NCBI RefSeq assembly: GCF_009932475.1
Contig: NZ_BJOV01000002.1
Span: 372,001 to 436,000 of the forward strand
Length of the DNA: 64,000 nucleotides
Origin: Gordonia spumicola
Lineage (GTDB): Bacteria > Actinomycetota > Actinomycetes > Mycobacteriales > Mycobacteriaceae
Direction: 5' to 3'
The notes beneath the pieces are model-generated. The model had not been told where the DNA came from. It worked only from the letters and a program-made list of their open reading frames with translations, and ran no database searches. Position 1 is the stretch's first letter. Every line of letters begins with the position of its first letter. This document shows positions 1-64,000 of the stretch, piece after piece. The position numbers and the translations under genes were made by a program.

Positions 1-49
1 CGTCGATGATCGCCAGAGCCGAGGCAGCCCAGTGCGGGTCGAGATGCAT
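1..49 (-). CDS. 5' end of an unidentified gene running off the left edge
   Basis: On the minus strand an ATG at 49 opens a frame reading MHLDPHWAASALAIID up to the window edge, divergent from the sigma-factor gene. Only 16 codons are visible. Another frame (ATG at 58) is also open, so the assignment rests on codon bias and divergent position alone. Confidence 0.3.
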   Translation of the reverse strand, partial: MHLDPHWAASALAIID

Positions 50-168
50 ACGACCATCGTGACACGGCGGCCACGTCCATTGAACGGATGAATCTTCCGG
101 CGATGACGGCGAGCGGGACTAGGGTGAGCACCCTGACACGCCGATCCACTTCCAGACAGGGCACGGCC

Positions 169-1473
169 ATGTACCCCTCGACCGCACGGAACCCGATCCC
201 GCCGTCCGACGCGGAACTCGTCGAACGCCTCCGGAACGGCGAGATGGCGGCCCTCGAGATCGTCTACGACCGGTACAGTTCGGCGCTCGCGACCTTCGCG
301 TACTCGATGCTGCGCAGCCGGGAGCGGGCCGACGACGCCCTGCACGACGCGTTCGTCGTCGCGACCGGCCGGATCGGACAGCTGCGCGATCCGTCGCGCC
401 TGCGGCCGTGGCTGTACGCGATCGTCCGGTCCGAATGCCTCCGCGGCCTGCGGGGGAGCAAACGGGAGTCCGCGCTCGAAGAGTGGCATGATCCGGGGAC
501 CGACGACGCGGCGGGCGACGACCTGCACCGCGCCGAGATCGCGTCACTCGTCCGCGAGGCGATGGGCGGGCTGTCGCCGAAAGACAAGGAGATCGTCGAG
601 CTCAGCCTCCGGCACGACCTCGACAACTCCGAGATCGCGGCGGTCCTCGGCGTCAAGGCGTCGCACGTGACGGCGTTGACGTCCCGCGCCCGCAAGTCGT
701 TGGAGCAGAGCCTCGGGACGCTGCTCGTCGCGCGGGCGGGCGGCGAGGGCTGCACCGACCTGACCGAACTCCTCGCAGGCTGGGACGGCGAGTACACCCC
801 GCTCTGGCGCAAGCGCATCGCCAAACACATCGACGGATGCCCCGAATGCACCGGCGAACGGAAGCGGCGCTTCAGCCCGGCCGCGATCCTCGTCGCCCTG
901 CCGATGCTGGCGTTGCCGCTCGGCTTGCGACTGCGGACGATGAACGACGCCCAGCCGGGCCTCGTCGCCTACACACAGCCCCTCCCCGATCCGGTGACCG
1001 GCGGCGGGAAGCCGCAGTCGGACGCGGCGCGCAACCCGTCGACGTCCATCGACGGCACGCCGGCCTGGGACTATCCGCTGGCGGACAAGTCGAGCCCGCG
1101 GATGCTGTGGCTGCCCGTCGCGGCGGTTCTGCTGCTGCTCCTGATCGGCGGAACGTGGCTGGTCCTCGGCACCGACGACACGCCGACCCCGGCGCCCGTC
1201 GTCGACGTCGGGACGTCGACCGGCGCGCCCGCGACGCCCACGACGGTCGCGTCCACGCAGCAGGCCGAGTCGCGGCCGAACGGGGAGCCGCAGGTGGACG
1301 ACCCGGGCCCGTCATCGGTCGAGTCGTCAGACGATTCGGCGTCCGAATCCGTCGAGTCCAGTGCACCCGAGGTCAGCGAACCGGACAGTTCGGTGCGCAT
1401 CAGGATCCCGGTGGATCCGTGCCGACTCGGCGCCTGCGACCCGGTCACCCCACCGTCGCCGATCATCCACTGA
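169..1473 (+). CDS. ECF sigma factor with C-terminal zinc-finger, membrane segment and extracytoplasmic tail
   Basis: 434 aa from the ATG at 169; in-frame starts at 88 and 124 also exist but add only low-complexity sequence. Sigma-70 region 2 lies at about residues 15-85 and region 4 with its helix-turn-helix at about 130-185. A long extension follows: an H220-x3-C224-x2-C227 motif like the zinc-binding part of anti-sigma factors, a hydrophobic stretch at about 238-255, a clear membrane segment at about 312-333, and a Thr/Pro/Ser/Asp-rich tail that would lie outside. ECF factors fused to an anti-sigma-like zinc finger and membrane domain are known in Actinobacteria (ECF53-type architecture). 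It probably responds to an envelope signal in cis. The surface-protein genes immediately downstream are the likely regulon. Confidence 0.85.
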   Translation: MYPSTARNPIPPSDAELVERLRNGEMAALEIVYDRYSSALATFAYSMLRSRERADDALHDAFVVATGRIGQLRDPSRLRPWLYAIVRSECLRGLRGSKRESALEEWHDPGTDDAAGDDLHRAEIASLVREAMGGLSPKDKEIVELSLRHDLDNSEIAAVLGVKASHVTALTSRARKSLEQSLGTLLVARAGGEGCTDLTELLAGWDGEYTPLWRKRIAKHIDGCPECTGERKRRFSPAAILVALPMLALPLGLRLRTMNDAQPGLVAYTQPLPDPVTGGGKPQSDAARNPSTSIDGTPAWDYPLADKSSPRMLWLPVAAVLLLLLIGGTWLVLGTDDTPTPAPVVDVGTSTGAPATPTTVASTQQAESRPNGEPQVDDPGPSSVESSDDSASESVESSAPEVSEPDSSVRIRIPVDPCRLGACDPVTPPSPIIH

Positions 1474-1476
1474 AAT

Positions 1477-1531
1477 TCGTCGACGAAGAGTTGTTGCATC
1501 CGTGAGGTCGCCCGACTCCTACCTCTGAACG
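1477..1531 (+). promoter_or_regulatory. Promoter-like block A, upstream of the first anchored protein
   Basis: A 55-bp block almost repeated at 2761-2814. Shared core: GTTGTTGCAYCCGTG, then CGACTCCTAC about 25 nt after the start of the core, then TCTGAACG. It lies between the sigma gene and the first surface-protein gene. Conservation of both elements with constant spacing fits a -35/-10 pair for an alternative sigma factor; the neighbouring ECF sigma is the obvious candidate (inference). Confidence 0.6.
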
Positions 1532-1567
1532 ACCGGAACCTCCGGTCGCCGAGGCAAGGAGCCAGCC

Positions 1568-2071
1568 ATGACCGTCACCACCGCCCGCCGAGCACTGTTC
1601 GCCGCTGTCGCCGCCGCAGCCCTCCTGACCGCGGGCGCGGGCATCGGCGCGGCATCCGCCGAGGTCCCCGGCAACATCGTCATCGACCCCGGCGTCCGCG
1701 TGAACGACGACATCCTGAAGAATCTGCCCAACCACAAGGACGACCCGAAGAACGGCCAGACCGATCCCGACACGGGCAAGGACTCCAACCCGAGTGGCGG
1801 CGCCGAGACCGACCCGAAGACCGACCCCGACACCGCCCCGAACGCCGGAACCGACACGCAGGCCGACGACACCGTCGACCCGTCCACCGACTCGGGCGAC
1901 AACGGCGAGACCACAGCCACGACGTCGGATGAGACCCGTCGATCGACGGACGGCACCCCGACCGCCGCCACATCAGCCGACGACTCGATCGTCACGTTCG
2001 CCCTGATCGGCGCAGGCGTCGCGGTGATCGCCGCCGGAGCCACCGTAGTCGTCGTGGCACGTCGCCGCTGA
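1568..2071 (+). CDS. Secreted, C-terminally membrane-anchored low-complexity surface protein
   Basis: 167 aa with RBS AAGGAG at about 1555. There is a signal peptide at residues 1-35 with an Ala-rich core, a mature part of Asp/Pro/Thr/Asn-rich, largely disordered sequence (about 40-130), then one hydrophobic segment (about 138-160) ending in three arginines. That C-terminal arrangement resembles a cell-wall sorting tail, but no LPxTG-like pentapeptide is visible before the segment. It is paralogous in layout and signal peptide to the gene at 2852, and both follow the same promoter-like block. Function unknown; a wall or membrane-surface spacer is plausible. Confidence 0.75.
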   Translation: MTVTTARRALFAAVAAAALLTAGAGIGAASAEVPGNIVIDPGVRVNDDILKNLPNHKDDPKNGQTDPDTGKDSNPSGGAETDPKTDPDTAPNAGTDTQADDTVDPSTDSGDNGETTATTSDETRRSTDGTPTAATSADDSIVTFALIGAGVAVIAAGATVVVVARRR

Positions 2072-2097
2072 TCGCCGGAATGCAGAGGAGAACCGTC

Positions 2098-2688
2098 ATG
2101 AAGACCACCGTCCGCACCGTCGCCGTCGCCCTGCTCGCCGGCTTGGCCGCACTGCTCTTCCTCACCGGATGCGCCTCGGGCGGCAGCACTGCCCCCGCGC
2201 CCCCGGCCCCCGCCCGCGTCCTGTCCGGCGACACCGCCGCGAAGCCCGCCACCGTCGACGCCCCGATCGGCACCCCCGACCACATCACGATCCCCGACGT
2301 CGGGGTGGACGCGAACGTCGCGCCGATCTCCGACACCGGCTCCGAGATCGATCCGCCCAGCAACGACGACGCGTACTGGTGGACCCAGCGCGGCAAGCCC
2401 GGTTCCAACGACACCGTCTACCTGGCCGGACACACCCTCGACAACGGGACCGGCGTGTTCGCCGCCGTCCAACGCAGCAAGCCGGGCGAGAAGATCACGA
2501 TCGACACGTCGGCCGGGAAGCGGACCTACCGGATCACCGCGACCGCCGCCTACGCCAAAGCCGACCTCGACAGGTACGACGACGTGTGGGCCGCCGTGCC
2601 CGGACGGTTGATCCTGGTGACCTGCCACCTCGACAACGGCGCACCGACCAACGACAACTTCCTGGTCTTCGCCACGCTCATCAGCTGA
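2098..2688 (+). CDS. Sortase-like lipoprotein (class E/F type), catalytic Arg not evident
   Basis: 196 aa from the ATG at 2098, preceded by AGAGGAG. The N-terminus has a lipobox (LTGC, Cys25), then a Pro/Ala linker, then a sortase fold. The catalytic His is H112 in YLAGHT and the catalytic Cys is C176 in LILVTC. Actinobacterial class F sortases normally have an Arg-Asp-Asn near the end of the last strand; here the matching part reads TNDNFLVFA with no Arg after the Cys. It sits between two anchored-protein genes with the 27-bp gap upstream, consistent with one operon and with those proteins as substrates. Either it uses another residue or it has lost transpeptidase activity. Confidence 0.75.
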   Translation: MKTTVRTVAVALLAGLAALLFLTGCASGGSTAPAPPAPARVLSGDTAAKPATVDAPIGTPDHITIPDVGVDANVAPISDTGSEIDPPSNDDAYWWTQRGKPGSNDTVYLAGHTLDNGTGVFAAVQRSKPGEKITIDTSAGKRTYRITATAAYAKADLDRYDDVWAAVPGRLILVTCHLDNGAPTNDNFLVFATLIS

Positions 2689-2703
2689 ACCCCACCGCCG
2701 ACA

Positions 2704-2733
2704 GGGCCGGGGCACCCACGGGTGCCCCGGCCC
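2704..2733 (+). terminator. Hairpin terminator after the sortase-like gene
   Basis: Perfect 13-bp stem GGGCCGGGGCACC / GGTGCCCCGGCCC with a 4-nt loop, followed by CTTCTC. It separates the first surface-protein/sortase unit from block B. Confidence 0.75.
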
Positions 2734-2760
2734 TTCTCGCCGTCCGAGGGATTCGAGAAC

Positions 2761-2814
2761 TCGTCGAGAAAAGTTGTTGCACCCGTGCGGGCCCGCGACT
2801 CCTACATCTGAACG
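2761..2814 (+). promoter_or_regulatory. Promoter-like block B, upstream of the second anchored protein
   Basis: Second copy of the block at 1477-1531: TCGTCGA, GTTGTTGCACCCGTG, CGACTCCTACATCTGAACG. It is one base shorter between the first two elements, while the spacing from GTTGTTGC to CTCCTAC is identical. It lies directly after the terminator at 2704-2733, as expected for an independent promoter. Confidence 0.6.
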
Positions 2815-2851
2815 GCCGAACGGATCGGTCGTCGGACGGAAGGAACCAGCC

Positions 2852-3649
2852 ATGACCACTCGCACCGCCACCCGCCGCACCCTGTTCGCCGCCATCGCAG
2901 CGGGAGCCCTCCTGACCACCGGAGCGGGCGTCGCACTCGCCGACACCGCCGCAGATCCCGGAGCCGTCAACCAATCCGACAACGCGAAGGGCGACTCCGG
3001 CTCGCAGCCTGCCGATCAGCAGGGCGGAAACGACGCGAAGGCCGACGATCAGCAGCAGCCCGCCGACGACCAGCAGCCCGGCGCGGGGAAGGACGACTCG
3101 ACCGACACGGGCACTGGCGATCAGGGCACGGACGACCAGGGCACGCCGAAGGAGGACGGCTCGTCCGGTCCACTCAGCCCGGAACGGTGCCGCGTCCTCG
3201 CCGAGCGCGGCCTGCATTCGGACCGCTGCCCCGATCCGGGCACGCCGAAGCCGTGCAAGGACACGCACACCGACCCGAAGGACCAGCAGGACCCGAAGGG
3301 CGCTGAGAAGCCCGTGGATCACGTCGCCGTGGATCTCGCCAACTACACGCCGACCGACAACGGCTCGACCGATGAAGGCACCGGAACAGACGACGGTAAG
3401 GACACCGAGTGCCCGCCGCCCGGTGGCGACAAGGGCGGCGAGAAGAATCCGCCGTCAAGCTCCCGCCAGAACCCGCCGGTCACCGTCTACATCCAGCCCG
3501 GCGACGGTCGTGTCCGCTTCAACACCGGGTCGCCGCACGATGCGGCCGTGACCGCGGGCTACGGCGACATCGCGTTGGCGGGCGGGGGCGCCGCACTCGT
3601 CCTGGCGGGCGGAGCGGGCTACGCGATCCGCCGCCGCCGGAACGCGTGA
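2852..3649 (+). CDS. Secreted, C-terminally membrane-anchored low-complexity surface protein
   Basis: 265 aa with an RBS-like GGAAGGA upstream of ATG 2852. The signal peptide (residues 1-31) closely matches that of the 1568 gene. Then comes a long Asp/Gln/Gly/Lys/Pro-rich region (about 32-215) with four cysteines in a middle patch (ERCRV...DRCPD...KPCKD...ECPPP), a short ordered stretch (VTVYIQPGDGRVRF), and a final hydrophobic segment (about 240-258) ending in RRRRNA. No LPxTG motif is seen. Its shared promoter block and layout make it a likely co-regulated partner of the 1568 protein. Confidence 0.75.
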   Translation: MTTRTATRRTLFAAIAAGALLTTGAGVALADTAADPGAVNQSDNAKGDSGSQPADQQGGNDAKADDQQQPADDQQPGAGKDDSTDTGTGDQGTDDQGTPKEDGSSGPLSPERCRVLAERGLHSDRCPDPGTPKPCKDTHTDPKDQQDPKGAEKPVDHVAVDLANYTPTDNGSTDEGTGTDDGKDTECPPPGGDKGGEKNPPSSSRQNPPVTVYIQPGDGRVRFNTGSPHDAAVTAGYGDIALAGGGAALVLAGGAGYAIRRRRNA

Positions 3650-3665
3650 ACGCCACACCACAATC

Positions 3666-3702
3666 GATCGGGCCGGACTCCCAGACGGAGTCCGGCCCGA
3701 TC
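3666..3702. terminator. Bidirectional terminator between convergent genes
   Basis: Perfect 16-bp stem GATCGGGCCGGACTCC / GGAGTCCGGCCCGATC with a 5-nt loop, between the surface-protein gene (+) and the ammonium transporter gene (-), so it can serve both. Confidence 0.8.
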
Positions 3703-3722
3703 GTCATGTCAACGCGGAACCG

Positions 3723-5054
3723 TCAGCGGTCGCCGCCGCCCAGACGGACGCCGCGAGCGATGTGGAAGTCGTAGGCCGATTCGGCGTGGAGGCCGTCGTC
3801 GACGCCGTCCGCCTCGTGCTGCGGATGCACGCGCAGCCCGATCGTGTACTTGAGGGCGAGGGCGATCAGGCTGGTCACGGCCATCGCGTAGGCGAGGACG
3901 ACGAGGACCGCGACGATCTGCCGCCACAGCAGGTCGACGCCGCCGCCGTAGAACAGGCCCGCCCGACCGATCAGCGAGTCGGGGCTGCCGACCAGTCCGA
4001 TCATCACGGTGCCGACGATGCCGCTGACCAGGTGGACGCCGACGACGTCGAGCGAGTCGTCGTACTTCCAGCGGTACTTGAGTTCGATGGCGTACGAGCT
4101 GACGGCGCCCGCGACGAATCCGACGATCATCGCCCCCATCGGGGTGACGGCGGCGCACGACGGTGTGATCGCCACCAGGCCCGCGACCACGCCGGACGCC
4201 GCGCCGAACGACGTCGGACGGCCGTGACGCACCCGTTCGACGATCAACCACGACACCATCGACACCGCGCCCGCGCCGAGCGTGTTGACCATGATCAGTG
4301 CCGCACCGCCGTTGGCGGCATAGGTCGACCCGGCGTTGAAACCGAGCCAGCCGAACCACAGCAGGCCCGCGCCGAGCATGACGAACGGCAGATTGTGCGG
4401 GCGCATCGGGTCCTTGGGCCAACCGAGTCGACGCCCCAGGAACAACGCCATGACCAGTGCCGACGCTCCCGAGTTGATCTCGACAACGGTTCCACCGGCG
4501 AAGTCGACGGCGCGCAGGTGCTCCACGCTCCAGCCGCCGGTCGCGGCGGTCAGACCGTCGACGGAGAACACCCAGTGCGCCACCGGGAAGTACACGAGTG
4601 TGGCCCACAGCCCGGCGAACACGAGCCACGACACGAACTTCATGCGGTCGGCGACGGCTCCCGCGATCAGGGCGACAGTGACCATCGCGAACCCCGCTTG
4701 GAAGGCCACGAACAGCAGGGCCGGGATGTGGCCGACGAGCGGCACCCCGGCGACGTCCGTCCCGTCGGAGTTGAAGGCCCCGAGCAGTCCGCGCAGACCG
4801 GCGAATGTCGTCGGGTCGCCGATCACACCGCCTCGGTCCGGTCCGAACGTCATCGAGTACCCGAACGCGATCCACAGCACCCAGACGACGGGGATCGCCG
4901 ACAGGCACATCATCATCATGTTGAGCACTCCGCGGCTGCGGACCATGCCGCCGTAGAACAGTGCGAGACCGGGCGTCATGAGCAGGACGAGGGCGAAGGC
5001 GACGAGCATCCATGCGGTGTCGGCGCCGTCGACGGGCCCGATAGTCGGAAACAT
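3723..5054 (-). CDS. amt: Ammonium transporter, Amt family
   Basis: 443 aa, usual length for Amt, with about 11 membrane helices. Family-typical stretches are present near the N-terminus (ALFYGGMVRSRGVLNM) and in the middle (FAGGTVVEINSGASALV and MLGAGLLWFGWLGFNAGS). It imports ammonium by conduction through the trimeric pore. No P-II (glnK) or glnD gene follows it here; the flanking genes are unrelated and a terminator lies just downstream, so it appears to be a single-gene unit. Confidence 0.95.
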   Translation of the reverse strand: MFPTIGPVDGADTAWMLVAFALVLLMTPGLALFYGGMVRSRGVLNMMMMCLSAIPVVWVLWIAFGYSMTFGPDRGGVIGDPTTFAGLRGLLGAFNSDGTDVAGVPLVGHIPALLFVAFQAGFAMVTVALIAGAVADRMKFVSWLVFAGLWATLVYFPVAHWVFSVDGLTAATGGWSVEHLRAVDFAGGTVVEINSGASALVMALFLGRRLGWPKDPMRPHNLPFVMLGAGLLWFGWLGFNAGSTYAANGGAALIMVNTLGAGAVSMVSWLIVERVRHGRPTSFGAASGVVAGLVAITPSCAAVTPMGAMIVGFVAGAVSSYAIELKYRWKYDDSLDVVGVHLVSGIVGTVMIGLVGSPDSLIGRAGLFYGGGVDLLWRQIVAVLVVLAYAMAVTSLIALALKYTIGLRVHPQHEADGVDDGLHAESAYDFHIARGVRLGGGDR

Positions 5055-5115
5055 CAGGGCAGTCTATAGCCGCGTCCGACCCGCATCGACGCAGGTCAGG
5101 AGCATTTCCGGCAAC

Positions 5116-6435
5116 TCAGACGTCCATCAGGTCCACGTCGCGCGTCTCCTTCATGACGAGCAGGGCGATGAGCGTCGACACGCCCGCGATCGCGAGGTAC
5201 ACACCGACCCATGCCACGCCGAAGTCGGCGACGAGCCAGGTCGCGATGAACGGGGCGATCGCGGCGCCGATGATGGACGCGAAGTTGTAGGCGATGCCGC
5301 TGCCCGTGTAGCGGACGTTCGTCGCGAACAGTTCGGGAAGCACGGCGCTCATCGGCCCGAAGGTGAAGCCCATCAGTGTGAGTCCGACGATCAACACCGC
5401 GAGCATCGATCCCTCGGTGACGTTCTCCGGGTTCAGGATCCACGCGAACGACAGGCCGTACACGATGATCGCCACGGTCGCGATGATCAGGATGAGCCGT
5501 CGACCGAATCGGTCCGCGAGATGGCCGGAGACGGCGACGAACACCGCGAAGAACACGACGGCGATCAGCTGCATCTGCAGGAAGTCGATGTAGGAGATCG
5601 TGAGCTTGGGGCCGTTCTTGTCGACCACCTTGCCGGTTCCGTACGACACGACCCACGTGGTGACCAGGTAGAACAGCGTGTACGTGGCGACCATGACGAA
5701 CGTGCCGATGATGAGCGGACGCCACGCCGTCTTGACCACCTCACCGAGCGGGGTCTTCACCTTCTTGCCTTCTTCGACGGCCTTGGCGAACACCGGAGTC
5801 TCGGTCAGTTTGAGTCGCACGTACAGGCCGACGATCACCATCACCGCGGACAGCAGGAACGGAATGCGCCAGCCCCACGTCATGAACGCGTGGTCGGAGC
5901 CGGACGTCTTCGAGTCGTAGTCCATCACCGACATGATGATCAGGAACAGGCCGTTGGCGAGGAAGAATCCGAACGGGGCTCCGAGCTGCGGCCACATGGC
6001 GGCCCAGGCTCGTCTGCCCTTCTCCGCGGTTTCGGTGGCGAGCAGCGCCGCGCCGGACCATTCGCCGCCGAGGCCCAGACCCTGCGCGAAGCGCATCAAC
6101 GCGAGCAGTGCCGGGGCGAGGTAGCCCGCCTGGTCGAATGTCGGCAGCACACCGATGAGGAACGTCGCCACGCCCATGGTCAGCAGGGATCCGACGAGCG
6201 TCGCCTTGCGGCCTACGCGGTCGCCGAAGTGGCCGAACAAGATCGAGCCGATCGGGCGGGCGGCGAACGCCAGGCCGAACGTCGCGAACGACGCGAGCAG
6301 CGCGGCCGTGTCGTCGCCCTTCGGGAAGAACAGGGTCGGGAAGACGAGCACAGCGGCCGTCGCATAGATGTAGAAGTCGAAGAACTCGATTGTCGTTCCG
6401 ACCATCGAGGCGACGACGATTCGTCTGCGGTTCAT
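5116..6435 (-). CDS. MFS transporter, metabolite:H+ symporter (MHS) type
   Basis: 439 aa with 12 predicted helices. The N-terminus (TTIEFFDFYIYATAAVLVFP) and the loop 2-3 motif GHFGDRVGRK are typical of the MHS branch (proline/betaine, shikimate and alpha-ketoglutarate type symporters). A second MFS signature, LADRFGRR, is in the second half. The substrate cannot be told from the sequence. It is transcribed alone, about 60 bp upstream of amt in the same direction. Confidence 0.9.
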   Translation of the reverse strand: MNRRRIVVASMVGTTIEFFDFYIYATAAVLVFPTLFFPKGDDTAALLASFATFGLAFAARPIGSILFGHFGDRVGRKATLVGSLLTMGVATFLIGVLPTFDQAGYLAPALLALMRFAQGLGLGGEWSGAALLATETAEKGRRAWAAMWPQLGAPFGFFLANGLFLIIMSVMDYDSKTSGSDHAFMTWGWRIPFLLSAVMVIVGLYVRLKLTETPVFAKAVEEGKKVKTPLGEVVKTAWRPLIIGTFVMVATYTLFYLVTTWVVSYGTGKVVDKNGPKLTISYIDFLQMQLIAVVFFAVFVAVSGHLADRFGRRLILIIATVAIIVYGLSFAWILNPENVTEGSMLAVLIVGLTLMGFTFGPMSAVLPELFATNVRYTGSGIAYNFASIIGAAIAPFIATWLVADFGVAWVGVYLAIAGVSTLIALLVMKETRDVDLMDV

Positions 6436-6515
6436 TCGGATGACACTAGAAGACTCGTGTCGTCCGTTCGGGTAAGTCCGCCACTATCCGTGCCGAGGAA
6501 CCGCCCCGCTGCGGA

Positions 6516-7190
6516 TCAGTCGCAGTACCCGCAGCGGCCGGTGGCGGGAAGCGCGGTGAAACAGGTGGGGCACAGGCGCGGCGGGCGATCTTCGGGAGCG
6601 AGCGGCTTGGCCTGCTTCGCGGGCTTGGCGGCCTTCGGCTTGGCGGCGGCCTTCGGCTTCGGTTCGCCCTTGGGGGCCGCCGTCTTTCGCGGCGTGGTCG
6701 CGCGGGCGGGCTTTCGCGCCGCACGACGTTCGGCGACGCACGGTGCGAGCACGGGCTTCGCGCCCGGCGGCATCGCCGCTCCGGCGAACACATAGCAGTC
6801 GAAGCGGGCGACGGCAGCGTCGCGATCGGGGTCCTCCGGCGTCGCGCGGCCCGCCACGTCGAGGACGTGGAGGTAGGCGTCGCCGACGCTCTCGTCGAGT
6901 CGGACGCACAGCGAGGCCAGGAGCGGCTCGTCGTCCGTGCGCAGTCGGGTGACTGCGGCGAGCAGGTCGTCGATCCACAGTCGGACCGGCCGACCTGCGC
7001 GGATACCCGTCTCACTCTGGACCTTCGATGCGAGTTCCGCCTGAGTGAGGAGCGATCCGTAGACGCGCGCCGTCTCGATCAGGAAGTCGCGGGCGACGGG
7101 GGCCCACGCGTCGAGCGCGTCGGCGAACGGGATCGGGTATTCGCCGGGCTCACGGAACGCGGTGGTGCCCGCAGCGTCGTCAGAAGTCAC
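6516..7190 (-). CDS. Unknown protein with Ala/Lys/Pro-rich linker and C-terminal zinc ribbon
   Basis: 224 aa using the GTG at 7190 (a TTG at 7199 is also possible). An N-terminal predicted helical domain (about 1-150) has no motif I recognise. A histone-tail-like Lys/Ala/Pro linker (about 150-195) leads to a C-terminal CPTC...CGYC zinc ribbon. The linker resembles DNA- or RNA-binding tails of actinobacterial proteins. It is separated from the divergent SGNH hydrolase by about 125 bp. Confidence 0.7.
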   Translation of the reverse strand: MTSDDAAGTTAFREPGEYPIPFADALDAWAPVARDFLIETARVYGSLLTQAELASKVQSETGIRAGRPVRLWIDDLLAAVTRLRTDDEPLLASLCVRLDESVGDAYLHVLDVAGRATPEDPDRDAAVARFDCYVFAGAAMPPGAKPVLAPCVAERRAARKPARATTPRKTAAPKGEPKPKAAAKPKAAKPAKQAKPLAPEDRPPRLCPTCFTALPATGRCGYCD

Positions 7191-7315
7191 TCGACACAAA
7201 GTAATCGCGTCGGCCGATGCTCGTCGAATCGACTGGTCAGCACGGTTGGTGATATCAATTCGTGACTCGCCGAGGGTTGTGACTGGTGATGCTGTTGTAG
7301 TTCAGTGAGGTTATT

Positions 7316-8146
7316 GTGACTAACTTTCTGCGAAATCAGGCCCGTGCGGCAGCCATCGGCGTCGGCACCGCGCTGGCGTTGACCGTCCCCGGAACAGCGT
7401 CCGCGCTCCCCCAGCTTCCGCAGCTGCCCGACCTGTCGTCGTTCTCGAACTCGTCGGCCGACCTCAAGGGCATCATCGACGTGCTGCCCGGCCTGCTGGA
7501 GCGGGCGCCGTCACCGACGTACGACGGCCGGACGCACTGCTCCAAGGTGCTGCTGATCGGCGACTCGACGTCGGTGATCGCCGACACCGCGTCCTCCCTG
7601 CCGAGCGCGTCGGACACCGCCACCGCCCAGTACGGCCGCGTGGGTGTCGGCTCGGTGACCGTCGACGCACTGTCGGGCCGCGCGATCGTCGGCGGCCCCG
7701 GCGTGGACGCCGAGCACGCGGTGGCCTCCCGCCTGGCCGCCGCGGGTGACGCCTGCTGGGTGATCGCGATGGGCGTCAACGACGCCGGCGCCATCGCAGA
7801 CGGCAGTCCGGTGAACGCCGACGCCCGCATCGACCGGATCATGAAGCAGTTGACCGGAAAGTCCGTGCTGTGGCCGACGATCGCGTCGTCGAACCCGAAG
7901 AACCCCGCGTTCGGTTCGGCGTCCATGACGTCGTTCAACGACGCCCTGCGCCGCGCGACCACTCGCTACCCGAACCTCGCCGTCTACGACTGGGCGGCCG
8001 TCACCCGTCCGGTGATGTTCACCGACGGCATCCACTACACGGCCGCCGTCTACGCTGAACGGAATCGCCGCTTCGCCGACGCGCTCGCCACCGCCTATCC
8101 GACCGGCGGAGGCGTCGCCCCGACCACCGTGTGGATCGCCGGTTGA
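7316..8146 (+). CDS. Secreted SGNH/GDSL-family hydrolase
   Basis: 276 aa from a GTG start. The signal peptide ends near ASA (residues 1-31). Block I is VLLIGDSTS (catalytic Ser), block III is MGVNDAG (Asn), and block V is FTDGIHYT (Asp-His). The segment between the signal and block I is Pro/Leu/Ser-rich. It probably acts on cell-envelope esters or secreted lipids. It is convergent with the DUF222-HNH gene. Confidence 0.85.
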   Translation: MTNFLRNQARAAAIGVGTALALTVPGTASALPQLPQLPDLSSFSNSSADLKGIIDVLPGLLERAPSPTYDGRTHCSKVLLIGDSTSVIADTASSLPSASDTATAQYGRVGVGSVTVDALSGRAIVGGPGVDAEHAVASRLAAAGDACWVIAMGVNDAGAIADGSPVNADARIDRIMKQLTGKSVLWPTIASSNPKNPAFGSASMTSFNDALRRATTRYPNLAVYDWAAVTRPVMFTDGIHYTAAVYAERNRRFADALATAYPTGGGVAPTTVWIAG

Positions 8147-8198
8147 CACGGACTCTTGCGATAGACGAGGCTGCCCGATCGTGGGCGCATGACGGTGT

Positions 8199-8223
8199 CC
8201 CCGCCTGACCTTGTCAGGCGGGG
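8199..8223. terminator. Hairpin overlapping the stop of the DUF222-HNH gene
   Basis: Perfect 11-bp stem CCCCGCCTGAC / GTCAGGCGGGG with a 3-nt loop. It contains the stop codon of the minus-strand HNH gene and lies just after the SGNH gene. The same hairpin ends the second copy at 25779-25804, so it is part of the repeat unit. Confidence 0.6.
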
Positions 8224-9725
8224 TACCGCACCACATCCGTTCCCGGCGGGACGGGCGGACCCGGTGGCGGGGCCGGAATCCGGCAGGACAGCCACTTCTC
8301 GACGGCCGACCCGGACTCGGTGACCCGATCCCCGAAGGTGGGGAGGATCTTCTCCGGCTGCAACGCGTGATTGACCTTCCACGGATCGTTCGAGCCGGTA
8401 GGCCGCCACCCGACCCGGCCCGTGAAGGGCCCGGACTGCAGGATGGCGGTTTCCCACCCGCCAGGCTTCGTCGAGACCGACCTATTGTGGCCGCCGCACG
8501 CCCCTCCGAGGTGGTCGATGTCGGTGAGGCCGCCGTCTTGCCAGTCGGGCATGTGATGGGCCTGGGTCTTCGACCACGGGACAGTGCAGCCCGGCGCGGT
8601 GCAGCCACGATCGCGGCCGAACAATGCGAGCCGTTGGGCCCGGGATGCCAGGCGCTTGCCGCGCCCGAGGTACAGGACCTGTGCTGAGGCGTTCGCGAAC
8701 ACTTCTAGCCACGGGGTGGCGTCTCCGGCGATCTCCACGAGATCCTTGACAGGCAGACGCGTGCCGGTGGCGGTGGTCGCGACACCGGTGCGCGATTCGA
8801 GATCGTCCAGTGATGCAGTGACAACCAACTGCGACGACAGCGACGTACCCTCACCGAGGCCACCGTTGGCGATCAGGAACGTCCACATCGCCTCGAGTGC
8901 GTCATGATTGCGTTGCGACTGCGAACGGGTGTCCCGTTCGGCCGCGGCCGAACGGGCCTCGGGGTCGACGTTGGCCGATGATCCGGACGGGGACTGCTCG
9001 TCGTCGGGATTGTTCATCCCCGGTGCCGCCCACAGGATCAGCAGTGCCTCAAGCTTGGCGCGGGCCGCCGGGGTCAGTTTGGCGCTGATCGCCGACATGA
9101 GCCGCCGATCCTGCGGAGCCAGAGTCACACCACGACTCCGCGCGCGGTCGGTGTCGTCGGTCAACTCCCCGTCGGGATCGAGGTGCGCCAGAATCCGCTT
9201 ACCCGCGGTCCGGGTCTGCTCGGGAGTCAACGTCCGAGCTACCCCGGCCAACTCGGCTTCAGCACGGGCCTTCACATCGGCAGGAATAGCAGCCGGGATC
9301 GCGTCGATCACGTCGACGATCTCCGAGACATGATCGAGGGAGAGATCACCGTCGGCCACCGCCGCAGCGGTGGCCGGGAGTGTCGGGTCGAGCGGTTCGC
9401 CGGAGAAGGCGACCAGCGAGCTCAGGCTCAACGCCGCATCGGTGCGCTGTTTGCGAGCCCGCGCCGACAACCGGAGTCGACCTTCGAGGTATTTGCCGGG
9501 CATCTGCGATCCCAAATCGCGGTACGCGCCGCGCTGGGAGACCTCGGCGAACAGCCGTGCATCGACGCCGACTCCGCGACGGTTGGATCGCTCATTGATG
9601 TCCGAGGCGGCCAGAAGTTCGCGATTCGACAGACCGGCCAGTGACACCACCGCGAGCTTCTGCGCGACCTGATCCTGCAACCGCACGAGGTCCAGCGGAT
9701 TGTCGGGGAGTTCGATGTTCGTCAT
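8214..9725 (-). CDS. DUF222 / HNH endonuclease-type protein (13E12 repeat family), intact copy
   Basis: 503 aa from ATG 9725 with RBS GGAGGTGG (a GTG at 9734 overlaps that RBS and is less likely). The DUF222 domain covers about residues 20-330. A C-terminal HNH nuclease follows, with C-x4-C zinc ligands (CTAPGC), the QAHHM motif and CGGHNR. The family is highly repeated in Mycobacterium, Gordonia and relatives as 13E12 repeats and is suspected of being mobile. A second, broken copy in the same orientation lies at 25795-27304. Confidence 0.9.
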   Translation of the reverse strand: MTNIELPDNPLDLVRLQDQVAQKLAVVSLAGLSNRELLAASDINERSNRRGVGVDARLFAEVSQRGAYRDLGSQMPGKYLEGRLRLSARARKQRTDAALSLSSLVAFSGEPLDPTLPATAAAVADGDLSLDHVSEIVDVIDAIPAAIPADVKARAEAELAGVARTLTPEQTRTAGKRILAHLDPDGELTDDTDRARSRGVTLAPQDRRLMSAISAKLTPAARAKLEALLILWAAPGMNNPDDEQSPSGSSANVDPEARSAAAERDTRSQSQRNHDALEAMWTFLIANGGLGEGTSLSSQLVVTASLDDLESRTGVATTATGTRLPVKDLVEIAGDATPWLEVFANASAQVLYLGRGKRLASRAQRLALFGRDRGCTAPGCTVPWSKTQAHHMPDWQDGGLTDIDHLGGACGGHNRSVSTKPGGWETAILQSGPFTGRVGWRPTGSNDPWKVNHALQPEKILPTFGDRVTESGSAVEKWLSCRIPAPPPGPPVPPGTDVVRYPA

Positions 9726-9750
9726 GGTGTCCACCTCCTTCGTTGCCTCG

Positions 9751-9779
9751 ATTCTATCCTAATGTGGGACAATTCACAA
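9751..9779 (-). promoter_or_regulatory. Sigma-A-type promoter for the intact DUF222-HNH gene
   Basis: Reading the minus strand: TTGTGA (9774-9779), 17 nt, TAGAAT (9751-9756), about 25 bp upstream of ATG 9725. The broken copy has an SOS-like box in the corresponding region instead. Confidence 0.5.
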
Positions 9780-9920
9780 TAGCTACGTTCATCAGTTCGA
9801 TGGATGGGTGATTCCCGGTCATCGGTGGGCGAACTGCCCGGTGAGACACACGACACAATGCGTTGCGACAGTCCGCCGGTCTCGTGGTTCCTACGACCAC
9901 TGATCACCGGGCATCAATCA

Positions 9921-12161
9921 TCAGAGCGGGCAGGTGATGCCCGTGTCCTTGGTGCCGCTGACAGCCTGACGGAGGCCCTGCTCGACGGCGTCGGCGTACA
10001 GGTTCAGGCCCGGACCGAACGGGTGGACGCCGTCGGCGCCGAGGTCGTCCTGATGGGCGTCCGCGATGGAGCACCACGGGGCCAGGAAGACGTTCGGTTT
10101 CCGTTTGGCGTACCGGATCACCTGCCGAGCGGCCTCCGGGATGCCCGCGACCGGGCCGTACGGGACCAGCAGCACCACCTTGCGGTCCGGTCCGAGCATC
10201 CGCACGATGCGGTTCAACTCGCCGGGGAACGCCTGGCCGTTGGTTCCGAACCCGAGGACCACGAACTCGCGCATCTTGTTCGCATCCAGGAGAGAGGTCA
10301 TCACGCCTTCACCTCCGGAGTAGTGCCGCGACACCTCCGCGTCGATGTAGATGCCGGGGAACCGCCTGGTCAAGGCCTGCGACGACGCGAGCATCACCGA
10401 GTCGCCGATGGCGGTGATCTCGGGGCCCGTCGGCAGGTCACGCGACGGTTTCGGCGGGAGGACGACGGCGGGAGCCTCGTTGGCCTGCCGTTGGATCTCG
10501 GCGAGCTCGTCGAGCTGCCGCTCCAACGCCGACTTCGACGGGCTGGTCCCGAGGGCGGAGCCCGCGAGCATCACCACGGTCAGCACGGCGGCCATCGCGG
10601 CGAGCGGCGCGAACCGCCGCGCGTGACCGCCGAGGGCCGACAGCACCCCACGGAACCCGAGGCGGCGGAACGGGGTCTCGATCCACCGGTACGACAGCTC
10701 CGACAGCACGAGGCTCGCGACCGCGGCGACCACCCCGACCATCCAGGCGGGAGCCGTGTGCGTCGCCGCGTTGCCACTGCCGTTGATCAGCTCGCGCGCG
10801 ACGATGAACGCGGGCCAATGCCACAGGTACAGGCTGAACGAGCGCGCGCCGAACCAGGTCAAGGCGCGGACGCTGAGGAGTTTCGGGATCGGCCCGTCCT
10901 CGCGGACCGCATTGTGGACGAGCAGCGTCGTCAACAGGCAGGCGACCAGGATGCCGCCGCGGTATGCGGTCGCCGACGTGTCCGGAAGCAGGTAGAGCAT
11001 CGCCATCAACGCGACGAACGCGATCGGGGCGAGGGTCAGACCGACCCACCGTGCGACGGCCGGGCTGCGCCGCAGCGGCCACGAGTCGGCGGCGTCGGAT
11101 GCGGGCGCGGTGATCACCAGCGCCAGCGCGACGCCTGCGAGCAGCCCGAACAGGTGCGTGTCACTGCCGAAGTACACGCGGGACGGGTCGGTGTCCGGGT
11201 GGTAGAGGTACGCCATCAAACCCGCGGACGCGAGGCCGACGACCGTGGCGACACCCGCGGCCACCAGCATGCGACGCCGCGGTTCCGAGCGGCGGGTGAG
11301 CGCCATGACGGCGAGGAACGCCAGCGGCCAGACGACGTAGAACTGCTCCTCGATCGCCAGTGACCAGTAGTGCATGAAGACGCGGGGCGTCGTCTCCGCG
11401 AAGTAGCTGTCCGACTGCGCGATCTGCACCCAGTTGTTGACGAAGAAGAGGGAACCGAAGAACTGGTCCTTCAGCTTCACCGCGACGTCGCCGCCGATCA
11501 GTCCGGCGACGGCGGTGGCGACCACCAGAACCGTCACCGACGCCGGGATGATGCGTCTGGCTCGACGTGTCCAGAACCCGTCGAGCGACACCCGTCCACC
11601 CGATCCGAACTCGCGGACCAGCAGCGAGGTGATGAGGAAGCCGGACAGGACGAAGAAGATGTCGACGCCGAGATAGCCGCCGCGCAGCGCGTCGCCGAAG
11701 AGGTGGTAGACGACGACCGAGAGGACCGCGATGCCGCGGAGCCCGTCCAGGGCCGGTGCGCGCCGGATCCGTCCCGGCTCGATCGTCGGTCGGGGTGCGA
11801 CCGTCCCGGCCGCGACCGGTTCGGCGGCGGGCTCGGCGGGCGGTGCGGGAGCCGGCGCGGCCGGAACGACTGCGGCCGGGATCCGCACGGTCGGCGTCTC
11901 GTCCGGCTCGGACTCATCCGCCTCGGACTCGTCCGGTTCGGCGACCCGGTGCGGTTCGGGATCCGTCGGCGCGAGGTCGACGATCTCCTCGACCACCGGT
12001 TCCGCGGACTCCACAACGGGCTCTTCCGCCGGGGCCGCGGTCGGCAGCGTCTCCTCGGCCACCGTCACGGGGGCGGGCGCACCGAGGTCGACATCCTCTT
12101 CGACGAGCCTGCGCCTGCGCGAGTTCGTGACGTTCTTCGGCCGCGCGATCGTCCCCGTCAT
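9921..12161 (-). CDS. Membrane acyltransferase with C-terminal SGNH domain (OafA-type)
   Basis: 746 aa. An acidic, Pro/Glu-rich cytoplasmic extension (about 1-130) precedes an acyltransferase-3 domain with about 10 helices, starting RRAPALDGLRGIAVLSVVVYH; the catalytic His is in VVYHLF. The C-terminal periplasmic SGNH domain has GDSVML (Ser), FGTNG (Asn) and DGVHP (Asp-His). Such proteins O-acetylate exported polysaccharide or peptidoglycan. The long acidic N-terminal tail is unusual. Divergent from the second acyltransferase. Confidence 0.9.
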   Translation of the reverse strand: MTGTIARPKNVTNSRRRRLVEEDVDLGAPAPVTVAEETLPTAAPAEEPVVESAEPVVEEIVDLAPTDPEPHRVAEPDESEADESEPDETPTVRIPAAVVPAAPAPAPPAEPAAEPVAAGTVAPRPTIEPGRIRRAPALDGLRGIAVLSVVVYHLFGDALRGGYLGVDIFFVLSGFLITSLLVREFGSGGRVSLDGFWTRRARRIIPASVTVLVVATAVAGLIGGDVAVKLKDQFFGSLFFVNNWVQIAQSDSYFAETTPRVFMHYWSLAIEEQFYVVWPLAFLAVMALTRRSEPRRRMLVAAGVATVVGLASAGLMAYLYHPDTDPSRVYFGSDTHLFGLLAGVALALVITAPASDAADSWPLRRSPAVARWVGLTLAPIAFVALMAMLYLLPDTSATAYRGGILVACLLTTLLVHNAVREDGPIPKLLSVRALTWFGARSFSLYLWHWPAFIVARELINGSGNAATHTAPAWMVGVVAAVASLVLSELSYRWIETPFRRLGFRGVLSALGGHARRFAPLAAMAAVLTVVMLAGSALGTSPSKSALERQLDELAEIQRQANEAPAVVLPPKPSRDLPTGPEITAIGDSVMLASSQALTRRFPGIYIDAEVSRHYSGGEGVMTSLLDANKMREFVVLGFGTNGQAFPGELNRIVRMLGPDRKVVLLVPYGPVAGIPEAARQVIRYAKRKPNVFLAPWCSIADAHQDDLGADGVHPFGPGLNLYADAVEQGLRQAVSGTKDTGITCPL

Positions 12162-12414
12162 CGGGCGGACTCCTGCCTGCGGGGTCGGCGAAGAGGGTCC
12201 GGGCGCAGCACGCGGCCCAGCATAACGGAGTGTCCGGTGTCGAATCGATCGGACGACAGCCGTCCGTCGTGCGTTCGACGGACGTTCGACGGCCCGATCT
12301 GTGCCGTCACCATCGAGAGGGTTCCCTCAGGTTCCGGCTGCTAGGCTAACCGACGGTTTCGCCATGTCTGCGTTCGATGCGGCGACCCGCGCGAGCATGA
12401 AACGGAGACGACCA

Positions 12415-14577
12415 ATGGCTGACCAGAAGTCGGATTCTCCGTCCGGTGACGCGGTGAAGGCCGCCTACCGATCCGACCTCGACGGGCTCAGGGGAATCGC
12501 GATCGCCTTGGTCGCCTGCTTCCACGTGTGGTTCGGCCGGGTGTCCGGCGGCGTCGACGTCTTCCTGACCCTGTCGGGATACTTCTTCATCGGCTCCTTG
12601 GTCCGGCACGCTGTGCACAGCCAGTCGACGAACATCGGGTTCGGCGACACCGTGAGCCCGTGGCCGCGGTTGAAACGGCTGCTCCGCCGTCTGCTGCCCG
12701 CGCTCTACACGGTGTTGATCGTGGTGTCCGTGCTGACGACGATCGTCATCGCCCAGACCCGCTGGCTCAACATCGGCCGCGAGGTGTTCGCGAGCGCGCT
12801 GTACTACCAGAACTTCCACCTCGCGCGGAACTCCCAGGACTACCTGGCCGCGAGCTCGGCGAACAGTCCCCTGCAGCACCTGTGGTCGATGTCGATGCAG
12901 GGCCAGTTCTTCGTCGGGGCGCTTCTCGTCCTGCTGGCGATCGCCGGAGCCCTCAAACTGCTCGCCGCGCGGTTCCCCGTCGTGGCGCGCGCGACGGTGA
13001 TCCGGAGCGTCTTCGCGGTCGTCATCCTCGCGGCCGCCGTCGCGTCGTTCCTGTGGGCTCAGCATCGGCTGCACATCGATCAGCCGTACAACTACTACGA
13101 CACGTTCTCGCGCCTGTGGGAGCCGCTCGTCGGCGGTCTCCTCGCCATCTGGATGCCCGCGGTCCGCGTGCCGTCGTGGCTGCGCAGCGGCGTCACCGTC
13201 GCGGCTCTGCTGGTGATCGCGACGTGCGGCTGGTGGATCGACGGCGTCGCCGAGTATCCCGGACCCCTCGCGTGGGTGCCCGTCGGTTCGACGCTGCTGA
13301 TCATCTGGGCCGGTCACGTCGCCGCTGGCGAACCGAGGCCGCTGGCGAATCGGCTGCTCGCGGGCAAGCGTCCCGTGTGGTTGGGCACCATGTCGTACTC
13401 GCTGTACCTGATCCACTGGCCGCTGCTGATCTTCTACCTGACCTGGAACAGCATCGACCACGCGAACGCCGTCGAGGGAACGGCGATCCTCGCGGTCTCC
13501 CTCGGACTGTCGTGGCTGATGAAGAGGTACGTCGAAGACCCGATGCGCGGCGGCGGCCGGTCGTCGATGACGCACATCCGCTGGCCGAGGCATCCGCGGA
13601 TCACCTATCCGGCGATCTTGACGGTCGTGCTCGTCCTCCTGTCGGCGGGGACCGCGGGCGCGATCACCGCATGGGATCGACACGTCGCGGGCGTGCAGGT
13701 CGACACCACGAACCTCGATCCGACGCTCTATCCCGGCGCGCGCGCCCTCCTCAACGGAGCCCCGGTCCCGGCCCTCGACCCTCAGCCGACTCCACTGGCC
13801 GCCGCGTCCGACCTGCCGCAGACGTACTTCGACGGCGTCATGGTGGAGATGGACGTGACGACGCCGGCCGTCGGCGTGTACGGCGACAAGAACGGCTCCA
13901 AGACGATCGCCCTCGCGGGCGGATCGCACACCGAGATGTGGCTGAGCGCGCTCGACACCATCGCCAAACGCAATCGCATCAAGATCGTGACCTACGTGAA
14001 GCGCGGCTGCCCGATCACCACCGATGAGAACCCCGCCTACCTCGAACGGGTGCCGTACCCGGAGTGTTTCGCGTGGAACAACGAGGTGATGGCCGACCTC
14101 CTGCGCACCCGTCCGGACGCCGTCGTCACCAACTCGACCCGTCCCGCGGAGTCCGGGCCGGGCGACTTCGTCCCGCAGGGCTACATCAACGCGTTCAAGA
14201 AGCTCACCGATGCGGGCATCCCCGTCGTCGGCATCCGCGACACACCGTGGCCGGGCAACGATCAGGGCCCGATCGACACCCCGATGTGCCTGTCGGACGG
14301 TGGCAACTCGACGAGCTGCGGCACCGTCCGGGCACGCGCGCTGAACGCCGTCGACCCCGGCATCGCCTACGCCGAACGCGACCCGCTGTTCTACGCCCTC
14401 GACTTCAGCGACGGCATCTGCACGGCCACGTTCTGCCCCGCGGTGATCGGCAACATCATGGTGTACCGCGACATCCATCACCTCACCCAGACGTACGTCC
14501 GCTCCCTGACGTTCGAAGTCCAACGTCAGCTGGGCGCCGTCCTCCCCTGGACCGCCCTCGTCCCCGTCCCTCGATAG
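12415..14577 (+). CDS. Membrane acyltransferase with C-terminal SGNH domain
   Basis: 720 aa from ATG 12415, preceded by GGAGACG. The acyltransferase-3 domain starts YRSDLDGLRGIAIALVACFH and has about 10 helices, followed by a periplasmic SGNH-like domain. The nucleophile block is LAGGSHTEMW, where the usual GDSH Asp is Gly but the Ser is kept; the Asp-x2-His of the last block appears as DIHHL. It likely O-acylates the polysaccharide built by the surrounding genes. Convergent with the downstream glycosyltransferase, with a large inverted repeat between them. Confidence 0.88.
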   Translation: MADQKSDSPSGDAVKAAYRSDLDGLRGIAIALVACFHVWFGRVSGGVDVFLTLSGYFFIGSLVRHAVHSQSTNIGFGDTVSPWPRLKRLLRRLLPALYTVLIVVSVLTTIVIAQTRWLNIGREVFASALYYQNFHLARNSQDYLAASSANSPLQHLWSMSMQGQFFVGALLVLLAIAGALKLLAARFPVVARATVIRSVFAVVILAAAVASFLWAQHRLHIDQPYNYYDTFSRLWEPLVGGLLAIWMPAVRVPSWLRSGVTVAALLVIATCGWWIDGVAEYPGPLAWVPVGSTLLIIWAGHVAAGEPRPLANRLLAGKRPVWLGTMSYSLYLIHWPLLIFYLTWNSIDHANAVEGTAILAVSLGLSWLMKRYVEDPMRGGGRSSMTHIRWPRHPRITYPAILTVVLVLLSAGTAGAITAWDRHVAGVQVDTTNLDPTLYPGARALLNGAPVPALDPQPTPLAAASDLPQTYFDGVMVEMDVTTPAVGVYGDKNGSKTIALAGGSHTEMWLSALDTIAKRNRIKIVTYVKRGCPITTDENPAYLERVPYPECFAWNNEVMADLLRTRPDAVVTNSTRPAESGPGDFVPQGYINAFKKLTDAGIPVVGIRDTPWPGNDQGPIDTPMCLSDGGNSTSCGTVRARALNAVDPGIAYAERDPLFYALDFSDGICTATFCPAVIGNIMVYRDIHHLTQTYVRSLTFEVQRQLGAVLPWTALVPVPR

Positions 14578-14594
14578 CGCGGGCGAGCGAGGGA

Positions 14595-14671
14595 GCCCGA
14601 AGATCGGTCGAATCATCGGGGTCCGCCGACATATCGTCATCGGACTTCGACTACGAGACCGATCTTCGGGC
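14595..14671. terminator. Long inverted repeat between convergent genes
   Basis: Perfect 15-bp arms GCCCGAAGATCGGTC (14595-14609) and GACCGATCTTCGGGC (14657-14671) flank a 47-nt middle that can itself pair in part (GTCCG...CGGAC). The position between the ends of the acyltransferase (+) and the GT4 gene (-) suggests a bidirectional terminator. Confidence 0.55.
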
Positions 14672-14703
14672 GCCACCGAGTCCGCGCGAAGCGAGGTACC
14701 TGG

Positions 14704-15783
14704 TCAGCCGAGGAGGGCGGAGAGGGTCGCCGGGATCGTGTGGTCGATGTCGTGACGAGAGCGGACGCGAGCACGCCCGCGGGCGGCGAGGTCGGCGCGC
14801 AGGGTCGGGTCGGCCACCACACGGCGGACGGCGGAGGCCAGCGCCTGCGGATCCGACGGCGCGACGAGCAGACCGCAACCGGCCGCGAGGTAATCGGCTG
14901 TGCCGCCGTGATCGGTGCCGATCACCGGGCACCCGACGGCGAGTGCTTCGAGGACGCCGAGCGGACCGGCCTCGGGCCTGATGCTCGCCGACACCGTCGC
15001 CGTCCAGCGGCGAAGACACTCACCCGCGTCCGCCCGCCCCAGGAAGCTGACGCGGCCGGCCAGCCCGGGACGCTCGGCCAGAGCGCGCAGGCGCTCGACG
15101 TGTTCCTCGTCGCCCGGAAAGCCCTCCCCCGCGATCTCCAGGCGTACATCGTCGACCTGCGCGATCGCCTCGAGCAGCGGAACGTGCCCCTTCCACTCGG
15201 TGAGCGCGGCGAGTATCCCGATCACGGGCGTGCCCGGATGCTCGAGCGGTGCGGCGTCGACGTCGACGCGGACGCCGTTGACTCGTACGACCACCGGGAA
15301 GCCGCTCGTCCGCAGGGGTTCGGCCGTGGCGTCCGACACGGCGACGGCCCGGCGGAGCGCACCGGAGCCGATCCGCACGTACAGCCGTTGCTTCCGGTCG
15401 GCGACGGTGTCGTGGACAAGCCACGTCGCAGTTCCCCGGAGTCGGCCGAAGCGAACGGCGGGCAGCGCGGGCAACGAGTTGACGACTATCCGGGTGCTGT
15501 CGTCGTCGAACGCCGCGAGAATCCGGCCGGCCCGCCGCCATTGCGACGCGAGGCGGGCGACGGCGGCTGCGCGTCCCACGCCCCGACCACCGGACAGGCC
15601 CAGCGACGGCAGTTCGACGTGCTCGACGTTCGACGGGAGCTTGTCGGCCACCGCCCCGGCCGGGCATGCGACGAGCACGCGGAGCCCCCGGTCGACCGCC
15701 TCGGCGACCAGATTCAGCATCACCGCTTCGGCCCCGGAGAACGACCGGGTGTGGGACACGAACACCACTCGGGAGACGGACAC
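14704..15783 (-). CDS. Glycosyltransferase family 4
   Basis: 359 aa from GTG 15783. GT-B fold: the N-terminal half starts VVFVSHTRSFSGAEAVMLNL. The C-terminal nucleotide-sugar half has ILAALTEWKGH, FLGRAD and the donor-binding PLGVLEALAVGCPVIG (E-x7-E-like region). It transfers a sugar onto the lipid-linked repeat unit; donor and linkage are not readable. It follows the flippase gene with a 2-bp gap, so it is last in a three-gene minus-strand operon. Confidence 0.9.
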   Translation of the reverse strand: MSVSRVVFVSHTRSFSGAEAVMLNLVAEAVDRGLRVLVACPAGAVADKLPSNVEHVELPSLGLSGGRGVGRAAAVARLASQWRRAGRILAAFDDDSTRIVVNSLPALPAVRFGRLRGTATWLVHDTVADRKQRLYVRIGSGALRRAVAVSDATAEPLRTSGFPVVVRVNGVRVDVDAAPLEHPGTPVIGILAALTEWKGHVPLLEAIAQVDDVRLEIAGEGFPGDEEHVERLRALAERPGLAGRVSFLGRADAGECLRRWTATVSASIRPEAGPLGVLEALAVGCPVIGTDHGGTADYLAAGCGLLVAPSDPQALASAVRRVVADPTLRADLAARGRARVRSRHDIDHTIPATLSALLG

Positions 15784-15785
15784 GG

Positions 15786-17288
15786 CTACCCCTCACTCAT
15801 GGAACGACGATCGCGCAGGCGCCCGACCTGCGCTCGGATGCTGAATCCGTCGGTGCCGCCGCACAGGTGCAGGACGACCAACGTCCCCGCGCCGCCGAGA
15901 ATCGCGCGCACCGGCCACGGCGAATCCTCGACTCCCGGCGTCATCATCGTGAACGTGATGACCGTCGCCGCGACGGCGGTCGCGCGCAGTGGATGGACAG
16001 CCGACAGCACCCTCTTCACCGGCAGCGAGACGGCGACCAGCACGATGACCGCCACCAGGAGGAAGGCCTCGCTGACGACCATCGCCCACGACGAGCCCAG
16101 GTAGGACGCCCGCGGGATCAGCCAGAGGTTGAGCCCGATGTTCAGGCACAACGATGTAAGGGTGAGCCACGGGTACACGCGGTGCGATCCGACCGCGACC
16201 AGGATCATGATGCCGAGGTGGGCCAACGCGCCCATCGACGCGGCGATCACGAGCAGCCGTGTCGACTGCGCCGCCACCGCGAACCGGTCGCCGTAGAGGA
16301 AACGGAGGAGATCGTCGGCCACCGGGTAGAGGGCGGCGACGCCCACCGCGCACAGTGCGCTGATGATGGCGGCCGCCCGACGTGCCGCGTGCCGGAATCC
16401 GGCGTGGTCGCCGGGCCAGGACGCCACCAGCAGCGTCGTGAACGGCGTGACGACGGCGACGCACGCCACCCCGATGAAGTCGGAGAACTTGAATCCGATC
16501 GAGTACAGGCCGACGGCGTCGAACGTGTCCATCCGCCCCAGGAGGAGGACGTCGACCTTGGCCGTCACCTCGACGAAAGCGAGGCCGATGCTCAGCGGCA
16601 CCGCCTCGATCAGCATCTCGCGCCACAGCGCGCCGTCTATGCCGCCGCGCGGCGCGGGTCCGTCCGCGCCGCGCAGCAGCGCGCGTGCCTTGACGCCGAG
16701 GCTCACCAGTTCGTTCGCGATCGCGGGGATCACAAGCACCAGCAGCAGAGGGGCGAACAGAACGGCCGCGATCGTCAGCAGGAGTTGCACACCCTGCGCG
16801 GCGACCTCCCCCGCGGCGACCAGGCCGAGCCGGAGCCTGCTCTGGAAGATGACCGTGAGCGCATGGCTCGGGGTGGCGATCACGACGACCAGTCCGGCGA
16901 TCGCCGTCGCGGCGATCACGTCGCCATCGTGGCCGGTCACGACCACGACCGCGAGGGCAACCGCATAGCCGATGAGGCCGAGCGCCAGGCGCAGCCAGAC
17001 GAACGACGCGGCGACCCGCGCGATCTGATCCTCGTCGTCTCCGACGAGTCGAGCCAGGACCACCCGGCCCACCCCGAGGTCCGTGACGACGGCCATCATG
17101 CCGAGGACGCCGAAGACGAACGAGAACTTGCCGAAGTCGTCGGACGACAGGGAACGAGCGATCAGGATGGTGCCCAGCCAGCCCATCGCCGCGATGCCGA
17201 CCCGGCTGACCAGCATCGCGATCGTGTTCGACACCGCCCGCTTCGACAGGGACGAGTCGACCGCGACCTCCGTCGGCTCCACCGTCAC
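15786..17288 (-). CDS. Polysaccharide flippase (Wzx-like, MOP superfamily)
   Basis: 500 aa using GTG 17288, which overlaps the stop of the upstream glycosyltransferase (GTGA); longer in-frame starts would overlap that gene heavily. It has about 12-14 helices; the N-terminus (SKRAVSNTIAMLVSRVG then ILIARSLSSDDFGKFSFVF) is typical of Wzx/RfbX proteins. It flips undecaprenyl-linked repeat units across the membrane for polymerisation by the Wzy-like protein at 23216. Confidence 0.88.
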   Translation of the reverse strand: MTVEPTEVAVDSSLSKRAVSNTIAMLVSRVGIAAMGWLGTILIARSLSSDDFGKFSFVFGVLGMMAVVTDLGVGRVVLARLVGDDEDQIARVAASFVWLRLALGLIGYAVALAVVVVTGHDGDVIAATAIAGLVVVIATPSHALTVIFQSRLRLGLVAAGEVAAQGVQLLLTIAAVLFAPLLLVLVIPAIANELVSLGVKARALLRGADGPAPRGGIDGALWREMLIEAVPLSIGLAFVEVTAKVDVLLLGRMDTFDAVGLYSIGFKFSDFIGVACVAVVTPFTTLLVASWPGDHAGFRHAARRAAAIISALCAVGVAALYPVADDLLRFLYGDRFAVAAQSTRLLVIAASMGALAHLGIMILVAVGSHRVYPWLTLTSLCLNIGLNLWLIPRASYLGSSWAMVVSEAFLLVAVIVLVAVSLPVKRVLSAVHPLRATAVAATVITFTMMTPGVEDSPWPVRAILGGAGTLVVLHLCGGTDGFSIRAQVGRLRDRRSMSEG

Positions 17289-18358
17289 GCGAAACCCAAC
17301 GACGCGTACACGTCGATCGTGCGCGCCGCCGTCCGGTCCCACGAGAGGCGTGCGGCGCGGACCGCGGCGGACGTGCGGAGCTCGGTCCGACGATCGGTGT
17401 CGTTCACCAGGTCGCGGAGGGCGTCGGTCCAGTCGCGGAGGCCGACGCCGGGCACCAGGACGGCGCCGTCGCCGACGACCTCGGGCAGAGCCCCCACGGC
17501 GCTGGCGAGCACCGCGGCGCCACACGACATCGCCTCCACGGGCGGCAGACCGAATCCCTCGTAGACGGACGCGTAGGCGACGACGGTGGCGGCGCCGTAC
17601 AGCGCGGGCAGATCATCGGTCGGCACGTAGCCCAGACCGATCGCCGATTCCGGGGCGCGCACCGAGGTCGACCCCTGACCGGCGACGACGAAGGGAACTC
17701 CGACGGACCGCGCGGCCTCGGCGACGACGTGCGGACGCTTGCGGGGTTCGATCGTGCCCACCTGCAGGACGAAGGTCTCGGGCAGGCCGTAGCGTCGTCG
17801 GGCGTCGTCGATCTCCGCGTCCGACGCGGGCCGGGCCCAAGGTGCGGGTGCGAGATGGGTGACCGTCGCGGTACGACCGCACAGGTCGTGGACGCGTTGC
17901 GCGGTGAACTCCGAGACCGCGATCAGTTCGTCGGCACGCCGAAGAGCGTCACGTACGAGCAGTCGTTCGCCGGTGGCCCGGAAACGCGAGAACGCCCACG
18001 GGACGTCGAACACCGACAGGTCGTGAACGGTCGCGACGGTGGCATCGGGTCCGGAGACCGGCAGGTCGACGTCGAGTCCGTGGAAGAGTCCGGCTGCCCG
18101 GGTCGGAGCCTTCGCGTGGAGTGCGCGTACGACGCCGCTGTTGCGAGGCACCGCGATCGCGGCGACCGAATCCGGCAACGCCGGGATCGCCGCCTCCTGC
18201 ACGGAGGCTGTCAGCATCGCGGAGGCCGGCAGGCGCCGACTCACCGCGGCGATCAGTTCGCGTTCGTACGTGCTCACCCCCGCACCGTCGACGGCGAGGG
18301 CCAATGCGCCGAATCCAATCGTCGACGATCGTCTGGACACGGTGGTCTCCATTGACAT
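17285..18358 (-). CDS. Glycosyltransferase family 4
   Basis: 357 aa from ATG 18358, with GAGAAGGG upstream; in-frame Met codons up to 18478 lie in AT-rich, non-coding-like sequence. The acceptor-half start is IGFGALALAVDGAGVSTYERELI; the donor half has LQVGTIEPRKRP and EGFGLPPVEAMSCGAAVLAS. First gene of the minus-strand operon with the flippase and the GT at 14704. The arrangement resembles mannosyl/rhamnosyl transferases of exopolysaccharide clusters, but the sugar is not identifiable. Confidence 0.9.
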   Translation of the reverse strand: MSMETTVSRRSSTIGFGALALAVDGAGVSTYERELIAAVSRRLPASAMLTASVQEAAIPALPDSVAAIAVPRNSGVVRALHAKAPTRAAGLFHGLDVDLPVSGPDATVATVHDLSVFDVPWAFSRFRATGERLLVRDALRRADELIAVSEFTAQRVHDLCGRTATVTHLAPAPWARPASDAEIDDARRRYGLPETFVLQVGTIEPRKRPHVVAEAARSVGVPFVVAGQGSTSVRAPESAIGLGYVPTDDLPALYGAATVVAYASVYEGFGLPPVEAMSCGAAVLASAVGALPEVVGDGAVLVPGVGLRDWTDALRDLVNDTDRRTELRTSAAVRAARLSWDRTAARTIDVYASLGFA

Positions 18359-18644
18359 CAGGACGCCCTTCTCAACGGAATGGGAATTCATTCCGCTCAT
18401 CGCCCGAAAATGGCGAATCACTGTCCGCGAAATACAAGCATCAAAGCGGCCGCATTGCCAACTGTCTTCGCTTTGCAATTCCCGAATTCTCGGCTATTGT
18501 CATTCTCGAATCGGATTTGCGGCGATGTAACTCCATCCTGATATCTCTCGATGTCCACCCTCACGGGCAGGTACGCGTTTGGCGGCGCGACCTCACCCTG
18601 ACAGACGATCCAGCCGGATCGCTCCTTGAGACAGCGAGAGATTT
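18359..18644. promoter_or_regulatory. Divergent AT-richer promoter region of the polysaccharide block
   Basis: A 286-bp intergenic region between two divergent glycosyltransferase genes, clearly richer in A+T than its neighbours. It holds a GGAAT-TC-ATTCC palindrome near 18381 and an ATTCCCGAATTC stretch near 18478. No gene is seen. It presumably contains both divergent promoters; no convincing -35/-10 pair can be assigned. Confidence 0.4.
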
Positions 18645-19808
18645 ATGGGCCACATCAGTCCGGTGATAGTGCACGAGTGGATCGAAGAGACGGGAGGAGC
18701 CGAGAAAGTTCTCGAAGCGTTCGCCGGACTCCTTCCCGACGCCGAGATCACGTGCCTCTGGAACGATGCCCAGACGCGCTTCGCCTCGTCGACGGTCCGG
18801 CAGAGTCCGCTGGCGTACACGCCGCTGCGCCGGACGAAGATGCTGTCGATGCCCTTCCAGCCGCTGATGTGGCACTGGGTGCCGGGACGCTACGACTTCG
18901 CCCTCATCAGCACGCACCTGTTCGCGCATCACGCGCGCTTCTTCGAGTCCGACCCCGAGATGGACAAGTTCATCTACGTCCACACCCCGGCGCGGTACAT
19001 CTGGACTCCCGAGCTCGACCCGCGCGGCCGCGGCCTCGCGGGGGCCGCCGCCCGGCCGGTCCTGCGGCGCCTGGACCGTCTCGGCATACGCGGCAACCGC
19101 TCCGTGGTCGCGAACAGTCGGTTCGTCGCCGACCGGATCCGCGCCACCTGGGGTGAGGAGGCGCGCGTCATCCATCCCCCGGCCGACGTCACGAAGATCG
19201 TCGAGACCGACTGGACCGCATCGTTGACCACCGCCGAGGCCGAGCTCCTCGACGGGCTGCCCGCCGTGTTCGCGTTCTCCGTGGGGCGACTCGTCGGCTA
19301 CAAGGGCTTCGACATCGTCGTCGACTTCGCGAGCCGCACCGGCGTCCCGGTGGTGCTCGCCGGAGCCGGACCGGCGGAGAACGCCCTGCGCGCGCAGGCG
19401 GCTCGCACCGGAGCACCGGTCACCTTCGTCGGACGCGTGAGCGACGCCCTCATGTTCGAGCTGTACGCACGCTCGACGGCGTTCCTCAACTTCAGCGTCG
19501 AAGACTTCGGCATCACCACGGTCGAAGCCCTCGCCTCGGGCACACCCGCCATCGCCCGCAACGTCGGCGGCGCCACCGAGATCATCGAGGACGGCGTGTC
19601 GGGGGTGCTCTGCGACCCGGCGACCGCCGACCTGAGCGCACTGTTCGAGCGGGCCGCGGCCCTCGATCGGACTGCCGTGGTCGACCGGGCACGACTGTTC
19701 TCCGCCGAGCGCTTCGACACCGAGATCTCGGCCTGGATCGGCCTCGACCCACCCGACTCCCGCCGCGACACCGATCCCGTACCGCTCTCCACGACAGAGG
19801 AACTCTGA
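18645..19808 (+). CDS. Glycosyltransferase family 4 (WcaI/WbaZ-like mannosyltransferase type)
   Basis: 387 aa. The N-terminus IVHEWIEETGGAEKVLEAFA and the region YVHTPARYIWTPELDPRG are characteristic of GT4 transferases of capsule and O-antigen clusters. The donor half has FSVGRLVGYKGFDI and EDFGITTVEALASGTPAIA. Its stop overlaps the start of the co-polymerase gene, so the two are translationally coupled. First gene of the plus-strand operon 18645-22263. Confidence 0.9.
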   Translation: MGHISPVIVHEWIEETGGAEKVLEAFAGLLPDAEITCLWNDAQTRFASSTVRQSPLAYTPLRRTKMLSMPFQPLMWHWVPGRYDFALISTHLFAHHARFFESDPEMDKFIYVHTPARYIWTPELDPRGRGLAGAAARPVLRRLDRLGIRGNRSVVANSRFVADRIRATWGEEARVIHPPADVTKIVETDWTASLTTAEAELLDGLPAVFAFSVGRLVGYKGFDIVVDFASRTGVPVVLAGAGPAENALRAQAARTGAPVTFVGRVSDALMFELYARSTAFLNFSVEDFGITTVEALASGTPAIARNVGGATEIIEDGVSGVLCDPATADLSALFERAAALDRTAVVDRARLFSAERFDTEISAWIGLDPPDSRRDTDPVPLSTTEEL

Positions 19809-21178
19809 TGTCCACGCAACGATCGAACCCGAACGACGTCCACAAGGAATCGAACCTCCTGCGCTTCGGTCCCGACCTGCTCGGCCATTTCAGGAACCTG
19901 CTCAAGGCCCTCCCGATCGCCATAGCCGTCGCCGTCGTCGCGTTCGCGATCACGTTGACGATCACCGCGACCGCGGACGACGAGTTCGAGGTCACGACGG
20001 TCGCACAGATCGACGCGCAGATCCCGATCATGGCCGGCGACGTGTACATCTATCAGAACAACGCGCCGTATCTGTCGCTCGCGACGACGTCCGGTGTCCG
20101 GGAGGACATCGCGCACCGCATGGGATCGGCCTGGTCGGCCGCCCGCGTCGCCGACAATGTGAGCGTCACCGAGACCCGCTCCCCGCTGTTGATCGCGGTC
20201 ACCGCGACGGCGCCGACCGCCGAGGAGGCCGCCAAACTCTCGGCCACCACCATCAAGGCCCTCGACAGCGCCTCGCGCAAGCAACGCGCGGGCGAACTCG
20301 ATCGCGCCGCCGCCACCTTGACCGCACGCAGTCGGGACATCGGCAGCCGGATCACCGCGATGCGGTCGTCCGACAGCACCGAGCGCGACAACCTCATCGA
20401 GCAGCGCAAGTCCATCGAGAACGACATCCAGCGGATCCAATCCGGCGGAGTCAACGGTCTCGGCGCCCTGAGCACGCCGAGCAGCGACGACGCCCGCCAG
20501 ACTGCGCCGCAATCGCCTGCGCTCGCCGTGTTCGTCGGCCTGCTGACCGTGTTGATCGCCGCCGAGGCCGTCGTCTTCATCCGCGCCCGGTTCAGCCGTC
20601 GAGCGACGGGCTCCGCCATTCGACGCATCGCCGACAAGCACGGCGCGACCGTCGAGGACGCCGTGAGCGGCGACCGCATCCCCGCGCTGGCCCGCACCAT
20701 GCTGGGCAGACTGCCCGAGGGCGAACACGCGGTGATCCTGCGTTCGGCGGGTATCGCGGAGTGGGGAGGATTCGACGGCCCGGTGCCCGAGGACGTCGTC
20801 GTCGTCGACCTGGACGACGCGTGGATCGACCAGGTGGACGCCACCGTCGGGCTGATCGTGGTGATGGTCGTGGAGGGTGAGAGCATCCGCGCCGATCTCG
20901 ACTCGACGCTGTCGGCGATCGCCGACCTCACGATTCCCGTGCACGTCGTGATGGCGCCGAGCGCCCCGCCCGCGGAGCCGGAGCCGGAACCCGAGCCGGA
21001 ACCGCTCGCCGCGGCGCCGCGCCTGACGTCCACCGACTCGTCACAGCTGATCGGCTCGCTGCTCGATGAGCTGCTCCTGGCCCGGATCGCCGAGCTCAAC
21101 GCATCCGGCCAGCTCACGACGCCGCAGCCGGCCCCTGCTGCGCCCGCCGCCGACCCGTCGCCAGAGGACGGCCGATGA
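19808..21178 (+). CDS. Chain-length / co-polymerase protein (Wzz-like) with degenerate cytoplasmic domain
   Basis: 456 aa. A first membrane segment (about 36-55) and a second (about 237-258) enclose a periplasmic helical region, as in polysaccharide co-polymerases. The C-terminal cytoplasmic part (about 270-400) has the length and alternating beta-alpha pattern of the tyrosine-kinase domain of fused Wzc-type proteins but no Walker A motif. A (PE)n run and an Ala/Pro tail follow. It probably sets chain length with the Wzy-like polymerase and cannot itself be a BY-kinase. Confidence 0.75.
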   Translation: MSTQRSNPNDVHKESNLLRFGPDLLGHFRNLLKALPIAIAVAVVAFAITLTITATADDEFEVTTVAQIDAQIPIMAGDVYIYQNNAPYLSLATTSGVREDIAHRMGSAWSAARVADNVSVTETRSPLLIAVTATAPTAEEAAKLSATTIKALDSASRKQRAGELDRAAATLTARSRDIGSRITAMRSSDSTERDNLIEQRKSIENDIQRIQSGGVNGLGALSTPSSDDARQTAPQSPALAVFVGLLTVLIAAEAVVFIRARFSRRATGSAIRRIADKHGATVEDAVSGDRIPALARTMLGRLPEGEHAVILRSAGIAEWGGFDGPVPEDVVVVDLDDAWIDQVDATVGLIVVMVVEGESIRADLDSTLSAIADLTIPVHVVMAPSAPPAEPEPEPEPEPLAAAPRLTSTDSSQLIGSLLDELLLARIAELNASGQLTTPQPAPAAPAADPSPEDGR

Positions 21179-22263
21179 GGATCGTCCACCTCGTCAACGA
21201 CCTCGCGGACGCCGGCAACGGCATCATCAACGTGGCCGTCGACTTGGCGTGCGAACAGGCACGGACCGGCCACGACGTGACGGTCATGTCACGCGGCGGC
21301 GAGTACGTCGACCTGATCGAACGGTTCGGCGCGCGACATGTACCGCTACCGATCGGGCGTCGGCCCGCCGACGTCGCGGCCACGACGACGGCGTTGGCTG
21401 TCGGCGTCGACCGCCTCGACCCCGACGTGGTGCACTCGCACACGCTGATGCTCGCCGGGCTCGCGTACGCGGTCCGCACGCGTGCCGCCGCGACCCGCGG
21501 ACGTCCGCGGTACCGCCTGGTCACCACCGTGCACAACGAGTATCAGCGCGGGGTGTCGCTGATGGGGCTGGCGCACATGACCGTCAGCGTCAGCCACGCC
21601 GTCGACACTGCGATGGCCCGACGGCGCATCCCCGTCGGACGCCGACGTGTGGTCCACAACGGCACCGTCGGCACACCTCGACGACGACCCGCCGCATCCG
21701 TCGAACCCGCCGCCGTCGACGGCCGGATGATCGTGGTCCTCGGCGCGGTATCGCACCGCAAGGGGTCGGACGTCGTCGTCGACGCGTTCACCCGCCTGGC
21801 CGACGACTATCCGGACGCATCGGTGTGGTTCGTCGGCAACCCCGACTGGACCGAGCTCGTCGATCGCGTCGCAGCGTCTCCGCTGAGCGACCGCATCCGC
21901 TTCGCAGGCCTCAACCGCGAGCCGGCGACCGTCCTGCGGGCCGCAACGATGATGGTCCTCGCGTCACGGCACGACCCGTTCCCGCTGGTGCTCCTCGAGG
22001 CCAAGGAGGCGGGGCTGCCGATCATCGGTTCGGCCGTCGACGGCGTCCCGGAGGCGCTCGACGACGGCGCGTCCGGCCTTCTGTTCCCGGCCGAGGACGT
22101 CGCCGCGTTGGAGACCGCGATGCGTCGAGTCCTCGACGATCCGGCCGTCGGCGAACGGCTCGTCGCGGCCGGAGACGAGGGCCTGGCCCGCTACTCCGCC
22201 GCCCGGATGTCGGCCGACTACGTCGACGTCTACCTCGAGCAGATCGCGTTGGGCGCCCGGTGA
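21175..22263 (+). CDS. Glycosyltransferase family 4
   Basis: 362 aa; its ATG overlaps the co-polymerase stop (ATGA). The acceptor half starts VHLVNDLADAGNGIINVAVDLA; the donor half has VLGAVSHRKGSDVVVDAF and DPFPLVLLEAKEAGLPIIG. Last gene of the plus-strand operon, convergent with the GT2 gene after 11 bp. Sugar unknown. Confidence 0.9.
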   Translation: MRIVHLVNDLADAGNGIINVAVDLACEQARTGHDVTVMSRGGEYVDLIERFGARHVPLPIGRRPADVAATTTALAVGVDRLDPDVVHSHTLMLAGLAYAVRTRAAATRGRPRYRLVTTVHNEYQRGVSLMGLAHMTVSVSHAVDTAMARRRIPVGRRRVVHNGTVGTPRRRPAASVEPAAVDGRMIVVLGAVSHRKGSDVVVDAFTRLADDYPDASVWFVGNPDWTELVDRVAASPLSDRIRFAGLNREPATVLRAATMMVLASRHDPFPLVLLEAKEAGLPIIGSAVDGVPEALDDGASGLLFPAEDVAALETAMRRVLDDPAVGERLVAAGDEGLARYSAARMSADYVDVYLEQIALGAR

Positions 22264-22274
22264 CGATGCAGCCG

Positions 22275-23102
22275 TCAGCGTGTCCCCGTCGCCCGCAGGT
22301 ACAGGCGATGGACGAGGGACTGCAGCACTACGAGGTCTCCGCTCACCTCGTCTCGGCGGCGGATCGGTCCCGCCGCGCCGCCGTGAACGCGGTACGCCCA
22401 GCGGTTGAAGCCCATCACGTCGCGCGCCTTGCGCCATGTGCTCGTGGAACTGGACACGTTGAACGCCGACGCCCGGCTGCCGGCAAGCGGTTCCGGGCAC
22501 ACGATGAGGGCGCCGCGCGCGGTGATGTCGAGCCAGGCGGCGAAGTCGAGCGTGTAAACGAACTCGTCGCGGAAGCCGCGAGTCTGCACGTAGTCGTCGC
22601 GCCGGAACAGGACGGCCGCCGTCGGAAAGAGGACGTCGGGCGTGCCGCGGACGAAGGCGCGCATGGCGTCGCACGGTTCATGTCTGCCGTCGAAGCCCGC
22701 CAGGCCGAGGTCGCGGGCCAGCACTTCGTCGTCGTCGTCGACGACGTCGTAGCGGGACGCCACCAGCGCGACCTCCGGGTCGGTCATGAGGGGTGTCTGG
22801 ACGCTCAGGCAGGTCGGCGCGATCAGATCGTCGCTGCACAGCAGTTTGACGAGATCCCCATGCGCGGCGAGCACCCCTCGATGCCAGTTGTCGGCCAGAC
22901 AGACACGTTCGGTGTGGCGCTCGATTCGGATCCGATCGTCGCCGAACGACTCCGCTATCTCAATAGTCGAGTCATCACTCGCGTTATCGCTGACCACAAT
23001 TTCGTAATCGACGAAGTCTTGAGCCAGTACCGAATCGATGGTCGCGCGCAGAGTCCGTTCCGAGTTCATCGTGGGAATGCAGACCGAGACCGCTGGTTTC
23101 AC
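22275..23102 (-). CDS. Glycosyltransferase family 2
   Basis: 275 aa from GTG 23102 with RBS GGAGAAA. GT-A fold: SVCIPTMNSERTLRATIDSV, the base-binding Asp in VVSDNASDDST, and the metal-binding motif in LLCSDD. The C-terminal third is less conserved and is probably the acceptor-binding part. It stands alone on the minus strand between two plus-strand operons. Confidence 0.9.
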   Translation of the reverse strand: MKPAVSVCIPTMNSERTLRATIDSVLAQDFVDYEIVVSDNASDDSTIEIAESFGDDRIRIERHTERVCLADNWHRGVLAAHGDLVKLLCSDDLIAPTCLSVQTPLMTDPEVALVASRYDVVDDDDEVLARDLGLAGFDGRHEPCDAMRAFVRGTPDVLFPTAAVLFRRDDYVQTRGFRDEFVYTLDFAAWLDITARGALIVCPEPLAGSRASAFNVSSSTSTWRKARDVMGFNRWAYRVHGGAAGPIRRRDEVSGDLVVLQSLVHRLYLRATGTR

Positions 23103-23215
23103 CGATTTCTCCTGGCAGTCGACTTCACTTTCGGCGATAAGAGTTCATTCGCCGCGACGCCACTTCTACCTTTTCCCCATATGTCGCCGCAAGCCGGTGT
23201 CGAGCAGGTGATCGC

Positions 23216-24571
23216 ATGACATTCGCCGGAGTGATCGGCTATCTGATCGTCCTTGTCGGGTTCGGCGTCACCGCCAACGCCATCTGGCGTCGGCCCGCGC
23301 GCGGGCTCCTCGTGCTCGCCGCGCTCCTCCCGTTCCACGGCCTGCTCAAAGTGCTTCCGCACGGGCTGGTCCCGTCGTTCTGGAAGGAGGGTCTGATCCT
23401 CCTGACTCTCGTGCTCGCCGTCGTCGGCGCCCGCGGACGACCGCGCGGCGACTTCCACGCACCCTGGTGGCCCGCGGTCGCCGCACTCGTCGTGTTCGGT
23501 TCGTTGTCGGCAGTCTTCACCGCGGGCACACTCGCCGCGCTCCCCGTCAAGATCACGTTCTTCTACGTCCTGCTGGTGGTGATCTGCTGGTTCGCACCGT
23601 TGACGGTGCACGACCGCGACCGCCTCGTGACCGTGTTGATGGCGATCGGCGTCGTGAACGCCGTGTACGGCGTCGTCCAGCAGATGCTGGGCACCGAACG
23701 CCTCGTCGCGATGGGCTACGAGTACGGGCAAGAGGTTCGTGAAGCCGGCGGCATGCTGCGCAGCTTCGGCACCTTCAATCAGCCGTTCCCGTATGCCCTG
23801 ATGCTGATGTTGGTGATCCTCATCGGTTTGTCGGTGTCGTTGAACGACCCGTCTCGTCTGCGGAGCAAGGTGTTCTTCTGGTGCATGCCGCTGCTGCTGG
23901 TCGGACAGGCGCTGTCGGTGGTTCGGGCCAGCTTCATCGGCCTGATCACGGGGCTGGTCGTTCTCGGCGTGATCCGCTATCGGGTGGTCTTGTACGCGCT
24001 CGGCGGGCTCGCGGTGGCCGCGCTCCCGGTTCTGCTGCTCGCACCGACGTCGATCACGGGGACCATCTTCTCGACCGCCAGCTCGCAGACGCGCGCCGAC
24101 GGTTGGAAGGCGACGATGGGGTCCGTCGTCGACAATCCGTTCGGCAAGGGGCTGGGCACCTCCGGCGCCGCCGCCGAGCAACTCGTCACCGACGGCCCGC
24201 ACCTGCCCGAATCGCTCGCGGTCCGGATCGACGGAGCCTCGGCCTACGCGTTCGGACTTCCGTATCAGCCGGACAGCTACTACATGAAGGTCCTGGTGGA
24301 ACTGGGGCCGATCGGGTTGTGGCTGTTCGTCACGTTCCTCGTCGTGAGCTTGTTGAGCGCAGTCACCGTGTCCCGCCGCGCGGTCATTCCGTACGACGGT
24401 GCATTCGCCGCCGGGGTCGCCGCTGTCATCGCGGCGTCGGCCGCGGCGTCGATCGGTGCGACCCTGTACGAGATCTTCCCGATGGACGCGTTCACCTGGC
24501 TGCTGCTGGGCGCCGTCGGATGCATTCAAGTGACCGCCGTCGGTGGCCGGAGCATGGGAGTCCGGGCATGA
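23216..24571 (+). CDS. O-antigen ligase/polymerase-like membrane protein (Wzy-like)
   Basis: 451 aa with about 11 helices and a large periplasmic loop (about 290-365) after a Wzy-type region (GGMLRSFGTFNQPFPYALML, then a loop with NPFGKGLGT). Wzy and O-antigen ligase proteins share this fold. With Wzx- and Wzz-like genes next to it, polymerisation of flipped repeat units is the most likely role. It overlaps the following hydrolase gene by ATGA. Confidence 0.82.
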   Translation: MTFAGVIGYLIVLVGFGVTANAIWRRPARGLLVLAALLPFHGLLKVLPHGLVPSFWKEGLILLTLVLAVVGARGRPRGDFHAPWWPAVAALVVFGSLSAVFTAGTLAALPVKITFFYVLLVVICWFAPLTVHDRDRLVTVLMAIGVVNAVYGVVQQMLGTERLVAMGYEYGQEVREAGGMLRSFGTFNQPFPYALMLMLVILIGLSVSLNDPSRLRSKVFFWCMPLLLVGQALSVVRASFIGLITGLVVLGVIRYRVVLYALGGLAVAALPVLLLAPTSITGTIFSTASSQTRADGWKATMGSVVDNPFGKGLGTSGAAAEQLVTDGPHLPESLAVRIDGASAYAFGLPYQPDSYYMKVLVELGPIGLWLFVTFLVVSLLSAVTVSRRAVIPYDGAFAAGVAAVIAASAAASIGATLYEIFPMDAFTWLLLGAVGCIQVTAVGGRSMGVRA

Positions 24572-25677
24572 GCGCCGCCGTCTGGAAGGTGGCTGCGGGC
24601 ATCGTGACGGTGTTGGTGGCGGCCGTGATCGTCACTGTCGCGACTACCGCCGCGGCACGACGCGAGACCACGCCGACCCCGTCGGCGGCGGCCGAACAGC
24701 GGTGCACGGCCGCACGGTCGGTCGGCTTCGCGGGCGGCGCGGAGATGATGACGAAGTCGAATGCCGCGGTCGAACGTGAATTCGCGGCGATGGCCGCGAT
24801 GGGCGCCCGCTGGGTCCGCATCGGCATCGAGTGGGACGTCGTCGAGGCCGAGCGCGGAACCCTCGACTGGCGCGTGCCCGACCGCGTCATCACCCTCGCC
24901 AAGAAGCACGGCTTCCAGGTGTTGGCAGTCGTGTTCGGCACTCCCGAGTGGGCGCGACTGCCGCAGGAGGCGTCGTCGGACGCGGCGTTGCCCGGATCGG
25001 CAGCGCGATTCGGGCGCTTCGTTCGTGACGCGGCTCGGCATGAGGGCGATCGTGTCCAGGCGTGGGAGATCTGGAACGAGCCGAATCTCGTCTTCCGCTC
25101 GTTCCCCCGCCCCGACGTCGTCCGCTATCACCGATTGTTGATCGCGGCGTCGCGCGCCGTGAAGTCGGTGTCACCGTCCACGCCGGTGATCACCGGCGGA
25201 CTCGCTCCCACCGGTGACGACGGCATCAACTACTCGCCGTCGACGTTCGTGAAGCAGTTGTACGCCCTCGGCGACATCGATGAATGGGACGGCGTCGGCA
25301 TTCATCCCTACACATTCCCCGCTCTGCCGGAGGACACGTCGACGTCGACATGGAACACCTATCTGCGGCTCGACCTGGTCTTCGACACGATGCGTCAGGC
25401 GGGCGACGGCCGCAAGCAGGTGTGGATCACCGAGTTCGGCGCACCGACCGGGGGCGACCCCGCCAAGGCTGTGACCGAAGACGATCAGAAGACGGCGATC
25501 ATGCAGATCCTCTCCCGCATGGCGGTCGACCCGCTGATCGGCCCGACGATCATCCACAGCGCCGTCGACCGCGGGGGCCGGAACCCGGACGACATCGAGA
25601 ACCACTTCGGCCTCATGCACACGGACTTCACTCCCAAGCCCGCCTACACCGCCATCTCCGAGTTCACCCACTGCTGA
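24568..25677 (+). CDS. Membrane-anchored or secreted glycoside hydrolase (clan A, cellulase/GH5-GH39-like)
   Basis: 369 aa; the start overlaps the Wzy-like stop. A single N-terminal hydrophobic segment (about 8-30) serves as signal or anchor. The TIM barrel carries the clan A acid/base in AWEIWNEPN and the nucleophile Glu in VWITEFGAP. Polysaccharide operons often include such a hydrolase for trimming or releasing the polymer; the exact family and substrate cannot be assigned. Confidence 0.82.
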   Translation: MSAAVWKVAAGIVTVLVAAVIVTVATTAAARRETTPTPSAAAEQRCTAARSVGFAGGAEMMTKSNAAVEREFAAMAAMGARWVRIGIEWDVVEAERGTLDWRVPDRVITLAKKHGFQVLAVVFGTPEWARLPQEASSDAALPGSAARFGRFVRDAARHEGDRVQAWEIWNEPNLVFRSFPRPDVVRYHRLLIAASRAVKSVSPSTPVITGGLAPTGDDGINYSPSTFVKQLYALGDIDEWDGVGIHPYTFPALPEDTSTSTWNTYLRLDLVFDTMRQAGDGRKQVWITEFGAPTGGDPAKAVTEDDQKTAIMQILSRMAVDPLIGPTIIHSAVDRGGRNPDDIENHFGLMHTDFTPKPAYTAISEFTHC

Positions 25678-25778
25678 CGCACTCTCGTGTCGAGCGGGCC
25701 GCCGTCCTGAGCGAGCACGCGAGCCGAAGGAATCAAGACGTCGCACAACGCCGCGTCCCGCTGAAGACGTGGCGGTGT

Positions 25779-25804
25779 CCCCGCCTGACCCGTGTCAGGC
25801 GGGG
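25779..25804. terminator. Hairpin at the end of the broken DUF222-HNH copy
   Basis: Same 11-bp stem CCCCGCCTGAC / GTCAGGCGGGG as at 8199-8223, here with a 4-nt loop. It marks the downstream border of the repeated unit and follows the hydrolase gene. Confidence 0.55.
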
Positions 25805-27304
25805 TACCGCACCACATCCGTCCCTTCCGGGACGGGCGGACCCGGTGGCGGAGCCGGAATCCGGCAAGACAGGCCACTTCTCCACCGCCGACCCGGACGC
25901 GGTGACCCGATCCCCGAACGCCGGGAGGATCTTCTCCGGCTGCAACGCGTGATTGACCTTCCACGGCTCATTCGAGTCGGCGGGCCGCCACCCGACCCGG
26001 CCCCTGAACGGCCCGGACCGGAGGATGGTGGTCTCCCACCCGCCAGGCTTGGTATCCACGCTGCGATTGTGGCCTCCGCACGCACCACCCAGATGATCGA
26101 TATCGGTGGGGCCGCCGTCCTGCCAGTCGGGCACGTGATGCGCCTGGGTCCGCGACCACGGCACCGTGCATCCGGGCGCAGTGCAGCCGCGATCACGACC
26201 GAACAGGGCCAATCGTTGCGCCTTAGAGGCGAGGCGTTTGCCGCGGCCGAGGTACAGGATCTGTGCTGAGGCGTTCACGAACACTTCCAGCCACGGGGTC
26301 GCGTCTCCGGCGATCTCGACGAGATCCTTGACCGGTAGACGCGTGCCGGTGGCGGTGGTCGCGACACCGGTACGAGCTTCGAGATCGTCCAGCGATGCGG
26401 TCACCACCAGCTGCGACGACAACGTACCCTCACCGAGACCACCGTTGGCGATCAGGAACGTCCACATCGCCTCCAACGCATCATGATTGCGCTGGGCTTG
26501 CGAACGAGTCTCGCGTTCAGCCGCCGCAGACAGCGCCTCGGGATCGACATTGGCCGATGATCCGGACGGCGACTGCTCGTCGTCGGGATTGTTCATCCCC
26601 GGCGCCGCCCAGGACACGAGCAGCGCTTCGAGTTTCGCCCGTGCCGCCGGAGTCAGCTTCGCGCTGATCGCCGACATGAGCCGCCGATCCTGCGGAGCCA
26701 GGGTCACACCACGACTCCGGGCCCGGTCGGTGTCGTCGGTCAACTCCCCGTCGGGGTCGAGGTGAGCGAGAATCCGCTTGCCGGCGGTCCGGGTCTGTTC
26801 GGGAGTCAACGTCCGCGCTACCCCGGCCAACTCTGCTTCGGCACGGGCCTTCACATCGGCGGGGACCGCCTACGGGATCGCGTCGATGACGTCGACGATC
26901 TCCGCAACGTGGTCGAGGGAGAGGTCACCGTCGGCCACCGCTGTGGCGGTCGCGGGGAGTATGGGTTCGAGTGGTTCGCCGGAGAAGGCGACCAGCGAGC
27001 TCAGGCTCAACGCGGCATCGGTGCGCTGTTTGCGGGCCCGTGCCGACAACCGCAACTGGCCTTCCAAGTACTTGCCCGGCATCTGCGACCCTGCCAGGCG
27101 GTACGCACCACGCTGGGAGACCTCGGCGAACAACCGGGCATCCACACCGACACCGCGACGATTGGACCGCTCATTGACCTCGGAGGCCACGAGCAGCTCC
27201 CGGTCCGACAGCCCGGCCAGCGACACCGCGGCGAGCTTCTGTGCGACCTCGTCCTGCAACCGCACGAGGTCCAGCGGATTGTCGGGGAGTTCGACGTTCG
27301 TCAT
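25795..27304 (-). pseudogene. DUF222 / HNH endonuclease-type protein, broken copy
   Basis: Second copy of the 8214-9725 gene, very similar along its length. From ATG 27304 (RBS GGAGGTGG) the frame is open to an amber codon at 26870-26872, inside the sequence DAIP*AVPADVK where the intact copy has an Ala. It reopens downstream and runs through an intact HNH motif (AHHVPDWQDGG, CGGHNR). One extra base near 25875 then throws the last residues out of frame, so the original end (VVRYPA) sits in another frame. Two independent lesions make loss of function likely, though the HNH half might still be made from an internal start. Confidence 0.85.
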
Positions 27305-27356
27305 GGTGTCCACCTCCTCTGCCGGGTGTCTGATTCTTTCGTTGCCCTCATTGTAG

Positions 27357-27372
27357 TCGAATGTATGTTCGA
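27357..27372 (-). promoter_or_regulatory. SOS (LexA) box upstream of the broken DUF222-HNH copy
   Basis: On the minus strand TCGAAC-ATAC-ATTCGA, one mismatch from the mycobacterial LexA consensus TCGAAC-N4-GTTCGA. It lies 53 bp upstream of ATG 27304. Several 13E12-family genes of M. tuberculosis are known members of the LexA regulon, which supports the call. Confidence 0.7.
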
Positions 27373-27523
27373 TAGCACTAGCCTGGGATTTGATTGATGT
27401 TTTGTCCATGGTGATCAGTGGACGAACTTTCCGGTGCGGGGACAGTCCACGATCAATCACAACGATGCGATCGGTGCGCCAGTCCGCCGGTCTTGTGGCG
27501 CGGCGATCCAGAGGTACTACGGG

Positions 27524-29257
27524 TCAGTGGCCGGAGAGGACGAGGGAGGACGCGAAGTCGCTCAGCGGTGCGGGGCGGCCGTACAGGAATCCCTGGACCA
27601 GTTCGGCGCCGCTGTCGGCGACGGCCTTCTCCTGGGCCGCATTCTCGATCCCCTCGATCACGACGTCCACTCCGCGAGCTCCCGCCAGGGCGACCACGCA
27701 CGACAGCAGTGCTTGCACGTCGCTCCGCTCCTCGACGTTGCGGACGAACTCGCACGGCGTCTTGATGCCTGTCGCCGGAAGGCCGACGAGTCTGCTCAAC
27801 GACGACTGTCCGCTCCCGAAGTCGTCGAGGAACACACCGATTCCCACGGCTCGCAGCTGCCCGGCGGCAGCCGCCATCACGTCGCCGTCGACGGCGAACC
27901 CCGTCTCGGTCACCTCGATGCGCAGGCGGCGCGGGTCCATGCCGACCTCGTCGCACAGAGCAGCGAGACGAGGGGCGAGATCGGCGTCGCAGAGTTCCCT
28001 GCTGGACAGGTTGATCGACAGGAAGACGTCGTCGGCCCATACGGCCGCCGCGACCTCGCGTATCGCCGCGTCGATCACGTGCCCGCCGACCTGTTCGATG
28101 AGGTCGGACTCCTCGGCGATCGGAATGAAGTCCCCCGGCAGCATCAGACCGCGCTCCGGATCGTTCCATCGGACCAGCGCCTCGAACCCGACCACACGGC
28201 GATCGCTGAGCGCGATGATCGGCTGGTACACGACGACGAGGTGTTCCGGGGTGAACGCGAGCGTCGTCCGGAGCGCCTTCTCGATCCCGAGACGATGCTG
28301 CGCCTCTTCGCGGAACTCCTGCTGGAAGCGCAGGTACGCGGGATCGCGGCGGAACGACGCGCGGCGACGGGCGATCGAGGAGTCTCGCAGCACATCCGAC
28401 GGCCGGTCGCCGCGCGACGCGACGGCCAACCCCATCCGCATGTTCAACCAGTGTTCGCTGCCCCCACTGGTCGGCACCGGTTCGGACACGACGGACCGCA
28501 CTCGACCGATGAGATCGGCGGAGCCGTCCGGCTGATCGTGCACTGTTGCGGCCACGACGAACTCGTCGGCCCCCAACCGCCCGACGACGGCGCCCACGGG
28601 AACCGCCGCGCGCAGGCTGTCGGCGATCGCGGTGAGGATCTCGTCTCCGACGTCGGCGCCCATCGAGTCGTTGATGCGGGAGAAGCCGTCGAGATCGAGG
28701 GTGATCACGGCGACCCGCCGATCGCCTCGCGGGTCGAGGGCTCCGATCTGAGCGGCCAGCTTGTCGACCACCCCCGATCTGCTGTGGAGTCCCGTCAGGT
28801 CGTCTCGCTTGCGGGCGAGTGACGCCAACGTCGGATCGTCGAAGATCAGCTGGATCGCGGTGAGGTCGGGCAACACGACTTCGCTGACGGTTGCCTGAAC
28901 CACGGCGGGAGCCCGACAGACGAGCTGGATCCGGACATGCGCCGACGAGGTCCGTGCACCGCGGCCGGACAGCACCGTCGACCAGAGCCGGGCGACCGAG
29001 TCGACGTCGACGACATCGGTGATGGGATGCCCGACGAGGCTGTCCGAGATCACCGGGCGCGCGGTCCGCTCCGCGGCCGGATTGGCGTAGACGATCACTC
29101 CGTCCGACCACAGGACCACCGGTCGTGACACCAGGTTCAGCAGCATTCCGTAGTTCGTGGGGACGACGCCGAGCGCGATGTCAGTCGCCGCCGGAGGATC
29201 GGCGACGACGGCGTTTCCGCCCGCCCGGAGCAGACCTCGACCCCAGCTGATCGCCAT
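27524..29257 (-). CDS. Soluble PAS-like/GGDEF/EAL c-di-GMP signalling protein
   Basis: 577 aa. An N-terminal PAS-like sensory region (about 30-140, with VVLWSDGVIVYANPAAE), then GGDEF (about 150-305), then EAL (about 320-570). The GGDEF signature reads GADEF, a substitution that may lower cyclase activity. The EAL domain keeps EALVRW, the metal site EVTETG and the DDFGSG loop, so it looks phosphodiesterase-competent. No membrane segment. It is the first gene after the DUF222 repeat and may set c-di-GMP levels that control polysaccharide export (inference). Confidence 0.88.
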   Translation of the reverse strand: MAISWGRGLLRAGGNAVVADPPAATDIALGVVPTNYGMLLNLVSRPVVLWSDGVIVYANPAAERTARPVISDSLVGHPITDVVDVDSVARLWSTVLSGRGARTSSAHVRIQLVCRAPAVVQATVSEVVLPDLTAIQLIFDDPTLASLARKRDDLTGLHSRSGVVDKLAAQIGALDPRGDRRVAVITLDLDGFSRINDSMGADVGDEILTAIADSLRAAVPVGAVVGRLGADEFVVAATVHDQPDGSADLIGRVRSVVSEPVPTSGGSEHWLNMRMGLAVASRGDRPSDVLRDSSIARRRASFRRDPAYLRFQQEFREEAQHRLGIEKALRTTLAFTPEHLVVVYQPIIALSDRRVVGFEALVRWNDPERGLMLPGDFIPIAEESDLIEQVGGHVIDAAIREVAAAVWADDVFLSINLSSRELCDADLAPRLAALCDEVGMDPRRLRIEVTETGFAVDGDVMAAAAGQLRAVGIGVFLDDFGSGQSSLSRLVGLPATGIKTPCEFVRNVEERSDVQALLSCVVALAGARGVDVVIEGIENAAQEKAVADSGAELVQGFLYGRPAPLSDFASSLVLSGH

Positions 29258-29526
29258 ATGCCGTCCTCGTCTCTAATGCTGGTCGTCGGCCTGATCTCAC
29301 CGAACGCCGACCACACTTGTAGCACCGCCGGGGAGGACCCGGAGAACACTGGCATCGCGATAGTTCTACGCGCGATAAGCGCTACGAGGAAGCCTATTCG
29401 AATGTGATGGGGGCGATCAGAGAATCAGACATCCGAGCTGGTGATACGCATGAGCGCACCGAATAATCGTGATCGATCCGGAGGGCGTCGAGGCCGCCGG
29501 GAAGATCAAACGGAATCGGGGACTTC

Positions 29527-30804
29527 ATGGACACGAGCTGCCGACTGTGTCGCGGGGGCGACCTCCGGAGCGTGCTCGATCTGGGCGCCTCGCCGCCGTG
29601 CGAATCCTTCTTGACCGAGGACGCCCTCGACCACCCCGAACCGACGTACCCGTTGCACGTCCGACTGTGTGCTGACTGTCTGCTACTGCAGATCCCGGCG
29701 TCGATCCGACCCGAGGAGACGTTCGTCGACTACGCCTACTACTCGTCGTTCTCCGACAGTTGGGTGGAGCACGCCCGGCGCTTCGTCGCGGGCGCGCTCG
29801 ACAGCGGTCGCCTGCCGCACGACGGCCTTCTCGTCGAGGTCGCCAGCAACGACGGGTATCTCCTACGGCACGCGGTGGACGCGGGCGTCACCTGTCTGGG
29901 CATCGAACCCTCCGCCAACGTCAGCGACGCCGCCCGCAAGGCAGGCGTTCCGACGCTGACCGCGTTCCTCGACGAGCCGACCGCCGACGCGGTCCGCGCC
30001 GAGCACGGACCCGCGGCCCTCGTCGTCGCGAACAACGTGTACGCGCACATCCCCGATCTCAACGGTTTCACGCGCTCGCTCCGAACGCTGGTGGCCGACG
30101 ACGGTTGGGTGTCGATCGAGGTCCACCACGCTCTCAACCTCGTGGAACTCGGCCAGTTCGACACCGTCTACCACGAGCACTTCCAGTACTACACGGTGCT
30201 GTCGGCGCAGCGGGCACTCGCGGAGGGCGGGCTCGCACTCGTCGACGTCGAACTGCTCGCCTCGCACGGCGGATCGATCCGCCTGTGGGCGCGACCCGCC
30301 GCCGTCGCAGGCGAACCGGAGCCGTCGGTCGAGCGGGCGCTCGCCGCCGAGGATGCCGCGGGGCTGCACACCGTGGACGGCTACGCCGGGCTCGCCGAGC
30401 GGGCCGTCTCCGTCAAGAACGCACTGCTCGACTATCTGCTCGCTCAGCGCGCGGCGGGAGCACGAGTGGTCGGCTACGGCGCCCCGGGCAAGGGCAGCAC
30501 GCTGCTGAACTACTGCGGCATCCGACCCGATCTGCTCGAGTACACGGTCGACCGGAACCCGTACAAGCACGGCCGTTTCACGCCGGGCACGCGGATTCCT
30601 ATCCATCCCCCGCAGCGGCTGATCGACGACCGCCCGGACGCCGTCGTGGTGCTCCCCTGGAACCTCGACACCGAGATCATCGCGCAGCTCAGCGACACCC
30701 TCGACTATCCGGTGGACATCGTCGTCCCCCTCCCGACACTGCGCATCACGAGGATCGGCGATCCCGCCGACTCCACCACCACACGAAGGAGTTCGAGCCG
30801 ATGA
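29527..30804 (+). CDS. SAM-dependent sugar C-methyltransferase (NovU/TylCIII-like)
   Basis: 425 aa. An N-terminal zinc-binding domain (CRLCRGG, LCADCLLLQ), a central SAM fold with motif I VEVASNDGYLL and acidic end GIEPSAN, then the C-terminal domain with GYGAPGKGSTLLN. This three-part layout is that of C-methyltransferases acting on NDP-4-keto-deoxysugars. First gene of an operon with 4-nt ATGA overlaps to the next three genes. The gene at 33843 carries a degenerate relative of this protein. Confidence 0.88.
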   Translation: MDTSCRLCRGGDLRSVLDLGASPPCESFLTEDALDHPEPTYPLHVRLCADCLLLQIPASIRPEETFVDYAYYSSFSDSWVEHARRFVAGALDSGRLPHDGLLVEVASNDGYLLRHAVDAGVTCLGIEPSANVSDAARKAGVPTLTAFLDEPTADAVRAEHGPAALVVANNVYAHIPDLNGFTRSLRTLVADDGWVSIEVHHALNLVELGQFDTVYHEHFQYYTVLSAQRALAEGGLALVDVELLASHGGSIRLWARPAAVAGEPEPSVERALAAEDAAGLHTVDGYAGLAERAVSVKNALLDYLLAQRAAGARVVGYGAPGKGSTLLNYCGIRPDLLEYTVDRNPYKHGRFTPGTRIPIHPPQRLIDDRPDAVVVLPWNLDTEIIAQLSDTLDYPVDIVVPLPTLRITRIGDPADSTTTRRSSSR

Positions 30805-31583
30805 AGGTTGTCCTCTTCTGCGGCGGATACGGCATGCGGATGCGCAACGGCGCGGGCGACGTGGTCCCCAAACCGATGCAGATGGTCGGCCCACGACCCC
30901 TGATCTGGCACGTGATGCGGTACTACGCGCACTTCGGGCACACCGAGTTCATCCTGTGCCTCGGCTACGGCGGCAGCTACGTGAAGGACTACTTCCTGAA
31001 CTACCGCGAGACCGAGTCGAACGACTTCGTCCTGCACGGCGGTGAGCCCGAGATGCTCAGCACCGACATCAAGGACTGGACGATCACGTTCGCCGACACC
31101 GGTGTCGAGACGGCGATCGGCGAACGACTGCGCCGCGTCCGACGTCATCTCGGCGACGACGAGTACTTCCTCGCCAACTACGCCGACGTGCTGACCGACG
31201 CGCCGCTCGACGCCATGATCGAGCGGGTCACGACGTCCGACGCCGCGGCGTCGATGCTGGTGGTTCCTCCCCAGTCGTCGTTCCACTGCGTGGAGACGGA
31301 CGATCGGGACCGCGTGCAGAGCATCACTCCCGTGTCCGACTTCCCGATCTGGGAGAACGGCGGCTACTTCGTGCTCTCGCAGGACGTGTTCGACGTGCTC
31401 CCGGAGGACGGCGACCTGGTCGCCGACGCCTGCGAGAAGCTGGCCGCAGACGGCCGTCTCATCGGCTACCGGCACACCGGATTCTGGAAGCCCGCCGACA
31501 CGTACAAGGAGCGCGCCGACCTGGAGGCAGGCTACGCGCACGGCGACCGCCCGTGGATGCTGTGGGAGCGGCAGCCCGCATGA
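30801..31583 (+). CDS. Sugar-1-phosphate nucleotidyltransferase, glucose-1-phosphate cytidylyltransferase-like
   Basis: 260 aa. The nucleotide-binding start is VVLFCGGYGMRMR and the activating site VPKPMQMVG; regions such as LIWHVMRYYAHFG and HTGFWKPADT are closest to RfbF-type CDP-glucose synthases. It would make the activated sugar on which the methyltransferase and epimerases act. No clear 4,6-dehydratase is in the window unless the 32236 gene serves that role. CTP use is inferred from family likeness. Confidence 0.78.
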   Translation: MKVVLFCGGYGMRMRNGAGDVVPKPMQMVGPRPLIWHVMRYYAHFGHTEFILCLGYGGSYVKDYFLNYRETESNDFVLHGGEPEMLSTDIKDWTITFADTGVETAIGERLRRVRRHLGDDEYFLANYADVLTDAPLDAMIERVTTSDAAASMLVVPPQSSFHCVETDDRDRVQSITPVSDFPIWENGGYFVLSQDVFDVLPEDGDLVADACEKLAADGRLIGYRHTGFWKPADTYKERADLEAGYAHGDRPWMLWERQPA

Positions 31584-32239
31584 TCGGGCTGAGTCCGGAT
31601 CGTCTCGACGCGATCGCCGTCGTCGGAGCGCACTGCGACGACATCGCGATAGGCATGGGCGGAACACTGCTGACCCTCGCGCGGGCGCACCCCGGTCTGA
31701 GCGTCCACGCACTGGTCCTGACCGGTGCGGGCACCCCTCGACAGGCGGAGGAGGCCGCAGCCCTCGAAGCGTTCGCACCCGGAGCCCGGCTGGAACTGAC
31801 CGTCCTCGACCTGCCCGACGGCCGGACCCCGGCTCACTGGGGCGAGGTCAAGTCCGGACTGCGGGCGTTCCGCGAGACGGCGGCCGACGTCGACGCCGTC
31901 TTCGCTCCCCGCCGGGACGACGCGCATCAGGATCACCGACTGCTCGCCGAGCTGGTGCCGACGGAGTTCCGCGATCACCTGACCCTGCGGTACGAGATCC
32001 CCAAGTGGGAGACCGACACCCCGACCCCCGACGTCCTGCATCCGCTCACGGACGAGATCGCCCGCGAGAAGACGGCATTGCTGCACGCGCACTACCCGTC
32101 GCAGGAGTCCCGCGACTGGTTCGACGACGACGTGTTCCTCGGGCTCGCACGGCTGCGCGGCATGCAGTGCCGCACCCGGTACGCCGAGGGGTTCGGCGTC
32201 GACAAGATGATCCTCCGACTGCACGGGAGTGCCGAATGA
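31580..32239 (+). CDS. PIG-L/LmbE-family deacetylase
   Basis: 219 aa from ATG 31580 (overlaps the previous stop). The zinc site AHCDDIAIG has Cys in place of the usual Pro of AHPDD but keeps His and both Asp; a second ligand region is DDAHQDH. Members remove acetyl groups from N-acetylated sugars or their conjugates. Within this operon it probably unmasks an amino group on the nucleotide sugar or repeat unit. Confidence 0.85.
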   Translation: MIGLSPDRLDAIAVVGAHCDDIAIGMGGTLLTLARAHPGLSVHALVLTGAGTPRQAEEAAALEAFAPGARLELTVLDLPDGRTPAHWGEVKSGLRAFRETAADVDAVFAPRRDDAHQDHRLLAELVPTEFRDHLTLRYEIPKWETDTPTPDVLHPLTDEIAREKTALLHAHYPSQESRDWFDDDVFLGLARLRGMQCRTRYAEGFGVDKMILRLHGSAE

Positions 32240-33273
32240 AAGTGCTGCTGACCGGAAACCAGGGCTACCTCGGGACGGTGATGTCGCCGATGCTGACCGC
32301 CGCCGGACACGACGTGACGGGCCTGGACACGGGCCTGTTCGCCGACTGCGTCCTCGGCAAGCGCGACGACGACGCCCCCACGTTGCACGTGGACCTTCGC
32401 GATGTGACGGTCGACATGCTCGACGGGTTCGACGCGGTGATCCACCTCGCCGCCCTGTCGAACGATCCGCTCGGCGCGCTCGCACCCGACCTGACGCACG
32501 ACATCAATCACCGGGCGTCGACGCGGCTGGCTCGGCTGGCGAAGAACGCTGGCGTGTCCCGTTTCCTGTACGCGTCGACGTGTTCGGTGTACGGCGCGGC
32601 CGGCGACGGCCTCGTCTCCGAGGACGCTCCTCTGCGGCCGTTGACGCCGTACGCGGTGTCGAAGGTCCGCGTCGAGGACGACCTCGCTGCCCTCGCATCC
32701 GGCGACTTCGTGCCCGTCTTCCTGCGCAATGCGACGGCGTTCGGGTTCTCCCCGCGTCTGCGCGCCGACATCGTGTTGAACAATCTCGTGGGCCATGCGC
32801 TGCTCACCGGCCGGATCACCGTCATGTCCGACGGCACGCCGTGGCGGCCGCTGGTGCACGCGCGGGACATCGCGGCCGCGTTCATCACCTGCCTGGAAGC
32901 GCCCGCCGACGTGGTCCGGTCGCGGGCGTACAACATCGGCACCGAACTGAACAACGTGCGCGTCTCTCAGATCGCCGACGCGGTCGCGGACGCGGTCCCG
33001 GCCGCGACCGTCGACATCACCGGCGAGACCGGCGCCGACGCCCGCTCGTACCGCGTCGACTTCAGTCGGGCCCGCGACGAGCTGTCGTTCCGCGCGAAGT
33101 GGACCGTCGCCGACGGCGCCGCCGAACTGGCCCGCGAGTACGCGGTCCGGATGTTGACCGACGCAGGCTTCGCGACGCGGTTCGTCCGCCTCGCCCGCCT
33201 CGAGTTGCTCCGCGCGGGCGGTCTCGTCGACGAGACGATGCGCCCCGTCGGCCGCCTCGCCGAGACCCGGTGA
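32236..33273 (+). CDS. NAD-dependent epimerase/dehydratase (extended SDR)
   Basis: 345 aa. The Rossmann start is VLLTGNQGYLG; the catalytic triad is Ser/Thr in YASTCSVYG and Tyr-Lys in PYAVSK. Family members epimerise, dehydrate or reduce NDP-sugars. Start codon overlaps the deacetylase stop (ATGA). The C-terminus is convergent with the RmlC-like gene (11-bp gap). Confidence 0.88.
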   Translation: MKVLLTGNQGYLGTVMSPMLTAAGHDVTGLDTGLFADCVLGKRDDDAPTLHVDLRDVTVDMLDGFDAVIHLAALSNDPLGALAPDLTHDINHRASTRLARLAKNAGVSRFLYASTCSVYGAAGDGLVSEDAPLRPLTPYAVSKVRVEDDLAALASGDFVPVFLRNATAFGFSPRLRADIVLNNLVGHALLTGRITVMSDGTPWRPLVHARDIAAAFITCLEAPADVVRSRAYNIGTELNNVRVSQIADAVADAVPAATVDITGETGADARSYRVDFSRARDELSFRAKWTVADGAAELAREYAVRMLTDAGFATRFVRLARLELLRAGGLVDETMRPVGRLAETR

Positions 33274-33284
33274 CTGCCCTACTG

Positions 33285-33839
33285 TTACGCGAACCTGGCG
33301 ACCGCGTCGGCCCACGTGCCCGCGGCGGCGTCGCGCTCCGACACCAGGGTCAACGGCGCGGGCCAGTCGATCGCCAGTTCGGGATCGGCGTGGTGGACGC
33401 TCACGTCCTCGGTCGGGTCGTGCGGCCGGTCGATGCGGTAGCAGACGTCGGCCGACTCGGTGAGCACCTGGAAACCGTGAAGCATCCCCGGCGGCACGTA
33501 CAGGGTGTGGAACTGCTCGTCGTCGAGCAGGAACGCCTGCGCCCGACCGAAGGTCGGCGATGACGGCCGGATGTCGACGAGCACGTCGTGCACCGCGCCC
33601 CGCCCGCATCGGACGAGCTTCGCCTCCCCGCGGCCGGCACGACCGTGCATGCCCCTGATCACACCCCGCGCCGACCGCGACTGCGAATCCTGCACGAACG
33701 CGGCCGCCGCACCCGGAACACCCAGATGCTCGTCGAAGACGTCGGCGTCGAAAGTACGCACGAACAGTCCCCGCTCGTCGCGGTGCGGCTGCGGAACGAG
33801 GAGGACGACATCGGCGAGATCGGTCTGGACCACGAGCAT
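33285..33839 (-). CDS. dTDP-4-dehydrorhamnose 3,5-epimerase-like protein (RmlC family)
   Basis: 184 aa, normal RmlC length. Cupin fold; the N-terminus DERGLFVRTFDADVF, the catalytic His region VIRGMH and the segment YVPPGMLHGFQVL are typical. It inverts C3 and/or C5 of a 4-keto sugar nucleotide. It is the only minus-strand gene inside the sugar operon; ATG 33839 faces the beginning of the fusion gene. Confidence 0.85.
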   Translation of the reverse strand: MLVVQTDLADVVLLVPQPHRDERGLFVRTFDADVFDEHLGVPGAAAAFVQDSQSRSARGVIRGMHGRAGRGEAKLVRCGRGAVHDVLVDIRPSSPTFGRAQAFLLDDEQFHTLYVPPGMLHGFQVLTESADVCYRIDRPHDPTEDVSVHHADPELAIDWPAPLTLVSERDAAAGTWADAVARFA

Positions 33840-33842
33840 GCC

Positions 33843-36275
33843 GTCGATGATGGCACGACGTGTCGGGGGTGCGCGCACGCCGTGCAGCGCGTCGTCGATC
33901 TGGGCGCGGTCCCGGCGGGCGACGACTTCCCCCTCGCCGCATCGTCCGCCTGCGACGACGCACGTCATCCCCTCACGGTGTCGCTGTGCTCGGCGTGCGG
34001 GCTCGTGCAGCTCGACGACGCGGGCCCGGCGCCCGAGGAGCCGAGGGGCGTGGAGCCACGTGCGCTGCGCGATCAGGCCGCGGCCGCCCTCGACCTCGCC
34101 GCCGCCGCAGGACTCCTCGCCGGCGAGACGGTGATCGAGTTCCCCAGCCCACACGGCGGGACGTGGCTCGACCTGGCCGCCGCCCGGGGACTCCGGCGCG
34201 CCGATCCCCCGGCGTCCGCGGACGTCGTCGTCGACAGTCTCGGCATCATGCACGACGCCGATCAGCGGGCGGCGTTCGCTGCCCGGGCCGCCGCGACCGC
34301 ACCCGACGGAACCCTCCTGCTGCAGTTCCATTCGGTGGCGACGATCATCCGCGACCGCCAGTGGAACGCCTTCCGCCACGGTCACTTCGCGTACTACTCC
34401 CTGACCGCGGTCTGCGCGTTGCTCGACGCCGCAGGCATGCACGTGTCGCACGTGTGGGAATTCGACCTGTACGGCGGCACGGTGCTGGTCGCCGCCCGGC
34501 ACGGCCGCATGTCGACACAGATCCCGCAGGTCCGGCGGATGATCGCCGCCGAGGCCGCCGTCGGCGTCACCGACCCGCGGGTGCTGCGCGGACTGTCGGA
34601 AGCGGCGACCGCCCAGACCCGAGCGTTGGCCGAATGGGCCCACCGTCTCTCCCGCGCGGGCGCCTCGGTGTACGCCTACGCGGCGTCGTCGCGCGCGGTG
34701 GCGCTGCTCGCCGGAAGCGGACTCACATCGTCGACCCTGCGCGGAGTGATCGACGCGTCCCCCGCCAAACTCGGACGCCGCATGCCCGGTACCGACATCC
34801 CGATCGTGAGTGTGGACGCACTCGCCCTCGCCGACGTCGTCTACCTGACCGTCCCCGACCTCCGCGACGAGGTGCTCGAGTCGTATCCACGGCTGGCGGG
34901 GCGACTCGTCGTCCGACCGGAGGGGCCCGCCGGGCCCGCGACGTGGCCGAAGTCCCGACACCGTTCGCTCGCCATGCAGAGCCGACTGCACCACGCCGTT
35001 CCCGGCGGCGCCCACACCTACGCGCGCGGACCCGACCAATACCCCGAGGGCATGGCGCCGATCCTGTCCCACGGGTTGCGCGCACACGTGTGGGACGTCG
35101 ACGGGAACGAATACATCGAGTACGGCGTGGGCTTGCGTTCGGTGACGCTCGGTCACGCGTGTCCGCCCGTCGTCGACGCGGTGGCCCGTGAGCTGGGCCG
35201 CGGAGCCAACTTCAGCCGACCGACCGAACTCGAACTGCTCGCGGCCGAGGACTTCCTGTCCACCGTGCCGACCGCCGACATGGTCAAGTTCGCGAAGAAC
35301 GGATCGGACACGACGACGGCCGCCGTTCGCCTGGCGCGCGCGGTGACCGGACGCGACATGGTCGCGATCTGCGATCAGCCCTTCTTCTCCGTCGACGACT
35401 GGTTCATCGGAGCCACCGCGATGCCTGCCGGGGTGCCACGCCCCGCCGTCGAGGCGACCGTCCGGTTCCGCTACAACAGCCTCGACTCGCTCGACGCTCA
35501 GTTCGCGGCCAACCCCGGACGCATCGCGTGCGTGTTCATGGAGGCCGCGACGGCGCAAGCCGAACCGGAACCGGGATTTCTCGAGGGCGTCCGACGCCTG
35601 TGCGACGAGAACGGCGCTCTACTCGTCTTCGACGAGATCATCACCGGTTTCCGCTGGTCGCCGCACGGCGCTCAACACACATACGGGGTGGTCCCCGATC
35701 TGTCGTGCTGGGGCAAGGCGATGGGCAACGGTCACCCGATCGCGGCGCTCGCCGGGCGGCGCGAGTTCATGGAACGCGGCGGCCTCCGCACCGACGACGA
35801 TCGGGTGTTCCTGCTGTCGACCACGCACGGACCGGAGACGTCCTCGCTCGCCGCATTCCGTGCCGTGGTCGCCGAATACCGCACCGGGGACCCGGTAGCC
35901 GCGATGGAGTCCGCGGGCGCGAGGTTGATCGACGGCGTGAACCGGGTGGTCGCGGACGCCGGACTGTCCGATTTCGTCGCCGCGTCCGGCCGGTCGTCGT
36001 GCGCGGTGTTCTCCACGTTCGGCCCCGACGGACAGCCCTCGCAAGAGTTCCGCACGCTGTTCCTCCAGGAGATGATCGACCGCGGGGTGCTCGGGCAGTC
36101 GTTCGTGATCTCCGCTGCCCACACCGAGGCGGACGTGGACGCCACGGTCGACGCCGTCGCCGCCGCGCTGCCAGGCTATCGGGCCGCGATCGAGAAGGGG
36201 TCGGTGGACGGTGTGCTCCGCGGCCGCCCGGTGGCGCCTGCGATACGCGGGCGGGCTCATCCGAGGCGAGTGTGA
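33843..36275 (+). CDS. Fusion of a degenerate C-methyltransferase and a class III (GSA-like) aminotransferase
   Basis: About 810 aa in one uninterrupted frame. Residues about 1-370 copy the three-part layout of the 29527 methyltransferase: CRGC, LCSACGLVQ, a SAM region and a C-terminal domain. The key motifs have drifted: EFPSPHGGTWL replaces the SNDG motif, and AYAASSRAVALLA replaces GYGAPGKGSTLLN. Residues about 375-810 are a PLP aminotransferase of the glutamate-1-semialdehyde aminomutase type, with FDEIITGFRWSPHG and the PLP Lys in SCWGKAMGNGHP. The start is unsettled: homology begins at 33843 (a GTC), an in-frame ATG lies at 33726 overlapping the divergent gene, and a GTG at 33882 would delete the first Cys pair. 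Confidence 0.8.
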   Translation, partial: VDDGTTCRGCAHAVQRVVDLGAVPAGDDFPLAASSACDDARHPLTVSLCSACGLVQLDDAGPAPEEPRGVEPRALRDQAAAALDLAAAAGLLAGETVIEFPSPHGGTWLDLAAARGLRRADPPASADVVVDSLGIMHDADQRAAFAARAAATAPDGTLLLQFHSVATIIRDRQWNAFRHGHFAYYSLTAVCALLDAAGMHVSHVWEFDLYGGTVLVAARHGRMSTQIPQVRRMIAAEAAVGVTDPRVLRGLSEAATAQTRALAEWAHRLSRAGASVYAYAASSRAVALLAGSGLTSSTLRGVIDASPAKLGRRMPGTDIPIVSVDALALADVVYLTVPDLRDEVLESYPRLAGRLVVRPEGPAGPATWPKSRHRSLAMQSRLHHAVPGGAHTYARGPDQYPEGMAPILSHGLRAHVWDVDGNEYIEYGVGLRSVTLGHACPPVVDAVARELGRGANFSRPTELELLAAEDFLSTVPTADMVKFAKNGSDTTTAAVRLARAVTGRDMVAICDQPFFSVDDWFIGATAMPAGVPRPAVEATVRFRYNSLDSLDAQFAANPGRIACVFMEAATAQAEPEPGFLEGVRRLCDENGALLVFDEIITGFRWSPHGAQHTYGVVPDLSCWGKAMGNGHPIAALAGRREFMERGGLRTDDDRVFLLSTTHGPETSSLAAFRAVVAEYRTGDPVAAMESAGARLIDGVNRVVADAGLSDFVAASGRSSCAVFSTFGPDGQPSQEFRTLFLQEMIDRGVLGQSFVISAAHTEADVDATVDAVAAALPGYRAAIEKGSVDGVLRGRPVAPAIRGRAHPRRV

Positions 36276-36408
36276 GCCGCAGATCCGTGCCACATCTGTT
36301 CCGCGACCGGTGACGTCACATAGCAACGGTGATGACCGACTGCATTTCGCTGATGGTTTCCGGAGGATCGATCCGCTACTCGTCAGCGATCTGTGACAGC
36401 GTTGTCGC

Positions 36409-37323
36409 ATGCCCGCCCCGAAGCCTCCCTCCCTCGATCAGCTCCGCACGTTCTTGGCCGTCTTCCGTGCGGGTTCGCTGAGCGACGCGGCCCGACAGAT
36501 GGGTGTCTCACAGCCCAGCGTCACCAATCACGTTGCGGCGCTGGAGAAGTGGTTCGGCAAATAGCTGTTCATCCGGTCGAGCAACGGCGCCGAGCCGACC
36601 CTGTTCGCGCACGAGATGGAACGGACGCTCGCCGATCACCTCGATCACATCGACCGATTCTTCGTCGGCGGCGAACACGGGCATGCGGCGACCTTCCACA
36701 CGCTGTCGATCGCGGGCCCTCGCGAGTTCATGGAGGGCCGGATCCTGCCCGCCCTGGCGGCGGACATCGGCAGGCTGCCACCGCTCGACATCGGCTTCGG
36801 CCGGTCGTCGGACCTGCTCGACGATCTCCAGGCCGGGCGCGTGGACATCGTCATCTCCACCGTCCGGCCCAGGCACCCCGACATCGAATCGTGGCCGATC
36901 GCCGACGAGGAGTTCTGGCTCGTCGCACCCCCGGAGCTGGACGTGCCGACCGACTCCCTGTCTCAGCTGTCCGCGGTGCCGATGGTCGCGCTGAACCGCG
37001 ACCTCGCGATCATCCGCAGGTACTGGAACTCGGTCTACAACGCCGAGCCGCTCTTCGACCCCGCCGTCACTCTCCCCGACCTCGAGGGAGTGAAGACCGC
37101 TGTCCTTCAGGGCTTCGGGATGACGGTGCTGCCGAGCTACATGGTCACCGGCGAGGTCGCGTCCGGCGCACTGGTCCGGGTGGTCGGCGACAGCGAACCG
37201 CCGATCAACACCGTCTTCCTCGCCGCCCGGAAACCGACGCTGGCCGCCCGCCGATCCGTCGCCGGAATGGCGCGCCTGATCACGGGCCGTGTGAAAGAGT
37301 TCCAGGCGACGATCGACCTCTGA
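36409..37323 (+). pseudogene. LysR-family regulator interrupted by an amber codon
   Basis: The frame from ATG 36409 encodes a full LysR protein (about 304 codons): the winged HTH (LDQLRTFLAVFRAGSLSDAA, SQPSVTNHVAALE) and the whole substrate-binding domain. An in-frame TAG at 36562-36564 (codon 52) falls between FGK and LFIR, where family members often have Gln; a single CAG to TAG change would explain it. The rest of the frame is intact, so the lesion is recent, or read-through or restart occurs. An internal ATG at 36616 could give only a truncated sensor domain. Confidence 0.85.
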
Positions 37324-37354
37324 CCTGGCGGGCACCGCGGACGCGATGCCCGCT

Positions 37355-39577
37355 TCACGCGAACTCGTTCGCGACTTCGACCGTCGTCTGAGGCACGACG
37401 GGCCGACTGACGAGACGGTTCCGGCCGTCGCGCTTCGCCTGGTAGAGGGCCACGTCGGCCTGCCTGATGAGTTCGCCGATCCGCTCCAGACGAGAGCCCG
37501 TCTCATCGCCGGTCCGCGTCCACGCGAAGCCCGCCGACGCACTGGCGTGTGCGCGCGGCGGACCGTCGACGCTCACGGCCGCGACACGGTCCCGGATCGT
37601 CGAACAGCGGCCGAGGACCGTATCGAGTCGGTCGCCGACGACCACGACGCCGAACTCGTCACCGCCCACGCGCGCGGCCGTCTCCTCGGACGACTCCGAA
37701 TCGAGGACGGTGGACGCAACGGTGCGCAGCAGGTCGTCGCCCGCCAGGTGCCCGTGTTCGTCGTTGTACTCCTTGAATCGGTCGAGGTCGAGGAGCAGCA
37801 CGCCCACGTACTTCTCCTCCAGTCCGAACGCGTCGATCAGTGCCGTGTAGAAGACCCTCCGGTTCGGGAGGTTCGTGATCGGATCCCGTCGGCCCATCTG
37901 TTCGAGTTCGCGGGTCCGACGCCACAGCAGGAGCCTCGTCGACTCGGCCCGATCGGACATCTGGGCCATCACTCCGGTCATCAGCACCGCGACGACGATG
38001 TTGATGAACCGTCGATCCTCGAACCCGAACACGATGAGCTCGACGGCCGCCAGGCCGAGCACCATGAGCCACATCGCGGGTGCGAGCAGACGGTACCGGA
38101 TGTGCGTCAACGCCAGGTGCTGGACGATGACGACCGGCAGGAGGAACGGGACGACGACGGTGCCGGTCGGCACCTGCACCAAGCGCTCCCACATGAGACC
38201 GACGACGATGAGCCCGACAGCGCACAGATACACGATCTCGCCGACGCGCACGGAGCACCGTTTCGACGTGCCGACGAGTGCGAGCACCGTGGCAGGCACG
38301 ACGGCCAGCAGCATCGTCATCGTGATCTGATACGCCACACCCGGCTGCGGTCGCCCGATGATCACCTGAGCGACGTATCCGACGATGAAGGCCCCGAAGA
38401 TCCCCGCGATGAAGCTGCGCCGGATGGCCTGTCCTCGGCTGCGGTAGACGGCCGAGAATGCGGCGTCGCAGCCCCGTTTGTCGGCTGCCCACACCGCGTG
38501 CTCGTATCTGCTCGACAGCGCTCGAGCGTCGCGCGGCGGGGCCGGAGCTCCCGCCGCGATACCCGCCGTATCGGACCTCGTGGAGTCTCTGCCTGCGGCC
38601 TTCGCGGCGTACAGGGCACGGTCGGCGGCGTAGAGCAGCCTGCGCATCGAGTCGGAGTTCTTCTCGCGTTCGGCGAGGATCGCGAACCCGGCCGACGCGG
38701 TGCGACGGCGTACCCCGTCGTCGCCCACGGAGCCCACGGCGCCCGCGACGTCGGCACGAAGCTCCTCGGCGCGACGTCGCGCGACCGCGGGTGCGGTCTC
38801 CCGCCACACGACGGCGAACTCGTCACCCGACATGCGAGCCACGAACTCGTCGCCGCTCGACAACCGTTCGGCGACGAGTTGCAGGTACACGTCGCCCTCC
38901 ACATGACCGTGCGAGTCGTTGTACGACTTGAAGCCGTCGACGTCGATGATCGCCAGGCAGACGGGGCCCGTGTCGGCCGTCGCGGCGTCGAGGACCTCCT
39001 CCAAGTGACGTCGGTTCGGCAACCCGGTGAGCACGTCGGTGCGGGCCTGCGCGTCGAGCAGCCGCATCATCCGCCACGAGCGCCGGGCGTCCCGCTCGAC
39101 GATCAACGTGGCGGTCAAGACGATCACGCCGACGCTCGCACAGACGAGGACCGCGACGAGTCTCGGCGCGGAGAACGGCAGGGTGAGTTCGGCCGTCGAG
39201 AGCAGAATCGTTCCCACCACCAACGCGACGGCGGCATGCCGGAACGGCATTCTGACGACGACGAGGCTCAGCAGCACCGAGAACGGCACGAACATGACCA
39301 CTCGCGCCGTCTCGTTGAGGGCGAGCCAATTGTGGACGTAGTAGATCCACGCGACGTCGATCACGGTGGCCGCGATGAACCACCCGTTGCCCGTACCGCA
39401 TCGATCGGGGCGGTACGACATCCGACGCAACACGAACGTCGCCCCGACGAGGGCGATCACAATCGGGATCATCCACCGGTCGCGCGTGTGCGCGGCGTGC
39501 CCGGCGAAGGCCGCGGCGATGATCGCATCGAGCACCAGTACCCCGTACGCCAGTTCACGGCGGACCTTGTAGCCCAT
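37355..39577 (-). CDS. Membrane protein with two tandem TM-GGDEF modules
   Basis: 740 aa from ATG 39577; the frame extends further upstream but enters the IS element. Module 1: about 6 helices then GGDEF (about 190-370) with the signature SGDEF. Module 2: about 6 helices (about 405-570) then GGDEF (about 580-720) with canonical GGDEF and NDEHGHLAGDDLL. The layout suggests internal duplication giving an intramolecular cyclase dimer. The IS1380-type element ends 64 bp upstream of this start, so the native promoter has probably been displaced. Confidence 0.85.
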   Translation of the reverse strand: MGYKVRRELAYGVLVLDAIIAAAFAGHAAHTRDRWMIPIVIALVGATFVLRRMSYRPDRCGTGNGWFIAATVIDVAWIYYVHNWLALNETARVVMFVPFSVLLSLVVVRMPFRHAAVALVVGTILLSTAELTLPFSAPRLVAVLVCASVGVIVLTATLIVERDARRSWRMMRLLDAQARTDVLTGLPNRRHLEEVLDAATADTGPVCLAIIDVDGFKSYNDSHGHVEGDVYLQLVAERLSSGDEFVARMSGDEFAVVWRETAPAVARRRAEELRADVAGAVGSVGDDGVRRRTASAGFAILAEREKNSDSMRRLLYAADRALYAAKAAGRDSTRSDTAGIAAGAPAPPRDARALSSRYEHAVWAADKRGCDAAFSAVYRSRGQAIRRSFIAGIFGAFIVGYVAQVIIGRPQPGVAYQITMTMLLAVVPATVLALVGTSKRCSVRVGEIVYLCAVGLIVVGLMWERLVQVPTGTVVVPFLLPVVIVQHLALTHIRYRLLAPAMWLMVLGLAAVELIVFGFEDRRFINIVVAVLMTGVMAQMSDRAESTRLLLWRRTRELEQMGRRDPITNLPNRRVFYTALIDAFGLEEKYVGVLLLDLDRFKEYNDEHGHLAGDDLLRTVASTVLDSESSEETAARVGGDEFGVVVVGDRLDTVLGRCSTIRDRVAAVSVDGPPRAHASASAGFAWTRTGDETGSRLERIGELIRQADVALYQAKRDGRNRLVSRPVVPQTTVEVANEFA

Positions 39578-39687
39578 CTCCGCAAACGACGAACGGAACA
39601 GTCGTTCGTCTCCATTCGTACCGATCGGGCAGCCTCCTAGCCTGGTTCTTTCATCGGTGAATTCGACTCGCCGACCCTGATGCATGA

Positions 39688-39760
39688 AGAAAGGTGCTCT
39701 CACCTGCGATAATCGTTCTTGCGACAGTCCGATTACGTCAGAGCGAGGGAGCACCTTTCT
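39688..39760 (+). promoter_or_regulatory. Inverted repeat that can sequester the transposase RBS
   Basis: Perfect 12-bp arms AGAAAGGTGCTC (39688-39699) and GAGCACCTTTCT (39749-39760). The 3' arm carries or abuts the GGGAG ribosome-binding sequence and ends one base before the GTG start at 39762. Transcripts entering from outside would fold this arm into a stem. A transcript starting between the arms would not. That is the protection scheme known from other insertion sequences. Confidence 0.65.
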
Positions 39761-39761
39761 G

Positions 39762-41153
39762 GTGAGTAACTCTACCGTGTTCTACCCACACATCCGCGCC
39801 ACCGGCGACGGCGAGAACCTCGTGTCCCACGCCGGAACCATCCTGTTGACCCGAACAGTCGAGGTCAGCGGCCTCGCGGCCGAGTTGTCGACCGCACTCG
39901 CGCCGTGGCGCACGCCCTCCGCAGTCCATGATCCGGGCAAGATCATCGCCGACCTCGCCGTCGCACTGGTCGCCGGCGGCGACTGCCTCGCCGACATCGC
40001 CACCATCCGCGAACAACCCGACACGTTCGGCCACGTCGCCTCCGACCCGACCGTCTCCCGCCTGATCTCAACGCTGGCCGCCTCGCCGGTCCAGGCGTTG
40101 TCGGCGATCGCTGCGGCTCGAGCAGCGACCCGGGCACGGGTGTGGGCGTTGGCCGGTCCTGCTGCTCCGAACCACGGGATTTCGGCGAAGAACCCACTGG
40201 TCATCGACCTCGACGCAACCCTGGTCACCGCACACTCGGACAAGCAGTCAGCGGCGGGAAACTACAAGGGCGGCTACGGTTTTCATCCGATGACCGCGTT
40301 CATCGACCACGGGCCCGGCGCGACCGGAGAAGCCGGAACGATCCTGCTACGACCAGGCAATGCCGGATCGAACACCGCCACCGACCACATCACCACCACC
40401 CAGCAGTCGTTGGCGCAGATCCCCGACCTACCACCGCGTCCCGGCCGCAAGATCCTGATCCGTACCGACTCGGCCGGCGCCACTCACGACTTCCTCGACT
40501 ACCTGCACAAACAGCGAGTCTCGTACTCGGTCGGATTCGGTCTCGATGCCCGGTTGGGTGAGATCATCGACCGACTCCCGAAGAAGGCATGGACTCCGGC
40601 CTACAACAGCGACCGCGAGCAGCGAGACGGCGCCGACGTCGCCGAGTTGACCGGAGTGATCGACCTGTCGGGGTGGCCGCCGGGGATGCGGGTGATCGTG
40701 CGGCGGGAGAAACCCCATCCCGGTGCACAGCTGCGGATCACTGACCGCAACGGGTGGCGATTGACCGCGTTCGCCACGAATACCACGCGCGGGCAGCTGG
40801 CTGATCTGGAACTACGGCACCGCCGACGCGCCCGGTGCGAGGATCGGATCCGGCAGGGCAAAGACTGCGGGCTGTTGAACCTTCCGTTGTTCTCGTTCGC
40901 GCAGAACCAGGTGTGGACCTCGATCGTAGCGTTGGCGATCGATCTGAACGCGTGGATGCAGATGCTGGCGTTGACCAGCACTGATGCCCGCACGTGGGAG
41001 TTGAAGACATTGCGTCTTCGGTTGTTCGCGATCGCGGCTCGGATCGCTCGGCACGCCCGTCAGCGACGGCTGCGGTTCGATGCCCGTGCCAAGTACACCG
41101 GTCTGCTGATCGCCGGGCTCGATCGTCTCGACGGCTACCCGAACAGCACGTGA
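39762..41153 (+). CDS. IS1380-family transposase
   Basis: 463 aa from GTG 39762; an in-frame ATG at 39684 would place the first 26 codons across the hairpin and is less likely. DDE catalytic residues: first Asp in VIDLDATLV, second in LIRTDSAGATHDFL, and a Glu in RCEDRIRQGKD. The sequences KGGYGFHPM and LLRPGNAGSNTA are typical of the family. Confidence 0.92.
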   Translation: MSNSTVFYPHIRATGDGENLVSHAGTILLTRTVEVSGLAAELSTALAPWRTPSAVHDPGKIIADLAVALVAGGDCLADIATIREQPDTFGHVASDPTVSRLISTLAASPVQALSAIAAARAATRARVWALAGPAAPNHGISAKNPLVIDLDATLVTAHSDKQSAAGNYKGGYGFHPMTAFIDHGPGATGEAGTILLRPGNAGSNTATDHITTTQQSLAQIPDLPPRPGRKILIRTDSAGATHDFLDYLHKQRVSYSVGFGLDARLGEIIDRLPKKAWTPAYNSDREQRDGADVAELTGVIDLSGWPPGMRVIVRREKPHPGAQLRITDRNGWRLTAFATNTTRGQLADLELRHRRRARCEDRIRQGKDCGLLNLPLFSFAQNQVWTSIVALAIDLNAWMQMLALTSTDARTWELKTLRLRLFAIAARIARHARQRRLRFDARAKYTGLLIAGLDRLDGYPNST

Positions 41154-41335
41154 CCAGCGTGTCCTGACGTATCCGAACGACCTGAAAGACACCCTCCGGG
41201 CCCGTGAAACCCGGCCGTGATCCGGCGGCAACCGGCCAGCCTGTCGTACCCGAACCGCAAAATCAGCCCTGCCGCAATCAATCCGAACCGCTCAGGCAGG
41301 GATAGGCACCGGATGAAAGATCGAGGCTAGTGCAG

Positions 41336-42331
41336 TCAACCCCGATCGTCCGCGCCTCGCATCCCGGTGGCCGCGATCGGCGAGAACGACAATCCGGACT
41401 CGACGGACCGGACACGGGTCAAAGCCCCACCGATACCTTCTCGCAATTCCCGGGCAACCGTCCAGCCCAAGCTCGCAAGGCGGCTCGCATCAAGCCGAAC
41501 GTGGCACGACTCGTCGGCCCGAGACGGGTCCCAGGCCGTGCGGCCGGCGAACTCGACGCCCATCGACACCATCGTCGCTATCTCGGCCGTCGTGTACGAC
41601 CGGCCGGACCCGATGTTGACGGGTTGACCGCCGTCGTAGTGGAACAGCAGAAACACCAGCGCATCAGCGAGGTCGTCGACGTGCAGGAGGTCGTGGGCGA
41701 GAGTTCCTGCGCCGGGGTTGACGACCCTGTCGAGCCCGTCGCGGGCGGCCTCGAGGTAGCGACGGGTGAGGGTGAAGACCAGGTCGTCCGCCCAGACGCC
41801 GTCGTCGGTCGATCCGTACACCTCGGACGGCACGGCCGCCGTCCAGTCGAGGCCATGCTGTTCGCGGACTGCCTGGACTGCGGTGAGTCCGGCGGCCGAG
41901 CACACCGCGGGCACTTCGTCGCCGATGGCCGGCGGACCGCAGAGGAGGTCGGACTCCTTCGCCGGCTGCGCCACGTACCGCGGGTAGCTCGCCGAGCTGC
42001 CGAGGTAGACGAGGCGTCGGACGCCGTGTTCGACGGCCGCGTCGAACACGTTGGCCTGACGTCGTAGGCAGTCCGAGAGCACAGCGGACCGGTCGGCGTC
42101 GTCGACGGCAGTCGACGACAGCGGCGCGAGGATCACGGCGGCGGGCCGGTGTTCGGCGAAGACGCGCCGCACCGCGTCCCGATCGCACAGGTCGATGCCG
42201 AGGCCGACCTGGTCGATCGTGTCCCAGCCCTCTCGCTCCAGCCGCCGCGCGACGGCCAGCCCGACGGCGGTGGTCCGGTTCGGGACCACCGCGACAGTGG
42301 ACGTCGGACTCGGATGTGGGCGGCCGGTCAT
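41336..42331 (-). CDS. GDP-L-fucose-synthase-like SDR protein lacking the Tyr/Lys catalytic pair
   Basis: 331 aa. The N-terminal Rossmann region is shortened (TVAVVPNRTTAVGLAVARRL, no clean GxxGxxG). The middle (ANVFDAAVEHGVRRLVYLGS then SCSYP-like SASYP) and the C-terminal half (EVYGSTDD, HDLLHVDDLADALVFLL, VNIGSG) follow GDP-fucose synthase. Where fucose synthases have YAIAK, this protein reads PAVCS, so catalytic Tyr and Lys are absent. It is probably not an active epimerase-reductase; a binding or regulatory role is possible. Upstream of the IS in the same operon direction as the phosphoglycosyl transferase. Confidence 0.7.
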   Translation of the reverse strand: MTGRPHPSPTSTVAVVPNRTTAVGLAVARRLEREGWDTIDQVGLGIDLCDRDAVRRVFAEHRPAAVILAPLSSTAVDDADRSAVLSDCLRRQANVFDAAVEHGVRRLVYLGSSASYPRYVAQPAKESDLLCGPPAIGDEVPAVCSAAGLTAVQAVREQHGLDWTAAVPSEVYGSTDDGVWADDLVFTLTRRYLEAARDGLDRVVNPGAGTLAHDLLHVDDLADALVFLLFHYDGGQPVNIGSGRSYTTAEIATMVSMGVEFAGRTAWDPSRADESCHVRLDASRLASLGWTVARELREGIGGALTRVRSVESGLSFSPIAATGMRGADDRG

Positions 42332-42364
42332 AGTCGAGTCTCCTTGAGGCGAATGGACGGGGGG

Positions 42365-43876
42365 TCAGTAGGCGCCGTCGGCGCGCGCCACGGCGCGGAC
42401 CGTCCGGAAGAGGATCCCGAGGTCGCCCGCGAGCGACCAGTTCTCCACGTACGTGAGGTCCAGGTGCACCGATCGGCTCCAGCTGAGGTCGCTGCGCCCC
42501 GACACCTGCCACAGACCGGTCATCCCGGGGAGCACCAGCATCCGCTTGGTGACGAGGTCGTCGTACTCGGCGACTTCGGCGGGCAGCGGCGGGCGCGGAC
42601 CGACCAGGCTCATGGAGCCGCCGACGACGTTGAAGAGCTGTGGCAGCTCGTCGAGGCTGAACCGCCGCATGAGACGTCCGACCCTGGTGACGCGCGGATC
42701 GTCCTCGATCTTGAAGAGCACGCCGTTGCCGGTCTGCTGGTCGGCGAGGGCGTCGCGCATGCGATCGGCGTCGACGATCATCGAGCGGAACTTCCACATC
42801 TTGAACCGTCGGTTGTCCAGGCCCACACGCTCGGCACGGTAGAAGACCGGTCCGCCGTCGCCGAGCTTCACCGCGAGTGCGCAGCCGATCAGGACCGGCG
42901 AGATGAGGGCGACGATGAGGATCGACAGGACGACGTCGAACACCCGCTTGGCCGACGAGCGGGCCCTCCCGTACCTCGGGTGGTCGAGGTGGAGCATCGG
43001 CAGCCCCGCGTGTTCACGCATCGAGACTCGCGTCCCGAAGTCGGCGAGCTGACCCGCCGCGATCATGACGAGGATGTTCATGGATGCGAAACGCCAGCTC
43101 AGCTCGCGCATCGCGGCGTGGTCGTACATGTCGACCGAGGTGAGGACCACGGCGTCGGGCTGCATGGTCTCGACGGCCGACGTGCCCGAGCGCAGATCGC
43201 CGCAGACGGGGATCTCGTGGTCGCCGACGATTAGCGGGCCGTGTTCGAGGGTGGTTCCGGGCAGACATGCGCCGACCACCCGGTACCCGAGTCCGGGGTT
43301 GTCGTTGACGAACTCGATCAACGTCACGACCGACGACGCCTCGCCCGCCACGAGGATGCTGGTGGCTCGGCGACCCGATCTGCGGCCGATCTCGTCGACC
43401 AGGTTGGCCGCCCACCTGGCGCCGAGGGTCAGGACCAGCCCGACGCCCGCGAGCACCATCCAGAAGTACTTCATGTGACTGATCTCGAAGAGCATGTCGC
43501 ACATGCCGACCACGGCCAGCACGGATGCGAGGGCTCCGGTCACGCGGACGTACTCGCGGCGACCCGATCCGAGGATCTCCAGGTGGTCCGACCGGGTGGC
43601 GCGCAGCGCGAGCTTCCACGCGATCGCGATGAACGCGAGGGCCCCGACGAGTGCGGACAGCCGTCCGCCGACGACCGGAGGAAACGGCGCGATCAGCTGG
43701 GTCAGGGCGATCGACACGACGACGACCGTCCAGTCGCCCCACCGGACGCGTGCCTGATGCCTGCGCTGCCACGGGGTGCTCGACTCGGTGAACCCGCCGA
43801 CGACGGGCGACGACACGGCGCGTTTGCCGACGTCCGCGCGTCCGCTTCGGTCCGTGTCCCGGAGTACTCGCACCAC
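42365..43876 (-). CDS. Polyprenyl-phosphate sugar phosphotransferase (WcaJ/WbaP/GumD-type)
   Basis: 503 aa from GTG 43876 with RBS AAGGGAG. About five N-terminal helices and a CoA-binding-like domain are followed by the bacterial sugar transferase domain (about 315-503). That domain has KRVFDVVLS, VFYRAERVG, KFRSM, the DELPQLFNV catalytic Asp-Glu pair, LVGPRP and LPGMTGLWQVSGR. It starts repeat-unit synthesis by putting a sugar-1-phosphate (often glucose) on undecaprenyl phosphate. It therefore begins the pathway completed by the glycosyltransferases, Wzx, Wzz and Wzy of the 14.7-24.6 kb block. Confidence 0.92.
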   Translation of the reverse strand: MVRVLRDTDRSGRADVGKRAVSSPVVGGFTESSTPWQRRHQARVRWGDWTVVVVSIALTQLIAPFPPVVGGRLSALVGALAFIAIAWKLALRATRSDHLEILGSGRREYVRVTGALASVLAVVGMCDMLFEISHMKYFWMVLAGVGLVLTLGARWAANLVDEIGRRSGRRATSILVAGEASSVVTLIEFVNDNPGLGYRVVGACLPGTTLEHGPLIVGDHEIPVCGDLRSGTSAVETMQPDAVVLTSVDMYDHAAMRELSWRFASMNILVMIAAGQLADFGTRVSMREHAGLPMLHLDHPRYGRARSSAKRVFDVVLSILIVALISPVLIGCALAVKLGDGGPVFYRAERVGLDNRRFKMWKFRSMIVDADRMRDALADQQTGNGVLFKIEDDPRVTRVGRLMRRFSLDELPQLFNVVGGSMSLVGPRPPLPAEVAEYDDLVTKRMLVLPGMTGLWQVSGRSDLSWSRSVHLDLTYVENWSLAGDLGILFRTVRAVARADGAY

Positions 43877-43990
43877 CGCACAGCTCCCTTGGTCTCGAGT
43901 CGAGATGTTTCGACACCAAGGAGTATTAGCCCACCGATTGCAAACCGGAAACGCGGCTGAACAGAAACACATGGACCCCATAACGTTTCG

Positions 43991-44026
43991 ATGCGTAACG
44001 CATTCGTACGCCGTAACGCGCGGCGT
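43991..44026. promoter_or_regulatory. Palindromic sites upstream of the phosphoglycosyl transferase gene
   Basis: Two adjacent dyads about 115-150 bp upstream of GTG 43876: ATGCGT-A-ACGCAT (43991-44003) and ACGCCG-TAACGCG-CGGCGT (44008-44026). A third related TAACG lies at 43981. The repeated (C/G)TAACG element suggests a regulator-binding array for the first step of polysaccharide synthesis. Confidence 0.45.
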
Positions 44027-44650
44027 CACATCTCGCATCGCGCATCCCGGACGGGGCCGTGATCGCCGCCCATCGTCCATCGGGCCGACCGAGATTGGCC
44101 GATCGAGTCCGGTGAGCGGGGGCGGACGATGACTATGTCCGCGGGCCTGGTCGTCGACACGCTCACCTCCAGTTCCTGGGATTGAGCCGTTGACATGCTC
44201 GGATCCGCAGACCACCGATCATGACGTGAACTCCCACATCGAGTCCTCGCGAAAGAACGGTGATGGGAATCGCCCAGTCGTGCCTCACGAGGAACGACGC
44301 GTCCGGCCCGATCCGAGGAAAAGCCGGTGCATGACCCGATCGACCAACCGCTCGTTCCCCGGCTCCGTCACGGTTCACCTCGCATGGACGCTCGCTCGCC
44401 GTCGATGCCTCCTCCACCGAGCAGAATCGCAGCCGAAGCAACAGGGTTCTGAGCGGTCATTTATCGCCATTTCGACACACGCTTGCTCGCGACCTGCGGG
44501 CGGCGAACGCCGTCAAGTTCCACGCCACGATCATGGAGTGGCGCAACGACCACATCGCGCATCGGTTGCCGACCACGTTCGAGGCTGTGCGCGTGTTCGC
44601 CGATCAATTGGACGACGAACCCGCAACGGTGGACTCGATTCACGCCGACG
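44027..44650. other. Region without an intact gene; transition to decayed DNA
   Basis: No complete gene is convincing here. A short open stretch around 44490-44690 (RNDHIAHRLPTTFEAVRVFADQLDDEP) reads like a fragment of a degraded coding sequence. The base composition is slightly lower in GC than the sugar operon. This is where chromosomal polysaccharide genes give way to foreign or decaying sequence. Confidence 0.4.
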
Positions 44651-45329
44651 TCACCACGTCACTGGCCGCCCTGTGCATTCACCGCTTGAGGCGGAGTTCC
44701 GCGAGCACGTCTCGACCCTTCGCAACGCCCCGTGGGATAGTACCTCGCGCCGATCGGTACCCACATCGTGAAGCTGCTGCCACCTGCCGGACCGATACGA
44801 GAGCCATGGCTCGCTGACAAACGTCCATCCGAGGCCGTGGGTGTGGGACCGGCCAGCCTCGTCGGGCTCGAGGCGGATCTCCTCGTCCTCGTCCGCCCGG
44901 TGCAACACCGCGACGTTGCCGCTCCAGGTCACCGTCTCCTCAGCCGTGGGCCAGCACGGCCTCAAGCGTCTCCCGGTCCACGATCGGCGTATCCCAGCCG
45001 TTCCAGGCACGTAGAAATCCCCGCAGCGGTACTCGACGTCGGGCGCCCAGTCGCCGCGGAACGTGAACGGCGGCACGCCGGCCGAAATCACCCGCTGCAG
45101 CTCGAACCCCGCCTCGAGGAGGTACAGGCCCTCGGTATCGACGGGCTACCGCTCATCGTTGACGATCGCAACGGCGCCGTCCCAGGCGAACGTCGCTCCA
45201 GCGGCTTCCGCGACCTCAGCGAGGACCTCAGCGGTGACGATGGGGATCGCCCAGCCGTCCCACGGATCGGAGAACCGAACGGCGATGTAAGGTCCGGCCG
45301 GAGCCGACGAGGGTGAACTGAAGGGTCAT
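44651..45329 (-). pseudogene. Decayed gene with two related domains, several lesions
   Basis: Starting at ATG 45329 (MTLQFTLVGSG), the minus strand encodes pieces in shifting frames. The first piece is DPWDGWAIPIVTAEVLAEVA followed by GATFAWDGAVAIVNDER and an amber codon near 45150. The frame then continues as PVDTEGLYLLEAGFELQRV and GDWAPDVEYRCGDFYVP. A frame change gives NGWDTPIVDRETLEAVLAHG, and another gives EETVTWSGNVAVLHRADED. The GW-x-x-PIV...L followed by W-G-x-VAV pattern occurs twice, so the ancestral protein had two copies of one small domain. At least two frameshifts and one nonsense codon are needed. Family unknown. Confidence 0.6.
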
Positions 45330-45390
45330 GCCGACCAGCGTAGGCGGCGGGTCCGTCACTGATCGGCACCGCAGTCGGTACGGTGCTCAT

Positions 45391-46164
45391 GTGGCGAATG
45401 TGCTGGACCTTGAGACCTGGCTGCGCGAGCAGTGCGCTGAGTACCGATTCGAAGTCGGCGGCGTCTATCAGGTTGACGGAACCCACTCCTACCCGCTCGT
45501 CGCGGACAGCGCCGAGGACCTTCGTGCGCAGCTCGACGCCGGCGGCCACCTGCTTCCACTCCCCAAGGAGTCGGCCGCGCTAGCGAACGTCCTCGAGGTC
45601 AGTATCGTCGAGTTCCTGCAGCACCGGATCAAGAACCTCGGCGACCGTGCGGGCGAAAATCAGGGAACGGAACGCGGCTACCCCGACCTGGAGATCTTCG
45701 GTGAGGTCTTCGGCGGCGGGTTCCATGCCGTGGACATCAAGGCCGCTCGACGCGCGATGAGCACCAAGGGCCACGCGCTCAACTCCACGCAGAGCGCCAT
45801 CACGCTCTACACCGGGAACACCTACTTCAGGCACTCCAACCTCAAATACCCAGGCACCTTGCGTCCGTTCGAGGAGTACAAGTCCCACCTCGACATCCTC
45901 CTGATCTACACACTCGACCTCGACAGCCGAGAGCGCGTCCGCGATCTCGAGCTGATCGTTCAGCAGCCATGGAAGATCGCGAGCCGGCAACGATCGTCGA
46001 CGACACGCGAGTACATCGGCGCGGTGAAGAACATCGACGCCCTCCGAAGCGGGAACGGTGCGTTCGAGACCGAGGAAGAGTTCTACAAGTACTGGCGGGC
46101 GTTCAAGTTCAACATCGCGCCGATCACCGTCAAGCTGCTCGAGAAGGGCGCGAAGGCGGACTGA
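45391..46164 (+). CDS. Type II restriction endonuclease, EcoRV family
   Basis: 257 aa from GTG 45391 (EcoRV is 245 aa). From memory of EcoRV, the match runs most of the length: an early GGVYQVDGTHSYPL block; the PD-(D/E)xK centre GYPDLEIF...AVDIKAAR (D99, D115, K117, matching Asp74, Asp90 and Lys92 of EcoRV); NLKYPGTLRPFEEYKSH, like VYPFDQYIAH; WKIAS, like WVIAG; and FETEEEFYKYWRAF, like FDSEDEFLDYWRNY. It cuts DNA that lacks protection by the methyltransferase 47 bp downstream. The site is not certain to be GATATC because the partner methyltransferase is a cytosine-C5 enzyme. Confidence 0.85.
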   Translation: MANVLDLETWLREQCAEYRFEVGGVYQVDGTHSYPLVADSAEDLRAQLDAGGHLLPLPKESAALANVLEVSIVEFLQHRIKNLGDRAGENQGTERGYPDLEIFGEVFGGGFHAVDIKAARRAMSTKGHALNSTQSAITLYTGNTYFRHSNLKYPGTLRPFEEYKSHLDILLIYTLDLDSRERVRDLELIVQQPWKIASRQRSSTTREYIGAVKNIDALRSGNGAFETEEEFYKYWRAFKFNIAPITVKLLEKGAKAD

Positions 46165-46211
46165 CCTGCGCAGTCCGTTCAATCGTCAGTGGCTCGTGCC
46201 ATGCTTACACC

Positions 46212-47288
46212 ATGGCAAGTACGGACGGTGTCGCAATCTCTCTGTTCTCCGGCGCGGGTGGTCTCGACCTCGGTGCTGAGGCTGCTGGGTTCAAGGTGCG
46301 AGCGGCGGTCGAGCGCGACCGTGACGCCTCACTGACCATGGAGAAGAACTTCGACACCCTCGCGTCACCGGTGATCCAGAAGGACATTCTGGACACACCC
46401 ACGAGCGAGATCCTGAAGGCAGCCGGGCTCCGCTCCGGCCAGCGACCGGATCTCCTCATCGGGGGCCCGCCGTGCACCCCGTTCTCCAAGAGCGGCTTCT
46501 GGCTTGAGTGGAAACGTCAGGGCCTCGACCCTGACGCGTCGCTTCTGCAGGCGTACACCCGGGTCCTCAAGGATGCACAACCCCGCGCCTTCGTCCTCGA
46601 GAACGTGTACGCGCTGACGTACAACAACAAGGCTTCGCGGCCCGCGCTGACGCGTCTCCTCAAGGAGATCGACGAGGCTGGCTACAACTTCAACATGAAA
46701 GTCCTCAACGCAGCCGACTACGGAGTCCCGCAGGCTCGGCCTCGGCTGTTCATCATCGGAGCACCGAAGGGCAAGCCGACGCCCGTGCACCCCGACGCCA
46801 CCCACGGCGGCAAGTGGGAACGCCGAGCGACAGGTCTCATCGAGGGCCGTCCGCATGTCACAGCGGGCGAGGCGCTCGAAGGTCTCATCACCGATCCTGA
46901 GCGCGAGGAGAAGATCGGAGGCAAGTACGGCCACCTCCTCCCTGGGATCCCGCCGGGTGACAACTACCTCCACTACACCGAGCGGCGCGAGCATCCGGAC
47001 CCGCAGTTCGAGTGGCGGAGCCGGTACTGGTCGTTCCTGCTCAAGCTCGACCCGAATAGGCCGTCGCCGACGATCCAGGCGCAGCCAGGACCGAACATCG
47101 GGCCGTTCCACTGGGAGAACCGCCGCCTGCGTACCGCCGAGGTCAAGCGCCTGTTCACGTTCCCCGACGAGTTCGAGCTGGTCGGCACCCGAGGGAGCGT
47201 TCAGGCGCAGTTGGGCAACTCGGTCCCACCGCTGCTCGGGCAGAAGGTGCTTGAGAACGTCCGCATCGCTCTCGGGGGCGCACGCTGA
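46212..47288 (+). CDS. DNA cytosine-C5 methyltransferase
   Basis: 358 aa. Motif I is ISLFSGAGGLDLG, motif IV with the catalytic Cys is GGPPCTPFSKSG, motif VI ENVYAL, motif VIII QARPRLFIIGAP, and motif X QLGNSVPP. A target-recognition region lies between VIII and IX (about 210-290). It follows the EcoRV-like nuclease in the same direction and is its expected protective partner. No controller protein gene is seen. Confidence 0.92.
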   Translation: MASTDGVAISLFSGAGGLDLGAEAAGFKVRAAVERDRDASLTMEKNFDTLASPVIQKDILDTPTSEILKAAGLRSGQRPDLLIGGPPCTPFSKSGFWLEWKRQGLDPDASLLQAYTRVLKDAQPRAFVLENVYALTYNNKASRPALTRLLKEIDEAGYNFNMKVLNAADYGVPQARPRLFIIGAPKGKPTPVHPDATHGGKWERRATGLIEGRPHVTAGEALEGLITDPEREEKIGGKYGHLLPGIPPGDNYLHYTERREHPDPQFEWRSRYWSFLLKLDPNRPSPTIQAQPGPNIGPFHWENRRLRTAEVKRLFTFPDEFELVGTRGSVQAQLGNSVPPLLGQKVLENVRIALGGAR

Positions 47289-47566
47289 CCCCACCCGACC
47301 CCGACCCACCCCGCCGACGCCGAGGCCGCCTTCGTCGCGAGCCGCGCCTACTGGGCCACGCTCCGCGATGGCGACGCCCTCACCCCGGAGGCTGAGGCAA
47401 TCCAGGCGGAGGGTGCGACGGTATGGGAGCCTGTAGGGTCCAGCTCAGATCAAGAGGACGGCACCACGTGAAGCTGTGGCATGAAGCGCTGCAGGAGCAG
47501 GTCTCCGACCCAGCGTAGATTCCACTGCTCTCCGTATCTCGGCCCATTCTGTGATCTGATCGGTGC
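47289..47566. other. Gap with remnant reading frames between methyltransferase and FRG gene
   Basis: The frame after the methyltransferase stop reads DAEAAFVASRAYWATLRDG and on to a TGA at about 47471, without a start codon. A GTG at 47468 opens a 16-codon frame (VKLWHEALQEQV). Both have coding-like composition and look like remnants of small phage or element genes rather than working genes. Confidence 0.35.
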
Positions 47567-48484
47567 GTGGCAAGCAACAACCCGAAATGGTCGTGGTGGC
47601 ATCAGTACGAAGGGCCGGACCAATACAGACGACGTGAGAACCTACGTGCGATCTGGGATCTCCACTCCAACTACGGCGATGACGTTCCGTGGCTATGGCG
47701 CGGACAGGCCAATGCAACCTACGACCTGACTCCGGGGATGCACACCCGGATCGCGCGTGCCGGAACTCTGACTGACGACGCGGTCGTAGCGGAGACCGAG
47801 CGCCTCCTCCAAGTCGCGCGTCACGCCTGTCTGGACATACATGAGGGCGTTCGGTTGCCCGACATGGCACTCCTCGCTCGCCTGCAGCATCATTTTGCAG
47901 CGACACCGCTGCTCGATGTCTCGCTCGATCCACTTGTGGGCCTGTATATGTCGACCGTCGATCGGGATGGTGTTCACTCAGACCAAGACGGCGCAGTGTT
48001 CGCGATCAAGAAGCCGTCCCACGCGATCTCAGACTTTGATAGTCGCAGCTTCCGCGATGTGTATGAGTCGCTGCCGTCGGCTGGGGGGATCGCGATGTAC
48101 TCCGCGCCCGACGTGAGTGACCGGCTTCGGATTCAGCGAGGTCACTTCCTGCTCGGGCGGGTGGATGACACGGATGACCGGGTCACAATCCCCCTCAGTA
48201 TTGATAGAGGTAAGGTGCAAGATTCTTGGATCTGGGCCCGCCTGGGTGCGCGCGGTAAGAAGGGGCCGGTGCCGCCCGCGTCGACGGATATTGCTGTGTT
48301 CCGAACTGTAGGTAAATTCAAGCCCGACCTTGAGACATGGCTCGAGAATCGGTCCGGCCTCACACGCGACTTTGTGTACCCAACAGCATGGAATCAGCCG
48401 CACCTGGATCGATTTGCTCAAGCGCACTCACGGACCGCACCGGCCACGACCAGCGTTCAGCGCCCTGATTCAGCGGAGGCCTGA
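47567..48484 (+). CDS. FRG-domain protein, possible defence gene
   Basis: 305 aa from GTG 47567. The FRG domain covers about residues 20-130, with the hallmark WLWRGQANATYDLTPGMHTR and the later block LLARLQHHFAATPLLDVSLDPL. The C-terminal half has no recognised motif. FRG proteins are of unknown biochemistry and are often found in defence-rich or mobile regions. Here it follows a restriction-modification pair, beside an attachment site. Lower GC and less biased codons than the sugar operon suggest acquisition. Confidence 0.82.
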   Translation: MASNNPKWSWWHQYEGPDQYRRRENLRAIWDLHSNYGDDVPWLWRGQANATYDLTPGMHTRIARAGTLTDDAVVAETERLLQVARHACLDIHEGVRLPDMALLARLQHHFAATPLLDVSLDPLVGLYMSTVDRDGVHSDQDGAVFAIKKPSHAISDFDSRSFRDVYESLPSAGGIAMYSAPDVSDRLRIQRGHFLLGRVDDTDDRVTIPLSIDRGKVQDSWIWARLGARGKKGPVPPASTDIAVFRTVGKFKPDLETWLENRSGLTRDFVYPTAWNQPHLDRFAQAHSRTAPATTSVQRPDSAEA

Positions 48485-48670
48485 TTCGTAACCCTCTCGC
48501 ACCCGTCACCCCGCCCAGCTACCCTACGGACATTCCCCTCCTCTCAGACTCCCAACGCTGGCCCGCAGCCATCCCCGGCTGCGGGCGCCCGCGTTGAAGC
48601 CGAGGAGGCATCGCTGTGATCAAACCCGAGTGAGCGCTCCCACTTCCTGGCCGACCGGCTCGACACCGAA

Positions 48671-48811
48671 GTGGTCGCGGTGCAGGTCCACGCGACGTTA
48701 GACGCGGTCGAGGTGGCCGACGACGAAGCCGCTGCGATGCACCTTGCGTGGCAGTTGGAGGAGGCCGGCGCGCGAGCGAACCAGGTGCGGGAACGAATCC
48801 GCCGCAGGTAA
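48671..48811 (+). CDS. Possible small protein or gene remnant
   Basis: 46 codons from GTG 48671 (VVAVQVHATLDAVEVADDEA...QVRERIRRR). The coding-like sequence extends upstream to about 48632 without a start, so this may be the tail of a lost gene. Convergent with the small minus-strand frame that ends 1 bp away. No family recognised. Confidence 0.3.
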   Translation: MVAVQVHATLDAVEVADDEAAAMHLAWQLEEAGARANQVRERIRRR

Positions 48812-48812
48812 G

Positions 48813-48992
48813 TCACCGCTCGAGGTAGCTGATGCGCTCGATGTGTGTCACGTGCCCGCAGGTCTGCACTCGTAGGTTCGGCACAGCGCGGACGAGCCTT
48901 GCGCCGCATCGCTCGCGCTGCTCCGGGGCAATCTCTACGCTGACCAGGAAGCGGAAGCTAACGCTGGGAGCTGACGTGCACGGAGCCGTCAC
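48813..48992 (-). CDS. Possible small protein
   Basis: 59 aa from GTG 48992: FRFLVSVEIAPEQRERCGARLV then VQTCGHVTHIERISYLER. The C-terminal part looks like an ordered, conserved-type sequence (regular polar/hydrophobic pattern), but no family is recognised and the RBS is weak. Confidence 0.35.
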   Translation of the reverse strand: MTAPCTSAPSVSFRFLVSVEIAPEQRERCGARLVRAVPNLRVQTCGHVTHIERISYLER

Positions 48993-49320
48993 CTCGGGGT
49001 GAGGTCGCGGGCTCCTTGTCGTCGCGGCCAACGGCAGGCTTCGGTCGCCGGCGCGACGACCTCCTCCATCCGCATCCGCGCCCACGCGACGAGACGAGGT
49101 CGACATTGCTGCGAGCGAGCGCGACGCTTCGCACGCCGCGCGCACGGTCAGATCTAAGGACGCGATGTGCAGGCGCGGCAGTCAACTCCGATTGAGGGGG
49201 GGAGAGTCAGCCGATGGCCGCGACACGCCCATGGGTCATTCCAAGACGAATCGGTCAATCTGCGTCGTCGGGCGGTTCCCGGGAACATTCCCGCGTTCCT
49301 AGAAACCACCCCTGACCTGC

Positions 49321-49380
49321 TGCGGAAGCGGAGGGATTTGAACCCCCGGTGGTTTTACCCACGCTCGCTTTCAAGGCGAG
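49321..49380 (-). tRNA. 3' fragment of tRNA-Ser(UGA): attachment-site copy, not a functional tRNA
   Basis: The minus strand reads an anticodon arm CTCGC-CTTGAAA-GCGAG (anticodon TGA), a long variable arm GTGG-GTAAAA-CCAC typical of Ser, a T arm GGGGG-TTCAAAT-CCCTC, an acceptor strand CGCTTCC, and GCA. The matching 5' acceptor strand GGAAGCG and the D arm are missing upstream. This is what integration into a tRNA gene leaves at one end: chromosome on the 3' side (below 49.32 kb), element on the 5' side (above 49.38 kb). The intact gene should lie at the other end, beyond 64 kb. Confidence 0.8.
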
Positions 49381-49534
49381 TGCATACAGGGTTTTACCAG
49401 GTCATGAGTTTTCTAAAGAGTAATGGTCAGACAAGGTTTCTGCAGGTTTGAGCAGGGGCGACAGGGAATGTGTCAACTCTGTGTCAACTAGCCCGCCAGG
49501 GTGCCGGCCGATGGCAGGCGCCCGCGATCACCAG

Positions 49535-49895
49535 CGGCACAGCCGCCGACAGGCCCACCTCGAACATCATCACCGAGGAGGACCCCATGCTGCCCACCGC
49601 CACCGTCGCCCTGACCATCCGCGTCGACAATGACTACGCTCACGGCCCGACCTTCCACCACATCCTCCACGTCGACGTGCCCGTCCCCGCCGACGACGCC
49701 GACCTGACCGAGTGGGCAATGGACACGCTGTTCCCCTACACGGGCGAGGGGCCTGACTATGCCCATATGGACGCGATCTATTCCGTCCAGATCATCAGTG
49801 CCCCAGCCGAATTCGACAGAATCCTCGGCCTATCCATCTCCGCGATGGGGTAAGCACCCGGGCGGCACAGCCGCCGACGAGATCCACCTTGAACA
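49535..49895 (+). repeat. Duplicated leader element before two element genes
   Basis: CGGCACAGCCGCCGAC, about 4 nt, then CCACCTYGAACA occurs at 49535-49566 and again at 49863-49895. Each copy lies about 21-28 bp upstream of a start codon (genes at 49587 and 49923). The gene between them is not itself a repeat. The conserved block may be a shared translation or transcription control element. Confidence 0.55.
49587..49853 (+). CDS. Small protein of unknown function, first gene of the element
   Basis: 88 aa from ATG 49587 with RBS GAGGAGGA. An acidic single-domain sequence (ATVALTIRVDNDYAHGPTFH, ADLTEWAMDTLFPYTGEGPD). No membrane segment or known motif. It is followed by two genes in the same direction ending with an ArdA-like protein, so it may belong to an early-transfer operon. 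Confidence 0.65.
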   Translation: MLPTATVALTIRVDNDYAHGPTFHHILHVDVPVPADDADLTEWAMDTLFPYTGEGPDYAHMDAIYSVQIISAPAEFDRILGLSISAMG

Positions 49896-49922
49896 CCCAC
49901 ATTTCAAGGGAGGACATCCACC

Positions 49923-50297
49923 ATGACCGCCACCATCTGCGACCCGTGGATCGAACGACTCATCACCAGTGGCCAGCTTGCCCCCGGCGCCCGCGGCCTG
50001 TCCCGTGAGCAAGCCGCCGAGCAGTACAACGGCGCAAACGCGCTCACCGAGTCTGACCACGACTTCCTCTACACGCCCGGCCAGGCCGCAGGCGCAGCCC
50101 GGGACGCGCTGGCCGTCATCGGCCTCGAGGTCCCCGCCGACGCCCGCATCCTGCTCACCGACGGTGCCAGCGGCCCGAGGTGCTGGAGCTACCTGGTCGA
50201 GCCGGGTCAGATCGAGTACGCCTGCGAGCAACACCGGCTGACGACTGGCGAAACCATCAACCCGACACCGATCTTGGAGGCACTCCCATGGTTCTGA
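49923..50297 (+). CDS. Small protein of unknown function upstream of ardA-like gene
   Basis: 124 aa; RBS GGGAGGA before ATG 49923. Two parts: an N-terminal region with LSREQAAEQYNGANALTESD and a C-terminal region with VPADARILLTDGASGPRCWSYLVEPGQ. It overlaps the ArdA-like gene by 10 bp, which indicates translational coupling. No family recognised. Confidence 0.68.
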   Translation: MTATICDPWIERLITSGQLAPGARGLSREQAAEQYNGANALTESDHDFLYTPGQAAGAARDALAVIGLEVPADARILLTDGASGPRCWSYLVEPGQIEYACEQHRLTTGETINPTPILEALPWF

Positions 50298-50851
50298 CAC
50301 CGTCCGTCCCCGTCACGATGCCTGACGCCCCACGGGCGTGGTTCGGCTGCCTTCACTGCTACAACTCGGGCCGACTGGTCGGCCACTGGTTCGACGCCAC
50401 CGACGCGGCCGATGTCGATCTCGCCGCCGTCCACACCGGTTCCGGTGTCGCCTGGGGCCGGGCCGGCTGCGAGGAGATTCTCGCACTTGATCTCGATGGC
50501 GAATGGCCGATCCGCGCCGAGATCGACACCGTGACCGCGGCGAAGTGGGCCGAGGTGCACGACGAGGTGACGCCGACCCTCTGGCCGGCCTTCTGCACCC
50601 TGGCCCGGTCCGAGCACATCACCGACCCCGAGGACGTCGACGTGCGGGCGTTCATCGACCGCTACCGCGGCGAGTGGGAATCATGGCGGGACTACGTCGA
50701 GAACCTTGTCGACGACCTGTCGCTCTTCGACGCGTTGCCCGAGGACCTGCGTTCCTACGTCGACCTCGACAAGTACGGCCGCGACTTGGCGCACGGCTAC
50801 ACCGTCGAGCCAACCGGTGACGGCGGGGTCTACGCATTCGAGGACTCGTGA
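50288..50851 (+). CDS. ardA: ArdA-like antirestriction protein
   Basis: 187 aa from ATG 50288 (RBS GGAGG). It follows the ArdA pattern: CLHCYNSGRLVGHWFDA near the start (ArdA: YNNG...G.WIDA), a middle block ALDLDGEWPI, RAFIDRYRGEWESWRDYVE, and the C-terminal YVDLDKYGRDLAHGYTVE then GGVYAFED. ArdA proteins mimic DNA and block type I restriction enzymes when conjugative elements enter a cell. The acidic composition fits. It supports the view that this region belongs to a transferable element. Confidence 0.82.
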   Translation: MVLTPSVPVTMPDAPRAWFGCLHCYNSGRLVGHWFDATDAADVDLAAVHTGSGVAWGRAGCEEILALDLDGEWPIRAEIDTVTAAKWAEVHDEVTPTLWPAFCTLARSEHITDPEDVDVRAFIDRYRGEWESWRDYVENLVDDLSLFDALPEDLRSYVDLDKYGRDLAHGYTVEPTGDGGVYAFEDS

Positions 50852-50893
50852 TGATCGACACCGACTACGTCGCCTGAGCCCGCTGCACCTTGA

Positions 50894-50922
50894 AGACCCC
50901 GGCGCTGACCGCGCCGGGGTCT
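50894..50922 (+). terminator. Rho-independent-type hairpin after the ardA-like gene
   Basis: Perfect 12-bp stem AGACCCCGGCGC / GCGCCGGGGTCT with a 5-nt loop, 42 bp after the stop codon. The T-run is poor. Confidence 0.65.
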
Positions 50923-50939
50923 CATCATTCAGCCAGTCG

Positions 50940-51313
50940 ACCTTACAGTGATGTGCATCATACCTATTGACATCGTGTGATAGGATATGCGGCAGGTTAT
51001 ATCAAGTAAGGTGCCGCATCTCCGGACCGCCTCGAATCGCCTTCTCTCACAGCACTTCTCGCTGTCACATATCCCTGTTAGAAACAGTCCGACACCACTC
51101 ATCGGGCCCATTCGTGCACGTCACGGGCCGCTCGGACTTTCGCAGGAGGTAACCACTTTTCCCAATCCGCCTCGGCGTCGGTCGCTTGACCGACCAGTCG
51201 TCGCAGTATTGGATGATCCATGATCTGATTGTGTCGCTAGAGACACACCACTGATCACCACCACACCATCGAGGAAGACATGCAGGGAAGCACGACCGCG
51301 CTCGTGGGACGAT
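50940..51313 (+). promoter_or_regulatory. Upstream region of the XRE regulator gene with dyad sites
   Basis: A 374-bp region without a convincing gene, richer in A+T than its surroundings. It contains a TTGACA (about 50967) inside an inverted repeat CCTAT...ATAGG, and a dyad TGTGTC-GCTAGA-GACACA at 51230-51247, about 70 bp before the regulator's start. The second is a plausible operator for the XRE protein. Confidence 0.45.
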
Positions 51314-51610
51314 GTGAGGGTGCCCGCACCCGACGATCGCCTCACGCCGCAGCAGCGGCGGGAGCGCGTCGTGCGTAGAGCGGCGCTGGCCAAGGCGCTC
51401 ATCGCGGCCCGCGAGCAGGCTGGACTGAACCAGAGTCAGCTCGCACAGGCATCGGGACTATCCCGATCGGCGATCGTCCGGCTCGAGCGGGGCGACGCGA
51501 GCATCAGCTCCGATCGGCTCTGGGATCTCGCCCGCGCACTCGGCACGACGCCGAGCCAGCTTTACGCCGCCGCCGAAGCGGACGAGGCCGCAGCTCAGAC
51601 GCTCGAGTAG
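51314..51610 (+). CDS. XRE-family helix-turn-helix regulator
   Basis: 98 aa from GTG 51314. A single HTH domain (about 28-85): ALIAAREQAGLNQSQLAQAS, GLSRSAIVRLERGDASIS, LWDLARALGTTPSQLY. An Ala/Glu-rich tail follows. Alone upstream of a membrane-protein gene in the same direction (about 40-bp gap). Typical of element maintenance or transfer control. Confidence 0.85.
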   Translation: MRVPAPDDRLTPQQRRERVVRRAALAKALIAAREQAGLNQSQLAQASGLSRSAIVRLERGDASISSDRLWDLARALGTTPSQLYAAAEADEAAAQTLE

Positions 51611-51649
51611 TGCTCCTACCTGCATGTCTCCTCACACAGAGGGGACACC

Positions 51650-52630
51650 ATGCCACACATCGACCTATATCAGATCTACGGCCTCGACCGGCGACAACCG
51701 TCCGAGACTCTCGCCGCCCAACTGACCGCACAACTCAACTCCACCGATCCGCAGGACTCGCTAACGCGCAGTCGCATCGACACAGCCCGAGCCATCCTGT
51801 CCGACCCGCAGCGCCGCGCCCGCTACGACGCGCAACTCGGAGATCCAGCCGCCCCCACCCTCGATGAGGCATCCCTCGCCACCATTGCCGGGCGCCCGGT
51901 ACCTACCGGGCCCCGCACCGGCCTCGCCGGCGTGTTCGCCGAGACGAAGGCTCGTATCCTCGCTGCCGTAGTCGGTGTCCTGGCCCTGATCCTCGTCGTC
52001 GCGGTGACCGCCGTCGCGTGCAGCGGCTCCGACGGAGGGTCGTCGACCGCGACTGACGGCGCACAGAAGTCAAGCTCACAGCAGCGCAGCTCGGCACAGT
52101 CGTCGAACGGAGAGTGCGAGCTACAGCCGTCCACCGGCGCGGTCCTGACTCGCTGGCGCGGCTCACGCCCCACCAACCTGATCAAGATCCACAAGCAGGT
52201 CCCGCTGCCTGCCGAGATCGGTGACCGACTGGCGGCTGGCCCCGGCGACGGACTCATCTACGAATCGACCACCTACATCCGGCAGTACCAGGACAAGACG
52301 ATCAGCGTCGCCATTTTCGACGACGACGTCACCACTATGGCGTTCTACCGGACAGACGGCACGTTGGTCCAGACGCGCAAGTTCGCCAAGGACGAGACCC
52401 TGCCTCCCACGTTCGACCTGTCGGAGGAGCCTTTCACCGGCTACGCACGAGTGCAGGCAGACGGCGTGACCCTCCCGTCCGAGGCCGCGGGCAAGGAGCC
52501 GCAGCAGCAGTACGCACTCACCGTGCGACCCGACGCGTTCGACCGCGACGTCGTCTGGGTCCTGCTGCGCGGAGGCAAGGACCTCTACATCGGCACTGTC
52601 TACAGGAAACTCACCGACGGCGACTGCTGA
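51650..52630 (+). CDS. Membrane protein with J-domain-like N-terminus lacking HPD
   Basis: 326 aa. Residues 1-68 resemble the start and end of a J-domain (DLYQIYGLDRRQPSETLAAQ, RAILSDPQRRARYDAQLGD), but the HPD tripeptide needed to stimulate Hsp70 is absent. One membrane segment at about 103-125 is followed by a Ser-rich linker and an extracytoplasmic domain (about 160-326) with two cysteines (CEL..., final DGDC). Not a classical DnaJ; perhaps an envelope-facing component of the element. Followed by two small genes in the same direction. Confidence 0.7.
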   Translation: MPHIDLYQIYGLDRRQPSETLAAQLTAQLNSTDPQDSLTRSRIDTARAILSDPQRRARYDAQLGDPAAPTLDEASLATIAGRPVPTGPRTGLAGVFAETKARILAAVVGVLALILVVAVTAVACSGSDGGSSTATDGAQKSSSQQRSSAQSSNGECELQPSTGAVLTRWRGSRPTNLIKIHKQVPLPAEIGDRLAAGPGDGLIYESTTYIRQYQDKTISVAIFDDDVTTMAFYRTDGTLVQTRKFAKDETLPPTFDLSEEPFTGYARVQADGVTLPSEAAGKEPQQQYALTVRPDAFDRDVVWVLLRGGKDLYIGTVYRKLTDGDC

Positions 52631-52667
52631 CCGGTCACACCCACCAGATAGAAGGAGAACACCCATC

Positions 52668-53021
52668 ATGTCCATCACTCTCAAGCGAGCCGTCGCAGGC
52701 GCAGCCCTGGCCGCCGCCGGACTCGCCGGCACCCTCGGTGTCGGGGCCCTGACAGCCGCGCCCGCAGAGGCCAAGGTCGAGTCCGGCCGGTACACGATGA
52801 CCACCGACACCTTCGGCATGAAGTCCTCCGGGCGGGCCGTCGTCCGGGGCAACAAGCTGTTCGTCTCCGGCGCCACCTTGCACCTGCATCAGACCCGCAA
52901 CGGCGCCTACGCCGACTTCGGGGTAAACCGGTACATCTTCGTCAAGAAGGGCGAGAACTACGTCGGCAAGGTCGTGATGGGCCCGGTCACCATCAGTGGC
53001 GTCAAGCTCATCAAGCGCTGA
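52668..53021 (+). CDS. Small secreted protein
   Basis: 117 aa with RBS GAAGGAGA. Signal peptide with cleavage near AEA (about residue 35), then a short beta-rich mature part (SGRYTMTTDTFGMKSSGRAV, YIFVKKGENYVGKVVMGPV). No family recognised. Probably co-transcribed with the J-like membrane protein and the next gene. Confidence 0.72.
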   Translation: MSITLKRAVAGAALAAAGLAGTLGVGALTAAPAEAKVESGRYTMTTDTFGMKSSGRAVVRGNKLFVSGATLHLHQTRNGAYADFGVNRYIFVKKGENYVGKVVMGPVTISGVKLIKR

Positions 53022-53026
53022 TCACG

Positions 53027-53305
53027 ATGACCGAACGATGGGAGTACCAATCGGTACGCGTCGTGCTCGTAGATCGAGGTCAAGGATTGCAGTGGTGTCG
53101 ACAAGTCGGCAGTCAAGTGACCCCGTTCTACAGGGCATTGGCCGAGTACGGGCAACAGGGCTGGGAGTTGGTCAGCAACAACCCCACCGACTTCGTTCAC
53201 AGTGGCCGTGATACCGACAAGCGCGGCATTCAGATGCTCGACTATCCGTACAACACCACGATGGCGACCGAGATGCTGGCAATCTTCAAACGTCGAGCCG
53301 ACTAG
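53027..53305 (+). CDS. Small DUF4177-like protein
   Basis: 92 aa. The pattern WEYQSVRVVL near the start and LAEYGQQGWELVSNNP in the middle resembles DUF4177-type proteins, whose role is unknown. It ends directly before a strong terminator, closing the 51.3-53.3 kb unit. Confidence 0.65.
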   Translation: MTERWEYQSVRVVLVDRGQGLQWCRQVGSQVTPFYRALAEYGQQGWELVSNNPTDFVHSGRDTDKRGIQMLDYPYNTTMATEMLAIFKRRAD

Positions 53306-53317
53306 CCCCAACCCCTC

Positions 53318-53354
53318 GAGATCCCCGGCACTTCGGTGCCGGGGATCTCCTTTT
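53318..53354 (+). terminator. Strong rho-independent terminator
   Basis: Perfect 14-bp stem GAGATCCCCGGCAC / GTGCCGGGGATCTC with a TTCG tetraloop, followed by CTTTTCT, 12 bp after the stop of the DUF4177-like gene. Confidence 0.9.
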
Positions 53355-53496
53355 CTGCACCGTCCGTAAGCCGGTCGTTGACCGGACAGTGGCATGGTCA
53401 GTCCTCCACCAGGGCCGTCCAGCGTCCGTAAGAGCTGTACGAAACGATCGTTCGGTGAGGTGCCCCCAAATGCCTTTCGTCCGTTCCGACGGAGCG

Positions 53497-54435
53497 CTAA
53501 ATCCTCGCAGCCACATCCGAATCACCGGTCACCGGAGCTGCGTTCGGCGTCAACCAATCACTGTCTGGACGCGCTACGAGCCGTGCATTGGTGTAGGCCA
53601 TCTCCAGTGTGAGAACGGTGTGACCTCTGTAGGCCCGCTCACCGACGGCGGACACCACTAGTGCCAGGTCTGCGCTTCCATCGCCTGTGAGATCCAGCGG
53701 CATCAGGAATTGCGCCCCGACTTCCCCGAACTTCGGATACCACTGCGGGATGACCAGTTTGTGGTTGCGACGCACCCGTCGCAGCGTCAGGTTCACCGCC
53801 GAATCGAGTGCTTGCTTTGCCCGCAGGGGCTGTGCCGCAAGATCCGCAGGGAAGCGATCTAGGTTGTCATTGATGATGTGGTCGTAGGCGAGTTTCAACT
53901 CCCGCCTCCAGTCGTAGATCAGCTCAGATGCCGAGGTCACGTACTCAGCCATCTGCGGCGGATCAGGGAAATGCCTGAGGAGATCGCGGTCTGATTCGCT
54001 GGCCCACCGCAAAAAGAACCAGTGCTGCGCGTTCTCGTGGCGGTTCCGCTGAAAAAGCCCGAAGACCTCCTCCGCGTGCGGCGTAAGTAGACCTGTGTTC
54101 CACGCCGCCCACTCCCCATCGGGGGTGACAACGATCTTGTCCTCCATGACCAGCCGTTTATGTGTATACCGCAAGAAGCTGTCCAGAATCGGTAGAGGCC
54201 GCCCCGTATCGTCTGGACCAGCCCAGTCCTCGTGCTCAGCCATTGACGCCAGCGACTCCAAGGCATCCGCCCACGCCAGCCGTCCGAGTTCGGGCCCCTC
54301 GGCCTCCTCCGTACCACGATATGAAAAGAAGGCGAACGACCTCAAGCGATCATCGTGCCCTGCGGTCACCGGTCCAATACCACTGCCTGCACTGTGAAGC
54401 TGGGCCACATCCCCTGGGGTTGGAACTGTGCTCAT
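53497..54435 (-). CDS. DUF3825-domain protein
   Basis: 312 aa from ATG 54435 (TTG at 54438 is the alternative). Matches the DUF3825 pattern: LRSFAFFSYRG, LESLASMAEHEDW, ILDSFLRYTHKRLVMEDKIV, AAWNTGLLTPHAEEVFGLF, then an ELKLAYDHIINDNLDRFP block. The C-terminal third (FLMPLDLTGDGSADLALVVS) resembles the domain that often follows. Function unknown; members turn up in bacterial accessory regions. Single gene on the minus strand between two plus-strand operons. Confidence 0.75.
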   Translation of the reverse strand: MSTVPTPGDVAQLHSAGSGIGPVTAGHDDRLRSFAFFSYRGTEEAEGPELGRLAWADALESLASMAEHEDWAGPDDTGRPLPILDSFLRYTHKRLVMEDKIVVTPDGEWAAWNTGLLTPHAEEVFGLFQRNRHENAQHWFFLRWASESDRDLLRHFPDPPQMAEYVTSASELIYDWRRELKLAYDHIINDNLDRFPADLAAQPLRAKQALDSAVNLTLRRVRRNHKLVIPQWYPKFGEVGAQFLMPLDLTGDGSADLALVVSAVGERAYRGHTVLTLEMAYTNARLVARPDSDWLTPNAAPVTGDSDVAARI

Positions 54436-54594
54436 CAACCGACACTAGCCGACGACGCGAGCCTGATCCGGGGAAATCGGAAGCGTTCATCAGTACGGGT
54501 TTCAAACACCCGTTCGATCATCTGGGGTACTCCCAAATGGACACTTCCCAAGTGCCGCATATTGCGTCAATTTAGGGTGGGGTTTCGATCGTTA

Positions 54595-54638
54595 TTGACA
54601 TCTGTCAACACATGTTATAGACTTACATTGACAGATAT
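54595..54638 (+). promoter_or_regulatory. Promoter with overlapping operator for the recombinase/nuclease operon
   Basis: A perfect -35 TTGACA (54595-54600), 15 nt, then TATAGA (54616-54621). The -35 is the left arm of a dyad TTGACA-TC-TGTCAA (54595-54608), and TTGACAGATA recurs at 54628 on the downstream side. A repressor binding these sites would cover the whole promoter. The spacer is shorter than the ideal 17 bp. Confidence 0.6.
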
Positions 54639-54677
54639 CGAGTGCCGCGACAGACGCGGGCGATGACGGGAGACCTG

Positions 54678-55109
54678 ATGGCAACGCTGAACGAACTCAT
54701 TGCTGAAGTGGTTGACGAAGCCGAGGCCCAAGCCCGAGCGACTTGGGCTCCCGTCGATGATCGGTCCCTCGATGAGTCCATCGCATGGGCCCGCAACGAG
54801 GCGGCTTACGGCTGTTTCGCATCGGCCGGGTACGGGCTCGCTGAGCTGACCTGGGTCGACCCCGACCAGCGCGACTACTGGGACAACACCCCCTCGCCGG
54901 CAGAGCTGCGCAAACTTCGCCGCGAGGCCACCGTTGCCGCGAAAGCGCATGCGCGGGAACTGCTGACCGAGCCCGTGGTCGACGAATTCGACAGCTTCTT
55001 TCGCTTCATGGAGGGCTACCAGGCATTCGAGGAGGAGCGCGGTCCCGCGCCCAAGGCGCTCACCGCAGAGGTCGAGCGGCTGATCGCGGCGTGGTTGGAA
55101 GCGGCATGA
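54678..55109 (+). CDS. Unknown helical protein, first gene of the recombinase/nuclease operon
   Basis: 143 aa from ATG 54678, preceded by GGGAG (ATG 54663 is an alternative). Predicted almost all-helical: LNELIAEVVDEAEAQARATW, then SLDESIAWARNEAAYGCFAS and a C-terminal ALTAEVERLIAAWLEAA. No known domain. Its stop overlaps the recombinase start (ATGA), so the two are translationally coupled. Confidence 0.7.
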   Translation: MATLNELIAEVVDEAEAQARATWAPVDDRSLDESIAWARNEAAYGCFASAGYGLAELTWVDPDQRDYWDNTPSPAELRKLRREATVAAKAHARELLTEPVVDEFDSFFRFMEGYQAFEEERGPAPKALTAEVERLIAAWLEAA

Positions 55110-55690
55110 CCGGCGAGCGCGTCGGCTACGTCCGGGTCAGCACGGCCGAGCAGAACGAGAGCAGGCAGCTCGACGGTGTCGAACTGGACGAGGTCTTCGT
55201 AGACAAGGCCAGCGGCCGCAACCGTGACCGGCCCAAGCTCGACGCCCTCATCAAGTACGTCCGCAAGGGCGACACTGTGCTCGTACACAGCCTCGACCGC
55301 CTGGCACGCAACGTCACCGACCTGCAAGCCATCATCGCCGAGTTGAACAGCAAGGGCGTGCGCGTCGAGGTCACTACGCAGGGCCTGGTGTTCACCGGTG
55401 ACGACAACCCGATGACGAAGCTGCTACTCCAGATGCTCGGTGCCGTCGCCGAGTTCGAGCTGGCCGCCATCCGCGAACGACAAGCCGAGGGCATTGCCAA
55501 GGCCAAGGCCGCGGGCAAGTATGCGGGGCGCAAGGTCGCGCTGACGCCCGAGCAGGTCGCCGAGATAGCCCGACGCCATGCCGGAGGTGCCGGGGAGGGC
55601 ATCACGTCGCTGGCCAAGGAATTCGGCGTCAGTCGGCAGACGGTCTACAAGTACCTCGCTGAGGAGTCGACAGTTAAGGATCAGCAATGA
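55106..55690 (+). CDS. Serine recombinase, resolvase/invertase family
   Basis: 194 aa, the usual resolvase size. Catalytic Ser in GYVRVSTAEQNESRQL (Ser11 region), then LDRLARN, the regulatory helix and EFELAAIRERQAEGI, and a C-terminal HTH of Hin type (ITSLAKEFGVSRQTVYKYL). It could resolve element dimers, invert DNA or act as an accessory recombinase. It is too short to be a large serine integrase. Overlaps both neighbours by 4 nt. Confidence 0.9.
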   Translation: MTGERVGYVRVSTAEQNESRQLDGVELDEVFVDKASGRNRDRPKLDALIKYVRKGDTVLVHSLDRLARNVTDLQAIIAELNSKGVRVEVTTQGLVFTGDDNPMTKLLLQMLGAVAEFELAAIRERQAEGIAKAKAAGKYAGRKVALTPEQVAEIARRHAGGAGEGITSLAKEFGVSRQTVYKYLAEESTVKDQQ

Positions 55691-57474
55691 CCGCCACCCC
55701 ATGCGCCATCGACGGGTGCGCTGCTCCCGCGGCGTTCCGCGCCTATAAACGCCCTGCCTGGTGCCAGCCCCACATCTCCGAGATCCTGCGCACAGCAGAC
55801 CTCGAACCGCTCGAACCGGTAGCCAAGCGGGACTCGTGGACGCTGATGCGCTGTCTTTCCTGTGGCTGCGAGCAGCACCTGCGCCTGCAGTACGTCCTCG
55901 ACAAGCTCCCGATGAAGTCCGACGAGCCGATCTGCCAGGCCTGTCACTGGCGAGAGTGGGCCAAGTGGGCACGCTCGATGTCCGGCGAAGGGTTGACCCC
56001 TGTCGACCTGGACGAGGTACGCGCCATCGCCGAGGCCAACCATTTCGACTACCTGGGCCCGCTCACCGACCCATCCCTGCCCGACGACCCCCATCGGACC
56101 CGCTGCCGCGACTGCGGCAAGATCAGCGCTGAGCGCGTCGGCGACATGGGATGGGGCTGCACCTGCCGACGCAATCGCAAGCGCCAGAGCACACCAGCCA
56201 AGTCGCCGACAGCGAACCTGCTGCGCACCTCCGACAACGAGGCACTGTCGTGGTGGGACCACGACGCCAATACCGAGTCCCTTTGGGAGACTGCGAAGCT
56301 CAAGTCACCGAAAGCGGCTGCCTGGAAGTGTCCGGAGTGCGGTCACCGCTTCACCGCCGTCATCCGCGACATGACCAAACAGCCGACTTGTCCGCCCTGC
56401 GCCGAACGTCGCCAGCACGAATACCACGAGTGGCTCGCCTCGTTCGAGGGCAAGACCGTCGCCGACGTTCCTGAACTCCTCGAAGCCTGGGATGACGAAA
56501 TGCACCCACGGTTCGCCCTGGTCCTCGACGGCACGTTCACGACGAACGGCTGGGGCCCGTACTCCCGCGGTTTCCAACCACGGGCGATCTATCGCTTCAA
56601 GTGCCCGAACGGGCACCACCCGCGGATCTCACCGACCTCCTTCCTGGAACGAGGCTGCCCGGCGTGCCGCGGCAACGCGACCCGCGACCGGAACAACACG
56701 GGCAACGAGCCCCGCTTGAGCCCCGAGATCGCCTCCCAGTGGCATCCAGACCGCAACGGCGCCTGGACCGCCGCGCAGGCCAGCCCCGATTCACGACGCC
56801 TGGCCTGGTGGCGAGACCCGGTGTGCGGCCACGAGTGGCAGCAGACCCCGCGTGAGCGCGACAAGTACACGCGTCGACGGTGTCCTGACTGCGACACCAT
56901 TCTCGACAGCCTCGCCTGGCACTACCCGGAGATCGCCGCCGGGTGGGCACCAGAGAATCCGATCACGCCGTGGCAGGTCCGTCCCACCGACACTGAGCAC
57001 GTCGTTCACTGGATCTGCGACACTGACGCCGCTCACCATTGGACAGGAACCCCCGCGTCACTGGTCAACGGCACCGGCTGCCCGGAGTGCCGGACGTCCG
57101 GCAAGTCTCGCGTCGAGCTGGACCACCTCAACGCCGCCCGAGACTTGTTCGGTTCCGCGGCCTCCGGCATCCGGGTCCACAGCGACGCATTCGTACGACG
57201 CGCATCGTGGACCGTCGACATCCTGATCACGCTCTCCGGGGACCGGAGGGTGGCCGTCGAGTACGACGGGTCGTACTGGCACGCCGACAAGGTCGAGTTG
57301 GACACCGAGAAGTCCCTTGACCTGCTCGCCGAGGGCATCGACGTCGTCCGACTTCGTGAGGCCCCGCTCGCGACGTTGGCGATCGACGACCCCAGATACC
57401 ACGAGATCGCCGTCTACAGTTCCGCACCTGACCCCGTCAGTGTCATGAAAAAGGCCCGCGATCTGATTCGCTGA
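55687..57474 (+). CDS. Multi zinc-ribbon protein with C-terminal Vsr-like PD-(D/E)XK nuclease domain
   Basis: 595 aa, ATG overlapping the recombinase stop. Residues about 1-470 hold a series of Cys4-type ribbons: CLSC/CQAC, CRDC/CTC, CPEC/CPPC, a KCPNGH/CPAC unit, VCGHEW/CPDC and ICDTDAAHHW/CPEC. This is the DUF4379-like zinc-ribbon pattern with repeated WxP and W(H/A)P spacers. The C-terminal about 120 residues form a restriction-like fold: Glu in SRVELDHL, Asp in WTVDILI, VAVEYDGSYWH, then GIDVVRLRE, as in Vsr-like nucleases. The array probably recognises a nucleic acid and the tail cuts it. Tight coupling to a recombinase is notable. Confidence 0.8.
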   Translation: MTATPCAIDGCAAPAAFRAYKRPAWCQPHISEILRTADLEPLEPVAKRDSWTLMRCLSCGCEQHLRLQYVLDKLPMKSDEPICQACHWREWAKWARSMSGEGLTPVDLDEVRAIAEANHFDYLGPLTDPSLPDDPHRTRCRDCGKISAERVGDMGWGCTCRRNRKRQSTPAKSPTANLLRTSDNEALSWWDHDANTESLWETAKLKSPKAAAWKCPECGHRFTAVIRDMTKQPTCPPCAERRQHEYHEWLASFEGKTVADVPELLEAWDDEMHPRFALVLDGTFTTNGWGPYSRGFQPRAIYRFKCPNGHHPRISPTSFLERGCPACRGNATRDRNNTGNEPRLSPEIASQWHPDRNGAWTAAQASPDSRRLAWWRDPVCGHEWQQTPRERDKYTRRRCPDCDTILDSLAWHYPEIAAGWAPENPITPWQVRPTDTEHVVHWICDTDAAHHWTGTPASLVNGTGCPECRTSGKSRVELDHLNAARDLFGSAASGIRVHSDAFVRRASWTVDILITLSGDRRVAVEYDGSYWHADKVELDTEKSLDLLAEGIDVVRLREAPLATLAIDDPRYHEIAVYSSAPDPVSVMKKARDLIR

Positions 57475-57528
57475 CATCTCACCAGTGCGAGGACGAACCC
57501 CAGAAGGCGCGGCCAAGGTGGCTGCCCT

Positions 57529-58566
57529 CTAGCCGCCAGTGACCTTATCGTCCTTGACCCGCATGACATCGACCAGTTCGACGACTTCCCGAACGAACTC
57601 GTCTCGGAGGTATCGCTGAAAGCCCCTCGCGAGCTGCTCAGGTGTCTCAGAACGGCCGACGACCTCCACCACGGCCACCTCGTCCGAATCGCCAGCCGTC
57701 ACATGGGACCAACGTGAGAACGGGCTCACGCGCCGAAGGTACTTCCCGATCCAATCGTCGATCCTCTCGACACGAGCCTTGTCGATCGCGCTTGGTCCGC
57801 GCTCCGGCTCATAGAACTCGATGTTCTCCAGCTCACCGACGAGGCCACGGTCCTCATCAACTTCAGCGATACCGAGCACTACCGACACCCACGGGGTGAA
57901 CAGACGCACAGACTCCGGCCTTGTCAGCTCCGAGTCAGGCGCGTCGAGCTTCTGGCGCAATTCGTTCGCGGCTTCGAAGGACGGCGCGAATGCCCGTGCC
58001 GTCTGCACCTGTTGGAAATCCACTACATCCTCGTGAACCGGTTCCGCATGCAAAGACTCACGGACGTCAATAGTGATTGTCCAATCGATCTCGACTAGAC
58101 GCTGCAACATGTCCTTGGTGAACCGGGTCTCGCCCGACGACACGGTCTCAGCGAGGACCGTACGACCGACGCGGTGCAGCTCATCTGTGGCCATCGAGAT
58201 GCGCTTAAGCATCGCAGCACGTTCATTCACTGCGGAAAAGCGTGCCGCGTCGTGATCATCAAGCGGCAGGAGTCTCTCTAAGACCTGCATCCGCGTGTCG
58301 AACGCTTCGGCGTGGCGTTCCAGTGCTCGGGACTGCAGCGGGGCCACGGGCCCGATAACGAGATCGTCGGTGGCCATCGCCAACGCCGACATGTCCTGCA
58401 GAAGATGCTCGATCTGGTTGTAGCGGAGGTCTCTTTCTGCAGTGTCGTTGCCCGATCGCGCCACCTTGATCGCGTCTCGGCCAAGCCAGGTCGCCAGCAC
58501 CACCGCGACAACAGCGCTGACCGCAGTGACGATGTCCGCAACATCTACGAAATGCTCCCAGCTCAC
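57529..58566 (-). CDS. Membrane-anchored protein of unknown function
   Basis: 345 aa from GTG 58566 (a TTG at 58608 gives 14 more residues). One N-terminal membrane segment (about 10-30, DIVTAVSAVVAVVLATWLG) is followed by a long soluble, mostly helical cytoplasmic part (DLRYNQIEHLLQDMSALAMA, RFTKDMLQRLVEIDWTITID). No catalytic motif is recognisable. Proteins with this outline occur in accessory regions. It is convergent with the zinc-ribbon nuclease gene (54-bp gap). Confidence 0.72.
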   Translation of the reverse strand: MSWEHFVDVADIVTAVSAVVAVVLATWLGRDAIKVARSGNDTAERDLRYNQIEHLLQDMSALAMATDDLVIGPVAPLQSRALERHAEAFDTRMQVLERLLPLDDHDAARFSAVNERAAMLKRISMATDELHRVGRTVLAETVSSGETRFTKDMLQRLVEIDWTITIDVRESLHAEPVHEDVVDFQQVQTARAFAPSFEAANELRQKLDAPDSELTRPESVRLFTPWVSVVLGIAEVDEDRGLVGELENIEFYEPERGPSAIDKARVERIDDWIGKYLRRVSPFSRWSHVTAGDSDEVAVVEVVGRSETPEQLARGFQRYLRDEFVREVVELVDVMRVKDDKVTGG

Positions 58567-58657
58567 GGACAGACAATAACGCTGCGCGTGGTTGTGGCGG
58601 GATTCCAACAGGCATCAGCGGACAAGAACACCGAGGCCTGACCCCTCCCCAACAGCA

Positions 58658-58691
58658 AAGACCCCGTCACCGGATCGGTGACGGGGGTCTT
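58658..58691. terminator. Hairpin terminator
   Basis: Stem AAGACCCCGTCACC / GGTGACGGGGGTCTT (one bulged G) with a 5-nt loop. It lies just after the stop of the minus-strand gene ending at 58705, so it can end the five-gene membrane operon. Confidence 0.7.
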
Positions 58692-58704
58692 GGTTCTACT
58701 GGCT

Positions 58705-59031
58705 CTAGCGGCGCAACTCTCCGATGGAATAGTCGCCCTTCATCGCGAGGATCGGGTCGGCGGCGTCGATCCGACCGTTGCCGTCCCAATCGATCCGCTC
58801 GGCCGTCACTCCGGGCAACGCCCGGCCACCGACGATGACCGCGCCGTCGCGAACCGTCGCCACGTCGACACCGGTGGGCAGCGGCGAGGCCACGGAGACG
58901 TGGATCAGCAAGTACTGCCCGTCGGGGGCGACCGACGGCGCGGTCTCGGCGCTCGCGAGGCCGGCTCCGAGGAGCAGGCCCGCTCCGGCCAGAGCGGTGG
59001 CGATGGTGGTCTTGATGATGTTCTTGGACAT
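58705..59031 (-). CDS. Small secreted protein with EF-hand/dockerin-like motif
   Basis: 108 aa from ATG 59031 with RBS AAGGAAA (an upstream in-frame start at 59073 lacks an RBS). Signal peptide of about 29 residues ending ASA. The mature part ends with IDWDGNGRIDAADPILAMKG, a D-x-D-G-N-G-x-I-D-x-x-D calcium-binding loop as in dockerins and EF-hands. Last gene of the minus-strand operon 58705-61772. Confidence 0.72.
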   Translation of the reverse strand: MSKNIIKTTIATALAGAGLLLGAGLASAETAPSVAPDGQYLLIHVSVASPLPTGVDVATVRDGAVIVGGRALPGVTAERIDWDGNGRIDAADPILAMKGDYSIGELRR

Positions 59032-59090
59032 GAGATTTCCTTCTTTCGTATGTACTTCGGAACTGGTGTGCAACCGGACGACCCCGCGGA

Positions 59091-60221
59091 CTACTTCGAC
59101 GGCTTGCTGCTACTCGACGCCGCATCACCTCCCTCCGCTGGTGCCTCGACGAGGCGAACCAGCGTGATCGAGTTGCCCATGATCGCCACCGCAGTATCGG
59201 GCCGACCCGCGACGCCCTGGATGGCATCTACGCTCGCGGTCCCATCGACCAGCCCGGCCGCATCGGCCGGGACGTTGCCCGACGCTGCATAGACGCCGGG
59301 TTCTGCGGGCTCGCACGAACCCGCGCCGCCGGTGTCCCCGCCCGCCCACGCCCGATCGCCGGTCACGGCGAGTTTGTCGCCAGAGACCGCGATGTCGGCC
59401 TTCCAGAAGCCGGGGCGCGAGACGTCGTTCTTCTTCTCCGCCTTGGTCAGCGGGACCGTGACATAGACGCCCCAGCCGGTCTTCGCCAGCTGGAGCACGC
59501 TCGGTGTGCCCTCGACGCCGTCAGCATTGGTCCGGGCCTTGATGAACGCGCCGGGCAGCGGGGAGGCGCTGATGACGTCGAGCTTGAGCTTCGGCGTCTC
59601 GCTGCCGTCAGACATCGCATCGCCGAGACCGCCGGGACCGCTGAGTTTTCCGACCCGGCAGGCGTCGATGGCCACCGCCGCAGCTTCCCCACGGACCTCG
59701 CTGCTCTTCGAGACAACGGCCTCGCTGGCCTGCGAGGCCTTGCCGCGCCCGTAGTCCGCGACGTCCGCCGCCGTGTTCTCGTTGCCCAGGGCCGACAAAC
59801 CGAATGCCAGCCCGCCGACGACGACAGCCACCGCCGCAGCTGCACTGACCAGGACGAGCTTTCCCTTGCCGTTCAGCGAGATCCCGGGGGTCTCCTCCGG
59901 CTCAACGGGCGCCGTCGCCACCGGCTCAGACTCAGAGGTCTTGACCAATGACGGAGCCGCGGTAGCGGGCTCATCGATCTCGATGATCTCGACAACCTCT
60001 TCTGACTGATCGTCATCGACGACTGCCGGAGCAGGCGACGGCTGGCCACCGTCGAGGTCGAGGTCGGGGACTTCATCGTCCTCAAGCAGCAGATCGGCGA
60101 GGTAGTCGACCTCATCGGGCTCGTCGGACTCGACCTCGTCGACGACCTCGTACTCGCCGTCTTCGAGCTGGGCGGGATCGATCGGATTGCCGCCTTCATC
60201 GACAAATTCGTACTCAGACAT
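59091..60221 (-). CDS. Acidic-tailed single-pass membrane protein with extracytoplasmic domain
   Basis: 376 aa from ATG 60221, RBS GGAG. A very acidic cytoplasmic half (about 1-125, e.g. EDGEYEVVDEVESDEPDEVD), one membrane segment (about 131-153, LVLVSAAAAVAVVVGGLAFG), then an outside domain of about 200 residues with two cysteines (IDACRVG, GSCEPAEPG). The outline resembles conjugation-system membrane proteins of actinobacterial plasmids. Gap of 2 bp to the upstream gene. Confidence 0.72.
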   Translation of the reverse strand: MSEYEFVDEGGNPIDPAQLEDGEYEVVDEVESDEPDEVDYLADLLLEDDEVPDLDLDGGQPSPAPAVVDDDQSEEVVEIIEIDEPATAAPSLVKTSESEPVATAPVEPEETPGISLNGKGKLVLVSAAAAVAVVVGGLAFGLSALGNENTAADVADYGRGKASQASEAVVSKSSEVRGEAAAVAIDACRVGKLSGPGGLGDAMSDGSETPKLKLDVISASPLPGAFIKARTNADGVEGTPSVLQLAKTGWGVYVTVPLTKAEKKNDVSRPGFWKADIAVSGDKLAVTGDRAWAGGDTGGAGSCEPAEPGVYAASGNVPADAAGLVDGTASVDAIQGVAGRPDTAVAIMGNSITLVRLVEAPAEGGDAASSSSKPSK

Positions 60222-60223
60222 GG

Positions 60224-60880
60224 TCACTGCTCCTTCTTCACGACTCGGCGGACGATCTTTTTGGGTGCGGGCGCGACAGGGGCGTCCTGCTGCACCGGTG
60301 CCACTGGGACCTGCGGCGCAGGAGCAGGAGCGGGCACCTGTTGCGCGGGTGCGGCCTGCACCGTGTTCGGATCGGTCGTCACGACGCCCTTGCGCTTGAG
60401 CGACGACAGGATCGACGGCAGCAGACTCGGGAAAACGACGATCGCGCCCACCATCGCTGCGAAGCCGCCCGCCACGTACAAGTTCGAGAAGACGCCCAGA
60501 GCTGCAGAAACAGCGGCTCGCAGGAGCAGGAAGGCGATCGCGTATCCGATCGAAATGAGCGCCAGGGCGGGCATGCTGGTTCCGGCCAGCCATTTCTTGT
60601 ACTCGCCTGTGATCTGCGAGATGGCGGACTTGGTCGCCGTGAAGTCATCCCCGCCGCTACCAGCGGGAATGCGCACCATGCCCCGGGCGTACATCAACCT
60701 GGCCATCATCACGATCATCATCGTCATGCCGCTCGCCGCGAGTTCGGCGTGAGCACCCTGCGCCACTGACCAAGCCACCGCGCCAGCGCCGCCGAACAGC
60801 AAGACGGTTGCGACGATCCGCAGCACCTCGCCGGTGCCGCTCTGCACATTCACATGGATGTTCGGCTGGTTCGTTGTCAT
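60224..60880 (-). CDS. Multi-pass membrane protein with Pro/Ala-Lys tail
   Basis: 218 aa. About four helices (about 20-40, 48-66, 103-125, 138-158), then a Gln/Pro/Ala-rich cytoplasmic tail ending in KKIVRRVVKKEQ. The stop is 2 bp before the next start, and its ATG overlaps the upstream gene's stop. Probably part of a membrane complex with the neighbouring genes; no family recognised. Confidence 0.72.
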   Translation of the reverse strand: MTTNQPNIHVNVQSGTGEVLRIVATVLLFGGAGAVAWSVAQGAHAELAASGMTMMIVMMARLMYARGMVRIPAGSGGDDFTATKSAISQITGEYKKWLAGTSMPALALISIGYAIAFLLLRAAVSAALGVFSNLYVAGGFAAMVGAIVVFPSLLPSILSSLKRKGVVTTDPNTVQAAPAQQVPAPAPAPQVPVAPVQQDAPVAPAPKKIVRRVVKKEQ

Positions 60881-61566
60881 TTCTTCTTCTCCTCTGTCAT
60901 GTAGTTCTTGATGCGCGACCACGTGGTCACGTCGTCCTCGGGATCGAGCGCGACCTTCGCGTGGTCCGGTGTCTCTCGGAACGAGCCGTCCTTGCGCCTC
61001 GGGTCCTTGATCGCCGCGTTCTTCGGCACCCCGGCCCAACCCCATGCCCGGATCATCACGGCCACAGTGGCCAACGCGATTACGAGCTGCCACCCCGCCC
61101 ACGACCACCACGGGCCGATCTGCACGAAGTCGAGTGGGAAGTGCCTGGTGAGCTGGACGCTGACGCCCAGCGGCACGTCCAGCGCCAGCAGGCTCACTGC
61201 ACCGATTCCCGCCGCCGCAGCCCACAGCCACGCCCACAGCCGGCCGATCTTCGGCGACACCTGCCACATGGCCCTGTAGACGCCGTAGCCGGCCGCAGTA
61301 CCCACGCCGCCGACGATCCCGCCGACGACGACCGCTCCCGCGTAGGTGATCGCCTTGATGGGCGACCGGCCCTCGCCAAGAGCGACCCGGCGCCACAGGG
61401 GCGCGGTGACCTCGTCCTGTGCGACCGCAGCGGTCAAACCGTGCGCATCGCGCTGTCCACGCCGGTCGGCACGAGCGAGAAGCTCGGCACGGCGACGTGC
61501 GCTGGTGCCCGCACGCGAGTGCGCCAGCACCCACGCCGACCGCTCGCGCTCCCAACGTCCGGCCAT
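60877..61566 (-). CDS. Multi-pass membrane protein of the putative transfer operon
   Basis: 229 aa. A basic N-terminal cytoplasmic region (about 1-65, many Arg), about four helices (about 70-90, 108-130, 150-175 and a shorter one), and a charged C-terminal end (DVTTWSRIKNYMTEEKKK). Overlaps the next gene by ATGA. Family unknown; the context with a coupling ATPase suggests a secretion or conjugation channel part. Confidence 0.72.
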   Translation of the reverse strand: MAGRWERERSAWVLAHSRAGTSARRRAELLARADRRGQRDAHGLTAAVAQDEVTAPLWRRVALGEGRSPIKAITYAGAVVVGGIVGGVGTAAGYGVYRAMWQVSPKIGRLWAWLWAAAAGIGAVSLLALDVPLGVSVQLTRHFPLDFVQIGPWWSWAGWQLVIALATVAVMIRAWGWAGVPKNAAIKDPRRKDGSFRETPDHAKVALDPEDDVTTWSRIKNYMTEEKKK

Positions 61567-61568
61567 TG

Positions 61569-61772
61569 CTACTCGTCACCGTCCAGGCAGTAGGCGAGCT
61601 GCGCGGCACTGGCGATCGGCAGGCACGACTCGATCTGCTGACGCTGATCATCAGCTTTCGTGCCACCGAGTTCAATTCCGATGACTACGCCGATCGCGAT
61701 GAAAACAATCGCCACGAACACCATTCCTACAGTGCGAGCGCTAATGATCCCGCGCCCTTTGTCTCGTGCCAT
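61569..61772 (-). CDS. Small single-pass membrane protein
   Basis: 67 aa from ATG 61772. A basic start (MARDKGRGIISARTV), one membrane helix (about 15-36, GMVFVAIVFIAIGVVIGIEL) and a short outside tail with two cysteines (ESCLPI, AYCLDG). First gene of the five-gene minus-strand operon. Confidence 0.65.
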   Translation of the reverse strand: MARDKGRGIISARTVGMVFVAIVFIAIGVVIGIELGGTKADDQRQQIESCLPIASAAQLAYCLDGDE

Positions 61773-61822
61773 GTATATCGGTCTCCTGGTCCATTCCGTG
61801 CCCCACCGGGGCATCGCTTCGA

Positions 61823-61850
61823 TTGACTCGACAATACCCCTGGGGGGTAT
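61823..61850. promoter_or_regulatory. Divergent control site with CsoR/RicR-like palindrome
   Basis: A TTGACT (61823-61828) followed by the perfect dyad ATACCCC-TGG-GGGGTAT (61834-61850). TACCC...GGGTA dyads are typical operators of copper-sensing CsoR/RicR regulators. The site lies between the divergent membrane operon and the RHH/coupling-protein operon and could control both. No CsoR-type gene is visible in the window. Confidence 0.5.
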
Positions 61851-61905
61851 GGTAGTCAACAAGGAAACCAGGCTTGACCTGCAACTATGTAAGGATGGAT
61901 ACCAA

Positions 61906-62148
61906 ATGCAAAAACTCGACGCACGCCAGATTGTGCCGCTGACCAGCGAGGAACTGAATCAGCTGAGAAAAGATTCCAATACCCAAGAAATTACGCCGGG
62001 ACTCTATTCCCGCGCCCTATTGCTGCACGCGATCGACAATATGACTGCCGATGAAATCACCGACGCGGTCGCGGTCGCCAAGACCGAAGCCGCCGACCGA
62101 CTGTCCGCCGGTGCCCGCGAGGCCGTCAGCCACCGATGGGAGAAGTGA
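61906..62148 (+). CDS. Small ribbon-helix-helix-like protein
   Basis: 80 aa from ATG 61906 (RBS AAGGA). The pattern ARQIVPLTSEELNQLRKD, then TPGLYSRALLLHAID, fits a strand-helix-helix DNA-binding unit like MobC-type relaxosome accessory proteins. A helical C-terminal tail follows. 2 bp before the coupling-protein gene, so the two form one operon; a role at the transfer origin is plausible. Confidence 0.6.
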   Translation: MQKLDARQIVPLTSEELNQLRKDSNTQEITPGLYSRALLLHAIDNMTADEITDAVAVAKTEAADRLSAGAREAVSHRWEK

Positions 62149-62150
62149 GC

Positions 62151-63593
62151 ATGTCCAAGACGACAGCCGTGAAACGCCGCGTGATCGACTCTCCGTATGC
62201 CGGAGTGTTAGGGAAAACTCCGTTCGACCACGGGCAGCCACACACGCTGATCAGCGGAAGAACGGGCTCAGGAAAATCAAGAACCACAATTTGCCCAGCG
62301 ATTCTGCGGTGGAATCGCCGCAGCGTCGTCGCCGTGAGCTGTAAAAGCGACGTTGCCGAACTCACCGCGGCGATCAGGGCGCAGCACGGCAAGGTCTATC
62401 TGATGGACCTGAGCGGCAAAGTCCCCGACGACTCGAAGATCGGCGTACCGACGATCCGGGTCTCGTCCGATCCCACGCTAGGCATCGTCTCCGACGACAC
62501 CGCACTCGACGTGGCCAGTCTGCTGATGGACGTCGGCGACCTCGGCACCGGTGACGGCAGCTCCGGCGGCAACGACAAGACCTGGAAGACCCTGGCCCGC
62601 AGGCCTTTGGCTGCGATCCTGCGTGCCGCTGCCTCCTACAAGGACCCCGAGACCGGCGCGACCGTGCCGGGCGGCGGCATCGACTGGGCGCTGGATGCCG
62701 GCGATGTCATGGGGAAGCCGTCCGAGGACGGCGATCCCGAGTACCACGCACCGTCGTGGGTCACCGCCGCCAATCGGTGCGCCGTGACCGGCTCGCGTCA
62801 CGGCCAGATGCTGATGAACGCTCTCGACATGGACCCTGGCCAGCGCGACTCGATCCGCCTGAACATCTACAACGCGCTTTCCACATGGGCCCGCGACGAG
62901 GTCTCCCGCCCAGCCGGTGACACCGTGCCCTTCCACCCGTCCATGCTCGAGGAGCCGGGCGCGACGCTGTACATCATCAGCCCGGACAGTGGCGACGCGG
63001 CACCTGCGGCCACGGCCGCTCTCACCGCCATCGTCGAGCACTGGCGGCGGCACGAGCTGCCGCACTTGCTCGCAGTGATCGACGAGCTCCCGAGCACCTG
63101 CCCACTGCCCAAATTGGCCAACTGGGTCGGAACCCTCCGAGGTGAAGGTGTGCGCATCGTGGCCGCCGTTCAGGCAACCAGCCAATTCGCTCCCCGATGG
63201 GGACGCGAAGGCTTGCAGATCCTGCGCGATCTGTTCCCGGCCGTGCTCATCCTGCCCGGCGCACCGGAGCCCGAGTTGCTGGACCAGGCCATCTGGATGA
63301 CGCCGTCGTCCGAGCGTGTGACGGCCAGCATCGATGCCTCGGGCAACGTCTCCCACTCCCGTGACAGCGCCGCAACGGTGACCAAGGCCGATCTGGTGCC
63401 GCCGCCCGGATACGGACGCCTTCTCATCCTCGGCCAGATGGGCCGCTTGGTGCGCCTGCCCGACATCACCGCCACCGACTTGCTCGATCGCAAACCCGCG
63501 GCACCGGCACAGACGCCGCCCCGGCCGGCCGAACAGCATGGCAGGCCGGAACCGACCCTCGGCTCCCGGATCAAGACCTGGATGACCGAGTAG
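62151..63593 (+). CDS. VirD4/TraG-type coupling ATPase lacking membrane segments
   Basis: 480 aa from ATG 62151. Walker A SGRTGSGKS (residues about 35-43), Walker B LLAVIDEL (about 305-312), and the TraG-like stretch LRGEGVRIVAAVQATSQF. A C-terminal Pro-rich tail follows. Coupling proteins bring the relaxase-DNA complex to the secretion channel. This one has no N-terminal membrane helices, so it would need membrane partners, for which the facing five-gene operon is the natural candidate. Confidence 0.85.
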   Translation: MSKTTAVKRRVIDSPYAGVLGKTPFDHGQPHTLISGRTGSGKSRTTICPAILRWNRRSVVAVSCKSDVAELTAAIRAQHGKVYLMDLSGKVPDDSKIGVPTIRVSSDPTLGIVSDDTALDVASLLMDVGDLGTGDGSSGGNDKTWKTLARRPLAAILRAAASYKDPETGATVPGGGIDWALDAGDVMGKPSEDGDPEYHAPSWVTAANRCAVTGSRHGQMLMNALDMDPGQRDSIRLNIYNALSTWARDEVSRPAGDTVPFHPSMLEEPGATLYIISPDSGDAAPAATAALTAIVEHWRRHELPHLLAVIDELPSTCPLPKLANWVGTLRGEGVRIVAAVQATSQFAPRWGREGLQILRDLFPAVLILPGAPEPELLDQAIWMTPSSERVTASIDASGNVSHSRDSAATVTKADLVPPPGYGRLLILGQMGRLVRLPDITATDLLDRKPAAPAQTPPRPAEQHGRPEPTLGSRIKTWMTE

Positions 63594-63605
63594 CCCCAAC
63601 AACAA

Positions 63606-63640
63606 GAAACACCCCGCAGGTTCGCCCTACGGGGTGTTTC
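63606..63640. terminator. Bidirectional terminator between convergent genes
   Basis: Perfect 11-bp stem GAAACACCCCG / CGGGGTGTTTC with a 13-nt loop, 12 bp after the coupling-ATPase stop; the T-rich flank TCTCTGTC lies on the plus side. Confidence 0.8.
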
Positions 63641-63665
63641 TCTGTCTCGACCAGATGACGGATAC

Positions 63666-64000
63666 TCACATTCGCTGACCCGCTTTCTGCGACCGCTCGG
63701 CGCGCTCACGGGCCGACTGCGCGGCCCTACGATTCATGTCCTTGACCTCCTGGACGCGCTTCTCCATCGTGGCCGAGCGGGCCTGATCGGCCCGAGCTGC
63801 CTGCTGCTGGCGCCGGTCGGCACCGGTGGCCGGACGGTGGCCAGCCTGAGCAGTAGAGCTGCCCGCCTGAGCGCCCGTCTGGGCCTTCTTCTGCTCGCGC
63901 TGGGCCTGCTCGGCCTTGATCTGCTCGGCACGCTTCTGGCGCCCCTCACGGGCCGCACGGCGTACCTGCACCCGGCGGCGCGCTTCCTTGGCCTCGGCGG
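63666..64000 (-). CDS. Basic coiled-coil-type protein, 5' end beyond the right edge
   Basis: At least 111 codons, open through the window edge (AEAKEARRRVQVRRAAREGR...). Rich in Ala, Arg, Gln, Glu and Lys with heptad-like spacing; a central Ala/Gly/Ser/Thr segment breaks the helix, and it ends ERAERSQKAGQRM. No domain can be assigned from the fragment. It is convergent with the coupling ATPase. It may be the tail of a larger transfer protein such as a relaxase, but that is only a guess. Confidence 0.6.
   Translation of the reverse strand, partial: AEAKEARRRVQVRRAAREGRQKRAEQIKAEQAQREQKKAQTGAQAGSSTAQAGHRPATGADRRQQQAARADQARSATMEKRVQEVKDMNRRAAQSARERAERSQKAGQRM

What the first reader, a model, noticed from the sequence alone, without database searches (positions are those of the whole stretch)
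54595..57474. Operon coupling a serine recombinase to a multi zinc-ribbon PD-(D/E)XK nuclease
Three genes with 4-nt overlaps encode an unknown helical protein, a resolvase-size serine recombinase and a 595-aa protein with about six Cys4 ribbons ending in a Vsr-like nuclease fold (VDILI, VEYDGSYWH). The promoter is overlapped by a TTGACA-TC-TGTCAA dyad, so the unit looks tightly repressed. Translational coupling of a recombinase to a zinc-array nuclease on a mobile element suggests a self-contained recombination, defence or element-targeting system that I do not recognise as described.
Basis: partly seen in the sequence, partly recalled or inferred. Interest (0 to 1): 0.75.

Follow-up and report, generated by a model that had tools for sequence, protein, structure and literature searches.

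The report
Zinc-array endonuclease riding a resolvase operon
Inside a 23.5-kb integrated mobile element of a probable Gordonia bacterium, a common type of site-specific resolvase shares an operon with a large protein predicted to bind zinc and cut DNA; most sampled relatives of that protein have no such recombinase nearby, so the two are probably fellow passengers rather than one machine, and the big protein likely behaves as a mobile, homing-type endonuclease.

Summary
In detail: three genes with ATGA overlaps, a TTGACA/TGTCAA dyad at the promoter, and a 595-aa zinc-ribbon protein with a PD-(D/E)XK C-terminus. The 'one system' reading is not supported. The dyad lies in a 150-bp conserved res-like region that accompanies the same resolvase in other elements, including a second copy in this genome, without the nuclease. 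The first gene is an ORFan. The nuclease family is widespread in Actinobacteria; among 62 deduplicated non-window loci a serine recombinase was detected within about 7 kb in 6, always downstream. The C-terminus matches the EDxHD homing endonuclease I-Bth0305I by structure alignment and profile. DNA similarity between close relatives ends at the stop codon in 9 of 11 pairs, so the gene seems to move largely by itself. Not in the finding: the unit sits in a 23.5-kb integrative element in tRNA-Ser with a 66-bp repeat, and the nuclease's first ~160 residues are a zinc module, confidently modelled and without a clear PDB match, that also ends DEDDh-exonuclease/BRCT-like proteins. DUF4379-like plus EDxHD nucleases are already in print (NAR 2025), so this is a new variant. 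Homing versus defence is unresolved; I favour homing-type.

The parts
54513..54664 (+). res-like region (conserved, non-coding): blocks TGGGGTACTCCC, GTCAA..TAGGGT, TTGACATCTGTCAA..TTGACA
   Evidence: 87.5% identical over 152 bp in G282 (L156) and 75% in G243 (L158), 73% over 150 bp on the own genome's contig C5 (L192), each near a resolvase gene; aligned; dyad-promoter motif in 10 of 23 resolvase upstream regions given, shuffles mean 0.0, largest 1
54595..54623 (+). promoter TTGACA-N17-TAGACT overlapped by the TTGACA/TGTCAA dyad
   Evidence: spacing of 17 between the two hexamers kept in L156, L158, L192 and L160 (read)
54678..55109 (+). ORFan gene in the slot between res region and resolvase (143 aa; longer GTG start at 54642)
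   Evidence: only itself found in the protein search, no match in the 58 other genus genomes searched or in plasmids; other genes or none in the same slot of related stretches
55106..55690 (+). small serine resolvase, 194 aa
   Evidence: Pfam Resolvase 6.8e-38 and HTH_7 1.3e-11; 89% identical copy on contig C5 of the same genome
55687..57474 (+). 595-aa zinc-array endonuclease (predicted)
55687..56169 (+). N-terminal zinc module (residues 1-161), shared with DEDDh-exonuclease/BRCT-like proteins
56299..57093 (+). array of four predicted zinc (treble-clef, DUF4379-type) modules, about residues 205-469
   Evidence: Pfam DUF4379, three stretches, best 348-403, and Zn_ribbon_8 at 214-240; ligand columns invariant or nearly so in A1
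57094..57471 (+). C-terminal EDxHD/Vsr-type PD-(D/E)XK nuclease domain (residues 470-595)
49320..49385 (.). left att-like repeat of the 23.5-kb integrative element (65 of 66 bp identical to the tRNA-Ser end beyond the window, window-coordinate 72795)
62136..63593 (+). TraG/VirD4-type coupling protein of the same element
   Evidence: Pfam T4SS-DNA_transf 5e-13

Best explanation
The operon is the res-like/resolvase module of a 23.5-kb integrative element in tRNA-Ser that carries two passenger genes, and the larger passenger is likely a free-standing, homing-type site-specific DNA endonuclease that probably moves on its own and is not a working partner of the resolvase. Shown: the repeat and integrase, the conserved region in front of the resolvase, the gene overlaps, the nuclease fold match, and gene-sized similarity among relatives. 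Inferred: the resolvase binds the 150-bp region, resolves element multimers and represses its own promoter; the zinc modules bind a long DNA site; the C-terminal domain cuts there; repair of the cut copies the gene or removes a rival allele; the ATGA overlaps let the nuclease be expressed at low level from the resolvase promoter. The ORFan gene in front of the resolvase is another slot gene of unknown role.
Against: No clean empty/occupied allele pair with an identifiable cut site was found; flanks of relatives differ from locus to locus, whereas a classical homing gene sits at one target. No Rfam intron or other RNA in 40000-64000 at gathering scores. The gene-boundary test has no control set of other accessory genes, and its pairs are not all independent. 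In structure alignment I-Bth0305I is tied with other PD-(D/E)XK nucleases (Bax1, Can2), and Foldseek alone gives it only E 0.33. Type III R-M genes lie beside the gene in 5 of 62 non-window loci, which also fits defence. Zinc binding, DNA binding and cleavage are predictions.
Confidence: 0.5

Rival explanations
1. The nuclease is a single-gene defence enzyme that cuts incoming phage or plasmid DNA at sites read by the zinc array, carried as cargo by elements.
For: Type III R-M gene pair beside the gene in 5 of 62 non-window loci, all Corynebacterium, in two arrangements (ResIII and N6_N4_Mtase confirmed by Pfam in the two loci tested, L028 and L062; in two of the five, L061 and L062, the nuclease copy is shortened). 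Defence models (type IIG, CBASS parts, Type IV Cas, DRT, DrmD) among 136 near neighbours. Nuclease fold.
Against: No PADLOC model fits the protein (best Cas10c E 0.17). Defence models are also found among 140 far neighbours (Gabija, Cas1, RT), and both listings are cut at 25 families, so no enrichment can be claimed. No partner that would protect the host recurs.
Confidence: 0.33
2. One reading: resolvase and nuclease form one recombination or element-targeting machine tied by translational coupling.
For: Two ATGA overlaps. A serine recombinase lies within about 1 kb of the nuclease in 5 of 62 non-window loci (L005, L010, L041, L047, L087); not tested against chance.
Against: In those loci the recombinase is downstream, in mixed orientations and of different kinds (36% identity between those of L005 and L047; a large recombinase in L010); none has the window's order. 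The resolvase persists without the nuclease in L156, L158, L160, L192 and L193. The five closest relatives (P0002-P0006) could not be checked.
Confidence: 0.07
3. The protein binds nucleic acid structurally (for example RNA) and does not cut; the nuclease-like end is a scaffold, as DUF4379 modules serve in mitoribosomes.
For: The best solved sequence match of the whole protein is a trypanosome mitoribosome factor (6sga_Fd, E 4.1e-5).
Against: The catalytic-type residues are invariant in 26 of 26 rows, which a scaffold would not need.
Confidence: 0.08

Closest known systems
EDxHD/Vsr-type homing endonucleases, I-Bth0305I (PDB 3r3p); CapR/DUF4379-like plus EDxHD homing genes of phage group II introns (PMC12350094, passages read)
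   Same: C-terminal EDxHD-type domain behind several zinc-type modules
   Different: Free-standing in bacterial chromosomes, plasmids and integrative elements, with an extra N-terminal zinc module; no intron found around the window copy
Small serine resolvases with res sites (Tn3/plasmid type; three-subsite res is recalled knowledge)
   Same: Resolvase and HTH_7 domains, conserved ~150-bp dyad-bearing region with the promoter in front
   Different: Other genes between res-like region and resolvase and behind it in this copy
DEDDh exonuclease + BRCT-like proteins of Actinobacteria (14 loci: L007, L068, L070, L071, L073, L074, L076-L081, L084, L086)
   Same: Carry the same ~160-aa zinc module, 47-57% identical to the window's in the 13 rows aligned
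   Different: Module at the C-terminus, behind an RNase_T exonuclease (3 of 3 tested) and a stretch like the DNA ligase A BRCT (L079, the one tested); no EDxHD domain seen
Mitoribosomal DUF4379 proteins (mt-SAF33, mS66)
   Same: DUF4379-type zinc modules
   Different: No nuclease role known to me (recalled)

Membership tests
EDxHD/Vsr-type homing endonuclease | EDxHD-type PD-(D/E)XK catalytic domain | tested here: met
EDxHD/Vsr-type homing endonuclease | Extended modular DNA-binding region | tested here: inconclusive
   Seven predicted zinc sites and DUF4379 modules; DNA binding untested
EDxHD/Vsr-type homing endonuclease | Spreads its own gene into empty alleles at a cut site | tested here: inconclusive
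   Gene-sized similarity in pairs but no defined target or clean empty allele
EDxHD/Vsr-type homing endonuclease | Site-specific double-strand cleavage | not testable with these tools
   Needs protein
Pfam PF14311 DUF4379 | Score above gathering cut-off | tested here: met
   86.9 bits against 24.5
Small serine resolvase with res | Resolvase catalytic domain plus C-terminal HTH | tested here: met
Small serine resolvase with res | Conserved cis region with repeated inverted half-sites beside the gene | tested here: met
   (10 of 23); binding untested
Small serine resolvase with res | Recombines two res copies | not testable with these tools
   Needs plasmid assay
Integrative (conjugative) element | Integrase beside a tRNA with a direct repeat at the far end | tested here: met
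   Phage_integrase 9e-19, tRNA-Ser, 65 of 66 bp repeated 23,475 bp away
Integrative (conjugative) element | Full mating machinery and relaxase | not tested
   Only the T4CP-like gene was identified
Known anti-phage defence systems (PADLOC 2.0.0) | Match to a defence model | tested here: not met
   Large protein: only Cas10c E 0.17

The most novel reading that the evidence does not exclude
The N-terminal ~160-residue zinc module is an undescribed DNA-end or lesion reader that Actinobacteria place on two unrelated nucleases: a mobile EDxHD cutter and a DEDDh-exonuclease/BRCT trimmer. The mobile cutter would thus have taken over the host's repair-targeting module, so that the cutter and the host exonuclease meet at the same breaks and steer repair toward copying the element's gene.
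Probability: 0.14. Interest if true: 0.72.

Novelty: new variant of a known kind. Interest (0 to 1): 0.45.

Why it matters
It turns an apparent new recombinase-nuclease machine into a clearer and testable picture: resolvase loci of actinobacterial elements as cargo slots, and a widespread, hardly annotated family of zinc-array endonucleases. If the homing-type reading is right, each such protein would be a natural long-site cutter. The zinc module shared with an exonuclease/BRCT-like protein gives an entry to what looks like an uncharacterised actinobacterial DNA-repair protein.

Full report
The observation. The three genes, both ATGA overlaps, the promoter dyad and the motifs are as described. 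The first gene most likely starts at ATG 54678 and is an ORFan: only its own copy in the search of 5.8 billion proteins, nothing in the 58 other genomes of the genus searched, nothing in plasmids. The second is a small serine resolvase. The third is a 595-aa protein with DUF4379 modules.

The host. The genus is probably Gordonia: genome G211 of the same genus has a match on a contig of 123,405 bases, the length of the Gordonia aichiensis contig found under its name (inference).

The element. A tyrosine integrase lies beside a tRNA-Ser beyond the right end of the window, and 65 of 66 bp of the tRNA end are repeated at window 49320-49385. The repeats are 23,475 bp apart, so the operon sits in an integrative element that also carries a coupling-protein gene. 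Relaxase and mating pore were not sought.

The resolvase and its region. The 152 bp at 54513-54664 are conserved near the resolvase in G282 (87.5%) and G243 (75%) and on contig C5 of the same genome (73%), and partly in G090; on contig C3 only 49 bp align. They hold the promoter TTGACA-N17-TAGACT and repeated GACA/TGTC half-sites. A dyad-plus-promoter pattern, written after looking, is found in 10 of 23 resolvase upstream regions against a mean of 0.0 and a largest value of 1 in 200 shuffles; the other 13, mostly of more distant resolvases, lack it. This is what a res region with an autoregulated promoter looks like (comparison with Tn3-type res recalled; binding not tested). In L158 and L160 the resolvase follows the region directly. 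In the window, L192 and L193 a different gene sits between and overlaps the resolvase start by 4 nt; in L156 two other genes sit between, the last ending one base before the resolvase start. In L156 the element backbone resumes right after the resolvase, where the window has the nuclease and the gene at 57529-58608. The nuclease occurs once in the own genome and not in G282, G243 or G090 (no match). So both slots next to the resolvase take changing cargo.

The nuclease family. A protein search gave 415 relatives at E <= 0.001, scoring only the 7,994 candidates that shared most words; the alignment scan of genome contigs found 132 relatives and kept 78 loci. After removing duplicates, 63 loci from plasmids, genome contigs, viral contigs and whole genomes were compared, one of them the window's own. 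Beside the nuclease no neighbour cluster is in more than 6 of 63 loci. A serine recombinase was detected within about 7 kb in 6 of 62 non-window loci (together) and within about 1 kb in 5, always downstream. A type III R-M gene pair adjoins it in 5 of 62, all Corynebacterium, in two arrangements (Pfam names ResIII and N6_N4_Mtase in the two loci tested).

Gene-sized movement. For 11 pairs of relatives at 78% identity or more with enough flank, DNA similarity stops within 50 bp of the stop codon in 9; the exceptions are +202 and +9,994 bp. In 5 of the 11 nothing else in the flanks is alike. Upstream, similarity often runs further (up to 1,399 bp). Pairs are not all independent and there is no control set. 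Plasmids of Arthrobacter show the same left gene next to a resolvase with the nuclease between (L005) or without it (L202); the resolvase of L005 itself is closer to that of a third plasmid, L203, so the region is mosaic rather than a clean empty site. In Rhodococcus, L004 carries the nuclease and another gene where L205 has a different gene.

Mechanism and verdict. I read the large gene as a free-standing, homing-type endonuclease carried in the resolvase operon of an integrative element, with defence as the main rival. The recombinase half is ordinary. The new parts are the actinobacterial variant with its shared N-terminal module and the resolvase-side cargo slot.

Noticed in passing
window 49320-49385; right end at window-coordinate 72795 (L195:9796-9861): 66-bp direct repeat (65 identical) of a tRNA-Ser end and an integrase mark a 23.5-kb integrative element.
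   Followed up: yes
G000 contigs C5 (L192) and C3 (L193): The same genome carries two further stretches with related resolvases (89% and 56% identical) and patches similar to the window's element backbone.
   Followed up: partly
L007, L068, L070, L071, L073, L074, L076-L081, L084, L086: Actinobacterial DEDDh exonuclease + BRCT-like + zinc-module protein; the zinc module is shared with the window's nuclease.
   Followed up: partly
window 45969-47288 and 47567-48484: C5-cytosine methylase and FRG-domain genes just left of the element, outside the repeat.
   Followed up: no
window 53497-54438: DUF3825 gene beside the operon, 83% identical DNA over 944 bp in another genome (G038, L161) with no other aligned part of the window's 41-64 kb.
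   Followed up: no
L002 (R. jostii RHA1 pRHL2): Two copies of the nuclease family about 3 kb apart; the first is 67% identical to the pRHL3 copy (L004), the second shares 92% identical DNA with it.
   Followed up: no
L082 (Williamsia maris), L083 (Gordonia zhenghanii), L061/L062 (Corynebacterium): Fragments or shortened copies of the nuclease, suggesting turnover and decay.
   Followed up: no
slot between res region and resolvase in window, L156, L192, L193: Different genes in the same slot; they overlap the resolvase start by 4 nt in window, L192 and L193 and end one base before it in L156.
   Followed up: partly
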